Below are positions 1-64,000 of a stretch of 64,000 nucleotides of DNA, piece by piece (position 1 is the stretch's first letter; every line of letters begins with the position of its first letter). Source of the stretch: Hericium rajendrae (taxonomy: Eukaryota; Basidiomycota; Agaricomycetes; Russulales; Hericiaceae); the NCBI GenBank assembly GCA_033439255.1, contig CM065887.1, positions 1,178,001 to 1,242,000 on the forward strand, written 5' to 3'. The position numbers and the translations under genes were made by a program. The notes beneath the pieces were generated by a model. The model made no database searches and was not told where the DNA came from. It saw nothing but the letters and a program-made list of their open reading frames with translations.

Positions 1-3000
1 ATCCAGGACAGCAGTGCGGACCTTCAGATGCTCTGGAAGGAGAGATTGGAACCTCTCGAGCATGTCCTCCTTAGCACCCAGATCTTCCATAGCCTCTCTA
101 CATCTTGAATACACACGTGCCTGGTGTTGAACGGTGCTTTCGATAGAGGTCACACCCTCCCATGCCCGTGTCTTCTTGCGTTGACTATTGGCCTGCCGCA
201 CATCAGTCCTGAAAACATAGGCCTTGTATCCCAAGGCTAGTCGTAAGCTTTGCAATGCATCATTGGCCTGGCCTTCCCGCAATTCCAGTTCAGCTTCCAC
301 CAATGTCTTCATCTGAGGCACACGGAGAACCTCCTTATCAAGACGAGATGGTAGGCTGATAGCCACGCGTTCAATGGGGATGTAACCGCCAGATCTACGG
401 GGTACTGCAGTAGCGTGGGTATCATTGTCCTCGTCTTCTTCTCCAACGTGATCAAACTGATCTCCATCTCCAGCGGAGAGAGGGATGCCGTGATTAGCCG
501 TATCGATGTCGTAGGGTAAAAACTGGCATGCAGCACGCTCAAAGGTCGTCACACGGGATTGCAGACGTCTTCGTTTGTCCTCGAGATCATTCTTTTGTGC
601 CGAGGTAGGGCTCGACCCCACTTTGCGGACAAGCGATACAATAGACAGCCTGCGGTTTGAGATTTAGGTTGAGATCAAATCAAATACGTCAGGTGAAACA
701 ACGAACTGTGTCTCTTGAATCCGGAGGCCCAGTGTTATCCATGCCGCAGCGCCAAGGCCCTGTCCACGGTCCAATTCTAGTTTGTTTAGCCTGACGAGGA
801 TATCGGCTCTTGTCGGCCCTTCCACAACATATAATATATTAGTACTGGCTCCAGGTTATGGACAGGATACCACAGTACCTTTCTTTACCGTAGTGTCATA
901 GATTTTGACCATCACCATGGGATCATCTTCCCGTTTGCTTTGTGCCTCTTCCTCCTCGTTCGCCCAGTCATCCCGTTTATCCCGTGAGACCGTGGAATTG
1001 ATACTCTTGAATGCCGTGATTGCCTTTTCTAATTCTACCTTTCCAGCCCGATACCGCCGCGATAGGTAGTTCACTGTATAGTGGGTCAGCGGCATAAACG
1101 GGATATGGCGATTCAGATCAGTACCCATTCCAATGAGCTTCTTCCAGTTTGAATCATTCATATGGTCGTCTAGAACTTCCCGACGGTGGGATGTCGACAT
1201 GCCACTGGTGCTTCTAGAAATCTCATTCAGTGGAGCCCAGAGCGTCTCGACAACTTCACCATCGAATTGCCGTGCACCAATGATATAATTCGGTGAAAAT
1301 GCTGGGATGCATTCATCCTTGTGCCCATGCACATGAAACAGTCCAATCGCAGCCTTCATCTCGACGATGCTATCAGGAAGAGATAGGAATTCACTGTTAG
1401 CCACGCGTTCTCGGAATTTCTTGCGCCACTGGCATATGATGTCATATATTTTCATGACGATTTCTATACCTTTGCTTCTAAAGTTAATGGCCTGACACGC
1501 GGAGTAGTCCATGTTCATTTGTCTGTTACACTGGTCAGCATGTTCATTCCACATGGCTGAAATCATAGACCAACCGCTCGCCCTTCTGAAAATCAACTGT
1601 AGAGTGCGGGTAGAAGCACCCATGGCAGCAAGCCGTTGCTCCAATTCCGGTATGTTCAACGTGATGGCGATCAGCATTGACACGATTGACCGCCCGGTGC
1701 TCGTTGCAGGTGGATCGCTATATGCCGCGGGATACCTCAACGGTGTTCTGGTGATATGGTCAAATGATGCGCACCTCGCGTTGGTCATTAGCCGCCTTCA
1801 AGTGCTTCTTGTACTCTGCTTGTCCAACCATGAATCCGGCCCCTTCGCTAAGCTGGACGTCGTTGGCCGGTCTGCGCATCTTGCTTCCTGTGGACTCAAA
1901 GTTGCCGTCCATCACAAACGTCCTGAGAAAAATCCAACTACATGCAGGACGGTAAGCCATAGGTCATGCACCATGTGAGGAGCGAGTTACCGTCTGGGGT
2001 CAGCTGTCTTCCAGTCATCTGGTAGATTGAATTCTGGCTGTGCGCAGGTAGGGCAGAACATCGCGCGGCATCCTGGTGTTTCTGAATCCTCTGGGTCGTG
2101 ACCCATACCAAACCACTTCCTGAGTTTCATATCCCGCCATTGCCGCTCAACCCGCAACAACTCCCGGTATCTATCCTGGATTACAGTCAGCATGGTGATG
2201 GCCCACGTCGAGACAGACACATACTGGTACACTGGACGGAAATGCACTATTCGTGAGCCTTCGCAACTTATGATAGAAATGGTAAGCCGTCGTCTTGCAT
2301 TCCAGGTTGTCCAGCCGAAAGTCATCCAGAACGCGGAAGGTAAATGCCGTCTCAGGTGAGTGGAATGTAGATGGGAACATCTGCATACGGAAGAGTTGCA
2401 GGGGGAGGGGATCTGCATTAGGACATTGACACCAGACAACCGGCATGCGGTGCACACCACTCGAGTCCACAATACATAGAATTGGATTCCCGTCGGCATC
2501 ACGGGCCTTCTTCGGCAAGACGTCAGTCTGAAAGGACAGCAGGTCCTCATCATCAGCAGGCCATGGTGCAGTAGGATCCTCATCGTCAATTGGTGGATCC
2601 TCCTCAGCGTCCTCCTCCGGATCCACACTTGATTCAACGTCCTCTCGACTGGCATAAGGGCAAGGATGTCCTGAATGGCCTACATGAATCTTGACACCGG
2701 CGAAGCGAAGCCATGATGGAGAAAAGAATTCGCCAGTCCAGCGTTCGACGCGGTGGAATGGCAAGGCCGTATGACGTTTAGAGAAACAGGGAGTGCATTC
2801 GAACATCTGCCCTAGACAGTCCATACATCGCCAGACACCTTCTTGACTCTTGCAGGTAACGCACTGGGTATCAACTGGCGGGCACTCGGTATCCAACATG
2901 GCATGGATGTAGTCTGAACGTTTGGGTAGCCATTCGCGCAAGTAATCATGCTGTCCCTTGCTCGCGGCATCAGCACCGTGTCCTGCGGCATGCCGAGGTT

Positions 3001-3332
3001 ATCCTACCCACCTTGTGATGTACATCTGCTAATGGGTCACGAATCCCGTCCTCCTCCTCTACAAAGTCGTTGTTCATGACTTCATAGTCGGCAGTACGTG
3101 GCCCTGGGAGAGCATTGAAGACAGCATCCCTGGATGGTCCACTTCCCTCCCTGTCAGGCGTAGGAGTGAGGTTAGAAGGGGTTTCGCTCAGCAGTCTACG
3201 TGATCCAGCCTTTTCAATTCCGACTTGGTTCCACCCGCGGGACGTCTTCTGCACAACCAGGGTGACATGGACATTGCCATGGAGGGGTGCAGTATATCGT
3301 ACTTTATTCCTGCCCGGCTTGGTGCGGGCCAT
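1..3332 (-). CDS. KDZ-family (Kyakuja/Dileera/Zisupton) transposase, C-terminal end outside the window
   Basis: This is the transposase of a plain DNA transposon. Exon 1 (3332-3008) starts at ATG 3332; the GTAGGA donor and GCAG acceptor restore frame into exon 2 (from 2982), which reads QHDYLREWLPKRSDY. A cysteine cluster of the CxC2 type follows (C..C, CMDC, CTPC around 2900-2790), then the RVLDDFRLDNLECKT block. Later exons carry VMDGNF (about 1905), a CCHGCF segment, DFQKGER spliced to QMNMDYS, YDIICQW (about 1440), GLFHVHGHKDE and GEVVETLW (about 1240). By family knowledge the acidic residues in VMDGNF, YDIICQW and VETLW fit an RNase H-like catalytic core. The reading continues to base 1 through LREGQANDALQSLRLALGYK, so the C terminus lies beyond the edge. 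I saw no frame break in the parts I spliced. It should cut and rejoin element DNA in the nucleus. Family assignment is strong; exact exon borders below 2.2 kb are partly inferred. Confidence 0.9.
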
Positions 3333-3514
3333 GCTGGGACTGATGGTGCATGGGCCTTGGTGTTAAGGCGCATATAATAACGCCACAATGTTTGAACGAT
3401 TAGGACCCTCAGTTTTACACTCATTACTAAGGAACAAATGGTGGCAAATGACATGCTTCCGAGAAGCCGTGGTATATTCTAGAGCCGTGGTATATTCTAG
3501 ATGTCCATATGATC

Positions 3515-4978
3515 TCAAGATAACGCCAATCTCCGGAGATCCAGCACCGATTGCTCCAGATCATCTTCGGAATCGCCAACAGCCGCCTCAGCGTGCATGG
3601 TCTCATACCTGCTGACCCGCATCCATCCGGCTGCCTCCTGCCCAATGCGATCATGCACGGCATCTCTCATGAACCATGCGTAACAAATGCGCTCCCCAAC
3701 AAAGTCTGAGACTGAATGTTCCAGGGCTTTGCCAGACACTGCTATGACAGTGCGGGGTTTGTAATTCAGTTCTAGGCCAGTTCCTGGAAGCGCAAACGTT
3801 GCGCTCTGATAGGGACCGATGGTGCAGAGAATGTCATACCATGAGGCACGACTCTGCCCATCGCGATGAGCCGGTGTTTGCCGGTTAGATATGACCGCAA
3901 CTCCGTTGAACACAGATGGCCATTGCTGAAGGGCTGGAGCAAGTCGTTCAATGCCCTGAGCTCCTTCATGACGGATGCCGCGGCATCGTAGAGCTCTGGA
4001 TGAACAACGCTTAGAATAGCGCTGAATAGCGCAGCGGACTCTGCAATGTCAGCCACCCAGTTCGCGCCATCAATGTTGCGTTTTGCCGGGTTTATCAGTG
4101 GCGAAGTAAACAAGTCATCGTTGGGCCCCTATATGAACCAGTGCATGAGCTGGAGACATAGATATGAATTGGGAAATATGATACACACAGTGTGCGCCTG
4201 CTGAAACCATGCAGGAGACACAGACACCGTCCCTGGGGTGAATCGGCTACATGCCTCTGCAGGATGAAAGAGCTGGGGCGATTCCCTCCATGTGCCATCC
4301 TTGGTGCTTCCAGACTTTTTCCGAGATGGATTGGACCTTCGAACATGTGCGTTCAAATGTTCTGTTGCCCTCGCCATCTTGATCTGTGAACGAAATTAGT
4401 GGTTTTGATTGTATGTACCTGCAAAAGACAATACCTCGCGCTCCTTGGATATAAGACCAGGCAAGTACCAGAAGAAAATCCGTCCATGCCGATCAATGCC
4501 TATGCAGGGCTTGGTATACTCGGGATGTCCTGATACCCGCGGATATCGTTGCAGAAATACTGGAGAGTCCTGCTCTCGTTTACGTTCTGCATAGCGCTCC
4601 ATGTCCCAGTTGATCACAACTAATGGGAATTAAGCAATGGGGGAGAATGCCGCATACACATAATTACATACCACGATCCAAAAAGGCGGTGACAAGCATA
4701 TCCGCGGCGAAGTCGAGCTCAGATAAAACAGTAATCGGTATTGTCATAGCAGGACGGTCAATATCACCAGGCACAGCCCGGTTCAATGCCGCGCATTGAC
4801 ATTGTCTGAGCACATTGCGAAATCGGTGGGAGAGATACTCTGCCATGGCTGAGGCATAAGGACAAGCAGATGAAGATGCCGCACGGGATGTAGGTGCGGA
4901 AGACATGATGACTCTGTGGTATAGTTGTCTCTGGAATACCGCAGACTGAAATACTTGCAGGGACAATGAGGCAGCCAT
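3515..4978 (-). CDS. TET/JBP-type 2-oxoglutarate/Fe(II) DNA dioxygenase, one apparent frame break
   Basis: Four exons fit: 4978-4672, 4619-4435, 4383-4189 and 4128-3515, with GTATGT, GTATTG and GTGTGT donors. Exon 2 has the fungal TET/JBP signature PEYTKPCIGIDRHGRIFFWY. The last exon holds the double-stranded beta-helix core: SNRQTPAHRDGQS (iron ligands H and D), SGKALEHSVSD (second iron His) and ERICYAWFMRD (Arg for 2-oxoglutarate). Enzymes of this family oxidise 5-methylcytosine or thymine methyl groups in DNA. The exon sum is 1301 nt and the frame changes near 3960-3970, between HPELYDAAAS and the WPSVFNG block, which suggests a one-base indel; a sequencing error is possible. It sits 183 bp upstream of the KDZ transposase on the same strand, a pairing known from mushroom genomes. 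The chosen start is the first in-frame ATG. It is recently decayed, or intact and misread. Confidence 0.85.
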
Positions 4979-4992
4979 GATCGTACTCGAGC

Positions 4993-5101
4993 TTCCATTG
5001 TCCACATATTACATTGTTCTATTGTCCCATCAATTTGGAATTGCCAATGTCATTCTATTGTCCTATGAAGCTACCGCTGTTTTTGTACCTTTCTATTGTC
5101 C
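4993..5101. promoter_or_regulatory. Four direct TTC(C/T)ATTGTCC elements upstream of the TET/JBP gene
   Basis: Copies lie at 4993-5003, 5017-5027, 5053-5063 and 5091-5101, all in the same orientation and directly upstream of the dioxygenase start at 4978. ATTGT is the core bound by HMG-box proteins in general, so a DNA-binding site is plausible. No protein can be named from sequence alone. Confidence 0.45.
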
Positions 5102-5761
5102 AGCGGTTGACTCAATCAGCATGAATCTATGTTTCGGGAATTGTACACTATAGACTTCACAATAACCCAACATTCTCCACAGTCTTTGATACTACACAAT
5201 TGTGTATATGGCTCATTAATGCTTTCTCGCATCACGATTGTGGACTTCGGACCGGACTTGATAGCTGTATTATGTATTATGACGAGTAACCGATTGATTG
5301 TGGATAGATTATCCGGTGGGGGCCGTGCCCAGATGTTTGGCGCGCCGGACTTCTTATTTGCGTCTATCGATCCACAGACACATTCAAAGATCCTACTGAC
5401 TTCTCTTCCCAGAAATACATGATATACGCATGGAATATGTGTATCAAGCTAGCATTATGCTCAATCTCAGTACTAGTTGGCAAATGAAGCGATGGGCATG
5501 TGATTGTTGTAGCGAGTGACAACGGGAAACCTGTCTTCTTTCGAATGGAGCAACATGCCCGTTGCTCTCCATTCGGCAAGGATTATTTCGGCTGGCCCTG
5601 TTGGTTGCCTTACCGGTATTTCGATACCTGCCATGGCGTGATCGGATGGGTTCCCAATTCGATCCTGGCCGGTGCGTGATGGAAGACGGACGAATTATAT
5701 TGCAAAAATTTGTTCAAGGTCGCATGTCCTTTCTGGCCATCCCCTACATTTCCCCTTCCTA
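5102..5761. other. Divergent intergenic region between the TET/JBP gene and the 5762 gene
   Basis: No ORF with coding character is visible. It is flanked by divergent starts at 4978 (minus) and 5762 (plus), so it probably contains both promoters. I found no clear TATA box. Confidence 0.5.
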
Positions 5762-8700
5762 ATGGCTAGGGCGAAAAAGATAACCAAAGCCAACAAGCGC
5801 ACGTCCAAAGCCGCGGATGAGGCAACCACAAGCACCTCAGCAGCATTGGAAGTCCAGCTCACCCTCCAGCCCCGCCACGTTGCATATCTCTTCACACGAG
5901 TGGCCGAGTATCGTTTGGCAGACTCTGCCCGAAAGACGGCCATTGCAAACGAATGTGTGGACCACCTGGAGGTCAAATTTGCCCGCGAGTTTGCTCCCTG
6001 GAAGAAGTGGAGGCGTCGGGTCAAGGAGGTCCGTATCTGTTTTACTTGAAATCTCCCTTTCTGACTTTCAGCACAGCGCGTCGTGATCTGGTTCCGAAAT
6101 AATGGCCGTAAGACCGCAAGTACCCAGGTCAAGAAGTACGTGAAGAAGGCAGACTGGAGGAACGTGGCCGCACATGAGCAGAAGGATTCGTTCCATGCAT
6201 ACTTCGAGCGGGTGAACGGGGTCAAAGTCGGGTCCCCGAAGTGGGTTGGATTGCGACAGAACACCCTAACGGCGTGGTGTGCGAAGTTCAGTGACGCGGA
6301 TAAGGCGAAGTATGAGGAGATGGCGAATGAGTGGAATCAGATGGGCCCCCCGCCTGATGTGCAACGCAAGTACGTGTCAAACCTCTCTTCTAACAACCGC
6401 GGGGGCTAATCCTGAATAGAAATGCATCCAAATATGCAGTCGCCCACATGCGCGGCTTTGCCAAAGAAATGTATCAGCAGTGCGGCATGCAAATGATCAT
6501 TTTCACATCTTTTAAATGCCCTGATGGCCATCTGGCCCATGCCATGTAAGTCATTTGCTGCTTTAACATTTGACTTGAGTTAACCCCGAGTAGGCAAGAC
6601 TATACAGAAGACCTGTCTGGGACAAAGGGGTTCAGCGAGGCAAATCCGAACTGGGCAGACACCGGCATATTTACACAATGGACGGAGTGGTCAACAAAGG
6701 CATCAGGTGAGTACTTCAATATATCTGGCTGGCAAGCGCTGATGCCATGCTTCAGATCCCCTGCTTTGCGAAGCTCCAGATGCTCCAAGCGAAAGCCTAG
6801 ACCTCCCGGAACTGGATTATGACGATGAAGGCTGGCCGATCTTGCCATCGCTAGAGGTATTCGATAAGCTGGAGAGGCAAGAGCGGAAGGCCTTGATCAC
6901 TCAGTGGATGACTGCACACTTCCATAAGCCAGAGTATCATCTCATGGAGCAGAAGCTGACATGTAGATCAGATATTGCAATAGGTGAAGTAAAGGGCGCG
7001 GTGCCATGGGGATTGGTTTTTACCGAGGACAGCGACTACTTCTCCCTGGATTGCTTCCCGCCAGGATACCAATTCTGGATTCACCCGTCAAAGTGGAACC
7101 AATATTGCATTGAAGATGTATACAGGCACTGGCACGACCGCATAGACGAAGGCTTGATTCCCTTCAAGTGGGATTATTTTCCGGAGGTCGACGGTGATGA
7201 CACTGTTCAATGCTTTGCCAAAGCTCCTACTCCAATGCAGGGACCTCCTGCTAAAGGCAGGAAAGCCGCGTTGAAGGCCCGCCATGCCATGTCCCCCTCC
7301 ACAGGGTCCGGGAATGCCGCGGAGCTCTCCAATACCTCCGCGCAAAGCCGTACACCTACGGCGACCTTGGGAAAAGGCAAGGAACGGGCGCACGTTGATT
7401 ACGACAGCCAGGATGACCAGACCCCATCGTCACCAGATGTACAAGACACCCCGCCACCTGTAATCAGGTGGAAAGGCAAGGACAGGCCCCCAACAGCGTC
7501 CCGGAATGCCGCTGGGTTCTCCAATACCTCCGCGCAAAGCCGTACACCGACGGCGACCTTGGGAAAAGGCAAGGAACGGGCGCACGTTGATTACGACAGC
7601 CAGGATGACCAGACCCCATCGTCACCAGATGTACAAGACACCCCGCCACCTGCAATCAGGCGGAAAGGCAAGGACAGGCCCCCAAGGGATTACGACACCG
7701 ATGAGGACCTTACCTCGTCGTCACTAGGTGGTGAAGACATCGTCCACCTTTCGGACACTGATGCGTCCAAGGCAGGGGATGTTCTATCTGATGCGGACTA
7801 CAGCGGCATTACTGCGGCAGCAGAGGAGGACTCCGAAGCAGAAGTAGAGGAGGCAAACCCGTCTGATATAGACTTGGAGAGTGACGCACAGCATCCAAAG
7901 GCGGCAACGCAGACCCTGGCCAAACAGCATGAGGCGCAGGTGGCTCAGGAGAATGCCACGCAGGCAAAAGCGAAAACCACTAAGGCGGCCAAGGCAATGG
8001 AGGCCAAGGCAATTGCAGCCAAGGCGAACGCCATGAAGGCCAAAGCCGCGGCGGCAAAGACCATCCAGGAGAAGGCTCAGGCGAAGGCTCAGGCGAAGGC
8101 CGCGGCGAAGGTGGAGGCTCAGGCGGAGGCTCAGGCGAAGGAGGCGAGGGAGGCGAGGGAGGCGAAGGCGAGGGAGGCGAAGGCGAGGGAGGCGAAGGCG
8201 AGGGAGGCGAAGGCGAGGGAGGCGGAGGTGAGGGAGGCGGAGGCAAGGGAGGCAAAGGCGAGGGAGGCAAAGGCGAGGGAGGCAAAGGCGAGGGAGGCAA
8301 AGACGAAAGCGAAGGAGGTGAAGAATAAAGCCTATCAGGAACGACTGACCATAACGAAGGCTAATCTGGTGAAGCTTGGGAAGGGGAAGAAGGCAAAGGA
8401 AACCAAAGGACAGCAGAAGGAGTCTGGAATTCCATCGACTGATGAGGAGGATGAGGTGTTGATCATGGTGGACGAAGTGGCAGACCAGAGCCTACAGGAG
8501 CTGGAGAGACCTCCTGGGTGGACTGGGAGCTCAGGCGGCCCTGCCGGAGGGTCTCTCGCTGCTGCAGGTGGTGCTCCGCAACGCCGCGGTAATCGTCCAG
8601 CCACTTTGGAATGCCCTGCAGACACACGACGCCACACCCGACTCCGCATGCAATACCTGGCCTCGTTATCCAATGAAAAGGAGTATTGCAAGCTTCTGGA

Positions 8701-9619
8701 GCTGATTGCGCAGATGCAAGGAGTGAGTGATGCTATTATGACATCTCAAAGTTTCAAACACTAACTGGACTTAGGGAATGGGTGCTGCGCCACTAATTCC
8801 ACTTCCAGCAAGCTGGAGAACGCACTGGAAAGACTGGGAGAGCCAGGAAATGTGGCTTCCTGCTGAAGTTCATAGGCAGGAGGGGCTAGAGGACCTCACC
8901 ACATGGATTGGTACGAAGCCCTGGCTTTCTGCACCAACGCAGAACGGGTCGAGGAGTGTCCGATCTAGGACAAGCATGGAAACCTTTGCTTTGGCCATGG
9001 GTAGTGCTATACATGATATGCATGAAGGCCAATTCGCAGAGGACGTGGACGAGGAGAGCTCAGGACCTGGCTATTTGAACGGATCACCTCTTGCTTTCGC
9101 TTACATTGCGAGTCTGATAATCCCTGCAATTACGAAAGCCTGCAAGGCGTTAGATGATCCGGAAGGCACTACCGAAACTGTAGGCAACATTAATTATCTC
9201 TTTATTTATGCGGCAATGATGCTAAACTATCCGGGCAGCAGGCTCCATCCTCTGGACAGAACGCCAATGTCCCGAGGGCCAGCAATGCCGCCAATGATCG
9301 TGGAGGCCCCCATCTGCTAGGGAAACGTCTTCGATCTCCTGATAGTCCCCCAAAGGCTGGGCCGAGCTCGATGCATCCCCCAATCAAGCCGCCTGCAAGG
9401 CGGCAAAGAAAGCCTGAAGTGCAGGATGAGAACATTGTTGAAGGGTCTAGGAGAAAGCGGCCGACGGCTAAGGCCCTTGAGTAAGTTATGCTGCTGTCAG
9501 CACCCAGGCGTCTTGCTGATTCACAATGTAGACAACCCCCACGTTCTGGCCGCAATCCGAAGCTGACAGTGGAGGTTGCGATCCCTGCAGCACGTCCATC
9601 CGGTGGCAGGAAAGCTTGA
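5762..9619 (+). CDS. Large repeat-rich protein of unknown function beside the KDZ/TET genes (1165 aa)
   Basis: I do not recognise this protein. Eight exons close perfectly: 5762-6028, 6077-6369, 6420-6545, 6594-6706, 6756-8722, 8775-9179, 9242-9480 and 9532-9619 (3498 nt). The N-terminal 190 residues are basic and contain [11 protein letters not shown], which only loosely resembles a homeodomain third helix; I would not call it one. Residues about 190-470 look globular, with many aromatics ([16 protein letters not shown]). Then come two 64-residue direct repeats, an acidic stretch, a long Ala/Lys/Glu coiled-coil-like region built on KAREA units, and a Ser/Pro/Arg-rich tail with KRLRSP and SRRKRP that could be nuclear localisation signals. 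A nuclear or DNA-associated role is inference. It is divergent from the dioxygenase gene, which suggests they may be expressed together. An LTR fossil begins right after the stop codon. Confidence 0.75.
7311..7685 (+). repeat. Two 192-bp in-frame direct repeats inside the 5762 gene
   Basis: Copy 1 is 7311-7502 and copy 2 is 7503-7685. They are nearly identical over about 183 bp and encode 64-residue units containing [19 protein letters not shown] and [17 protein letters not shown]. The period of 192 keeps the frame. The near-identity implies a recent duplication or gene conversion. Confidence 0.95.
8131..8305 (+). repeat. 15-bp coding minisatellite (KAREA repeat)
   Basis: Units close to GAGGCGAAGGCGAGG repeat in frame about a dozen times and encode alternating KAREA blocks. 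It is predicted to form a charged helix. On the opposite strand it makes a spurious Pro-rich ORF. Confidence 0.95.
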
Positions 9620-9642
9620 GAGAGCCCATTGGACTCTCGCCG

Positions 9643-10348
9643 GTGATGTGTGGACCCTGGGAATGGAGGCGGCAGCCAAAACCAAAACCAACAGAGTACC
9701 AGGGGGTGCGAGGGGACCAAGTATCTCAAGTGAGGAGTGAGGTGAGGGCAGCTGAGGGTCACTGCAGCAGGAACAATGGAGCGACTGGTTCGCTAAGGGC
9801 GAGTCTGAGGTGATCTGGTGATAAGCGGCTGGGAAGGATGAGGAACGGCTGTAGAATGACAAGGAGAACGACGAGACACACGGGTCTCCGATACGACGGA
9901 CTAATCCTAGAGAAAAGGACTGAAAAGCGGCTGATATGACTGAATCTGACGAACGACGCTGCGGGCGGACTGGCCTAAAGAGGGCGGACTTGTCTAAAGT
10001 CCGGAGAACGATGAGAACAACAGTGAGAGAGACTTCTGAGGTCTGAGCTCTGAGGGGGAAAGGTGCACTGGGGGGGTTCTATTCGAAGCTCAGACTCTGT
10101 CTACCATACAAGTAAGAAACTCGCCCTTGGCGGTCTCGGGCGTTCTCGGACTCGGCTGCTCTATGGTACATCTATGGTCCGAAACCATCAAAAGGCGGCA
10201 TCCAGGCATCCTGTACAACACAGACCCGGTACCATAATGCCAGCAACCTGATTGGCTCACCAAAACTGCTGAGGACGACCTGGAGCGAACTTGAGGAAAC
10301 CTTGATGAGGCCTGCAGTAGCTGACAACTCCTGAGATGAGGGACATCA
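9643..10348 (-). mobile_element. Ty3/gypsy-type LTR fossil, related to the LTR at 26.6-27.6 kb
   Basis: Read on the minus strand, the 3' end (9643-9735) matches the end of the 26600-27619 LTR almost base for base, including TACTCTGTTGGTTTTGGTTT and CCAGGGTCCACACATCA. A second shared block, CCCCTCAGAGCTCAGA, lies near 10045. The outer boundary is uncertain: a TGATG start near 10348 would give about 0.7 kb. No internal coding region is attached, so it looks like a solo LTR. Divergence from its relative outside the conserved blocks suggests it is not recent. Confidence 0.6.
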
Positions 10349-11041
10349 CCGCTCTGAGCGGGGTTGGTGGGTGAGGAGCTGGAAGCTGGATGGGAGTGAA
10401 GGGGAACTGCATGGAAGATGGTGAGATGAGGTCTGACATTGCTGAACACAGCTTGAGGCGTATCACCGGCATGCGGCATCCTTCAACAGATATGCCGCGG
10501 CATTGTATACCGAACGCTAGGGGCTTCAACATGCCTCACGCGGCTGTGGGCCGACGCGAACAACATTTACAGTGGGCTGTAGGATATAGAGAGGAGGGTG
10601 ATGGCTCTGGAAGTCCCGAAGCGGGGTGCAGGAGCATAGGCTACGTCAATAGATATGCCGCGGCATGATAAATCAGTGGTGTGCTGTCGGGCGATGTCCT
10701 TAGGTTGTCAGTAGCATGCCGCGGAGATTCAAAGCAGTGTGTGGAACATGGAGAAAGGCGGGGTCAATACTCCATTTGATGTAGACTCTGGTGCATCATA
10801 TCATAGATACTCATATCTGGTCGCAGTTCAGGATGTTGTATACACAGATATTGCCATGCGAGACTTGAAACGGGTTATATAACTGTCTTAAGCCCAAGAA
10901 TCATTCATCTCAGGTCACACATTTTATCTTAGATAGGAGAGATTGATCATTCATTATCTATTTAAGTACAAGGGCGAAGAGCATGCAGGACTCATGAAAT
11001 AATAGTGAAAATGCCGCCGGATGCCGCGGGCATGGATATAC
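10349..11041. other. Gene-free stretch with ATGCCGCGGCAT palindromes
   Basis: No supported gene. Exact palindromes ATGCCGCGGCAT occur at 10492-10503 and 10655-10666, with a near copy at about 10715. The rest is unremarkable. Confidence 0.6.
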
Positions 11042-13514
11042 CTACTCGGCAGGTTTTGAACCTGTGCTAGGCTGGCTGGATGAGGCCCCAGCATTGCCGC
11101 GGTCTGCATCAGTAGCTCCACCCCACTGAACCGCCGCAGCCGTGCTAAACCGCCCACCAAATAGTCCCGTGGGAACCGGAACTTGTTGCGGGGCCACGTT
11201 GACCATGCCACGCAGCTCTTCGAACCGGGAGGCCATCCTGGAGGACATGTCGGAGATGTCGGTGTGCAGGTTGCTGGATAGTGTGGTGAGGCCCCTATCA
11301 ATGTTTTGAAGACGGTCCTCATGCTCCTTGAGTCGCTGTTCCACTGACTCCTGATGGTGGCCTTGTGTGGTGTCAATGCTGGACACTCGCTCGGAGAGGC
11401 GTTGCACGTCCGCGGAGAGATGGGCCATGCCTTGAATGACACCTTCGTGCGTGCCCAATTGCAGGCGGATACGCTTGATATCCGCGGCAAGATCCTCGAC
11501 CAGCTGTTGGGAGTGTGGGTTGTATTCCCGCCAGTCTTGCGGCATTGGATCGTCAATGCAAGCAATAGGGGGATGGGGAGACAGATTCGGTCGGTGAGGA
11601 GGGGTGACATCCAGGGGAATTTCAGACTGGTGATCTGGATCAGCGTGTGCAGGACCGTCGAAGTGTTGGTCCTGGGCGCGCACTGGAGCCTTGCCCTTGT
11701 CCTTACGCCGAGATGGTCCAGGAGCACGGTCATCCAAGTTGACCTGCATTGGCGGCGTTGGCATACGCGGCTCATCCTCCATGTCGACGTCAAAGTCAGC
11801 GGGTGCCTGAGTAACTGCGGCCTGCTGTGCTTCCGCCTTCGAAGCCGAGGCTGCCTGAGCTGCGGCAGCTGTCGCCGAGGCTGCGTCAGACCAGTAGCCC
11901 CATGATGAGACATTACCCTGCACCTCAGGTTCCCAGTCGACAGAGCGGTCCAGGGGCCATTTGGGCATCGGCCCAGCTGCATGCCGCCAGAGCACATCAT
12001 AGTAGTCCTCTGGGTCCCAGTTACGCCTATTCCCGCTGCCCGCGCCTTGGGCCCGGTGGGAGCATTTGTGCTTGAGGCCCTTGCAGGCGAGGCAGGCGTT
12101 GCATGGGCCCCTGGGGAAGCAAGGCTTCTGGTCCGTTACGCAGCGCTCGCAGGAATCCAGCTAAGATATTTGAAACCTTCATCAGTATTGCTTATGATAA
12201 AGTAACAATGAAATTTGCAAGCGTACCGCTACCAGTTTGGCCTGCTTGATGTATCGAAGCTCGTCAGCTGTGAATACCCGCTGGAGCAAAGGTATATGTG
12301 AGCATTGGAAGAATATGGTAACAAATTACAGACTTACCTGTGGAGGAAGCTGGTCCTCATTTTGCTGCTGCTCACTCTCCACACCCTGATCTCCCTGCTG
12401 GTTCTCCTCCTGCTCTCTGGCGTCCTCAATGGCCTGCGACTGCTGGACTTCTTGGCTAGTCGCCGCATTCTTGCGGCCACGTCCGCCCTTTTGGGGCTTC
12501 GCAGCGGTCTTGCCTGCTGCTGGCTTCTTCGAGGCGGAAGTGGTCTTGCTGGCCCCAGCCTTCGTTGGTGCAGCCTTCTTGGATGCGGGCGCGTTCTTCG
12601 TCTTCTGCGCCTTTGTCTTTGGTTGGGCGGCATCGGGTAAGGCATTGTCATCAGAGGCCATGGCTTCCGCACGGCGCTTGCTTCGGCGGGGCTCTGGTGG
12701 GGTCGGCGCGGCAGGGACATGCTCTGCAGGCCTTGAGGGCGTCTTAGAAGCCTCTACCCGCGCGCGGTTGCGATCAATTTGCTCTTGGACCTCGGCGGCA
12801 TCATCTGCAGGGATTTGGATGCGAACGCCATTCTTCGTGGGCTGGAGCACAACCTTAGGCCGAGGTCGTGGGGGTTGGCGACGTTCAGGATCAGGCTGGG
12901 GAGGTTTCGCAGTAGGTACGGCGGCGGGGCGGGTGGTCTGAGTGGAGGAACGACCAGCAGGATGGTCGGATGACGATGCAATGGAAACTGGGGATTCATT
13001 ACGATCTAACAATACATCAATGGATTGAATATGATGCAGGACCGAATACCGACGCACCTAGCTCTAACCACCACCCACCTTCGAGCACACTGCCGCCCTG
13101 GGAATCGTCGAGATCATGGTAGTTTGTTGGCCACAACTCAGAGTGGTAGTGCCCCATCATTTCCTCCTTGAGACGGGAATCCGCAGAGGAGATGGAAGCG
13201 AAGTCCACTGGCCGGGACATGCGGCGGGCATCTACCATCTCAAGCATCCAGCTGATGACGAGCGGCGGGATTATCTTGCGTTCGCCGGCTTGTTGCACGG
13301 CCAGAAATGCCTGTGCTAGAGATTTCTGCAGAGACGTAACGTGGTCAGCAGCATATGAAGTTAAGAACTGAAAACGTACTTGTTCCGCAGTGAAACGTCG
13401 CTCCCACTCATCCCTGCTGATAATGTCCCGGTGCTTTAGAGAACCAAGGGCAAGGAGGACACGAAGAGCACAGCGCATGACATCCTTTTCAAGTGGGGTG
13501 TAGGGGGATGACAT
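11042..13514 (-). CDS. Unknown nuclear-type protein with a cysteine cluster (740 aa)
   Basis: I do not recognise a named family. Five exons close in frame: 13514-13380, 13325-13079, 13005-12338, 12280-12227 and 12160-11042 (2223 nt). The N-terminal 127 residues look helical and globular. Next comes a low-complexity basic region of Lys/Ala/Pro runs (SKRRAEAM, KPQKGGRGRKN) resembling a disordered DNA-binding tail. Exons 4 and 5 then give RVFTADELRYIKQAKL followed by a metal-binding-type cluster, CERCVTDQKPC, CNACLACKGLKHKC, near 12150-12060. A helical region around residues 530-650 has heptad-like spacing (RLSERVSSID, RLKEHEDRLQNID). The C terminus is Ser/Gly-rich. Its start lies 143 bp from the divergent gene at 13658. 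A similar cysteine-cluster layout is seen in the 23.8 kb gene. A chromatin or DNA-binding role is inference. Confidence 0.75.
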
Positions 13515-13657
13515 GGTGGTGAGTGCAAAGTGAGAGTGGGACAGGATGTCGACTTAGCCGCGTCCGCGGGGAAGTGAGAGCCAGATCACGTGACTGTCGC
13601 GCCGCGCGGTGAACTCGCGTAGATTGGCGCTGGTGTCACTGTTGACTCTCTACTACA
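13515..13657. promoter_or_regulatory. Short bidirectional promoter region
   Basis: Only 143 bp separate the divergent ATG codons at 13514 (minus) and 13658 (plus). It contains GC-rich segments such as GCCGCGTCCGCGGGG near 13558 and CGCGCCGCGCGG near 13598. No TATA box is obvious. The spacing implies a shared control region. Confidence 0.6.
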
Positions 13658-14804
13658 ATGAACGCTGACGACCTGGATTCGTTCATGGTAGGACTCGCTG
13701 AGGAGTCTGAACATGATGCGGATATGTATTCTGACAACCCGCAGAACCATATGCCCGCAGGCCAGGCAGCACGCGGGGACCAGGTGAGTGCTTTTGTTAG
13801 AGCATTGGATTTCAACGCTTATAGCGGGCAGGGAGATCCTGATGACATTCAGGCGATGGAGGACATGTTCTGCGGTGTCCTTGATCCGCCGACTATGAAT
13901 GTGGCTCACGAGCGCACAGGGTCCGATGTCCAGGAAGTTGAAAAGGTGAGTAGGGTGCGAGCCCTGGGAAATTGGTTGCTGATATTTCTCAGGGAGCAAT
14001 GGACGAGCTATGGGAGATGGAGGGCATGTTTATGGACATATGCGGTAGTCCTACTCTGGGTGAGGAGGTATGTTGTCAACCCATTCTACCTGAATTTAAA
14101 CTGATTTACCGAAGTCTGCATCTGCGGATGGGGTGGGATATGCCTCGCGAGGTCCAGGGGACATATCGGCTGCGGTTGCACTTACCAAAACGACGATCAG
14201 CGGTGTCATTCGTGATGATGGCATAAGCCCGGATGTGCAGTGCGAGGCGGGTCGTAATGCCATCGCGACACCTGCGAAGGCTGGAGTAGGCGGTCCCGCG
14301 GGATCGGTATGTACTATGGCTATGACCGCGGCCAACATACTAAGTCCTAAATTAATCCAGGTATCCGGTAAGGGAAAGGGAAAGGAGAGAATGGTGGAGG
14401 GAGGTGATGGACCGGTAATCATGGCTACTGAACAGGCTGAGGTGCGGACATTTTGTGCTGATGTGTGATGAGATGTTAATGATGCCTCTCTTCTGGCCAA
14501 CAGGATAGTAGCAGTCCGCCACCATTGGTCGAGGTGCGTTTTAACTTGAGATGAGTGACTGTCCCTATAGCTGATGGTCAAAATATCACAGGACTTCCCG
14601 TTTCACCGATATCTCAGCACGTCCCGTCGCCTCCATCCGGGATCTGTCGGTATGATGGTATCTCAGCAGGTCATGGCAGCGGAAGCAGCGCGGTTCGAGA
14701 CGGAATTAAACCTCTTCCGAACGTTAGCGAAAGGCCATGAGAGAATGAAGAGTTACCTAGAGGATGCACGGGATAGCTACCGAATGGCAGTTGAAAAGTA
14801 CTAG
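13658..14804 (+). CDS. Unknown acidic protein, divergent partner of the 11.0-13.5 kb gene (317 aa)
   Basis: I do not recognise this protein. Five exons close in frame: 13658-13945, 13993-14067, 14115-14441, 14504-14533 (only 30 nt) and 14571-14804 (954 nt). The N-terminal half is acidic and Met-rich (MNADDLDSFMVGLAEESEHD, DELWEMEGMFMDICG). The middle is Gly/Ala/Ser-rich. The C-terminal 70 residues look helical and possibly coiled (FETELNLFRTLAKGHERMKS). Head-to-head placement with the cysteine-cluster gene suggests co-expression, perhaps as partners in one system; that is inference. No signal peptide or membrane segment is visible. Confidence 0.65.
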
Positions 14805-15345
14805 GTGGCTATCCGTATCTTAGTATTCTTGTAGGGTAGATATACTTTATATCAGAGATTGAGGTTCATATACCAGCAAAATGCCGCGTGAATGATAACA
14901 ACATTGGCGGCATTCTATAATGATTGTACGACATGGGGATGGATACGCTATACAGAAGTCTCCGCGGCATAGACGGAAACTGTATTCTTTCAATTAGTAC
15001 ATGGACAGCCTCCTACAATGTGTTCCAAATTACATGCAAGCCAGACAGAGACCGTACGAATGCTGCGGCAGCTGAGGCGGCATCTGTGGGGATTGTCGAA
15101 ACATATTATGGGCACTTCAAGTCGTTGAGAGCATAGAATCAAGACAGATCAGACGATATTGAAAGTGCAAGGACGCTGCAATTTCTGAAATCGAAAACAA
15201 ATGCAACACATATATCAAAAGGTAGTAAATGAGGCCGGGCTCCTGAATGTTCGTCAAACTCCGAACTGCCACTCATTGCATCTGTATGAGATTGGTCCAC
15301 ATTATGCCGCGGCATATATTAGCCATGCAGTACATCCGTACGCAC
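14805..15345. other. Gene-free stretch with ATGCCGCGGCAT sites
   Basis: No supported gene. It contains an exact palindrome at 15304-15315 and partial copies near 14881 and 14965. Another exact copy lies just downstream at 15515-15526. Confidence 0.6.
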
Positions 15346-15705
15346 ACACGTGGTCTGCGATACAAGTCCATAGACGACCAGAGATACGCAGAGAATCATG
15401 GGACATGGCTGCTTGGGGATGTTACAGGCATGGGGTACGGTCTTCTGGATAAGGTTGTAGCATCGCTCGTATTCCTGTACATTCCAGAGATCAACCGCGG
15501 CATACACTGTGAGTATGCCGCGGCATACCTGGGAAGCATAGTACATTAGCACGCATGCACTCGGTCTGCGATACAAGTCCATATGAGCATACAATGGAAC
15601 GAATGACGACCAGAGGTACGCAGAGAATCACGGGACGTGGCTGCTTGGGGATGTTACGGGCATGGGGTACGGTCTTCTGGATAAGGTTGTAGCATCGCTC
15701 GTATT
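15346..15705 (+). repeat. Direct duplication of about 130-145 bp
   Basis: The segment 15348-15475 recurs at about 15562-15704. Shared blocks include TCTGCGATACAAGTCCATA, ACGCAGAGAATCA and GGCATGGGGTACGGTCTTCT. The second copy has a short insertion. No coding role is apparent. Confidence 0.85.
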
Positions 15706-15892
15706 GCGGTACAACACGAGGAGCCGGTCACCACCAGCATCACCTCCCTGTTGATGTAGAGCATCCATACAAGCAGTGGTGAGTTCATGGCTGACCAACC
15801 AATGTAGGTATGGCAGTGTGGCGTGAAATAGCGGTAAATAGACATTGTATGTAGTATGCTAAGAAATGAGCATGTGCAATCTATAATGTGTG

Positions 15893-17380
15893 TTGGCCAA
15901 CCATACCAGCATAGTACGGTATACTATTTCAGATGTTGGCCAACCATAGGGGCATGCCGCGGTAACGTGAGTCAGACATTGGCCAACCATGCTGGCATGG
16001 TACAGGAGAACGAACATGTGGGTTGGCCAACCAATGTCGCACGGTATAGTACGGTCCGTCAGATGTTGGCCAACCATAGGGGCATGCCGCGGTAACGTGA
16101 GTCAGACATTGGCCAACCATGCGGCCACGGTACAGGAGAACGAACATGTGGGTTGGCCAACCAATGTCGCACGGTATAGTACGGTCCGTCAGATGTTGGC
16201 CAACCATAGGGGCATGCCGCGGTAAAGTGAGTCAGACATTGGCCAACCATGCGGCCACGGTACAGGAGAACGAACATGTGGGTTGGCCAACCAATGTCGC
16301 ACGGTATAGCACGGTCCGTCAGATGTTGGCCAACCATAGGGGCATGCCGCGGTAAAGTGAGTCAGACATTGGCCAACCATGCGGCCACGGTACAGAAGAG
16401 ATAATACGTGCGTTGGCCAACCAATGTCACACGGTATAATAGTATCTTCGGCTGTTGGCCAACCATGCGGGCATGGTCCTGAAGAGAGAATATGCGAGTT
16501 GGCCAACCATAGCAGCATGACAACACAGACAGGATGTCCGCGTTGGCCAACCATACCAGCATGGTACGGTACACTATTTCATATGTTGGCCAACCGTAGG
16601 GGCATGGTGCGGTAAACCATGTCTGACATTGGCCAATCATGCGGGCATGACACAGAAGAACCAATATTTGTGTTGGCCAACCAACGTCACATGGTATGGT
16701 ATAGTACTTCGGATGTTGGCCAACCATAGCGGGATGATGATGCAGGCAGGATGTACGTGTTTGGCCAACCATGGCGGCATGCCGCGGTAAAATACGTCGG
16801 AGGCTGGCCAACCAAGGCACAATGGTGGGGTATATAATATCAGACGCTGGCCAGCCAAGCCAGAATGGTTGAGTCAAATACAGTAGGACATTGGCCAACC
16901 ATGGCGGCATGGTTGAGTTATTTCAGCGCGACGTTGGCCAACCAAGCCGGAATGCCACCGTATGAATATACGGGACGTTGGCCAACCGCAGAGGCATGCC
17001 GCAGTTAAAGATATGTGAGGTTGGCCAATCAAGCCAGAATGGTAGCGTATAATTATATGGGATGTTGGTCAACCATAGCGGCATGTTGGTGCAGAAAGGA
17101 TATGCACATTGGCCAATCATAAGGTCATGCAGCCTTGCAGCATATTGGATATTGGCCAAGCATACTGATATGCCGCAATATGCCGCGGTAGGCTGAGGCA
17201 TATTTTGTGCTTGGCCAGGCATATTCGATTGCAGAAATGGTATACTTGGCCAGACAATACTGCATGGTAACTAACTGTCAGGTATAGGGGCATAAGCGAA
17301 CATTCCCGGGCAATGCGGTATGATAATCAAGATTGTCATTCTGGCCATACTACTATGACTACACCAGGACGTTGGCCAAC
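15893..17380. repeat. Phased TTGGCCAA array, 30 sites at 43.4 bp plus a degenerate tail
   Basis: TTGGCCAA or a close variant starts at 15893, 15936, 15979, 16023, 16066, 16109, 16153 and so on to 17152. That is 30 sites in 29 intervals; 28 are 43 or 44 bp apart within one base (range 42-45), mean 43.4. Most continue as TTGGCCAACCA followed by a GGCATG motif. Units form a 130-bp higher-order repeat of three (43+43+44), nearly identical from 15936 to 16412. Several units contain GCATGCCGCGGTAA, linking the array to the ATGCCGCGGCAT sites around it. Sites degrade after 17152 (17211, 17246, 17372). Long overlapping ORFs across it arise from the repeat period and are not credible genes. Confidence 0.95.
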
Positions 17381-17460
17381 GTGAGCTCACCAATCTAGAA
17401 TGCGACGGTGTCAGTTTGGCTCAACATGGTCTTACGGAAAATCAGTACTGAATCATGTGA

Positions 17461-18696
17461 TTCATTAAGAAGGTCTCCCAGTATTTTGTAAAAGCGGGAA
17501 TTCTTTTCAAGCGCAATGGAAGCCGACCTCCACTCAAGGTTATCCTCAAGACAGCACAGCGACTTTCAATCATGACAGAAGCACATGAAGGATTAGGACA
17601 TAGAGGAGAGGTTGCAGTATTTGAAACTATTAGGGTTAGATTCTACTGGCCTTATATGCGAGCTGACGTTAAACATCACGTTGCATCCTGTCATCAATGT
17701 CAAGTGCGCAGTACAAAGAAAGTTCGTATGCCAATAATCGTATCAACTCCTTCAACGATATGGACACGAGTCTATATTGACGTAATGTACATGCCAAAAG
17801 CAGGAGACTTTGAATATATAGTTGCAGCAAGAGATGACTTATCAAGAGCCTCAGAAGGACGTGCGATCAGAAAAGCAAATTCTAGGACTCTTGCCAATTT
17901 CTTCTGGGAAGAAATATTTTGCAGATATGGAGCAGTAGGGCAAGTTACAACGGACAATGGCCCAGAAGTAAGAGCAGCATTTGCAGATCTTATGGACAGA
18001 ATGAATATTCCACACATTCCAATATCACCGTACAATTCGAGAGCCAATGGAGTCGTTGAACGTGGACACTTTATCATTCGTGAATCTATTGTTAAGGCTT
18101 GTGAACACAAAATGAATCAATGGCCTTCAAAAGTGCCGGCAGCCTTTTTCGCTGATAAAGTTACCACCAGTCAAGTCACAGGATATTCACCATATTATCT
18201 ACTGCATGGTGTAGAACCCGTCTTACCCTTCGATCTCACAGAAGCAACATTTATGGTAGAAGGATTTATGTCGGGAATGAGTCCAGAAGATTTACTGTCA
18301 TTACGTCTTCGTCAATTGGAGAAAAGAGAGGAAGATCAGGAGCATGCTGCATTTAGACTCAGCCAATATCGCATGAAGTCCAAGGAAGACTTCGAAGAAA
18401 AGTTCAAGGCAAGACTGATGAAGGAAGAATTTGAACCAGGAGATTTAGTATTACTCCGAAACTCCGGAATTGAGACGCAGCATGACAGAAAACCATTGCC
18501 AAGATATCTCGGACCTTATGAAGTTGATAGACGCACACCAGGTGGATCTTATGTAATTAAGGAACTCACCGGCACTTTTAAACGAGATGCAGTTGCCGCA
18601 TTTAGACTTATTCCGTATATCGCTCGCAATAAGAAGCTACTAAAGAAGCTTACCAAGGGCTCTCATGTGGAGTTATCTGATGAAGAAGAAGATTAA
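17461..18696 (+). mobile_element. Ty3/gypsy retroelement fossil, integrase part
   Basis: The translation shows a zinc-binding H-C type N terminus (AHEGLGHRGE, CHQCQVR), an rve-type integrase core (YIDVMYMPK, TTDNGPEVRAAF, NSRANGVVERGH) and a C-terminal domain (EFEPGDLVLLR, LPRYLGPYEV). This order is that of Ty3/gypsy pol. It is a broken element: only the integrase part is recognisable here. The piece itself reads as one long open frame, which suggests a fairly young fossil. It lies immediately beside the degenerate end of the TTGGCCAA array. Confidence 0.9.
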
Positions 18697-19336
18697 CGTA
18701 ACAAGGTCATCCAGCAAGTTTGACAACCGAGGACGGTTGATTTTCAAGTTCCCCGCGGATGTCGTGAACAAAACCCGTTTTGATCATCGACCTGAGTGAT
18801 TCAGTGATTAAAATTGTACGATAGATCGGTATCGGTGTGCGATAGATCAGTATGGGCCGATAAATGGGTTGCTGAACACTATGGGACCTGATCGGCAAAA
18901 ACCAAGCGACCGGACCAAGTCGAGACCCAGATTCAAGATCCCGATCACCCTCAACCTGCAGTCTGGCGCCCGATCTTAAGATTCAGTAATATTCATGTGG
19001 AAGCAAGAATGATATTAAAGGGTTCGCGTTGACACACAGTGCCACCTGGCAACCATGCTCGGTATTTTCTGCCCTCATCGCTCATCTCTTGATGCACAGC
19101 TTTATCCGCTGCTCGTCAATCCAATCTTCAAGGACAATCCCATCGAAGTCCGAGTAACCCGCGAATACACCCGCCACGTGCTACCTAATTCGGTCATCTC
19201 AGGTGTACAGCCCACGTCAGGATTCCCCAGGATGTCTATCTCGAGCAGAGCATCGATAAGTGCCGTGCGCTGTCACGCTCGCAACATGTTTCGAGCGCTA
19301 ACATGAAGAAAAGAGCGGCGCATCACTCATTTCGCT
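18697..19336. other. Non-coding stretch after the integrase fossil
   Basis: No gene is supported. A TGTCGTGAAC sequence near 18762 could be the start of an LTR belonging to the fossil, but I could not find its other end. The last part is the upstream region of the 19456 gene. Confidence 0.4.
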
Positions 19337-19343
19337 TATAAAA
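19337..19343 (+). promoter_or_regulatory. TATA box of the 19456 gene
   Basis: TATAAAA lies 119 bp upstream of the ATG at 19456, followed by a pyrimidine-rich leader. Confidence 0.5.
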
Positions 19344-19455
19344 TGAGAAGAAGCAACGTCATGTAAGAATTTGCCAACCTGCATCAAAACCATCCCACAA
19401 ACACGCTGCACTCTCCCTAAAGCCTCATTCACGCTCCCTCTTGACTCCGCCCCTC

Positions 19456-20727
19456 ATGCTCCAACGCATCATGGCCTGGTTCGATTCTCTTCTTAATCCT
19501 GCTCCAGAACCTCGCCGGCCTGCTCCCACTGAGAATCTCCCTCCTCTCTTCCTAGCAGTCCATCATGATTCCCTGCGAAGCGTCACTACCGAGAGACTCA
19601 ATTTTTACCTCGGAGGGAATCTCATCACTGCCAACCCCAGATACCGTCTAACAGTTCTCGACGGGCCAGAGCCGCCTGACCCTCGACGAATTCTTGAAGG
19701 TATGCAGGACATCGCCGACCGGATATCCATCGCTGCACGTCATCAGGAGCAGGAGATCGAGACCGAACTCATCTTCGATGACCGTTCCTTTGTAACGTTG
19801 ACTGATATGGATGTAGGGGACCTCCGACTGGAGGTAGAAAGGCACGAGAATGACGACATCCCCAACATCATGGCCGCTGCATTCCCTGCCATGCTCTCTG
19901 CTGCCCAATTCCCTCCTTCCATTCCGGCTGCTCCGAGCGCTCCCGCATTAGCTCCACCCCCGCCTACGCCAACACTTCCTGAGATCAGTACCGACCCGAC
20001 ATTCCGTGCCCCCGGTATCATCACTGTTATTCCCGAAGGGCCCTTCGGCCACATCTATGCTCGACAGTTCCATCAGTGCACCGGCTACGTCTGGGCCCCC
20101 TCCTCTGTTGATCTCCCTTTTAACTTCATGACCGTCCGGCTCATCACCGGAAACCTGCACTTCCCCTGGATCTCAGTCGTTAAGCCGACGATGCCCATTC
20201 GCAAAGGCCAGTTCATCTTGTTGATCTCGGACATCGAAGGATCCTGCGCCTATGGCGCTATCAAGGAACTCCTCTCCGTGACAGATACCTGGGCCGTTTG
20301 GAGAGTAAGACGTATGAAGGTTGTGGACGATCTCGGGCCTGATTGGGGGGAGGAGCCGGCCAGCCCTGATCCCGATTCCACTTATGGATCTGGGTGCATC
20401 ATCATGGTCGTGCCACGTCATTGGTGCATCGGAGAAGGAAGAGAGAGGCAGAGGCTTACCAGAGATGGGGCAGAGGCAAAGGATCGGCTCAAGCCTTACG
20501 ATCCACTGGATCTTTTCCACTGCGTATACGAGGCCTCCACATATGCGACATCCTACAGCGGCCACTGCGAGCCTGCAGTCTTTGATCACATGCGCAAGGC
20601 CTGCCAGATCAAGAAGATCGCCATCGAGGCTGGAACCGCGAGGATGGATGTTGATGTAAAGGAGTGGGTTCGGAATGAGCCTCCTCGGGCCGAGTTTCAT
20701 CCGACCATAGGAGACCCTTACGCCTAA
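19456..20727 (+). CDS. Unknown protein (423 aa), first of two related genes
   Basis: I do not recognise the family. It is a single uninterrupted reading frame; ATG 19456 is the first in-frame Met after the TATA box. The N terminus is short and hydrophobic-aromatic (MLQRIMAWFDSLLNPAPEP). A Pro/Ala-rich linker is at residues about 150-180. The C-terminal half looks globular, with MPIRKGQFILLISDIEG, WAVWRVRRMKVVDD, IIMVVPRHW and an acidic Pro-rich segment. The same order of motifs recurs in the 21.58-22.11 kb coding stretch. It follows the integrase fossil on the same strand, so it could be an accessory gene of an element or a host gene in a fragile region. I cannot decide from sequence. Confidence 0.65.
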   Translation: MLQRIMAWFDSLLNPAPEPRRPAPTENLPPLFLAVHHDSLRSVTTERLNFYLGGNLITANPRYRLTVLDGPEPPDPRRILEGMQDIADRISIAARHQEQEIETELIFDDRSFVTLTDMDVGDLRLEVERHENDDIPNIMAAAFPAMLSAAQFPPSIPAAPSAPALAPPPPTPTLPEISTDPTFRAPGIITVIPEGPFGHIYARQFHQCTGYVWAPSSVDLPFNFMTVRLITGNLHFPWISVVKPTMPIRKGQFILLISDIEGSCAYGAIKELLSVTDTWAVWRVRRMKVVDDLGPDWGEEPASPDPDSTYGSGCIIMVVPRHWCIGEGRERQRLTRDGAEAKDRLKPYDPLDLFHCVYEASTYATSYSGHCEPAVFDHMRKACQIKKIAIEAGTARMDVDVKEWVRNEPPRAEFHPTIGDPYA

Positions 20728-20831
20728 ATTGGACTGGTCATGCTCTTTGTCGTATGTTTCCTGCACTTTGTCTTCGTCATGATGCTACATCACCTATGTT
20801 CTCTCATTTTCCTTTTGATTTGTTTGGTCTC

Positions 20832-20967
20832 TGACTCATACGTCTGAGCGTTGACTCATTATGACTCTTACCTTCGTTTGACTCTTCCTGACTCACTATC
20901 CTGACCGACTCATCTCCTAGTCACCTACTTCGACTCACCCTTACTATACATGACTAGGAATGACTCA
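20832..20967. promoter_or_regulatory. Cluster of TGACTCA (Gcn4/AP-1-type) sites
   Basis: Exact TGACTCA occurs at 20832-20838, 20852-20858, 20889-20895 and 20961-20967, with near matches (TGACTCT, CGACTCA, TGACTAG) between them. TGACTCA is the established bZIP site of Gcn4/AP-1. The cluster lies 60-200 bp upstream of a strong TATA box at 21029, so it probably drives the second related gene. Confidence 0.65.
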
Positions 20968-21028
20968 CTCGTTTCATCTATCCTTTTTGATACATTTCTT
21001 ACCCGCGCAGCCATAGGAGCTCTTAGGG

Positions 21029-21037
21029 TATATAAAG
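21029..21037 (+). promoter_or_regulatory. TATA box (TATATAAAG) upstream of the second related gene
   Basis: TATATAAAG follows the TGACTCA cluster. A leader of about 0.5 kb rich in ACGTCC and CACG words separates it from the coding stretch at 21.58 kb. Confidence 0.55.
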
Positions 21038-21584
21038 GCTGTTCCTGTAACACCAAATTCAAGTATCCTTGCCCCCAGTTTGTACGTCAGAATCCTCTAA
21101 GGTTCTTTTCTACAATCAAATCCTGGTCAAGTTGCTTCACAAGCGTTTTCAATCCACGTTATTCTACGAATTCACGTTGACGTCCAATCCACGAAGATAC
21201 GAATCCAAGCAGTTATCATTCCACGTATACGCACGTCCAGTCCGATCATCAATATTCACGTCCTACGAGTCATCGTACTTTTGATCATTGTCCAACGAGT
21301 GACAGTGTTCTACGAGCTTCTTCATCGCATCGCATACCCTCGACCTCCATCTCCCACAGCCATAATCCTTGGCAAGTCGGATTCACACCAGAAGTAGAAG
21401 ACAAATCCATCCCTCATCGAACAACTAGGAGTTCTCGGAAAAGTTACCAGAAAACCCAGACACCCCTAGGTCGGAAACCGCTTTTCCGCGTGACAGCGCC
21501 CTGCCTCGTGTCAACGGCCAGGTGGCATAGCCCCACCGGACCAGCATGCCCTACCACCTCGCCCCTCCTCTCCTCTCCAGATCG

Positions 21585-22108
21585 TCAATGACCTCGACGA
21601 TGATGACCACCTCACGTATCCCTCCTCCTATCGTCATCTCTCGGTAGAGGCACGGTATCCTGCCTACTCGCTCAGCTGGTTCGTCACGCAGCGCCCATCC
21701 CTTCACATCCGCAAAGGCCTGCTCGTCGAGCTGGTGCTGACTTACAAGGAGACCACCCTCACCACCCGAGCTCGCTTGGCCAAGATCTCGCATGTCGGCC
21801 CAACCTGGGTGCACTTCCGAGCAGAGCGTGAAGACACTCGGGGGTACGAACCGACAAGTGTCCAGCTCGTGGTCCCTCGCATCTGGACCGAGCTCCCTCG
21901 CTACTATCCCATCCTCGCTCTCCTTAGCTGCCGCCATCCGATCGACATCCACGAACCATTCGACCCGGCAGGTGACAGGCAGATCCACAACCGGCCATTC
22001 ATCCTCCCCGACAATGTCGACCCTGAGGATGTGGAGAGGGTGGAGCAGTTGCGGCGGTGGTCATGCAAGATGGATATCTTGACAGGGAAGGAACGGTACT
22101 ACATCTGA
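21585..22108 (+). CDS. Shorter relative of the 19456 protein (about 173 aa visible)
   Basis: The open frame reads IVNDLDDDDHLTYPSSYRHL and ends at 22108. It matches the C-terminal half of the 19456 protein in motif order: LHIRKGLLVELVL against MPIRKGQFILLIS, VGPTWVHFRAERED against TWAVWRVRRMKVV, and VQLVVPRIW against IIMVVPRHW. The function is unknown. The start is unresolved: ATG 21546 is in another frame and TCTCCAG before 21585 could be a splice acceptor, so an upstream exon in the leader region is likely. It may be a shortened functional copy or a decaying duplicate. Confidence 0.55.
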
Positions 22109-22699
22109 GGAGAGGGAATGCAGCCATGGACTGCTCGTATGTTTTGTTTTGTCTCATGCTTTGCTTGCGATCGCATCGTCGTCACTCATTTTCGCATCTA
22201 CGCTATCTGTCATCATATTCCGCATGTCGATCTTTGCGCGCGAGCTATTCGGACCTTCTGCATTAATCACACGACCATCTGTCCCATCGCACCCTCCTTC
22301 GTCGACTTCATCATTTTTCCTCATCCGTCACAAGTTAGGAAGTGCTACGTGGACTTTACTACTATTGTTTACTCGGCTATGATGAGCGCGCATACTATAC
22401 GTCACATGCAGCAGTTGTCCGTAGTTTGTTCGTCATGATGGAATACATTCGTTCAGTGACATGTTCAGAAAGCTTGAAGGTTTACAGTAAAGCTAGATAA
22501 ATCTTAAAGATATTTGAAAGTAAACTTGAGCTATTCTATGTCTAGTAATAGAATGAGAACAAGTGCCAGGACTCAGAACTAAGTCTGAATAACTGTAACA
22601 ATTGAGTAAAAATAAATACTCAAATTTGTAAATAGTCTAAGAATAAAGAATAGCTCTAGTTCATGGTTCAACAAGTTTACAAGTGATGAGTCTGCCTAG
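22109..22699. other. 3' flank, no gene seen
   Basis: Downstream sequence of the 21.6-22.1 kb gene turning AT-rich after 22450. No supported coding frame. Confidence 0.5.
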
Positions 22700-23010
22700 C
22701 CCACAGGCCGACGGAGCAGTGGATTTGTAAGCACATTTGCTTACAGAGCATTGATAAAGTGTCAAATGGTAATAAACAAAGCTTATAAAGCAGAATCTCT
22801 GACTACAAAGCAAGATTTGGGATTACAGAGCAGGAAAGATGTATTATAAAGCATGCAGAGTGCTAAGAAAGTGGATTTATAAGCAGGAAATGTGATTATG
22901 AATCAGATCAGTAAGCAAGAACGTGATTACAAATACACTTAATAAGCAAGGAATGCAGCATTACAAAGCCAAGTTTGCTTATAAAGCTCATTATAAATCA
23001 CTAACAAATG
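22700..23010. repeat. AT-rich degenerate short repeats (TTATAAAGCA-like)
   Basis: Words such as CTTATAAAGCA, ATTATAAAGCA and GATTACAAA recur about every 20-30 bp, markedly more AT-rich than the flanks. The family is unclear; LTR-derived sequence is possible. Confidence 0.6.
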
Positions 23011-23107
23011 CAGGAAATACTCTAAGGTTACATACATAGTAGATAGTTCTCACAGTAGTGTAGCATCATGTACATATATGGAAGTTCATTCTCGGGGCCC
23101 CAAAAGG

Positions 23108-23116
23108 TATATAAGG
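23108..23116 (+). promoter_or_regulatory. TATA box (TATATAAGG)
   Basis: TATATAAGG precedes a leader-like region that contains the TTTACGACC repeats. No downstream gene on this strand is evident, so it may be an LTR promoter relic or an orphan. Confidence 0.4.
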
Positions 23117-23387
23117 AGCTCCAGATTGACCTAACCCCCCCCAATCAACCACTTGACTTTAAACCACCATCTTCAGAGTGAGAATAAGTGTGAAGCATTT
23201 GAGTTAAGGTAAGTTTAGCTACTAGACCGATTGGAAGGCTAGTTAGTTAGTTGGTTCACTTAAGTCCTATCTTTGCTTTTACGTCTGTGGTACGTAAGCA
23301 ACTCATCGATTCAAGTCTAGTTCCATTCGACGTCCGTAGTACGTATTGAATATCGCCATCCAGTTTCAGTTCACGCAAGACCAAGTT

Positions 23388-23477
23388 ACGACCTTTACGA
23401 CCTTTACGACCTTTACGACCTTTACGACCTTTACGACTTTTACGACCTTTACGACCTTTACGACCTTTACGACCTTT
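23388..23477 (+). repeat. 9-bp tandem repeat, ten copies of ACGACCTTT
   Basis: Ten consecutive ACGACCTTT units, one of them ACGACTTTT. The 9-bp period keeps a frame (Thr-Thr-Phe), but no convincing gene surrounds it. Confidence 0.95.
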
Positions 23478-23827
23478 ACAATCTCAAGTCTCGACACTTC
23501 AAGCTCAAGCCTTCTCGGAGTTTCGGCACTCTTACGACTTTTACGACCCAGTTATTCCGAAGTTTTGTTTGGTTCTATTTGTAGGAGCATACACAAGGCC
23601 AAGCAATTCTGCTATAAAACCCACAAAATAAGCACTAGCAAAGAGAAGCATACAAAGAGCTGCTCAACCATACGACAAAGAGAAAAACCTGACAAACTCC
23701 TCGAACGACTAGGTACATCTGGGAAAGTGGAAAACCTGATAGTATCTAGGGTAGTGTGATTTGATTTATATTTTGGGTTGTTCATAAGCCTGGAATATAT
23801 ACTCATATCCTTCGAACCACGCCACCG
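23478..23827. other. Gene-free stretch
   Basis: Nothing recognisable. It holds the likely 3' untranslated part of the minus-strand gene ending at 23828. Confidence 0.4.
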
Positions 23828-25261
23828 TCACGACAGCGTGCCCGTATAGAGGGCCGTGACGAGCCTCTCGACGGCGAGGATCTGGCCGTGGTTCGACATG
23901 CGTTGGAGGTACGAACCGACGAGCTGCCGCTCGGTCTCCGCGAGCAGGGTGCGGCGGAGTGACGAATCGCGCGGAATGCACGCGTAGGGGTCGACGTAGT
24001 CCCAGGCCCCTGGACGGAAGCCGTCGGAGACCGGGAACGGAAGGCGAGATGCGAGCGCCTCGAACGGGGCTGTAGGACGGTCACCCGGTCAGCAAACGCG
24101 TAGCAACAGTGGGGTAGCGACTTACGGAGCGCGCCCGCGGAGTCTGGTATCCCCGGCAAGACCACGGGGGAGTCGGCCACCTGGTTGCGACCAGAAGAAG
24201 CCACGGCGGCACGCGCGGCAACGGGATCCACGACAGGCGCACCCATCCGTGTCAGATGCGCGTTGAGGTCGACACAGGCGAGGCAGGAAGTGCGCTTCTC
24301 GCTGCACTCGCAGCATCGCTTGTGCTTCGCGCGCCCGACGTTCTTCGCAGGGAGGACCCGGCGGAGGCACTCCTTGCCCTCGTTGATGCACGCGGTGCAC
24401 CACTGCTCGGGCAGGCACTACGCAAACAGAAAATTAGCGTCGAGCACAGGTGGAGGAGATGGGTACTTACCGGACCCCACTTCTCATCGGGCTCCTTGGC
24501 CTTGGCCTTCCCTTTCCCCTCGTTCACAGCGACGGCACCAGCCGGCCCCGTACGCGCCCTCTTCGCCGGCGGGGGCACTTCGACAATCTCGTCCCCCGCC
24601 TCCTCCTCCTCGACAGGTGCTATGGCCTTGCGCTTGGCCGCGCGAGTCGCGGCGGACACTGGAGCGTCCAGAGCCGGGTCTACGTCCCGCTCGGTGGACG
24701 CGTCTACGACACCGGTGGCGGTCAACAGGGCGGCGACTTCGAGGCGGTCTTGCTCACCGGTCTGCGAGTGGGGCGGCGACGGAGCCCTGGTGCGCGTGGA
24801 AGACGAGGCCTGCGGGGTCTCGTTGGTTGGCGCGGCTGCCCTTTTGCCCTTAGGGGGCCCTGTCTTGCGCGTTGAAATGGGCGCGACCTGCGCGGGCCCC
24901 TTGCCCTTGGGTGTCGCGGCCGCGAGCGGGGTGTCGTCGTCGCTCTCCTCGAGCTCGTCGGTCTCCTGGTCCTCTGTCTCGGTCGGGTCTTCGGAGGGCT
25001 CGAAGACGTCGAGCACCTTGGCACCCCACTTGCGGTCGGACTTCAGCTCGAGGCGGCTGAAGACTACACGGGCGTCGGCGATCCTGTGACGGAAGAAATC
25101 GTTGTCGAGGTGGGTCGAATTCGACCTCAAGAGAGGGCCCTGTCAGGAGTGGTGGTCAGCGGGGACGGAAGCAAAACGTGCGCCGGCGGACTCACCAAGC
25201 AACTGGCAACCTGGGTGATCCACTCTGCCCAGACATTGAGAGGCGTTCGAGAGCCTGAATA
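23828..25261 (-). CDS. Unknown protein with a cysteine cluster, 5' end unresolved
   Basis: Three exons close in frame: 25139-24471, 24417-24126 and 24069-23828 (1203 nt, 400 aa). An upstream exon ending at 25200 (NVWAEWITQVASCL) joins in phase; its beginning near 25261 is uncertain. The long first part is disordered and rich in Glu, Asp, Pro and Lys, with basic nuclear-signal-like stretches (KRKAIAP, AKRART). Exon 2 opens with CLPEQWCTACINEGKEC and continues to CCECSEKRTSCLAC, a metal-binding-type cluster. The C terminus is compact (GAWDYVDPYACIPRDSS). The layout of disordered basic region, then cysteine cluster, then helical tail resembles the 11.0-13.5 kb gene, so the two may be distant relatives. 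The very high GC content (about 65-70 percent) contrasts with the flanking 22-23 kb. Confidence 0.65.
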
Positions 25262-25649
25262 CCCTTGGGGCGGTTGTCGACGTACGCGCGAGCCATGGGA
25301 GACGAGGTGCTGAGGAGCGAGTCGCCTCGCAACTCAGTGTTCATAAGGACTCCGCGACAAGACGGAAGCACCTGGCAAATTGCCTCCGGAGAAGCCCCCG
25401 CGTACAGGTAGCTTCGCAGCTTCGCGCAGAAGCCCGCAATGCGGGCACCCGGCCAAAACAGTTGTCGCTTCGGACTCAATCAGGATCTCAGGCCCTGATT
25501 GGCGCCCATTTGTCATTTCAGCCGCGTCTCGCGAACAGGAAGCCTATTCAACGACGGGCAAGTCCCACAGACAGCATAGTGCGCCTTGGCACCAGAATAG
25601 TTCAATTGAGCGGCGAGGCATGCTCGCCACCGGCGTACATCGTACTATA
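25262..25649. other. Possible upstream exon region of the 23828 gene
   Basis: On the minus strand some coding-like sequence is visible (MARAYVDNRPKGIQALERL near 25290), but I could not join it in frame with confidence. The rest shows nothing. Confidence 0.35.
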
Positions 25650-26402
25650 CTAATCCGTGGCCCCTCCCGCGACCCTGTCGTGGGCGTCCTCCTCGTCTGC
25701 TCGGTAGGGCGGAAGTCGCAGCAGCTCGGCCAAGTCGAGTGCCTCCGCCACTAGGCGGTGCATCGTCTCTAGCTCATGCGGATCCTCGCTCACCTCTCCC
25801 CCGGCGTCTTCCCACGGCAACTCCGGCGCAGAGACCGCTTGATGCAGCCTGGCGAACAACGGCTCCAGAGCCTGCTTGCAGGCCTCCGCGTCTATGACGT
25901 CATACTGGTACTTGCGGCAGGTGATATCGATTTCCTCCAGGGCCACCGTGCGGCGCGTCTCCCACAGCTCGGACTCGGCCACGGACAGGCGGTCCGCGGC
26001 ATCTACCTGATGGTGCTCCAGGGAATCGAGCCACTCGCGCTTCAGCGACGGCATGAGGTACCAACCCCAGTCGAGCCAACGGCGGACTTTCCCGGACGCG
26101 CGGGCGGCCTCGGACAGGAAGTGGTCCGACATCTGCGTGATGTCATCCTGCAGACCCACGTCGATGGCGCCAGCATAGCGCTGGTAGTCCTTCTGGAGTC
26201 CCGAGAATTAGCAGGTACGCAACAATGCCGCAAGCGAGCTTGGACGTACTACGGCGACCATGAGGTCTCGACCCCAGATCTCGCATTCCCGGATGACCGC
26301 GTCGCGCTTGGACAGCGTGGACGCATCGAGCGGGGTCCACGAGCGCTCCGCAAGGAGCCAGGTCACTTTCTGGCAGAAGACTTGATCAAGGAAGGTGTTC
26401 AT
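25650..26402 (-). CDS. Unknown helical protein (231 aa)
   Basis: Two exons, 26402-26250 and 26192-25650, join through a GTACGT donor and CCAG acceptor and close in frame. ATG 26402 begins MNTFLDQVFCQKVTWLLAER. The protein looks largely helical with many charged residues (DITQMSDHFLSEAARAS, ALEEIDITCRKYQYDVIDAE) and an acidic C terminus. There is no signal peptide or membrane segment. It lies upstream of the cysteine-cluster gene in the same orientation. I do not recognise a family. Confidence 0.6.
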
Positions 26403-26599
26403 CAGGACAAGACTGCCGGGTGCGAAGATGGCTCGGAGTTGAGTGCCCTCCCGGGGCGTAGATGCCTTTTATAGGCTCGCTGCAGCACACCCGCCCAGGG
26501 CGCCGTCGCACAATCGGCTTCACGCATGTCCGCGCCCGAATCCCTCGTGGGGCTCCAGATTAGACTACGGAGAGTCTAAATTTTCAGTTAGGGGGAGAA

Positions 26600-27619
26600 T
26601 GATGCGCCCTTTAGCGCGCCTTGCAACGGCATTGCCCACTCCCCACCTCCTTGCCCGTCCTGCTTCACTTCACCTCAGCTGCACCAAGTCTGCCCACCAC
26701 GACGTTGCTCCCCGCACAGGACAAGCGCCCCCATGGGTTCGGGACCGACCGGGTCGGACTAAAGCCGGTGTCCCGTGGTCCGATGCACCGAACGGGCAGG
26801 AGATCAACCGGCCGGACGAGTCAGCGGCACAGGAACAGAAGCGCGCCCAGAGAACCAGCCGGCTCAATCAACGTGCCCTCGAACGCCCACACGCCCCCGG
26901 ATCACGAGCGGCACCCGCGACAGTGCGCTACTGACGTCATCCCAGCCATTCCAGCTCGACGCGCCCGCCGTTCCCGACGCACGCCCCGGGCGACGTTGTA
27001 AGGCAGCACCTTTGATTCGTTCGTACCACGCGCACGCCCTCTGCCCTGCACGGGCCGAGCCGCAACGACTCCACTCGCCAAGGGACCCGGAGCAGGCAGG
27101 ATCAGGAAGGAATTGGAGATTGGGTCGGTCAGCGGGAGGTTGTCGTAGGAAGTCGCGCCGGGCCGCCAGAGGCAGCCTTGCCCATTTGTACCGTAGCTAC
27201 TGACTTAGAGAATCGGAACGGAATCTGCCTTTTTCCCCTCAGAGCTCAGATCTCACAAAGCCCGCCGTTTGACGTTCTCACCCCAGTCTCTAAGCACGTC
27301 TCAGACGTAGCTCTTCTCACTTTCTCGTGTCGCTCATCATATTCGTCGTACTCGTCGCCGCGCCGTTATCTACAAGCCGTATCACCCAAGACCCGTGAGT
27401 CTTGTCGTACCGTCATCGTCCCTAGCAGAGCCGTGTCGGAAGTCGCCCGCGCGCAGCAAGCTCGCCCTCCGCGGCCTTGCTCCCCTACCTGTAGTACGAT
27501 CACCCGTCAGCTACACGTCTCGGCGCTCCCCTCTTGAGATACTTGGTCCCTTCGCACCCCCCGGTACTCTGTTGGTTTTGGTTTTGGCTGCCGCCTCCAT
27601 TCCCAGGGTCCACACATCA
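26600..27619 (+). mobile_element. Ty3/gypsy-type LTR fossil (about 1.0 kb)
   Basis: A purine tract, TTAGGGGGAGAA, immediately precedes TGATGCGCCC at 26600, as a polypurine tract precedes a 3' LTR in gypsy elements. The repeat ends in CACACATCA at 27619. The end matches the inverted LTR at 9643. No internal genes of the element remain next to it, so it is a broken remnant; age is moderate judging from its divergence from the other copy. Confidence 0.65.
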
Positions 27620-30600
27620 CCGTAGATAGCAGATGCTTCTTTCGTGCGTCAGATATAGCAAGCGTGGACGATGCCTGCAAGGTACAGTGCGCCGCACTGA
27701 GAGTTTCTCAATGTACCCCCTGATTTGCCTGATGAAGTAGCGCGTCGAGAGTAACCCGACAGCGCTACCCTGATATCACAAAGTACTTCATGCAGCTAAC
27801 TTCAGATCACATATCATTGCGACGCTGATATGCAGGCAAATACATTCGAGTACACAGTGCCATTGCCCTGGTCAGTGCTGCACTGCCTGCTCAGTCTATT
27901 TACTCCACATGCAGGCACCGAGAACCTGTAAACAAATATGCCATCCTGTTCTCATGCGAATGACGCAGATGATGTCCTGATTTCGGGGAATGCAACGGGT
28001 CCCTAAAGGCTAAAGCTGCTGTTATATTGATTCCTTGACCCACGTCCATATTATTTTGATCGTTATGAAGCTTGATCAGGATGGGTTCTCATTCAACGAA
28101 CATCACGCGTAAGGGTGGATGGCAGTACATCGGCTCTTGTTCACCTCTCCCAGTTCACCCAGACTCGCCCTCGCCCCGAAGCAAGATGGCAGCACTCCTG
28201 TCTAATTTGACTTGCTCTCTCTACCAGATCTGGAACAGGAGTATAGCTAAGGCCTGCATCTGCAGGTTTCGGACCTTAGATTTTTTTTCATCGTTTCGAT
28301 TTTCCCCATACTGTACCCCGCAGTAAGGACCCCACACTCCACAATGCTTGCCAGGTTCGATCTGGAGCCGCGACATCATTGAGGCAGAGTCGTCCACTAC
28401 TCTTTGTCGAAGGAGTAGTTGTCCAAAGTCCTCTAGAATAATGGTGACGCAAGTACTGAAGCAATCCTTACAAGGTTCCATGATGTCCCGTCTCCACGAG
28501 ACAAAAAGGTTCAGTCGGGCCAGCATCTGGCACAACATGCCTCCGAGCTCCAGGCGAGGATCCGGGCCCCACCAGTCTCTTATCCTGCTACAGTGTTAGA
28601 CCGTCGTTGCATACTGTACCCTCTGTAGCTGTGGCCAGCTGACCTTGCGTATCGCGGTAGACCGCGTTCGACGATGTATCGATGTATCGATGGCATCAAG
28701 GGACGGGCATGCTCCACACTCCTCATGGCACCGACGAAGGCGCGCCGATCGCGCCCCCATTTCTAATCGTGCGCCCTACGCGAATTACAAATTCCGGGAT
28801 TTCGCTTCTCTCGTTTTTGCCTTTTGGAGATGCGACCGTCGGTCGGACTCGCTGCGTGAAACGCATCGCAGCTCGGGTCGTTTGGACTCGTGCTGTCGTC
28901 GTGGCGTCTGCATTTCGCGCTGCCAGTCTGCCCTGACGTCTATTTTTTTCCGTGCGATCGGAACTTCTGACTGGCGGACTTATGTGCGTGTGGGGATAGC
29001 CATTGCCAAGGGCTGCACCGCACCGCACCGGGCTCCCGACGACATCTCCGACAGTTTTTGGACGCGCCGACCTGCAAAGTGGGTAGCGCCCCGCCGGATA
29101 ACGAGGAGTCCGGCATTGGATAAGCGGTACGTCGGGTTGGTTTGGCAATGGCGGAACGGAGGTCCGTAGTTCATACTCTTGTTTTTTTTTGGAGCTTAAG
29201 AAAGTTATTGGAAGATCCGGAAAACTGGAGATGTGATTCTCGAGGGGAGCGATGACTGGTTAATCGGTCCAGTGCAAGAACCAGGTTTGAGACGAAATAA
29301 GAAATCGAGCTTCCTTAGTCGGAGCAACGATCCTACTCGGTGTATCGCGTAGGCGCGTCGACAAACGTGGGTTTACTGCACGTCCATCGTCGTCTGTAAA
29401 GACTGGTGAGAGGCACTGGGAAATTCTGTCTCGGTGAGAACTGAAAGTGTTGATTTGTCTCTTCCAGTGTTGCCGTCGAACACATGACCAGGAAGCTCTG
29501 CGGCTGCCGCGCAGATGAATTGATGATTAAATTCGCAAGAGCTTGTCGCCTGGGAGATGTTCACGCGCACTTCAAGCTTCGGCTAGACCAGGCACGCTGC
29601 TGCACCCACCGCAACGTCGCCTCGTTGAACCTCGAGGCTCGACGGATCGTCCGATCGTAGCTAGCAGCTCAAGCTCAAGCTCAAGCGCGCGGCCTGATAG
29701 CGTCAAAGAACGCGATATAGCACCCCGACAGCTTCGGCTATGGACGGGCATGCGCCCGCAGCGTCCCGTGCCAGCATTTGGTAAGTTGGCATCAGCAGCC
29801 GTGATTGTTCCATTTTGTCGCTTTGTGCACACGACAGGATTGGGTGCAATTGCAATGATACGGCCTGTGCACGCAGAATGGAAGGACGCATGAACGGGAG
29901 GGATCATGGCGTTGCGTCGGCCGGCTCATACAACTACATGCTGTGATCCGTGGATCATGAATACGTGCTGGATGTGGATATGAGTAAAGCAAAATAAAGC
30001 AAGGCGGACGTGCGCTAGCTGCAAAACATCGTGGCCCGCTGCATCACAAATCAAGGTCCACTTCATGGCGGCACGGTTCGGCGGCGCCAAGCAGGAATCG
30101 TTGCGCGACGCAAGACGCGACGTGTTTTCTGGAATAGCGGTGGCCGGCGCCAGGCTGTGCACATGGGCGTGTCAACCCCAAGTGGCGGGGATGGCGGGGA
30201 TCTGGGGGTTACAGATCGGACCCGGTCTGGCTTGTATTGGGTGATGTCATTCATACTGAGCGCTCGGCGGGCATGGAGCATCTTTGACATGGGAGCGCGC
30301 GGGCGCTCTGAGATGCAATGGAGAGCGGCTCACCTATGTAGGCGCCGGCGGCCAAGAATAAGGCGCTGGAGGAGGACTCACAAGAGGCAACAAAACTGCG
30401 CGGAAGAGCGAGAGGGGTGTCTGCACGTCGACGCGCGGGGAAGAAGTGGAGAAGCAGAGAGTCAAAAAGTGTGCGAACACGCGGGGGCGGGGAACCCCTC
30501 TCCACATTTGATGGCGCCAGTCGGTGTTCCTGGCAAATGCAGACAGCCAAATCAGAATCATGAGAAGACAATGGCACTACAATGGCGAGCGGTGGTTCGG

Positions 30601-30979
30601 TTCTGTAACGAGTTTCGGCTCTCGGTCCGTCTGCCTGCGCCGCTGTCGCAGGTCTCGCTTGATTAATTCAAGCAGTATGAAAGCAGGACTCCCGGATTCA
30701 TGAGCAATCCGAAGGATGTCTGCGATGAGGAGGGATGAGGGACGGAGGGTGTTGTTGCTTGGAGTTTGAAATTTGAAGGGTTGCGGGGGCGTGGGTAGGG
30801 GAAGATGAGGAAAGATTGAGGGGGATGAGATAGCCGAGTTGGGGTAGGATGTGGGGCTCCAGTTTCGTCGTACTCCGCCCGATGCTTTGGCTCGCACAAG
30901 CGACCGGCCTCTGCGACACAATACCATCATTTGTTATTCCATCTCTCCGTCACAATGCCCTCCTCGTCCCCACAAAAAG
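27620..30979. other. Long gene-free region
   Basis: Over 3 kb without a supportable gene on either strand. Several 80-210 residue open frames exist but overlap on both strands and have low-complexity, Arg/Ser-biased translations. Small features only: a CAAGCT repeat near 29670 and an AT-poor leader before 30980. Confidence 0.5.
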
Positions 30980-30988
30980 TATATAAAG
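30980..30988 (+). promoter_or_regulatory. TATA box of the sugar transporter gene
   Basis: TATATAAAG lies 72 bp upstream of the ATG at 31052, followed by a C/T-rich leader. Confidence 0.75.
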
Positions 30989-31051
30989 CCCCGGCTCGTC
31001 CTCATGTCCCTTTGAGCGCCCGTCCTCCTTCCCCCCCTCCCCAACGTGACC

Positions 31052-33203
31052 ATGTCGGCGCCCTCCATTCACGACAATACCTCCATCGAGAAGAAGGGTC
31101 ACGAGTCATTTGACGAGAAGAAAGAAGTCCGCCATGTCGACGATATCGCTGAAATCAACATCAAGCTCGCCAACCCGCTCGCCGGCATCTCGCAAGAGCA
31201 ACTCCTTGCCGATGCTGAGGAATTTGCGAAGAGCCATGACATGGCTCACCTCACGGACGAGTTCCGGAAGGGTGCCCTCGTTGCCCAGGACCCTCTAGCA
31301 TTTGAGAGCATCGATATGCTCACGGAGGAGGATAAGAACTACCTTCGGAGGGAGCTGACGAATAAGTGGGACCAGCCTAAGACGCTGTACTACCTCGTCA
31401 TTCTCTGTTCAGTGGCTGCTTGTGTGCAAGGAGTACGCCGCTGTCTTCTCTCTGTAGATTGATTTGGCTCATTATGTGCTATAGATGGACGAGTCTGTGA
31501 TCAACGGCGCCAACCTGTTCTTCGCTGACCAATTCAACATTCCCCAAGCGGGGACGCCGGACTCCGGCCGGAACCAATGGATACTCGGTCTCGTCAACGG
31601 TGCGCCATACGTGAGTCTCCCTCCACACAAGTATTATTCTTCGAAATGTTCATCTTTTTATTCCATTCTAGCTTTGCTGTGCCTTCTTTGGATGCTGGTG
31701 TACCGAACCTCTGAACAAATGGTTCGGACGCCGTGGCACCATTTTCATCTGTGCCGCCCTCTCCTTCCTTACCTGCATCTGGCAAGGCGTCACCAACTCA
31801 TGGCCACATCTCTTCATCGCTCGCTTTATCCTTGGTTTCGGCATTGGTCCTAAGTCTGCCACTGTCCCCGTATACGCTGCGGAGTGCGCGCCCGCGCCCA
31901 TCCGAGGCGGGCTCGTCATGATGTGGCAGATGTGGACTGCGTTCGGCATCATGCTTGGAACCGTCGCGGATCTTGCATTCTACAGAGTCCCGGACCACCC
32001 GCATATCACGGGCCTTAACTGGCGCTTGATGTTAGGTTCCGTGAGTATCCCAAATAATGACCATCATGATGCTGGATTAAACATTCCGTCTAGGCCGGTG
32101 TCCCCGCTTTCCTGCTCATGATCCAGGTATTTTTCTGCCCGGAATCGCCTCGTTGGTTGATGTCCAAGGGCCGCTACGACAAAGCATTCGAATCGCTTTG
32201 CCGTCTCCGCCGAAGTCGTCTGCAAGCTGCACGTGACCTTTACTGTTAGTTTTCTCATCTGTTCGTTCTGCAACTGAGACTTACGATCTTGCAGATATTC
32301 ATGTCCTGCTTGAAGCTGAGCACGAGCTCACGCAGGGCAGGAACAAGTTCCTCGAGCTTTTCACTGTCCCTCGTAACCGTCGCGCCACCCTTGCATCCCT
32401 CATCGTCATGTTCATGCAACAGTTCTGCGGTGTCAACGTCATCGCGTACTACTCCTCGTCCATCTTCACCCAGCCAACTTCTCCGAGATCCAAGCGCTGC
32501 TCGCTTCATGGGGCTTCGGTGCCGTCAACTGGATATTCGCGTTCCCCGCTGTGTGGACTATCGATTCATTCGGCCGCCGCAACCTGCTGCTCACGACGTT
32601 CCCCCTCATGGCGATCTTCCTTCTCTTGACGGGCTTCGCATTCTGGATCCCCGAGGACAGCAAGGCGCGCATCGGAGTCGTCGCGCTCGGCATCTACCTC
32701 TTCGGCATTGCGTACTCGCCCGGTGAGGGCCCCGTGCCATTCACGTACTCTGCAGAAGCTTTCCCTTTGTACGTGCGCGACATCGGCATGTCGTTGGCGA
32801 CTGCGTGGTTGTGGTTCTTGTACGTCACCTCCCATTCATGAGACATGATATGATCCTTATGTCGCCTTTTCACAGCAACTTTATCGTCGCGATCACCTTC
32901 CCGCGTCTGCTCGGCGCCTTCAAACCGCAGGGCGCGTTCGGGTGGTACGCCGGGTGGAACATGATCGGCTTTGTCCTCATCCTGCTCTTTGTGCCGGAGA
33001 CGAAGGCGCTCTCGCTCGAAGAGCTCGATCAAGTGTTCTCCGTTCCGACGCACACGCACGCCGCGTACCAGCTCAAAGCCCTCCCACACAACATCAAGAA
33101 ATACATCTTCCGTATGAAGGTCGACCCCCTCCCTCCGCTGTACGAGCACGAGGGCGTAATTGGCGAGAAGCACTACGCGCCCGGTGGCGTTGGCGCGGCA
33201 TGA
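31052..33203 (+). CDS. MFS sugar/polyol transporter, one apparent frame break
   Basis: A plasma-membrane sugar-porter-family carrier. Six exons: 31052-31432, 31485-31610, 31672-32040, 32094-32244, 32295-32819 and 32876-33203. Family motifs are clear: [15 protein letters not shown], the loop [78 protein letters not shown] and [12 protein letters not shown]. About 12 membrane helices are expected. The roughly 120-residue hydrophilic N terminus is long for the family and resembles fungal inositol/hexose-type porters; the substrate cannot be read from sequence. The exons sum to 1880 nt, and the frame changes at 32471-32476, where IFTQ is followed by [14 protein letters not shown] in the next frame. 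A missing base, real or a sequencing error, explains it. Start chosen at the first ATG after the TATA box. Confidence 0.93.
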
Positions 33204-35390
33204 CATCCCTACCTTCCGCATCCTTTTTCACCTTATTGTTTGACGACTTGCTGGCTACCTACGTCGGCGCACGACCCATTAACTTCTCACACTTCCTGCA
33301 TGTTGTGCCAACGGTATCATTACTACGAGTACCATACCCTCACGCTTTGTTTTCTCTCTTCCAGTGTAACGACTGCGATGTATTGTTAGATCTCCGCGTA
33401 ATATATACACACTATTGCGGATTCAATATCAACAAGTGTAGCGCGTGCTCGATGAATGGGGATGCGGAAGGTGGCACAGAGCCACTGTGGAATGGGGTAC
33501 GTCCGCGCGTCCGCCTGACGGGCCCCGTGCGCAGGAATGCAGATGGCCTTTCTCAATCTGGTGCTGGCAATGTTCTTCAATGGCAAGTGACGCCAGAGAG
33601 CGATAGTGTTGGGCGTACACAATGATCTGCTTTTGGCGTTGGCTGGGCTGGACTGGGCACTGAACGATAATGAACGACTTCGTAACCCAGAGAGCGCTAC
33701 GTACGGTACATATACAGCATGTCATTTCCCCAGTCCAACAAGTGGCAGATCTTCTGTTCTTCCGTAAGCTCGTCATGCCAGTGTTCAATCCGATCTCGTC
33801 CACGCACATCTTCCCATGCAAAGAACATCATCCAGACAGACAGACAAGCCAGACGGGTACCTTGCTTGCCTTTCTCCTTCCTGGCCACGAGACGCCCCGT
33901 GCCAATGTCCGCGGGCGGGGATAGAGAGACGCTGCGCTGCATATAGGTTCAAGTTCCGGAGCCATGTCCAGGGGCCCCGTATCGCTGGGAAGAAGCAAGA
34001 AAGAAGCTCAGGACTGTCCAGGGACGCGGGTTCATGTGATTCCGCGTTGGCAGATATCGTTGTTGTATGGGCTTCGCTTCGCAGCGTTCTGGGAGGGCGG
34101 GCGTGGCGGAAGGCATATGGGTGTCATATGACGAGGCGTGCGAGGCGAGAGGTGGGTATGCCGTTGGATTGTACGTGAGATTCGAACAACGGGAGTATCA
34201 GCGCGTGGAACTAATACCGTTCATGGCTGGTTGGGGGTGGGGGGTGGGGTAGAGGATCATGAAATCCGTCGCTCGCATATGATCGGAACCTTCGAGGAGC
34301 TCGGTGTCGCGTAGAACTGGTGCCGTCGACATCTAACTCGGACGAACAGCGGCATCGATGATGAGCGGTGACTGTGAACATAGATAAATCCCCCGCAGAC
34401 TGATGATCATGATACGGATCATGACCGAACGACGTACGCTATAAACTAGGCGGGAGAAGTGCAGGTCAGAGGGCGATGGCTTGAACAACTGTCGCGGATG
34501 GCATAGATGAAGCGGCGGGCGGAGGCATTCAGCGGGAACTTGAGTGTCGGGGTATATGTCGCGTCATGATACTACCGGAGGCTCAGGAAGAGCAGGTTAA
34601 AGGGTAGTGGCGTCATGAAGCCGAGATCTATGGAAGGCAGGTCGGTACATGAGCCTACGCATGGCGTAGATGTTGATAGATCCATATGATCTATGGCCTG
34701 TAGAAATGAAAATCGAGCAACAAGTCGTCGATGAACTGGTCGACCGGTCGCCCAGTGGGCTTAAATCGATCGGCCACGAAGACAGGTTAGGCTGTAAGAT
34801 ACGGCTGACATGGGCTCAATGCAGGACATCTCGTGGATCTACACGATCGGATAGTCCTGAGGGGTCTCGCATGATTGGGGATGGCTGGATGGCTGAAACC
34901 TGAATGAAATCAGTCGAATAAATAGGACACAGACTCACCTCAGGCGCAATGCCGAAGAGTTTCATGCCGACACAAAAAATGGACTGCACTGATAATACAG
35001 ATCAAATTTTCTGCCGCTCAAACCCCGAGAGACATTGCCATCGTGGTGTAAAGTTGGGACGACAGCGAGCGCTGTCGACGCGGGCACGCTCGGAATTACG
35101 TTCGGGGGTCAGTTCATTAATGGAGGTAAGTAGCGGCGCTGCGGGAAGGTGCCCGAGTCAACAACCTACCATTCACCTTCATCCTGAAGGCTAGATGGGC
35201 CCTTCACATCGCGAGAGTCGGTCACAAACGCTGCCGTTGAAGAACCAGCTGCAGCGGTTCGCGGCGAAGAGGCTGTCTTTGGGCGGCTACAGCCTGCCCT
35301 TTTCAGGGCCGCCACAGAAAGCGTGCGTGACTTCAAGATCTCCGGCGCGTCCAGCTAATAGAACCAGATACACCTCTCCACAGGACATCC
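33204..35390. other. Gene-free region
   Basis: About 2.2 kb with no supportable gene. Short frames on both strands overlap and have no family features. Confidence 0.5.
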
Positions 35391-36815
35391 ATGACACAGA
35401 CCACCGTGCTTCAGTACGAAGCTCCTTGTGCGTATTGTGTTATTCTGTGAACAGCGCGAACTGAAGGAGTTGCGGTTTAGGGCCCGTACACGCGCTCGAT
35501 TGGTGCAAGACCCCCGCGCCGGGCCATCCACGTCCGCGCTCTGCATTCCGGCTTGGTATCGCGTCCTTCACGGAAGACTATCGCAACCGGATAGGCGTCA
35601 TTGGGCTCCAGGACGAGCGATTACTAGTCGAGGATGACTATGGCGACTATCCCGACTTTGTGACGCTCGTCGACGCGCACCACGGCTACCCTGCAACCAG
35701 TCTACAGTGGCAACCTGCTACCGCATCGAGTTTTGCATGGTCGCAGAAGGCGCCGACTGCAGAACTGCTGGCCACAACAGGAGATGCGTTAAGAGTGTGG
35801 GAATATAACAGCGATGGATCGCCTGGTGTCTCGTCGTTCGTCGGGCGGCAGCCGACCTCCAGTGGTCATCGACTAAATTTGAGGTCCGCGCTATCTGGAG
35901 TATGCTCTATTGTCATTTCTGTATATCTCCATTGTCTAACGTGAGCGCACAGCAATCTAAAGTCCAAAATCAAACTGGCGGCGCGCCGCTAACCAATTTC
36001 TCCTGGAACGAGAAGGCACCAAGCCTGATCGTAACTTCCTCCATCGATACCACCTGCACCGTTTGGAATATCGACACTTCGACCGCGATCACGCAGCTGA
36101 TAGCACACGATCGCGAAGTGTACGACGTCGCCTGGCTACCAGGCTCCACAGACATATTCGTCTCCGTCGGCGCGGACGGCTCGTTGCGGGCGTTCGACCT
36201 GCGCAGCCTCGAGCACTCCACCATCCTCTACGAGACACCCATGCCAAAGAACCCGCCCACCACGCCCTCCGCAACCTCTCGCCCGCCCACCTCACCACTG
36301 CTCCGCATCGCGTTCAACCCATCCGACGCGAACTACATGTCGACTTTCCATATGGACGGATCCGAAATTCAGATCTTGGACATGCGAAGTCCAGGGGCGC
36401 CTGTCATGGAGCTGAAGGCGCACCGTGCCCCAATCAACGTCGCCGGCTGGAGCTCGACCGAGCGCCCATTACTAGCCACCGCAGGTACGCGCCCCCGACC
36501 CTCGCGTATTCTGATCTAAACATCTCCGCAGCGGACGACTGCCAGCTGCTCATCTGGGACATCGCGCCATACTCACAGGCGCCCGCGTCCTCGCCGCGCA
36601 ACGCCAGCTCGCGCCTGAGCTCGCCGCGCCCGCCCGACGGCAAGAAACGCGTCGTTACGGACCCGATCATGGCGTACTCGTCGCAGGGCGAGGTCACGAA
36701 CCTCGCGTGGTCGCCGCAGATCGCGCCGATGACGATGAACACGGGCCACTCGACGCCGGCGGGCGAGTGGCTCGCGATCGTGATGGGCAAGCAGGTCAAG
36801 GCGCTGAAGGTGTAG
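35391..36815 (+). CDS. DCAF7: WD40 protein of the DCAF7/HAN11/TTG1 family
   Basis: A conserved eukaryotic beta-propeller scaffold; in animals and plants it binds kinases and transcription factors and can act as a CUL4-DDB1 adaptor. Four exons: 35391-35427, 35481-35899, 35953-36484 and 36532-36815. The short first exon encodes MTQTTVLQYEAP and splices to WPVHALDWCKTPAPGHPR. Family blocks follow: FRLGIASFTEDYRNRI, FVTLVDAHHGYPATSLQW, APLTNFSWNEKAPSLIVTSS, IDTTCTVWNIDTS, IAHDREVYDVAW, VGADGSLRAFDLRSLEHST and DCQLLIWDIAP. The C terminus is GEWLAIVMGKQVKALKV. An insertion rich in Ser/Pro/Arg near residue 375 is fungal-type. Exon phases all fit. No TATA box is seen. Confidence 0.93.
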
Positions 36816-38321
36816 AGCGCGCACCGCGGCTGTATAGTATCCATTGATAGGTGTATAGGTAGTGAAGTAAGTATGTCTCGGATCTCGATTGCTGGCTTTC
36901 TTGCGGGTGCATTGCTTTCCATCTGTCGTTTGCGCTTGATTCATGGATATGTGGATATCTGAAACAAAGCAACGCTTCGTCGTGATGCAATAAGGTGTGT
37001 AAAAGTACTCATGGACAACAACGCGGCCGCTTCTGTTGGTGTAGCCCTATAGGTAGCATCCGTTTCTGATCGCAGCACAGAAGGCGGTGTTTGGAGGTGC
37101 GTATTCATGTATCAACTTTTGGATACCATCTGACATGCAAGCCATTTAGCACCACCATAAATTCATTGCGTAAGTATACGGAGCGGGCCGTCCCACATCT
37201 TGCTCTCACCTTCAGGGTCTATGTTGGGGAGCCAAATCATGGTGTAGTGATTTCGCATCTCGCTGCACAGGATTTGACGGTGACCATCTCGCGCGACCCT
37301 GTGTGCCGCAAAGCAGAATCTAGCCTCCTTAAACAGCTTGCTGGGGATGAAAGTCGATCTTCAATAAGCCAAAATAGCCGGTATAATCTTTCAGGTTTCA
37401 AACATTTGCGGACAAGTAAGGTTTTCCATTGACAATCCTTTGCTCACCACGTCGGCTCGGTTGTTTTCAATATCTTAGGGACTTCCGACGGGCCCGCCGC
37501 ACGTATCGTTGTCTGCCCTGGTCTGATTCCACGATGCCCGGTTTTGCGCAGTACAATGCAGGGTTTGGTCACTCAGCGGTATGGAGACAGAGCGTACTTG
37601 AGCACTGCTTCAACGCAGGCTGTGTATCCTTGGCGTCAAAAGAACCGTCAGTTCTTCTATGCACCGCTTCCTTTGCCAGTATGTCGACGCGCTTTCTCTC
37701 AAGGGCTGCCGTGGCCGTATTATCGATTGTACGGCCTTTGCAGTCGAAGCCTTGGTTTAATCATGAGCCGAGTTGCCGAGGCGCAGCAAGGGATGTCGCG
37801 GTGGGTTTGGTGTGTATGCAGGCCGCAACGTCAAGTTTGTTGACTGTTATGGTTTGCAGCACCGTGTTCGTTGGCCCCACCGACAATTTCGTGGCTAGGC
37901 ATCAAAGTCGATAGTCACCGGATGGCTTTCCCCTGAGACGAAGATCTGCATGACACAAATGTCTCGTTCCTGGGATCCAAGTCTCTGTCAGGTTCGTCGC
38001 ATTGTATGGAGGTTTTCTCATTCTGAGTTCTCACCGGTCTTCCAGTCGCCGCATCTCCTGCAGGAGTGAGGCGCCTCATGGATTTCACCTGGTGCACAGA
38101 AGTTCCGCAGCAGTTCCGGCGCCTGCTTGCACGATGCCGATCCCCTCGACATATGCTGCCGTCCGGGCCCGAAGACGCTCTCACCCACGCTCCACGCACA
38201 TTGTAAGCCTCGCATCCTTCCGTAACTCTACGGATCAGGCCAAAGCGATGCACTGTTTCCTATGGTTCAACCCATGGGGATTTCAGGTGAGTTGAGCGCG
38301 AGGCATCGGCACCTGCAAGAC
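36816..38321. other. Gene-free region
   Basis: About 1.5 kb. Open frames of up to 161 residues at 37.4-37.9 kb are Cys- and Arg-rich, lack family features and overlap other frames. Nothing else was seen. Confidence 0.45.
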
Positions 38322-38328
38322 TATAAAA
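38322..38328 (+). promoter_or_regulatory. TATA box of the secreted Ser/Thr-rich protein gene
   Basis: TATAAAA lies 60 bp upstream of ATG 38382 with a C/T-rich leader between. Confidence 0.7.
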
Positions 38329-38381
38329 CCAACCAGGCCTCATGTCTATTTTATATCCCTCATCTTCCACTCCTTCTTCCA

Positions 38382-39300
38382 ATGGCTGTTAAGTTCGCCT
38401 CTCTCACCGTGCTCCTCCTTCTTGGTACCGTTGCCAATGTCGCAGAGCCCGTCTTCGCGCGTGCCGTCGAAGGGTTGGTGGCTTAGCTCGTCAATTAAGA
38501 TTTTTATTCATTGCAAACGATTTAGCCGCCAGGTAGTGAGCTCGGTCGCTACAGTTCCTGCTGGAACCACCGCCGTTCCTTCCAGCGTCAGCGTCTCCAC
38601 AGTCAGCATCTGCACACACCCGGTCACGGTAAGCTCCTTGTATTAAGCTCGATACACGGCTTGTGTTAATCGGTGCACGTAGGCTACAATCAGCTCGGCG
38701 CTCCCCTCCACCACAGTCACCTCCAACTTGACGGCGAATGGAACTGCGGTCTCAGAGCCGAGCACTACGGTCGCTTCTAACGTCTCAGCGAGCTCGTTCT
38801 TTATCAGCAAGCCAGTGGAGTCGCCCACAGAGTCCGTCTCCATAGAGTCGCCCACAGAGTCCATCCCTATGGAGTCACCCACAGCGTCCGTCCCCATAGA
38901 GTCACCCACAGTGTCCGTCCCTATAGAGTCACCCACGGCATCTGTGGTCGCGACTGCTGCCAACAACGAGTCGAGCTCGCTCTGGTCCTTCAGCGGGCCG
39001 GCGGCCACCTACACGCCGATCCTGAAGTCCACCCACACGGGGTTCCCCGCTAACTTCACGACGATCGGAAACACCGACACCGCTCCCGCCACTGTCAGCT
39101 CGGTATTCACCCCAGCCAGCCCGAGCGGTGAGCCGACCGCGTCCGTCGTCACGGTGTACTACGATTGCGGGGCCAATGCGACGGCCTCTGTGTCCCCGAC
39201 GTCCACTGCAGTCGCTGCTAGCAGCCCTGTGAATGCGACGTCCATCGAAGATACTGCCACCGCTGTGCCGACCATTAGTACTCTTTTCAAGCGGGAGTAG
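38382..39300 (+). CDS. Secreted Ser/Thr/Val-rich wall-type protein with ESPT repeats
   Basis: Three exons: 38382-38473, 38526-38628 and 38683-39300 (270 aa). The N terminus MAVKFASLTVLLLLGTVANV is a clear signal peptide. The mature part is dominated by Ser, Thr, Val and Ala, with several N-glycosylation sequons (NLT, NVS, NFT, NAT), and should be heavily O-mannosylated. Five 9-residue repeats (consensus ESPTxSVPI) lie at 38818-38946. The only cysteines of note are in STVSICTHPVT and YYDCGAN. There is no enzymatic domain and no obvious GPI-anchor tail; the C terminus is charged (LFKRE). It probably sits in or passes through the cell wall. The family is unnamed. Confidence 0.8.
38818..38946 (+). 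repeat. 27-bp coding tandem repeat, five copies
   Basis: Units begin GAGTC(G/A)CCCACAG and encode ESPTxSxxx nonapeptides in the secreted protein. Copy number is likely variable between strains; that is inference. Confidence 0.9.
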
Positions 39301-40209
39301 TTTGTTCTTTTTCACGGTGAGCATCCATGAGATTGTCGACCATTATTCCTCATCCAAACTCATCTCTTCTTGCCAGTGCCGAGAATACGATTCGTTCGGA
39401 CCGTTCGGCAGTGCCGAAGATTGTCTCGCAGTGCCCAATACTTACCAGACGGACATGTTGTTGACGGACTTCTCGGACGGTACTTTCAGTTATGAACATT
39501 GCGATATGGATTGATTACATTTCAGGACATTTCAGGACATTCATTCGATTATCTTAGTATAGGATTGTTCTGCGTTGCCGGAATTTGATTCCCTCTGCAT
39601 ACAGTCAAACTGTCTGAGAAAGAAGGCCTTGTCTCTGTCCAGCCATCCAATGTGTCTCCATATCCTCAATTACTACCTCAGTTAAACATTGGTCGACTAA
39701 ACTATAAGCGATGCATGCCGGGGGAAGGGACAGAGTGGAGGAACTGCAGTGCGCGACCTGATTCAGTACGGTACACAATATTGATACAAGCTTAGAAGCG
39801 TGTATGTATGTGTGGATGTATGCGTACTCGAGATGGTGATTGGTTTGTAACGGGAATTTCAACGCGCGCTGAAGATTTCATACATCTCCTGCTTGTCCTT
39901 CGTACATGATACCCAGCAACCTAGGCATTTGCGATGATTCCTAGAAACGAGTACATACGGGAAGAAGAGACTAGTTTATATGGGAAGAAGAGACTAGTTT
40001 ATATGGGAAGAAGAGACCAGTTCGCTTCGACATTAACTCGTTGAATATTCCAGAGCTTCAGCGAAGTAAAAATACGCAACGCACGGAGGCCAGCTAGGTC
40101 AACAGAAAAGAATAACAGGGCAGACTGTCAGAGAGAAAGACTATATCGTGACCGCGCCACAGAGATTTCAAACAAGAAATGACACAAAGCACACAGATCG
40201 TGACATGAG
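39301..40209. other. Gene-free region with a 22-bp triplet repeat
   Basis: No gene. About 22-bp units GGGAAGAAGAGACTAGTTTA repeat three times at 39958-40025. The rest shows nothing recognisable. Confidence 0.6.
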
Positions 40210-41424
40210 TTACGCCCAGTTCGGGAGATCCAAGTTAAACCACTCCGGCAGCTTGCTCCACAGCGTCTCCCGCGACGCGTCCACGTCCGCCGCGAACTCG
40301 AGCCTGCAGCAGTCGCAGCCATGGAATGCTGACTCTTCGGCCTCTAGCATCGGGTCCCGCGTGAGCAGCCGCAGTGCCTCGGTCATCGCGAACAGCGGGT
40401 CCGTTGTCCGCCCGCACACGGTGCCGTTCACGTCGCGCAGCATCTCGTACGTAACGAGCTCGAATGCACCCTGGCACTGCCGCCGCTCCGCGAGCGTCTT
40501 CTCGTTGCGGTGCTGGCACCAGACGGACGGCTTGCGGCTCTCGAGCTCGTTGACGATGAAGGTCGAGAAGAAGCGCGAGAGCGCTTCACGCCCACGGAGG
40601 TACATGATGAGGTCCTGCGGGGAGAGCGCGTGATGCCGCCCGTCGTCGGGATTCATGAAGCCGAAGGTGATCTCGCTGGGGAGATGGCGGCAGAGGTCGT
40701 AGAACGCAGACGGGAGCAGCTGGGGCGCGTTGACTTCGCGAGCGAGGTTGACCGCCATTCTACTGGATGTCAGCTTCAGAAGGCGGAGATAGGGCGAAAT
40801 CATACATAGGATGAGGTAGATTGGTATCCAAGAAACCACTGACATGTGAACGCAGAGTCAGGCGCTCTCTTCTGTCCCATCCACTTAAAGTAGATGGCCA
40901 AGCCTTCGTGAGGTATGCAACAGCATCGCGCCGTAGAGATTCGACTTGGTAGGCCGCGGCGAATCTCAGCAGGATGGATGTGGTGTGAAACCCGTCTTCC
41001 TTGTTCAGCACGCAGGAGCTGTAAATGCTTGCTAATCAGGAAAGCAATGTGCAAATGACGAAAACACTTACAGTCCGTCATACAGCGCCAGCAGAAATTG
41101 CAAGACGTCTTCGGGCGAGCCCTCGATGCGGAGGATGGCCCGACCCTCGAGCTTTTCGGAAGACTCAGCAACGTGGCTCCGGATGAGATCTTCTAGGAAC
41201 GTAGAACGACGACAGAGTAAACCCTTGTGGACAAGGAAGTAGTGCGTCTGGCCAGCAAGCACGGCGAGGTTTCCATCGTCAAAGGACAGGTCTGGGTGAC
41301 GCAAGGGCTGAGCAGAACTAAACTTCGGGCAGCTAACCCGCCGAGGACTAGGAGGGACAAGTTTCTCGGATGTCGAGGACGATTTGACGTAGTGGCCGTT
41401 CGATGCAAGACTGGAAAAGCTCAT
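40210..41424 (-). CDS. BTB/POZ domain protein (372 aa)
   Basis: Three exons, 41424-41072, 41018-40806 and 40762-40210, close in frame (1119 nt). The BTB fold lies at residues about 40-130: HPDLSFDDGNLAVLAGQTHY, FLVHKGLLCRRSTFLEDLI, ILRIEGSPEDVLQFLLALYD. This is the type expanded in Agaricomycetes. The C-terminal half, with NLAREVNAPQLLPSAFYDLC and a cysteine-rich FHGCDCCRLEF, is the usual companion region and has no known catalytic role. BTB domains mediate dimerisation and often Cullin-3 binding; the actual partner is unknown. The start is the first Met before the domain. Confidence 0.85.
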
Positions 41425-42052
41425 CCTAGCAAGGACGCAGATAGATGTAAAGGAAAAGGGTGTTCTTTGGAGGCGCCCCGCTTGCCTATCACGTAGAGGG
41501 CCTGTGAGTGAGCGCAGGCTGCTGGTCAGAGTCGCGCTTGCGCAGGAACTCGAGAGCAGTTGGCTTCTAGCTGGCTGACAACGGGTGAGTCTCAGACTGG
41601 GCTGCAAGATACTCATCGTCCTCACCAACTTGCGATTGCCTTTTATATCTGGCTGCGGTCCCGTAATTTCGTAGTCCGCGAATATTGTCGGTCCTCGAAG
41701 AAGATAAATAGTGACAATGAGTATGAACACAAGCACATGGGTAGGAAGGAAGGAAGAAAGTATGTAACGATTCGTCACTTCACCATACTGATATGCAAGA
41801 TTCACCGAAGGAGAAAACCAACGAGCCGACACAAATCCACCACTCGCTAGCATCAGAGACATCGGAGGAGAGGCTTGCAAAGAAATGGATCTTCTCACAT
41901 CGATTTTTCAACACGTATGTACACATTAGCAGCAGAGACAAGAAATACACACACAACGTCGGTCAGCTTCGAGGCACAAGACGGAATGAAGGTCGAATGG
42001 AAGCAGAGTCCGTATTCTCAACGACCAAATTTTTGCAGGTAAGCATTTGAGA
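41425..42052. other. Intergenic region
   Basis: Upstream of the BTB gene and downstream of the caprin-like gene. No gene or clear promoter motif was seen. Confidence 0.5.
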
Positions 42053-44292
42053 TTATGCCTGGATGGGAGCAGCGCCCCGGTTTTCTGGAAAGCCTAGAGT
42101 AAAGCTTGAATAAGAAAAGAGAACAAGAGAGGATAGGATGATCCTAGACACGCACCTCCGCGGCCACGTCCGCGACCCCTTCCACGACCTCGGTGCTCAC
42201 CGTCGCCGCCACCGCTTCTCCAGTCACCGCTGGTGCTGCCGCCCCTACCACCGCGGAATGCTACAAGAAGCCGTCAGAAACGAAAAAACATATGGCAAGG
42301 AGAAAGAATCACCTCCGCCACGCCCCTCCCTGTCCCCCCGATATCCGCCTCTGAAGCCACCCCGTTCCCCACCACGATGTTCGCCCCGCTCCCCACCACG
42401 ATGTTCGCCCCGCTCCCCACCACGATGTTCGCCTCTCTCCCCACCACGGTGCTCGCCCCTCTCCCCACCACGGTGTTCGCCTCTCTCCCCACCACGGTGT
42501 CCACCCCTCTCCCCACGGTATCCTCGGAACCCGCCACGCTCGCCTCCACGTCCACGGCCGCGGCCACCACGCGCTGGTGCGAAGCCATCATCGTCAACAA
42601 GAGGCACAGCACCATGCAACGGAGGAGCGGCACCTTGTCCTCCTGCACGGGGCGGCGGCGCGCCCGCCTCCGCCTCCGCCTCCGGGGTGCCGAACTTCGC
42701 CTGCAGGCCTGCGATTGATGGCAGACCGCCCTCATCCTCGGCGGCCCAGTCGAGGCTCTCTTCAGCGGCCGGCATGGTTGTCGGAGGCTGCAAGTTGGGC
42801 GTCGTTCGAGCCCTGGTTGGGATTTTGTTGCGCTGCTGAGAAGAAAGAGCACGCACCTCAGGGCTGATGATGACCGTCGCTTGCTCGACGACCTCAACTA
42901 GGGGCTCCTCGGTCGCGACCTCCACCGTCGTGGAGGTGATCTCGACTTCAGAAGAGTGGGCGTGAGCCTGCACGTCGCCGTTTTCAACAGTGACATATTC
43001 CTGGCTCTCGAGCTCGCTCTCTTGCATGAAGTGGAACCCACCGGACGGCACCGGCGCCGCTTCAGCCGAAGCAGGGGCAAATTCGGGTTGTTCCTCTACG
43101 GAAATCTCGACCTCGACGGGAGCTGGTTCCTGCTCGATGACGGGCGGATTGAGAAAAGCATGCGTGAGGTCCAAGAAGCGCGAATCTGCCCGAATCGATA
43201 TAGCGTGTTCGAAGGTTACAGTACAATACACTTACGAGGGACGCCCTGGAATTCGCCTTCACCGGACAGTAACCCGCTGATGAGGCTCTGTCTGCTCTCA
43301 GTTTCCTCGCCGAGAAGCGCGTCGACGGCAGAAAAGAGGGCGGGAACTTCTGGCTCGTCGAATGCGACGTGCGCGGTTGACGGATGCCGCGCGGCGAGGA
43401 GGGACTGCAAGCGGATGAAGTTGAGGAGCGCGGAGGTTCGTGCCGCGTGCTGCTCCTGTAGGGGGTGAGTTATTTCCTATTGGCAGAAAATTTGGATTAA
43501 TGACCTGAGCTTCTGCAATCGCTTGTTCCCGGCGCTGAGCTTCGACGCGTTCAATTTCCAACTGCTTCAGAAGCTGTTCATTGGCTTGCTCGGCCTCATA
43601 TGACTACATGAATAAGATTTTTTTAGTATTAGGACGACTGCACTTGGATTCACAGGTCAACTGTCATCTCCAGTATTGTGGGAAAGGCATCGATGCCGTT
43701 TTAATTCCCGAGTCTCAACAGAGCCGAAAATCGCGAGCCCTTACCATCCCTGACAGTTGGTGTGTAAAAGTGGATATAAGCGTACCTCAATGGCCTTTTT
43801 GACTTCCTCCAACTCTTTTGCGACAGCTTCTAACGAAGAAAGCGTTTTCAAAGACCTCCTCTGGTCGTCATTAAGCTTCTCCGGATCCGTCGATGCGTAG
43901 CTCTGTATCCTTGTCTGCAAACGTCGTTAGAACAGAGCCTCGATGCAGATTCTGCTTCTCACAATCTTTTTCGTGGTGTTCTTCAACTTTTTCGAAACGA
44001 TCTCGGCAATGGGGCTATTGCGCCGTTCGCCCGACGCAGAGAGGAGCCCGTTCGGCGCTTCTGGCTGAACAAGCAGCTCCTCTGCGACCGAGCCCTCCTT
44101 GATCTCAGACGGCTTCGGCGCGTGGTCGATCAGAGCTGCCGACGTCACGTCTGGGATAGAGACGTTTTCGACCGCAGGTGAGTTGAGCTCGCTTTTCGGC
44201 TTGGTCGACTTGCGCTTCTTTTTGCCGCTTTTTGAAGACGGTGGTGGGGGTGGTGCGCCAGGCACAATGCGCTGGGGAGCAGGTTCGGCCAT
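42053..44292 (-). CDS. Caprin-like RNA-binding protein with C-terminal RGG repeats (591 aa)
   Basis: Eight exons close in frame: 44292-43963, 43914-43786, 43603-43505, 43455-43236, 43185-42857, 42835-42313, 42260-42156 and 42093-42053 (1776 nt). The N terminus is Pro-rich and basic (GKKKRKSTKPK). A conserved coiled-coil domain follows: SKKLKNTTKKI, TRIQSYASTDPEKLNDDQRR, LEEVKKAIE, then Gln/Glu/Arg-rich helices. The centre is acidic (VEVEISVEEQPE). An SLDWAAEDEGGLPSIAGLQ motif precedes the RGG region, where HRGGERGE octapeptides repeat, and the tail is GRGRGRGRGRG-rich. Domain order matches fungal relatives of caprin, a ribonucleoprotein/stress-granule factor, so RNA binding in the cytoplasm is expected by family. 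The 105-nt seventh exon encodes only RGG-type sequence. Confidence 0.8.
42365..42535 (-). repeat. 24-bp coding minisatellite (HRGGERGE)
   Basis: Roughly seven units of 24 bp encode the octapeptide HRGGERGE within the RGG region of the caprin-like gene. Confidence 0.9.
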
Positions 44293-44870
44293 GGCAGAAG
44301 AATTAATCTGAAGTTAGAGTGTGTTCTGGGTGAAATATGGTCGTGCGCGACGTCGGAGATGACGAGAAGAGACAAGAAGAGATTCTTCCCACGCATCTTG
44401 GTGCGCGTCACGTCGTTGGACGATGTCACCAGTGTTCCCCACAGCTCAACGACCTCGTCGAACTGGATCCTGGTATACAGAGGAGCGCATAAAGACGCAG
44501 GTGAGGACGTTGGTCGAATGCTGATATGCGGGTATTGCAAGAATCCGATTTGATCTTTCGAATCACTCCGAGAAAAACGTGTATACCATGCCCACGGCGC
44601 TACTGACCAGAAACGAGGCACACATTTACAGTAACTCAACAGTGCTTGGACCTTCGGTATCTCCTCTTCTACGCTATTCATAATGATCAATCATACAGGA
44701 CAGCCGGTGACTCCGACGAGAGTACAAAGGCTAATTGCGCGCATTGACATGATGTCGAGTTCTAGCCACAGGAACTAGCCATAATCATCATATAGTGGCC
44801 TCTCGCCGCATGGAGACGCGGACAATAGCAAACGGTTCTATTGGCCCATCCAAACGGAACCTGAAATGTG
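44293..44870. other. Divergent intergenic region
   Basis: It separates the caprin-like gene (minus) from the 44964 gene (plus). No gene is supported; one antisense frame over 44145-44690 is not credible. Confidence 0.5.
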
Positions 44871-44877
44871 TATAAAG
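44871..44877 (+). promoter_or_regulatory. TATA box of the 44964 gene
   Basis: TATAAAG lies 93 bp upstream of ATG 44964, followed by a strongly pyrimidine-rich leader. Confidence 0.7.
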
Positions 44878-44963
44878 GGAGGTCTTACTCCGCTTTTTCT
44901 TACCCCGCTGCTCCTTTCAACCCCCACGTCCTCCCATCTCGCGCTCTCCCCTCTGCCATTGCC

Positions 44964-45713
44964 ATGAGTTTCGCTTTCAACGCCAACGCCAACGGCAAGT
45001 CTTCGGCCAAGGCGTCGACGTCTCGTGGCGTGAAGAAGACAGCGACCACTGTGCCTCATCCTGCGTTCACAGTGTACCGAGATAAGCCAGCACCAGAGAA
45101 CGCGAAGTACGCCCTTGCCACCAAACGGCGCGTCCCTCCTGCCAACGAGAACGTTAAGCCGTTTCAACCGGGTGAAGATGGGCGGTACTCGCCGACGCTG
45201 TTCACGAAGAGGGGTTTGCGGAGTGCCCGGGCCTCGATTGAGTCCGGGTGAGTGGCATTTTATTCCTATCCAGGTTCTGCGGCATCTTGCTAACGTGGTG
45301 CGTAGGCACATGCACAACATACCCGCAACAGAGCTTCCTCCTGCGAAGGTGATGCTCACGCCTGTGGCGAAGAAGCCTAAGACTCGGCGTTCTCTTAACC
45401 CGCGCACGCCCGGGGATGACTTTGACGTGGACATGGAGGGCATGAGTCCGGACCCGACTTTCTCTCCGTGGGGAAGCAGTCGCAAGTAAGTAACCGCTCC
45501 GTCGTACTCGTGATCTTCTTTTCTCATTTATCATTTCGCAGGAGTGTCATGTCTACGCCACCGAAGCGCAAGAGTGGCTATAGCAGCCAGCCTCCAAGTT
45601 CCCCTCTTGAATGGAAGGGAATCGGCGAACCATCGCCCCTTTCTCCAGTCGGTGCGTTCATGAACGTTGATACCGGGCCAAGCCCCAACATGTTCGACGA
45701 CGACGAGAACTGA
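44964..45713 (+). CDS. Small unknown protein with cell-cycle-like motifs
   Basis: Three exons: 44964-45247, 45306-45485 and 45542-45713 (211 aa). It is basic and Ser/Pro-rich, probably disordered. Short candidate motifs are RRSLNPRTPG (RxxL destruction-box-like), several TP/SP sites (FSPWGSS, STPPKRKSG, PLSPVGAF) and an acidic C terminus, MFDDDEN. This resembles securin-like or CDK-substrate proteins in composition only. I make no functional call. A strong TATA box and pyrimidine leader suggest regulated or high expression. Confidence 0.7.
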
Positions 45714-46383
45714 GACTCTGTATGGCTGGCCCTACAGATATGACATGGTAGGTGGTCACGGTTTCATTTCATCAACTTCGTCGTATCAGTATTTATGGGG
45801 ATGAGCCTTCTTACGTATGTGGTTTATGACAATTATGCTTAGCTACCGTATGAAATTTATGGTTTACTTGCTCCCCCCAATTCCGTCCATGTTCGCGCAA
45901 GTGCTGAGAATCACTCGAAGCTTGTTAACTCCTTCATTCCTATCGAAAATCCAATTGGCTCTCGGATCATAGCTTCAGAGAGGTCGGCTGCACTCACAAG
46001 ATCGATTTTATCTATGTCGACTCCACCCACCTCACCGAAATCAGCCATCCCTCAACCATGCTTCTGCAGCACGAAGCCGCCATGACATCAATATGGCGGC
46101 GGCTCGCACCGGGCCGCTCGGGAGCACAGCAGAGAACACCGACTTTTTGCCTGTCCCGGACGAGCTCAACGGTGTCCGTCACCGTCACCACCACCGCCGC
46201 CGCCAACGTCGAATCCAGAACAATCACATCCTACAAGTTTGGCATCCTGATTGATTCCACTAGACGCCATCGTTACAGGCCTGCTTGCTCACTTATAACA
46301 CCGGCTAGCGCTTCTTAGACAAGCCCGCTCTCAGAGCCCATGTTCAACACGATCCCTATATACTTTCAGATTCAAATCCAGTC
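45714..46383. other. Intergenic region
   Basis: No gene was seen. It holds the promoter of the mitochondrial carrier; a weak CTATATAC near 46362 is the only TATA-like word. Confidence 0.5.
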
Positions 46384-47775
46384 ATGACCACAACATCGGA
46401 GCAGCCCAGGGCGTCTTCGTCGACTTCGTTTGCTGCGGCGTCGGCGCCTGCACGGACCGTTCCGGACTCGTGGTGGTCGACAGTGGTGAGCCCGCAGGTG
46501 ACTTCGTATTTCATCGCAGGCGGCGTTGCGGGCGCAGCGTCGCGGACGGTCGTGAGTCCATTGGAGAGACTCAAGATCATCCAGTGCGTTATTCCGCCCT
46601 CGAGCTGTCGACATAATTTCTTATCTGCTGCTTCTTTTTATATCTTAGGCAAGTGCAGCCTGCGCGGACGGACAACCAGTACAAAGGTGTCTGGCGGAGC
46701 CTCGTCAGGATGTGGAAGGAAGAAGGCTTCAAGGGTTTCATGCGCGGGAATGGCATCAATTGCGTGCGGATTATACCATACAGCGCGGTGCAGTTTACGA
46801 CGTACGAGCAGCTGAAGAAGGTATGTCGTGTTGCACCCGTACAGGACTGGCAGGATGGTCCTGATTAAGATGGGAAAAGTTCTTCACGAGAGGCGGGAGG
46901 AGAGAACTGGATACCCCGACTAGATTGCTGAGCGGAGCATTGGCGGGCATCACCTCCGTCTGTGCGTCCACAATGCCCAAGCAAAACCTTCAGGCCGGCT
47001 GATCGAACTTGACTTGCCCTAGGTACGACATACCCCTTAGATCTCATCCGTTCGCGCCTCTCCATTGCCACCGCCTCCATTATCAAGACCTCGTCGCCCT
47101 CCACCCCGCCGGCACCCTCTACCACCCCCGCGCCTTCACGGCCCTCTCTATCGTCCGCCGCCCACACCTCCGCGCGATTCAGCGTGACCGAACTGACGAT
47201 GTGGGGCATGACGCTGAAGGTCATGCGCGAGGAGGGCGGCGTGCTCGCGCTCTACCGGGGGCTCGTGCCCACCGCCCTGGGCGTTGCGCCGTACGTCGGG
47301 ATCAACTTCGCTGCATACGAGGCGCTGCGGGGCTACATCACGCCTCCGGGAAAGAGCAGCGTGGTGCGGAAGCTTGCGTGCGGCGCGCTCGCCGGTGCGT
47401 ATTTATGCTCGTCCGCTCCGTTGCGCGGCTGATGGAGTACGGGTGGGTCCAGGGTCGATCTCGCAGACCATCACGTATCCGTTCGACGTCGTGCGGCGGA
47501 AGATGCAGGTCGTGGGCATGAAGAACAGCGACCTGGGGCCGAAGTATACCGGCGCGATCGATGCCGTGCGCGTGATTGTGCGTAATGAAGGCTTGCGCGG
47601 GATGTACAGGGGGCTCTGGCCGAACTTGCGTGAGTATTTTATGTCCTCTTGAGGAATCTGGCGCGCTGACAGATGGCATGATATGTTCCTGCATGTAGTG
47701 AAAGTCGCACCGAGTATAGCGACGTCATTCTTCACGTATGAGCTCGTGAAGGAGTTCCTGCTGGGGCTGCCGTAG
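46384..47775 (+). CDS. Mitochondrial carrier family protein (YPR011C/SLC25A42-like)
   Basis: An inner-membrane solute carrier with three Solcar repeats. Six exons: 46384-46583, 46649-46820, 46880-46961, 47023-47394, 47453-47629 and 47699-47775. The three signature motifs are PLERLK (repeat 1), PLDLIRSR (repeat 2) and PFDVVRRK (repeat 3). Repeat 1 continues with EEGFKGFMRGNGINCVRIIP and YSAVQFTTYEQLKK. This pattern fits the yeast YPR011C group, an adenosine 5'-phosphosulfate/PAPS carrier, and is also close to CoA-type carriers; substrate is inference. A Ser/Thr/Pro-rich insertion of about 35 residues sits in repeat 2 after RSRLSIATA. The N-terminal 45 residues are unstructured. Confidence 0.9.
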
Positions 47776-48722
47776 CGCTTCCCCTGGCGTGGAAGTGCAG
47801 GAACGAGCAGACGGCATAGATGACATGTACATGGTGTAAGTAAATCTTCTACATGGTTTGGATGGAAACACGGATTTTGATTCGACCATTACGCTCGCTC
47901 ATCCTGTTCGGTATATATTACTTAGATGGCTTGAATTTATAGATCGCGATCAGCTTAGCTTAGCTTCACACTATTTTTCGTGGACTGACAGAAATGGTGC
48001 CCTGCCAGGTCTGGAATGTCGATATGTCTGCAAATTTGTGCCCTCGACTCTAATTTTGCGGAGTCCGTTGTTATGGAAGATTTATGCGCACGTGTCTACG
48101 CGCGGCGCGCGAGTCGCGCGCGGAGCGCATCCCCGCCGTCCATTGACCGACTGTTTCTTCGAGTCCTGTAACTGTACAAAATCCTAGAAAATTCCAGAAC
48201 TTTGAGATTAGTGTCTCCCGTATGATGATGAAGGAAAAAGGAAACAGAGACCTAGTGTGCCTCAAAGCGCTGCCAGTGCAAAACGTACCTAACTGCTATA
48301 ACATCGCCGCCGCCGCGTCGCCAGGCATCGTCGCATCTTCCTTCCTACCCTCATGACCTCCCGCTCGTAAACGCTGCGACGGTCAGCATCGCACGCTCAC
48401 GGAGCTTATGAAGTCGACTGGCTGAGAGGTGCGTGTTAGTTCGTGTTTGATCTGCATCAAACTCCAACAGACGCCGTTGCGTTGTACAGCTCTAACCTAT
48501 CGAGGTGTACACTGTGCCCGTCGCCTCGTTTCTCCCTCATTTTCCCCCTCTCTGTTCAGCGAGCGTCTTCCTTTCGACTCCTTACGTCGTCTGCCTCGAC
48601 CTTCCTGCGGTTCTATCTGGCATCGAAATCAAGATAGTGCCCTGTGCAGTCACGCCGTAACATACCACTGCTCGCCCAGTTCTGCATTCTTATCCCCATA
48701 GACAGCGAATTGTGGTTCCGTC
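47776..48722. other. Intergenic region
   Basis: About 0.95 kb between the carrier and the RhoGAP gene. No gene or strong motif was seen. Confidence 0.5.
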
Positions 48723-51700
48723 ATGCACACCCTTAGGCTCGAGGCGTCCCAGAGAGGGAAGATGCCATCTGCGTCGTCCACGAGCTCGCTATCGTCTTCG
48801 CTCGACTCCGCGGGTTCGTCCATCCTCCCCGCAGCCCCTCCATCAAACTCGAGCCAGTCTGATATAGTAACCTACGATCATAAAGTCCACCGGTCGCCCT
48901 TCCCCGCTCCGGGTCCCATTTGCATCCCTTCCCCCACCGTCATCCTCGGTGCGCCCCGCTCCTCCTCCCTCGCCAACCACTCCATGGGTCATGTCGTTTC
49001 TCGGCCCGCACCCGCGACTCCACCACCATCGCAATCCCAGGCCCCGACATCCCCCAGCAAGGCCACGTCCCGGCTCAAGCGCGTGTTTGGCGGTGGCCGC
49101 AGGAAGAAGAGTGACGATGTCGCGCAAGAGGGCCAGCTGGACCTCCCGCCTGTCCCGCCACTCAAGGTCAAAGGCAAGCAGCGCGAGGCATCTCCACTGG
49201 GCGGGCGGCCCGCTCCGCTTGCCCTGGTTCCGCGCAGCAGCTCATCGACGTCCTCTGCGCTGGGCTCGACCTCGAGTTCAGACAGCTCGCATGAACACGG
49301 TCGTCCCACACGCCAGTCTCCGCCATTCTGGACTGCTGCGAAGGGAAAGGTGCCGAGCCCAGAGCCATCGCCGCCACTGCCGCCGCCCAAATCGATTCCG
49401 TCATCTCTACTTCCTCATCCGCACGCCGCTGCACGGGCAACGCTCGAGGCGGGCTTCCCTGCTTCCCGTTCCGACCAGCGCGGCTCTTTCCTCGTTAGCA
49501 GCCCTATCACCGCCGCGCTCGAGTACATCAAAGGGAACGAACAGACGGAGGAGCCTGCAACCGCGGGGAGTCGACCGAAGCGGGATCCGGAGTTGGAGAA
49601 GGTCAAGGAGGATTGGCGCAAGAGCGACTCGACGACGACGAGCTACTACACCGTGCGCCCTCGCTCTGGCACCTCAGGCGGTACCCGCACGCCCCGCCCC
49701 GTGTCCATGGCGGAGTCGACGAACACGGTGGTGCCGGCTGCGACACGGCGCATGAGCGCGCTCATCACCGATGCGGAATTCATCATGCCGGAAGAGGACA
49801 CGCCGGATACAGCGCGCCCGACGCTCAGCAAACGGGCATCGCTCAGCCGTCAGGTCTCGCCGGCAGGATCGAGCAAGGCACGCAAACGCCAGTCCATCTC
49901 GCTGCACATCACATCGCCTTTCGTGCCCTCTTCGCGCGGTCACATCTCGCCGCCCACAGCGTCCGAAATGTCTACGCTCACTCGCGCCGCGGCAAGCGGG
50001 ATCATGGCGAACGCGAGTGCTGGAGGCCAGATCAAGGGCCGTCTTGAGGCTTGGGCATCCGCTCCGCCGTCCATACAGGAGCCACCGTCATCGCCGTCCA
50101 ACCGATCCATCTCGTCCGGCAGCAGTCGGCCGCCCGCAGGCGTTATGGGGTTCGGGCGGCGCGCGATGGAGCGCATGGGCCGCGCGATCGGGCACCTTGG
50201 CGCGGGCGCGCACCACCACCAGCACCACGGCGCCTCATCCAACCCGGGCTCGTCTTCGTCGTCTCTCGCGAGCGAAGACGCGCTCGGCCGCACGCACTCG
50301 AATCTGTCCACTCCGGGGCAGGCGGGCCTCGCCGCGCTGGGCAAGGGCAAGCAGCCGCCGTCGCACTGGCGCACGCCGAACGCGCCGTCTGGCACGTGGA
50401 GCATCTCTACGACTGGCACAGGCTCGAGCGTGGATACGGATGCGGTGATGTCGATGGGACGGCCCGTGCGTGCGCCGGTGGCTGGAGGGCTGGTGTTTGG
50501 CAAGGCGCTGAGTCGGTGTGTGCGGGTCACGGCTGTGGAATCTGTGAGGCTTGCGTTGGCAGGACAGGGTTCGCTTGAGGCGCTGGAGAAAGGTACGTCG
50601 CGTTTGAGATCCTTGCGCGTTCGTGGGGTGCTGACCGTGTTGGTGTGGTGTACAGCCGGAGGCGATGTCCTAGAACGCCGCTTGCTGCCTGCGCTGGTCG
50701 TGCGGTGTGTGCAACATCTGCACAAGTGGGGGATCGAGGAGGAGGGCCTGTTCCGGTAATGAAATTTGCGGCTATCTGACCTGGTTCGTGCGCTGACGCC
50801 GGACATGTGTTGTACAGGATCAGCGGCCGTGCGTCACATATCGCGAAGCTGCGCTCCGAGTTCGATACAGGTGGGTGCTACTTTGTTTATCGTAGCTCGC
50901 GATCAGGGGCAGGATCTAATGCTTGCGCCAGGGGCCGATTATGATCTGAGGGACTGTGCTCCGGGAGACCTGGATCCGCATGCGGTGTCGGGTATTTTCA
51001 AGGCGTACTTACGCGAATGTACGTTGGACGTGCACATACCATCTTGGCTAGGCTAATAACCTGATCACTTTCGATGTTTAGTGCCGGAGCCTATCCTAAC
51101 GCACGCCTTGAACCCGTACTTCGAAGCTGCGATGCATGCCGAGACCAATTCGCGCAAACAGGAATCTCCGACTCATACGCGCCTCGCAGCAGGGGGTGCG
51201 CCGCTTCCTTCGAACCCACGCAACGGCAACTCGCAGCCCCCGAGCCTGCGCAAGCCACCCTCGCTCTCTACGCTCGCGATGCCGAGCTTTGCAGGCATGC
51301 GCCCGCCCTCGGACGGGTTGCTCGCCGCGTTTTCGGCGCTCATCGCGCGCCTGCCGCGCGAGAACCGCGACCTGCTGCGTACACTTACGGAGCTGATCAA
51401 CGCCACTGCCAGTCGCAAGGAGACGCGGATGCCGCTGAGCAATTTGACGGTGATCTTCTGCCCGAGCTTGAACATGAGTCCCCCGATCCTGAGGGTGCTT
51501 TGCGAGGCGAAGAACATCTGGGATGGGCCGCTTAAGGATGCAGTGGAGGAACAGGTGATTGATATCAAGCGGGCAGAGCCGGAGCAGCAGCGGGGTGAAG
51601 ACGCCGTGGCTGTTCCGGTTGAGCACCCGGCAGAGGAAGAGAATGTTGTCGATATTCGCATGGAGGATCCGCAGGACGGTAACATGCAGGCCACAGCTGC

Positions 51701-53120
51701 TGACGATCATGAAGCAGATGGGGACGTGCCGCAACACTATACCACGAGCGACGATCAGTTCGTCGCGCCAGCCCTCACAACAAGATCTGATCTAGCCCAT
51801 GCTACGACTGAAGATATCACGGATTCACCATCTGTCCCGGAGACAGACGAAGTGGCCGACTCGCCGCCCGCTCTTGAGCAGAGTCAGTCGCGCAGCTCCA
51901 TCGACAACGAGTCCTTTGTCTCTGCCGGCGAAACGCGCCCCGCGACACCTCAGCTTTCCAACCCTCAATCTCCTCAATCAGTCCAAATCCTCTCCTCCTC
52001 AGCAGAGTCGCTCGCGACGCCATCGAACTTCTCGGATGATTCTCCCGCCCTGTTACAGGATCAGTCCGTGAAGAAGTTGACGACATCACCGCCGCACTCC
52101 CCTACAATCGCCGACGCGGAATCTGAGACGCTGATGCCCATCGCGCCTTCTCACTCTCGCCCACCGCCTATTGTCATCGCACCACCTATTTCTCACATGG
52201 CCTCCGTGACGTTCCCGACGACCGAGCGCGCCTCTTTTACCCCGCACACCCCCTCCGCTCAAGCATTTGCCAGTCCTGAGGTGTCGCCTTCGATTGGTAC
52301 TCCACCATCCGGGACGTCGTCACCGCGCGGCTCTGCGAGAACGAGATCGTTGAGAATGAAACGTCCTTCGCTCTCAATGCTCTTCAAGAAGCGCTCAGTG
52401 TCTTCCATTGGTTCATCCAAGGGCGGCTTACCCACGCCCTACACCCACCTCCCGCCTCTTCCGACGGAGTCTCCTTGTGCCTCTCCGACGTCATCTGGGT
52501 CTCCTTCGACACCGCTGTCGGCTTCATCTATGGTCACCGCGCCGATGGCCAATAGCAGGTTCAGCTTGCCGCCAATGTTGGATACGCAGATCGATTCGTC
52601 GTCGCTCGACCTTACGCTCGGCGTGGAGTCCGTGGAGGAGGGCGAGGATGAGAACGCGCACAGTGGTGATGACACGACGGTTGAGGGGACCATGGATGCA
52701 CAGCACGCGAACGCCCGCGCCGTTACTTCAGATCCTGCCGTCAACCGTATTGAACCAAACACGTCGACCTCAGCCCATGCTATTTCACCCATTTCGCCTG
52801 CTGCCACCATCAGCACGACGTCCCCGATATCGCCTTCCAGTTCCACTCCTACTGCAGAGCGCTTCCGCGTGTCCGCCGCGGCCACGTCCTCGTCCTCCGC
52901 CACGTCATCTCTCTATATGTCCGCCTCGTCTTCCATTCAAGGTACGACGCTACGCCAGCAGGCATCGCAGGCGTCTCTCACGTCATCGGCTTTCAACAGG
53001 CTAAGTGTGTGGGATGACGACGAGGACATGCCACCTGAGGACAACTGGGCGGACGCTGTGCTGATGGAGGCAGAGAAAGGCTGGGCCGCCAGGAGGAAGA
53101 GCAGGTTGCCGGAAGCGTGA
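48723..53120 (+). CDS. Large RhoGAP-domain protein
   Basis: It stimulates GTP hydrolysis by Rho/Rac/Cdc42-type GTPases and so acts on cell polarity and actin. Five exons: 48723-50592, 50656-50755, 50818-50870, 50932-51018 and 51082-53120 (about 1382 aa). The first 590 residues are Ser/Pro-rich and disordered. The RhoGAP domain begins GKALSRCVRVTAVESVRLAL and runs through HLHKWGIEEEGLFR joined to ISGRASHIAKLRSEFDTG; the Arg in GLFRISG is the catalytic arginine finger. LPEPILTHALNPYF and LPRENRDLLRTLTELINA, then PLSNLTVIFCPSLNMSPP, complete the domain. A Pro/Ser-rich loop is inserted after MHAETNSRKQ. The C-terminal 500 residues are again disordered. Exon borders cluster inside the domain. ATG 48723 is the first in frame; ATG 48762 is an alternative start. 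Confidence 0.92.
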
Positions 53121-53875
53121 GCTAGCTGGCGTGCACCTGGGCGGGGGACTGTTTTTCGATCGCGGGCGGCGTCAATAGGTCTGCCCTCGGTCGACTTGCC
53201 GGTGCGTATGCGGTGATTGTTGATGTTGTGATTATCTTTATTCGCAAATGGATGGAGGCTGGTCTTTCACCTTCCGTGGTACATGACATTCGCATACTTT
53301 TCTACGATCTATTGATTCTCTCTCCTGTCTTGCTCCTTTTCCTCTTCATCGCCCCGCTCGCTCAGTTCTTTTTTCAATCACCCGTTTCCTCCACCTATTC
53401 CTCCTGACTCACGTTGACTTTTTTACGCCTGCACTATGCACTCGACCCACACCCTCAATTCCTATCGAAACCTACCCCTCCTCGAGTCCTCCCATCCCAG
53501 CTACAACCCAAATACTCATACCAGAAGTACACATACATCCAAACATAAATCCTCCTAGGCTGGTAACAATGCTCTACCGTAGTGAATCAGATCGCGCATG
53601 GACATTTACTTCACTTCTCCCCTTCCCCGGGCATGCACTGTTTGCATTTATATTGTCTACCAATCTTCACCTGATTTATTACATTTGCACTTTGCCTGCG
53701 GCTACGTATCATTGTTCGGCGCGCTGTTGTGTATATACCCGTCATGACATCTATCTTGACTTGCGGCCTGATATAATCTGGACCCTGGTGCTTCGTATGT
53801 GTGCAGAGAGTCGTATTGAAACCTGAAAGACAACAAACACAGAAATGTACTCAAGACAAAGAGAACTTTCGTAAT
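53121..53875. other. Intergenic region
   Basis: Pyrimidine-rich, no gene visible. It contains the likely 3' untranslated region of the RhoGAP gene. Confidence 0.5.
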
Positions 53876-55169
53876 ATGACACTCGCGAACCACTATGCGA
53901 CCACGTGCCGAAAGTCCATTGTTCCCCAGTCGCGACCTGTCGCAACTTGGTTAGTGACCGCGATTATCTCTACTACCACCTTCCTGCTTTACATCGAATC
54001 ACGGAGAACAACTGTTTATAGCACCATGTTCCATCACCGAAATCAGGGAGAGGATCCAAATAACAAGGAATTAGCATCCAACCAGGTCTGCAAGTGTACG
54101 CCCGAATGGGATTTCATAGATGCTACTAGCAAGGCCGACATTAATCGCATCCCTACCATCTTCTTGCACGGCGATTTTGAGAAGCTCTCCGACGGTGTTC
54201 AAAGAAAGGCACTCTCACCCCAACAGCAATGTCGAATATACGAAGATTGCATATTGCGCGGCCTGATGACTGCGAGATACCGAAAGGTTACCAATATATT
54301 GGAGCCAAATTCGTTTATAAGGCTTCTGAGCCAAGTCGTCATATGTGAGCCTTTACCTTCGTGACGATGCGTCCTTCTCGATGCTCACAGTGAAAATCCA
54401 GGTCTGCAGCGTCTGCGAGGTGTCAACATCCTTCACCGCGACATCAGCGTTGGCAACATTCTATGCGAAGAGAGAACAGACCACAAATTCGATGCTATCG
54501 TGGGCGACTTTGATCTGGCCACCGGGATTGAGGATGACGGTAGCCCGGAAGTCTCATTGTCTGGTCACCGGATAGGAACGCTCCCATTCATGGCCCTTGA
54601 GCTGTTGCGAAAGCCGACAGTTCAGCATCGACTGCTTCATGATCTAGAGTCGCTATTTTACGTTGCTGTCTGGTGGGCTGTTGAGAAAGACAGCACCGAC
54701 AACCATGGTGCGCGCAATGCTCTGGCGAAATGGAACCAAGGGCCGGAGGAAAAAGTCGCTTTCGCGAAAGAGAGACTTTTTGGAGAAGAGTTTCATTGTG
54801 TCGAAGGTCACTTTCACAGGCCCATATTTCACGTTTGACGAGTCTCTCCAGCAATTGAGAGAAACGTTCCAAGAGGTGAACTTCAAGCTGCAGAAGCTTG
54901 ACGAACAAGAAACAGAGGATCAAGTTGCGGCAGATAATGCTGAGAGGAAGGTCTTGCAACAAACATCCGAGCGCAAGCGGACAGCATTGATGGAAACGAT
55001 AGAGGATGACGACCTTGACCTCGAAATTGTGTCCATGAAGAAGCGAAACAAGAAAAAACTCGAAGTCAAGGATATGGAAACGCTTGACGGTAGTGTGGAT
55101 TATGAGGTCTTCCTCGACGCGTTTGACTTGCATTCTAAATCCAGGAGTACTAGAAGGACAAAATTGTAA
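53876..55169 (+). pseudogene. FunK1-type protein kinase, apparently decayed
   Basis: Kinase motifs of the fungal FunK1 family are clear at 54410-54680: NILHRDISVGNIL (catalytic loop), IVGDFDLATGIEDDG (DFD-type metal-binding motif), GTLPFMALELL and HDLESLFYVAVWW. Upstream sequence from 53876 contains PTIFLHGDFEKLSDGVQ and could be the N lobe, but it changes frame before the catalytic loop and no splice that I tried repairs it. Downstream, FGEEF is followed in another frame by GPYFTFDESLQQLRETF and an acidic/basic tail ending at 55169. At least two frame changes suggest a pseudogene, although unusual introns cannot be excluded. FunK1 kinases are abundant and fast-evolving in mushrooms; the role is unknown. 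Confidence 0.75.
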
Positions 55170-56416
55170 TTATGTCGATTAGGACGATAGTTGACGACCC
55201 GGAAAAATATGATGCAGATATCTTCTGGTCTCCATTGGTAAAGGATAGTCATGAAGTGTAATTTTTCTGCCTTTACGTGTCCTTGTGATCCCAACCTTGT
55301 TCTCGGCCGGGAGCGTAGTGTCGCGACTTGGTGATAAGTTCAAAACCATTTCACGTATTAACAATACTCGTTGATCACACCGTGACCTACTTTGTAATTT
55401 TGTCTCGTGCATCTGATTCCTTTCGTTCGCTTCCCGATACTCACCTCTTCATTGATTCTTTACAAATTTCTACACGTAGCTCAATTAGTGAAAGGCACTA
55501 CAGGGACGATTTCACCGCGTCGCCCGCAAGCACTTCCTGTCCAGACACACATGTACGATGATCAATAGCGCTTCCTTGGGAAATCCAAATTCCCTGGTTC
55601 AAATCATTCCAGCTCCGACACGGCGTTATCTTCTCCTGCGGCCCTCAGGTCAAATATGACCACAAGAGCGATATGTCCTCCGGTTCACTTTGCAAGTTTG
55701 ACTGTATGTATACGCCGTTAGCCTCTTCTAGAGAGGCTGAAGAACAGATCGGGATGGTTTCGACCGCGGCGGAATTGGCAATGGACTCAGTCCTTCCGTC
55801 ACACGTGGCGAATAAAATGCCCCCTTTGATGAGCATGGCACGGTGAGTCAGGTTGAAGTGTTTCACTGTACGTCTCACCTTTGGATCTTCGGGCGATTCG
55901 ATAATTCAATTAGGGCATTTTTTTTATTCGAAAGATACGTATTGGAACAGGGACTTATCATGCCCCCACGCATCGCACGCCGTGATCCTTTTCTCAGCAT
56001 TTTCTTGCTAGTTGGCAACTTCTGTAGATGCTACCTTCGATCAAAAATTCCGAACTGAACGGCACTTCAATCACGTACGTTGTATCTTGGACAGCCATTT
56101 CGAACTTTCAATCTGATGCATGCCCGGGCTGCGAAAGACATGATCCACCAGTTCCCGTTGACAGTCTCGTAACTTCATCATGCTTCATGTCTGTCGAAAT
56201 TCACGAGGCGATATCTGGATCAGCAGGGCAGTGTGTCCACATGACCTAAGTATTCAGTACTCAGCTTGACAGCAGGCTTCTGATTTTGACGGACTTCCAT
56301 ATTGTTTCCTTCTGAACCATCCGCTGTGAGTTCCCATAAATTTATTTGGAAGGCGGAGAACGATACTCACTCAAAGGCCGAGCCGGTGCTGGAAGAAGCA
56401 GTTGACGTTGAGACCA
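55170..56416. other. Gene-free region
   Basis: About 1.25 kb with only short frames. The last 100 bp is related to the region upstream of the second methyltransferase copy. Confidence 0.5.
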
Positions 56417-56422
56417 TATAAA
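56417..56422 (+). promoter_or_regulatory. TATA box of methyltransferase copy 1
   Basis: TATAAA within ACCATATAAACATCAGCC, 65 bp before ATG 56482. The word is shared with copy 2. Confidence 0.7.
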
Positions 56423-56481
56423 CATCAGCCCACCTGGCGATTTCGATACCATTCCACTCACCCCAGTCTTCGGGACGCAAA

Positions 56482-57267
56482 ATGGACGACTTGGCCACAA
56501 CTAAAGTTGGCTTGCTTATTTTAGGCCACATCTGTTATCATATCAGCGTAACATCTCCCAACAAAGTTCCACCTCCCCAGGAGACCTCGAGATATTCGTC
56601 TGACATTCTATCGTCGATTGTTAGATATGGCACTATTGCGATGACTGAGGTGGGTAATCTGGTGTTACATTATACTGTTCTGATCCACTCACTGACTTTC
56701 CACCAGATCATCGTCTACAGCACAACGCTGTGTCAGGCGGCCACTGCGTACGCCAGCGCTCATCCCACCTCGCCGTACGCGGCACACATCACATCGACCC
56801 TCCTTCACTCACCTTCAACGGCTGCAGGCGCCGTCACAACATTACATCCGCTGTTCATGGCTGGCCTCGTCGCTCTCATCGTCGGAACCATTATCCGCAT
56901 CAGCTGCTACCGCGCCCTTGGACAGCTTTTCACCTTCGAGCTCTCGATCCGGGATAAGCACAGACTCGTGACGCACGGACCTTACGCCATCATCCGCCAC
57001 CCGAGCTACGTTGGCTCGTTCTTGTCCAAGGCAGGCATGGTCTTGTGTGCATTTGGCCCGGGATCGTGGTTGTGGGAGGCTGGATGGATGTGGACCATGC
57101 AAGGTCAATGTCTGATGGTGTTCGTTTGCGGAACGTCCGGCGCGGTGCTGGTTGAGATGGTCCGGCGGACAATCATGGAGGATAAGGTGCTCAAGAAGGA
57201 ATTTGGCGTACAGTGGGACAGGTGGGCGATGCGGGTTCCGTACAGGCTTATTCCTGGCATATACTGA
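56482..57267 (+). CDS. STE14: Isoprenylcysteine carboxyl methyltransferase, copy 1 (242 aa)
   Basis: An integral ER-membrane enzyme that methylates the C-terminal prenylcysteine of CaaX proteins using S-adenosylmethionine. Two exons, 56482-56649 and 56707-57267. The SAM-binding region is HGPYAIIRHPSYVGSF followed by the C-terminal EDKVLKKEFGVQWDRWAM and VPYRLIPGIY. Hydrophobic helices lie at the N terminus (GLLILGHICYHIS), at GLVALIVGTIIRISC and around AGMVLCAFGPGSW. Its length is close to yeast Ste14 (239 aa). The 57-nt intron contains no in-frame stop, so a retained form would still read through. It is the first of a tandem pair. Whether this copy methylates Ras/Rho proteins or mating pheromone is not visible. 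Confidence 0.9.
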   Translation: MDDLATTKVGLLILGHICYHISVTSPNKVPPPQETSRYSSDILSSIVRYGTIAMTEVGNLVLHYTVLIHSLTFHQIIVYSTTLCQAATAYASAHPTSPYAAHITSTLLHSPSTAAGAVTTLHPLFMAGLVALIVGTIIRISCYRALGQLFTFELSIRDKHRLVTHGPYAIIRHPSYVGSFLSKAGMVLCAFGPGSWLWEAGWMWTMQGQCLMVFVCGTSGAVLVEMVRRTIMEDKVLKKEFGVQWDRWAMRVPYRLIPGIY

Positions 57268-57759
57268 TCGGAGAACCTGGAAGAAATTGAGCATCCCCGC
57301 TACTTGGAGCCAGGATGTAGAACAGTATATCGAAGAAGCATGTTATAAGCCATATATAGAAATAAATGAAGCTGAATATACCGTGCAGATCTCCTTCGAC
57401 ACTTCGACCAGAGGGAAGCTTCCCTCCCGATCAAAGCAGCCCCGGTCAAAATCGGAATACTGTACATCCAATTTACGTGAGGGTTGGCTCATGTTCTGCT
57501 GCATAAAACTCGTCAGCGATTGTCAGTCATGAGCACAACTGCAATGAGATGAACCACAGACCATATACCTTTTGGAATAGCCGGAATTGCAACGTACCCC
57601 GAGAACGTCTTCTGTGCCCTCAGAAACCTTAATGAACTTCTAAAATTCGTCAGTTCCGCTGTTTGTTCCCACAGACAAATATAGATAGAGAATGAGACTC
57701 GTTCAAAGGCCGAGCCATCTCCGTGAGAACGGGAGCCGATAGATGCAACACTGATAGCA
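57268..57759. other. Spacer between the methyltransferase copies
   Basis: Part of the duplicated unit: GCATCCC-type words after the stop recur after copy 2, and TCAAAGGCCGAGCC upstream occurs before both copies. No separate gene. Confidence 0.6.
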
Positions 57760-57765
57760 TATAAA
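57760..57765 (+). promoter_or_regulatory. TATA box of methyltransferase copy 2
   Basis: TATAAA within GCATATAAACTTCAGCC, 70 bp before ATG 57830, matching the copy 1 promoter. Confidence 0.7.
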
Positions 57766-57829
57766 CTTCAGCCAACCGTCAGTGACGATCTCTAGCACAT
57801 CACTTACCCCAAGCTTTCGTGGACGCGAC

Positions 57830-58618
57830 ATGGACGACTTGTCCACCATCAAGGTCGGCCTTCTTATTCTCGCCAACATCTGTTACCATATCTGCGTAAC
57901 ACCTCCCAACAAAGCGCCCCCCTCAAAAGAATCGTCGAGATATGTGAATGACTTCCTGGGTTCCAGGCCTTACATCACTGCCTCCACCGCCATAATCAAG
58001 GTGGGCGATCTCGTCCCGCCCTGCCCCGATCTCAGTGACTTACCTTCCTTTCGATAGACCGTCCTCTACAGCATTACACTGTTCGAAGCAGCCACTGCCT
58101 ACGCCAACACGCATCCATCGTCGCCATACGCCAGGGACATCACCTCTGTCCTCCTAGGCTCACCGCCAACGGCCGCCAAAGCCGTCACACACCTGCACCC
58201 CGTGTTTCTCGTCGGCGTCGCGTTCCAGTTCATCGGTACCTTCATCCGCCTCAGTTGTTACCGCGCCCTCGGTCAACTCTTCACCTTCGAGCTCGCCATC
58301 CGGGACCAGCACAAGCTCGTGACGCGCGGCCCGTACTCGATCGTCCGCCATCCAAGCTACGTCGGCTCGTTCTTCGCCTTGACGGGCATGGTGCTGGCTA
58401 CGTTCGGCCCGGGGTCGTGGCTGTCAGAGGCGGGATGGACGGGGACTGTGCCAGTACAATGCGTGGCGGTGGCCATGTGCTGGTGGGCTGGACACGTTCT
58501 AATCGGGATGATCTGGCGGACAGCGGTGGAGGATAAAGTGCTGAAAAAGGAGTTTGGTGTACAATGGGACAAGTGGGCGAAGCGGGTTCCATACAGGCTT
58601 ATACCTGGTGTATACTGA
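57830..58618 (+). CDS. STE14: Isoprenylcysteine carboxyl methyltransferase, copy 2 (243 aa)
   Basis: A tandem paralogue of the preceding gene. Exons 57830-58000 and 58058-58618 are separated by a 57-nt intron at the same position and phase as in copy 1, and exon 2 has exactly the same length (561 nt). RGPYSIVRHPSYVGSF and EDKVLKKEFGVQWDKWAK retain the catalytic signature. The greatest divergence lies in the N-terminal loop (KAPPSKESSRYVNDFLG) and the luminal segment. Both copies look intact. Here too the intron is a multiple of three. Possible subfunctions, for example pheromone against Ras methylation, are inference. Confidence 0.9.
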
Positions 58619-58784
58619 CAGCAGTATGCTCGGAGATGCTGTCAAGCATCCCAGCTATTCTAGGATCAGGGTATGAATCTATGATACAAGCTACCAGGGG
58701 AATATGATATTAGCGTCATACTGATACTGAAGGGAACGAAGAATTGAACCTACTGTCATTGTACATCTTCCTTAAATACATAAA

Positions 58785-61624
58785 TCATCTGCGATTACGA
58801 CTTTGTCCTGTCCCACCTGCACCTGGACCAGCAGTAGCTCCTCTCCTGATCTCTTCCTCGTTCAAACCTGCCTCGGTAAGGATACGCTCGACCTCTGAGA
58901 GCATCGGCTTATATTCAGCTGCGCGACCCTTGTCAGTCATGACAAGGCTGCATTGAGAGGAATCACGGACCATATCTCTCCTCCGCAAGGGAAAATCCAT
59001 TCCTACGAAGCTCTTTGCCACGGTTATCACTGGTCTCGCGGGCCTTCTGTGCCCAGTGATCCCCTGAGCGAAGATTAGTGTTACAAACAAGTCAGCTAGC
59101 GATGAACGTACGGGAACGGGCATAAAACATTGCCAGCGTCTCGCCTGGAAGAGGCGTGCTGACGACGTCCTCCTGCGAACGTGTCGTGTCTTTAGCCACG
59201 CCCATGAAAGCTGTTGCGCGGGTACGCAAGGAGTCCTGGAAGCGCTGTATTAGCTAGACAGCATCGACAATGCACCATCGCATTCTCAGACGACCGACCT
59301 GCGCTTCTTCGTCTTCCTCTTCGTCGTCCTCCAGCACGTCTTTGAGGTAGATTGTCTTCTCAACCTCGTCGTCATCTCCCACGACAGTGGTATCATCTCC
59401 GACAACAGTGAGACCTTCTCCCTCTTCGTCATCTTCGTCCTCGTCATCCTCGTCTTCGTCTTCGTCACTGCTACTCTCCTCCCCTTCTGCAGGTATAACG
59501 ACGTCGCTGGCCTTCAGACATGTGTACCTATCCATCTTGTCCAACGGCAGCGAGTAGAAGTCGTCCAGCGTATACTCGCGAGATCCGCGCTCGAATATAC
59601 CGCCGTATCTATGAGCAAGCGTAATCAGCTGATATCCAATGCAGAGAGACGAGAACGCACATGTACAGGGTATTCCGCAGCACCGCCAGCATCGCATTGT
59701 ACCGTGGCAGCGGAATCGTCAAAGCTGGGTCATCAGAATCAACATCAGGATCTGGGATATCAGTGGCAGTTCGACGAGACACGATCGTCTAGAGTAGCCG
59801 CATCAACAGATGAACGAAGAGCAGAGACGTCGACGAGACATGTACCTCATCATCGCTGTATACTGTTCCTTCGTCGTCTGAATCTTCCCGATTGAACCGG
59901 TTGTTGACGGCCGGCGCAGCCTTCTTCTTCCTTGAGCCTTTCGTCTTCGGCCGCTTCAGAAGCATAGACACCCATCTCCCGTTGCCTGTAATCTGATATC
60001 CGTAGCTTGCATGATTCACGATCTTAGCCTGATTCACAAAGCGAGCTAAAAACGTACAGATCATTCCAGAACACGCTCTCCATCGTCTCTTCGCCAGTGT
60101 CTTCGTCCGTGACGCCGCCGAAGAGAATACCCATGTTCTTGGCGGACCACAAGGCCATCGTGCACCCCGACCGCAGCGAGGGGGCATAGGACGTTGTTGG
60201 CCTCTTGCGCCGTTCCCATTTGAGGCAGAGCGGATCAAAATTCTTGTTCTTCGAGCTCGTTCCCTCGGCAGGCGTGACAATGGACATTCTACGATGAGTC
60301 GTGAAGAAGACACTGTTGGATATTGAGAACGTAGCTTACCTCAAAAACCATGTGTCGTCGAGCATGACGCCGACAGGTCTTTTTCCTTTGGCGTATTCCT
60401 TGCAATACCCTCCTATAGCCACAGAATCAGATCAGCATCTCTGGTAAAAACGCACATATAGTCTCACCATGAAGCAGAATCCCATCAGGTGTCGACAGGA
60501 ATGAGAAACCACTTCGAGGACTGGCGAGCCATGTGAGCATAGATCTAGGGCAGTGCTGCTCGCTACGTACGATGGTTTTCGATCTGCATCCCTGAACTCA
60601 ATTTGCTGCCATCGGTATTCCTGTGTGTCAAATATCCATAAATCATTCAGGTATCGAGCTTCAAGAGAAGTCAATTAGCGTGATCCGAGCAAGTTCAGGG
60701 ACGAAGCGCGTACTGGTGACACCCGGGTCGTAGAAGCCGCCAAAAAGCACAACGTAGTGCTTCCAAAGAGCCATCCTATTGCAGCACGTTAGTCGAAGAG
60801 AACGATTGTGATACATTAGAGCAACTCACCGATGGCCTGATCTCGCACTTGGACCTGTTCTAGTTTCGATACGATCCCAGGAATGGGTGGTGATGTCAAA
60901 GCACCAGAAGTCGCGATAGTGGTGGAAACTGTTCTGATGTAGGGAAGAGAACTCGCCACCTAGTTCAGAACGTCAGAGATAATGCGGAGATACGGGATGA
61001 AATTTGCGGACCGAATAGAAATAGTTTTCCTCCAACGGCCGGGGACGGGACCACCGCATGTGCTGATCTAGGATCGGGGCAAGTCCGCGAGACGAACTTT
61101 CGCCATTCATCCTGTAACCGAGTTAGGTTCTTATCATGGAGGAGAAAATGCAGAGAGCCGACCTTTTCAGGAGTGTAGCGAAAGACGTCTTTATAAAAGT
61201 ACTGACCGAATATATCAGCCTGCAAGCCTAGATAATCTTGAAAATGCAAGACGAACCGCTTTTCCATCCTCGCTGAAAAATTCACCACCGATACACCATA
61301 AATGATTTCCATTTGGGCATGGTGTCAATGTCGCATTCGCCCTCCGGCTCGGCGGTCCTTCTACCACCTCCTCGGTCACGGCATGGGAGTCTTCCCACTC
61401 TTTCCTCATCTACTGGGATCGTCGGTCAGTAAAAGCACATCATTCTAAGGCAGGATATCAACATTTTCTAGGATCTGCTCGAGATCCTCATCATCCTCGG
61501 CCTCGGCTTTCGCTTTGCCTGATTTTTTCTTCTCCGTCCGCTCGATCTTCTGAGCAGCTTTGGCTTTCTTGGCCGCCTTAGCGGCTGATTTGGTCGGTGC
61601 GTTCGCTGCTTTCTTCTTGGCCAT
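58785..61624 (-). CDS. KEL3: Kelch-repeat protein of the KEL3/KLHDC4 family
   Basis: A conserved eukaryotic kelch beta-propeller protein of poorly known role. The start at 61624 encodes a Lys/Ala-rich N terminus (MAKKKAANAPTKSAAK). After an intron the family signature continues: EVVEGPPSRRANATLTPCPN, NHLWCIGGEFF, KFVSRTCPDPRSAHAVV, FWCFDITTHSW, RSGHRMALW, YLNDLWIFDTQEYRWQQIEF and LRSGCTMALWSAKNMGILFG. A disordered Lys-rich and strongly acidic segment (EDEDEDDEDEDDEEGEG) precedes the C-terminal SEVERILTEAGLNEEEIRRG. Many short introns interrupt it; not every border was fixed, and small exons near 61.2-60.7 kb are inferred from homology. Length and domain order are typical for the family. Confidence 0.88.
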
Positions 61625-62031
61625 GGTTTGACGATATCGAGGTCAACGGGTACTGCAAGTCGACTCAAATAGAAACAGTCTCTGTAAAGTTACGAAGTCA
61701 TCGCGGTGGTAAGTAGTAGGCGATGGTCATGGATCGAGTGAAGGAAGCGGGATTGGCGGGCCGCTCTGTCCCGGAGCTAGTAATACAATATTGTCGCATT
61801 GCAAACCTCTTTGGAGCGCAACGTTGACCGACCTGCAACGACCTCGTCAACGATTGTGCAACATCATGTTGTCATCACTGTCTTTTTTGAACGTCTTCAG
61901 CATTGTCAACGACACCAGTTTCCCAATCTGACCCCTTCACTACAAGCACTTCAAGCAAGTCTTCTAAATACACACACTGTTGCCAGTTGGACGTAAAGTA
62001 ACTCAGCTACTACCTCCACGCTGAATTCTTC
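61625..62031. other. Divergent promoter region
   Basis: About 0.4 kb between the kelch gene (minus) and the calycin-like gene (plus). No TATA box is obvious and no ORF of note. Confidence 0.5.
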
Positions 62032-62790
62032 ATGAACACGGACGACTCACAACCGCAAGAGAACACCGGAGGAAATGAAGTAGTCGTAAACCATCCTGAT
62101 GCGCCGGCGTCGGAATTTCGACCGTCTTTTAGTTTAGGGGAGCTCATGGGTACCTGGTACGCAGACATTGGTTTAATGAAACATACCACGAGGCTTATTC
62201 GGCGCCGCATACAGGCACGTCGTATACTCGACTCTTCCGTTCTGGAAGGTGATAGTCATATCTATAGCCTTTGCACGCCCATCTGAATGCAGTCGCAGAA
62301 CAAGAAAGACGTCACGATCACATACGAGCCTCTCCCTGATTCTGGCCCGGCTCAGCGGGTCTTGGACTGCGTTCAATATCGCACGCGCTCGGCATCACCG
62401 TCTTCAGAACCCAAGAGCATCAAAGGCATCGACACCCTTCTCGATGACCTCACCGCGAAGGACGCATCGCCGACACGCTACAAGTGGCGCGGAAGTGGGC
62501 TCCTGAAGATCTCAACGTCGAAGTGGCAGGTGCTGGCATTTGGTCGCTGGTCGCCCCCGCCGTCTGCCCCCTCAGACCAGCCAGCCAGCGAACCCGATGT
62601 ATACGAGTACGCTGTGACGTACTTCCAGCCTACGATATTCACACCCGCTGGGCTGGACATTTATTCACGAGCGGCGGAGGGGCTGCCGGATGAGCTGGTG
62701 GGAGAGATTATTGATAAGATTAGGCAAGTAGATGAGAGCAGAACAGGAGCTGCTGTTCGGAAATTGGCAGCTAGTCTCTTCGAAGTATAA
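62032..62790 (+). CDS. Calycin/lipocalin-like fungal protein (218 aa)
   Basis: Three exons close in frame: 62032-62156, 62215-62248 (34 nt) and 62293-62790. Splicing through the tiny exon gives GELMGTW joined to HVVYSTLPFWK and then SQNKKDVTITYEPLP. The G-x-W at the start of a beta-barrel-like strand pattern is the lipocalin signature. The remainder alternates strands (YKWRGSGLLKISTSKWQVLA, YEYAVTYFQPTIFTPAGLDI) and ends with a helix (LPDELVGEIIDKIRQVDES). It looks like a conserved fungal calycin-type protein that may bind a small hydrophobic ligand; that function is inference. There is no signal peptide. Confidence 0.75.
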
Positions 62791-62931
62791 AGGAGCGCAG
62801 AAGCCGGCAATTGATATCGCACGTCTTAATGATTTAGATTGCATGGTGGGCCAAGCACTTGATAATCAGATTCTCGTTTCCCTTAATATGAACGACTTCG
62901 TAACTGAAGATAATCGTTTTTAGGCTGTGGG

Positions 62932-63930
62932 TTGCCGCAGGGTAATAACTGGATTTACGACTGGGACGACTTCTTACCGTTTTCAGGTCGCGGATTGTCG
63001 TAGGGCAGCACTTGAAGGTACAGATATATATGGATGATTTTCTATGATACCGTTCTCGGATCGCAGGTTGTCGCAGGGATATGGATGACGCCTTATCATT
63101 TACAGATCGCAGGTTATCGCAGGGCAACAACTAGATTTTCGACTTGAGATAGCTTCCGACCATGTCTGGGAAGTGAATGGCTGCAGAGTACTATTTGAGG
63201 ATCTAGGATTGGTTGAGTTTCTACCATTTTCGGGTCGTGGGTTGTTGCAGGGATATATGAATGACTTCCTACCGTTTACAAGTTGCGGGTTGCCGCAGGG
63301 TAACAACTAGAGCCACGGCTCAGGACGACTTCCTACCATGTTCCGGCCGTGAATTGTCACAGGGCAACAAATGAAGATACAGGTATGGATGAATCTCTAC
63401 GGTTTTCAGGTCGCGGGTTGTGGCAAGGAACGACTGAAGATACGGATATGTCACTGTGCGAGACAGTGCAACGTTCTACCGTTCTCGGGTCTTGCGCTGT
63501 TGCAGGCAAGACCTGAAAATACGTATATATATGCAAGTTTCAGCCATTTTCGAGTCGCGGGTTTCTGCAGGGAGATGAATGACTTCCGTTTTCGGGTCGC
63601 GTGTTGGCGCAGGGCAACAACCAATCGACAGCCGAAGAGGCAGATACGGATGAGTTCCTACCGTTTGCAGGTCGCGAGTTGCTGTAGGGGAACAGCTGAG
63701 GTTATAATATGGGACGACTTCCAACCTTTTTCGCGTCGCGCATTGTCGAAGGGGAACAACTGAAGATATGGGGATGAATGACTTCCTACCGTTTTCGGGA
63801 CGTGCGTTATTGCAGGAAACATCTGAAGATACGCATATGGATAAGTTTCTGCCGTTTCTGGTCTCGGGTTGTTGCAGAAAACAACTGAAGGTACGGACTT
63901 GGATCGCAGGTTGTTGCTCGGCGACAATTG
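62932..63930. repeat. Degenerate minisatellite, about 16 units of 60-75 bp
   Basis: Units share ACCGTTTTCGGGTCGCGGGT, then TTGTTGCAGGGCAACAACTG, then GAAGATACGG and GGATGACTTCCT. They begin just after the calycin-like gene and run almost to the window edge. Units are diverged, with variable length, so the array is old. Short frames across it are by-products. Confidence 0.85.
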
Positions 63931-64000
63931 AATGCAGTGCCATAATGATCATAATGTCTCTGTCACAACCCCGCCGCCGCCGTTCCGGATTGTCCTGTCA

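Follow-up and report, generated by a model that had tools for sequence, protein, structure and literature searches.

Transposons that pair a KDZ transposase with a DNA dioxygenase are already known: in excerpts of Kojima 2025 (PMC12730594), the TET+ Kyakuja elements of Agaricomycetes combine a KDZ transposase with an AG-type TET/JBP enzyme and create 7-bp target-site duplications (TSDs), and two families from L. bicolor are described with 5'-CA..TG-3' termini and without terminal inverted repeats (TIRs). The same excerpts give a TSD length of 8 bp for Zisupton and Dileera, describe CcTET as closely related to the AG type, and class VANDAL elements as MuDR type. According to passages of PMC12810828, the KDZ1-3 elements of Cryptococcus neoformans, whose mobility has been shown, measure 9.2-11 kb and have TIRs of 139-241 bp, TSDs of 4-8 bp and CxC1. 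For the Arabidopsis VANDAL elements, passages of PMC5735166 report that VANC binds a short motif, often tandem in noncoding element DNA, which leads to loss of methylation, and that this motif varies between related VANDAL families.

We analyzed a window of 64,000 nucleotides from Hericium rajendrae, in which the initial annotation had proposed that the block 1-17390 is a composite element uniting a KDZ transposase, a TET/JBP enzyme, further genes and an array of palindromic sites. Comparison of copies, tips and TSDs bears out the composite nature of the block and the membership of the additional genes and the array, within an element larger than proposed. The transposon totals 22,478 bp (C10:1172981 to C10:1195459), most of which is the block seen in the window; its right end lies at 17459, 69 bp further than annotated, and its left end 5,019 bp to the left of the window. 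We consider it virtually certain that the block belongs to a large KDZ-type DNA transposon, similar to Kyakuja and carrying TET, with the ends and the seven genes (F1, F2, KDZ transposase, TET/JBP, C, D and E) given below, where negative coordinates lie outside the window.

about -5019..-2741, no strand: left arm with the A tip
-2302..-1696, + strand: gene F1, small, no identity found, exons spliced by hand
-1450..-544, + strand: gene F2, small, no identity found, exons spliced by hand
1..17459, no strand: part of the transposon inside the window
1..3332, - strand: KDZ transposase, 1105 aa, 9 exons, the last ending outside at -441 (gene model and Pfam)
3515..4906, - strand: TET/JBP dioxygenase (Tet_JBP), 409 aa in the C11 copy
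3975..3986, no strand: CpG palindrome ATGCCGCGGCAT, exact
5762..9484, + strand: gene C, about 1140 aa, low-complexity KAREA-type repeat (gene model)
9641..10466, no strand: solo LTR, a later insertion, absent from three other copies compared
10492..10503, no strand: CpG palindrome ATGCCGCGGCAT, exact
10655..10666, no strand: CpG palindrome ATGCCGCGGCAT, exact
11042..13514, - strand: gene D, 765-766 aa (gene model)
13658..14804, + strand: gene E, 292 aa, 6 exons, divergent from D, spliced by hand
15303..17459, no strand: right inverted arm, mirror image of the left one, with 97.6% identity over the outer 1.4 kb
15304..15315, no strand: CpG palindrome ATGCCGCGGCAT, exact
15515..15526, no strand: CpG palindrome ATGCCGCGGCAT, exact
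15893..17379, no strand: phased array, 28 exact TTGGCCAA (32 at one mismatch), about 43.3 bp apart
17444..17459, - strand: B tip (CACATGATTCAGTACT reading inward), from tip comparison
17460..17466, no strand: right copy of the 7-bp TSD ATTCATT, from tip/TSD comparison

The transposase, the dioxygenase and the divergent gene pair lie where they had been annotated, and the palindrome indeed occurs exactly five times in 1-17390; the repeat protein is present as well, with 1138-1143 aa in our models in place of the 1165 aa first given. Beyond the initial annotation, the array proved to be one of two mirrored arms, two further genes lie leftward, and the 826-bp stretch at 9641-10466 was rejected as an element part, being a solo LTR. 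For this LTR, 40 genome matches were scored among 182 candidates, and several same-strand pairs lie about 4.39 kb apart.

All copy and family comparisons were made within this one genome. Of the 13 end pairs that face each other, 10 have perfect 7-bp duplications, one matches at 6/7 bp and two have none, and every one of the 13 joins an A tip to a B tip; five exact tips have no partner. These two unlike tips form the outermost ~40 bp of the arms, the B tip starting with CA and the A tip giving ...GGGCTC-3', and behind them the arms recombine while the A/B pairing is kept. At the C11 insertion site, two unoccupied paralogues each hold a single AGCTAAC. Inverted repeats with a TSD, an empty locus and repeated co-occurrence of the genes had been suggested as checks on the proposed unit, and all three speak for it, the empty sites coming from the same genome. 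Family 1 comprises seven near-identical KDZ-bearing copies, four of which show 0.21-0.41% differences over ~16.9 kb. Family 2 has two copies at 73% identity to family 1, and the one examined (C2:164455) carries the seven genes with order and orientation unchanged, of gene C only the C-terminal part. In the more distant family 3, F2, KDZ and TET occur in order at nine loci, with gene C at 8/9 and gene D at 4/9; the matches for F2 and D have 27-30% identity, and the E-values for F2 are weak. The first 657 aa of gene C match 16 loci, and each of these (counted by eye) has a TET match no more than 30 kb away, as have 15 of the 16 loci matched by gene D.

The transposase matches Pfam KDZ (PF18758, 9.6e-46) and CxC2 (PF18803, 3.3e-25), and one scan of its first 727 aa against viral contigs gave no match. 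The TET/JBP frame of the window copy is broken by a single-base indel, and a 1-bp indel in a TET exon is also present in one of three other copies compared. The protein from the C11 copy matches Pfam Tet_JBP (1.4e-20) and CcTet (7vpn, 2.4e-26), its PDB matches being CcTet-type chains only. In the alignment to CcTET, Asp337 corresponds to Asp and Gly331 to Ser, which fits the AG type, and by these matches and residues the predicted enzyme is of that type.

A KDZ domain with a CxC cluster, carried in a discrete mobile unit with a TSD, places the element in the KDZ superfamily, and the 7-bp rather than 8-bp TSD favours its assignment to Kyakuja over Zisupton or Dileera. It resembles the TET+ Kyakuja elements in joining KDZ and AG-type TET/JBP in one element, in its 7-bp TSD and in one CA-starting end. 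Unlike the two L. bicolor families in the excerpts of PMC12730594, it does not have the 5'-CA..TG-3' termini (one end is not TG), nor does it lack TIRs, having ~2.2-kb inverted array arms, and it contains five further genes. With KDZ1-3 it shares a KDZ transposase, TIRs and short TSDs, whereas the available passages of PMC12810828 make no mention of TET, arrays or accessory genes.

The inverted arms, of ~2.2 kb each, are filled with regularly spaced motifs. The right arm contains 28 exact TTGGCCAA sites against 0.04 expected (50 dinucleotide shuffles), in agreement with the annotated palindromic-site array, and 27 of the 31 steps between its 32 units (one mismatch allowed) measure 42-45 bp. 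TTGGCCAA alternates with GCATG, and CCGCGG boxes occur in some units. Four family 1 copies, with eight arms in all, have 25-37 exact sites per arm, and the family 1 array shows a higher-order 130-bp periodicity. In four element groups with otherwise differing arms (alignment at about 61-75%), consecutive TTGGCCAA sites mostly lie 43-44 bp apart. The CpG palindrome ATGCCGCGGCAT occurs far above chance, at 69 sites in the 46.77-Mb genome, while its reversed control has 0; among 50 of these sites that were listed, 47 lie within these elements. Thirteen of 38 ATGCCGCGG boxes are located outside genes and arms. We infer that the arrays function in end recognition and possibly in TET targeting.

In CACTA/En-Spm elements, TnpA binds repeats in subterminal position, and in foldback (FB) elements the inverted repeats are long and sub-repeated. 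The present element recalls the former in its short-motif arrays near the ends and the latter in its long, repetitive inverted arms, but transposases and motifs are unrelated and TSD lengths differ. The likeness to VANDAL and VANC concerns only how such a system may work, namely a near-private short motif in arrays together with candidate proteins; VANDALs are plant elements with demonstrated binding, and passages of PMC5735166 do not mention array-filled inverted arms. We found no description of array arms, unlike tips, interior flipping or conserved accessory genes in the excerpts of the cited papers.

As to the identity of the accessory genes, nothing significant emerged from Pfam with C, D, E, F1 and F2 (gene C was scanned in parts, and neither the first 657 aa nor the last 217 aa has a family there) or from NCBIfam with portions of C and of D. 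Starships are defined by a tyrosine-recombinase (DUF3435) captain gene, and that domain is absent from the seven gene products (Pfam; gene C in parts). Gene D encodes a seven-cysteine cluster, C-x2-C-x6-C-x5-C-x2-C-x2-C-x6-C, with all seven cysteines kept in family 2, followed by a basic linker and a coiled-coil-like C-terminal part (judged by eye); its product is a candidate DNA-binding protein. The cluster gave nothing significant against the PDB, a match to the transcription factor Pho7 (E 1.7) being rejected as chance level, and its AlphaFold prediction with two sequences was of low confidence (pLDDT 42). The gene E product also has a coiled-coil-like C-terminus (by eye), and this C-terminus retains 55-57% identity in family 2.

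Comparison of family 1 with family 2 gives dN/dS values below 1 for each of the seven genes (0.13-0.43); these are rough values, with dS at 1.2-2.2, near saturation, and aligned codons only (C 212, F2 151, E 199). Within the family, purifying selection appears clearly for KDZ alone among the genes computed (7 synonymous : 1 nonsynonymous changes). No sign of it is seen for C (10:25), D (3:11), E (2:6) or F2 (2:7), and strong selection on the accessory genes inside the family is thus not seen; for F1 there is just one change.

Of 97 single-copy substitutions, 54 are C>T at CpG, and the CpG observed/expected ratio is 0.79, compared with 1.04-1.10 for two other parts of the window (24-53 and 54-64 kb); this depletion and bias is apparently a methylation footprint. 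As this CpG mutation load shows, TET did not keep the element free of methylation. The solo LTR, which has no TET, shows a like CpG bias (12 of 28 changes, three copies only), and both observations weaken the case for TET as an effective shield of the element.

Taken as a whole, the observations are best explained, with a probability of roughly 0.8, by a KDZ transposon with arrays bound by an element protein and a TET enzyme acting on the element's own CpGs. Acting by a cut-and-paste mechanism, the KDZ transposase would join an A tip to a B tip and insert the element. In both ~2.2-kb arms, the regularly spaced TTGGCCAA/GCATG(CCGCGG) units, about 25-40 per arm in family 1, would form an array of binding sites; that the arrays are bound by an element protein, KDZ included, is probable. 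The binder would be element-encoded, with cysteine-cluster protein D the best candidate, although we put this particular identification at clearly below even odds. The bound protein would mark the element and aid assembly of the transposase complex, and TET would oxidise host-placed 5-methylcytosine on element CpGs, easing silencing. That the arrays additionally direct TET or anti-silencing is a tentative suggestion. Against this explanation count the TET frame breaks, the CpG mutation load, the missing sign of purifying selection on C, D, E and F2 within the family, the finding of gene D at only 4/9 family 3 loci, the failure of its cluster to match a known family or structure, and the end pairs and tips that lack a TSD or a partner. 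In its fullest form, the element would be a self-addressed epigenetic eraser, whose cysteine-cluster protein reads near-private TTGGCCAA and GCATG/CCGCGG arm units and intergenic CpG boxes and brings its own TET and transposase, with a strict one-A/one-B tip rule kept while arms recombine and the interior flips; this complete version we regard as rather unlikely. The tip rule may be likened to the 12/23 rule of RAG.

The strongest competing explanation, falling only somewhat short of even odds, is that the arms are ordinary subterminal repeats binding the KDZ transposase alone, the accessory genes doing other things and no anti-silencing being targeted. The KDZ protein has a cysteine cluster of its own, CxC2, and short relatives of the element keep the tips, and in two sampled also the arrays, while searches with KDZ, TET, C, D, E and F2 gave no match in those two; cis-acting ends would be expected to persist there, so the arrays may serve mobility in cis. 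In our judgement, however, 25-37 exact units per arm plus the ATGCCGCGG boxes outside genes and arms (13/38) exceed what end recognition needs. It is improbable that the arrays are functionless, selfish satellite-like repeats grown by unequal exchange: the 130-bp periodicity and a unit number of 25 to 37 among recombining arms of near-identical copies do point to array expansion by duplication, but drift should have erased both the core and the 43-44-bp spacing common to four groups with arms at ~61-75%. Segmental duplication of host genes clustered by chance with a KDZ gene, which the several genes of no known function might suggest, has a negligible probability and is rejected because the ends are exact and both 7-bp TSDs and empty sites exist, and against it also stands the proximity of C (16/16) and D (15/16) loci to TET matches.

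Transposon-borne TET enzymes are abundant in mushrooms, and it is worth asking how one could favour its own element. The near-private site arrays and the conserved non-enzymatic genes beside TET are concrete candidates for an addressing part, and through its combination of unlike tips with freely exchanging arms the element lends itself to testing the rules of end pairing in the KDZ superfamily.

The element containing the left part of the window is a DNA transposon that has moved in the past, and its ends were mapped by aligning the window copy, extended 20 kb leftwards, with 50-kb regions surrounding three other copies (C9a, C9b and C11). This comparison places it at -5019 to 17459 (negative positions lie left of the window), a span of 22,478 bp that includes a solo LTR of 826 bp inserted later; C9a and C11 measure 21,887 and 21,530 bp, respectively. 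The arms are inverted copies of ~2.2 kb, 97.6% identical over the outer 1.44 kb in the window copy, and terminate in two unlike short tips, A (GAGCCCATTCAGTACT) and B (CACATGATTCAGTACT). When the genome was scanned with both tip sequences, 28 exact and 33 one-mismatch sites came up, against 26 altogether in the reversed control. Thirteen facing pairs were chosen from the scan (26 tips, three with one mismatch), each consisting of one A and one B tip; a perfect 7-bp target-site duplication (TSD) flanks ten of the thirteen, six of seven positions match in one, and no match was found for the remaining two, C4 366-427 kb and C18 308-334 kb (2/7 and 4/7). The five unpaired exact tips lie at C9:1763745 (of C9b, where the B end alone is intact), C17:348891, C18:64668, C18:338506 and C19:113009. 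At the C11 insertion, the target repeat is uninterrupted in two paralogous copies, each carrying AGCTAAC once; a search with joined flanks among the loci extracted found no empty copy for the window copy or C9a. The initial annotation had proposed that the first 17.4 kb of the window form one multi-gene KDZ element, unknown genes and phased array included, and these inverted arms and duplications bear it out.

Three observations concern the surroundings of these insertions. On C18, a + strand B tip (64668) lies 243 kb from an A tip on the same strand (307799), and the two share the halves of a single TSD between them (GCCTTCC and its complement); an inversion through recombination between a pair of inverted insertions would be expected to leave this footprint. 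Immediately to the right of the insertion site, 17572-18696 holds a retrotransposon ORF, integrase-like as judged from the translated ORF alone, which suggests that the element inserted into a retroelement. The solo LTR at 9641-10466 has 40 scored matches of 96-100% identity, several in same-strand pairs ~4.39 kb apart, which indicates an LTR retrotransposon family of ~5.2 kb.

The window corresponds to C10:1178001-1242000 of a 46.77-Mb assembly (19 contigs), whose TET type and numbers of TET and KDZ loci point to a mushroom-forming basidiomycete. Searching this assembly with window positions 1-3000 identified seven near-identical KDZ-bearing loci (C1, C4, two on C9, C10, C11 and C18; family 1), two loci of ~73% identity on C2 (family 2), a 66% identity group of nine loci over eight contigs (family 3), and some shorter fragments; the C4 match is split into two pieces ~3 kb apart. 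Likely older relicts occur on C17, namely decayed, 80-85% identical fragments of the element's left half (inner arm, F1/F2 and KDZ end) within 387288-417287, and an arm of 83% identity bearing an A tip at 347610-348906. Five short relatives of 5.2-6.3 kb, within which genome searches for KDZ, TET, C, D, E and F2 matched nothing, are probably non-autonomous families served by the same machinery:

Short relatives of the element
C2:780783-786939, A/B tips, perfect 7-bp TSD
C14:446611-452892, A/B tips, perfect 7-bp TSD
C3:3426616-3432138, A/B tips, perfect 7-bp TSD
C5:17961-23195, A/B tips, perfect 7-bp TSD
C17:257492-263405, A/B tips, perfect 7-bp TSD

Gene models give the order, from left to right, F1 (+) and F2 (+), two small genes, the KDZ transposase (-), the TET/JBP dioxygenase TET (-), the large repeat protein C (+), the cysteine-cluster protein D (-) and the small protein E (+), with Pfam matches only for KDZ with CxC2 (CxC1 below cut-off) and for Tet_JBP. 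The gene set recurs in the same genome, a check suggested by the initial annotation: all seven genes keep this order in the family 2 copy at C2:164455, where C is without its N-terminal part, and, counted by eye, a TET match lies within 30 kb at 16 of 16 C loci and 15 of 16 D loci, the C4 pieces of D at 370 and 405 kb being merged and the nearer one scored. At the sole exception, C3:487465, the match is to a D-like cysteine cluster (34%, E 1.3e-9). All nine family 3 loci have TET and KDZ, together with a weak F2 match (E 0.003-0.07, 27-28% identity) that in every case adjoins KDZ, with the side and strand as expected. C occurs at eight, lying 16-18 kb from the main TET match on C1, C17 and C18, and D at four, lying 21-23 kb from TET on C3 and C18. 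Of four additional weak F2 matches, C1:1693192 and C12:2151157 lie close to other TET or D loci and C8:2049808 and C3:3277591 do not; matches to E were confined to families 1 and 2. Rough dN/dS values between families 1 and 2, from aligned codons only and at dS of 1.2-2.2, were 0.13 for KDZ, 0.15 for TET, 0.27 for C, 0.28 for E, 0.30 for D, 0.31 for F1 and 0.43 for F2. Outside the three families, ~19 TET-like loci of 32-39% identity form a separate group (e.g. C8:692153, C10:1569847).

In family 2, D retains every cysteine of its seven-cysteine cluster, CX2CX6CX5CX2CX2CX6C, whose spacing is also compatible with the Zn2Cys6 pattern, CX2CX6CX8CX2CX6C; the Pfam scan gave no Zn2Cys6 match in D. 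Zn2Cys6 proteins often bind CGG repeats, CCGCGG being one such, and a Zn2Cys6-like D with CCGCGG as its possible site is a lead. TET, frame-broken in the window copy and open in other copies, aligns to CcTet (2.4e-26), conserving the HRD motif, the His further on and an Asp at CcTet position 337, with Ser at position 331; the residues at 337 and 331 agree with those given for Kyakuja TETs of the AG type (PMC12730594).

The arms are filled with phased arrays. Exact TTGGCCAA units number 28 in the right arm of the window copy (0.04 expected) and 25 in the left (0.02 expected); across eight family 1 arms from four copies there are 25-37 exact units per arm, or 29-41 with one mismatch, at steps mostly of 42-45 bp (from 24/28 to 36/40). 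In the family 2 copy C2:164455-185113, the left arm carries 41 units, of which 27 are exact, and 34 of its 40 steps measure 42-45 bp; the right array is shorter, with 15 exact units, and the two arms can be aligned over only ~233 bp. In 600-bp samples, the short relatives at C2:781 kb and C3:3427 kb showed 11 units (8 exact) spaced exactly 43 bp and 14 exact units spaced exactly 44 bp. Three consecutive units at array spacing gave 467 matches per strand genome-wide and none in the reversed control; those among approximately the first 100 listed fall in element arms. The CpG palindrome ATGCCGCGGCAT is part of this array system: ATGCCGCGG recurs inside array units, appearing four times in the right arm at intervals of three units. 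The element holds 38 such boxes, of which 20 fall in arms, 5 in genes and 13 in neither, versus 3 in the surrounding 59.9 kb. ATGCCGCGGCAT itself has 69 sites genome-wide, and of the 50 listed, 47 lie inside family 1 or 2 elements and none at family 3 loci.

In an alignment of 14 arm ends, eight of them long and six partial, the outer ~40 bp alone tracked tip type, and inner markers did not consistently track either tip or side. The KDZ-side tip is A in C1, C10, C11 and both family 2 copies, and B in C9a, C4 and C18; since C9a alone of the latter has a TSD, C4 and C18 being rearranged, C9a is the clean case of a flip. An assembly error might also produce such apparent flips; the simplest reading is that the interior was inverted through arm-arm recombination.

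TET-positive Kyakuja elements with 7-bp TSDs have been described, two families of which are CA..TG without TIRs (PMC12730594), and KDZ1-3 of C. neoformans have TIRs of 139-241 bp (PMC12810828). In the portion of the KDZ literature surveyed, neither arms filled with arrays nor the pairing of unlike tips nor these accessory genes are described for KDZ elements, and parts of this may be known from work elsewhere.

Across four copies, 54 of 97 single-copy substitutions are C>T at CpG, CpG making up 22% of C-starting dinucleotides, and the element has a CpG observed/expected ratio of 0.79, against 1.10 at window 24-53 kb and 1.04 at 54-64 kb. A solo LTR family shares this bias (12 of 28 changes, three copies), which points to general methylation of repeats in this genome and to a TET that has not kept the element free of it. 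Mechanistically, an element-encoded protein would bind the arrays, KDZ would pair an A tip with a B tip, and TET would counter silencing; in the least certain of these steps, D may be the protein that reads the array.
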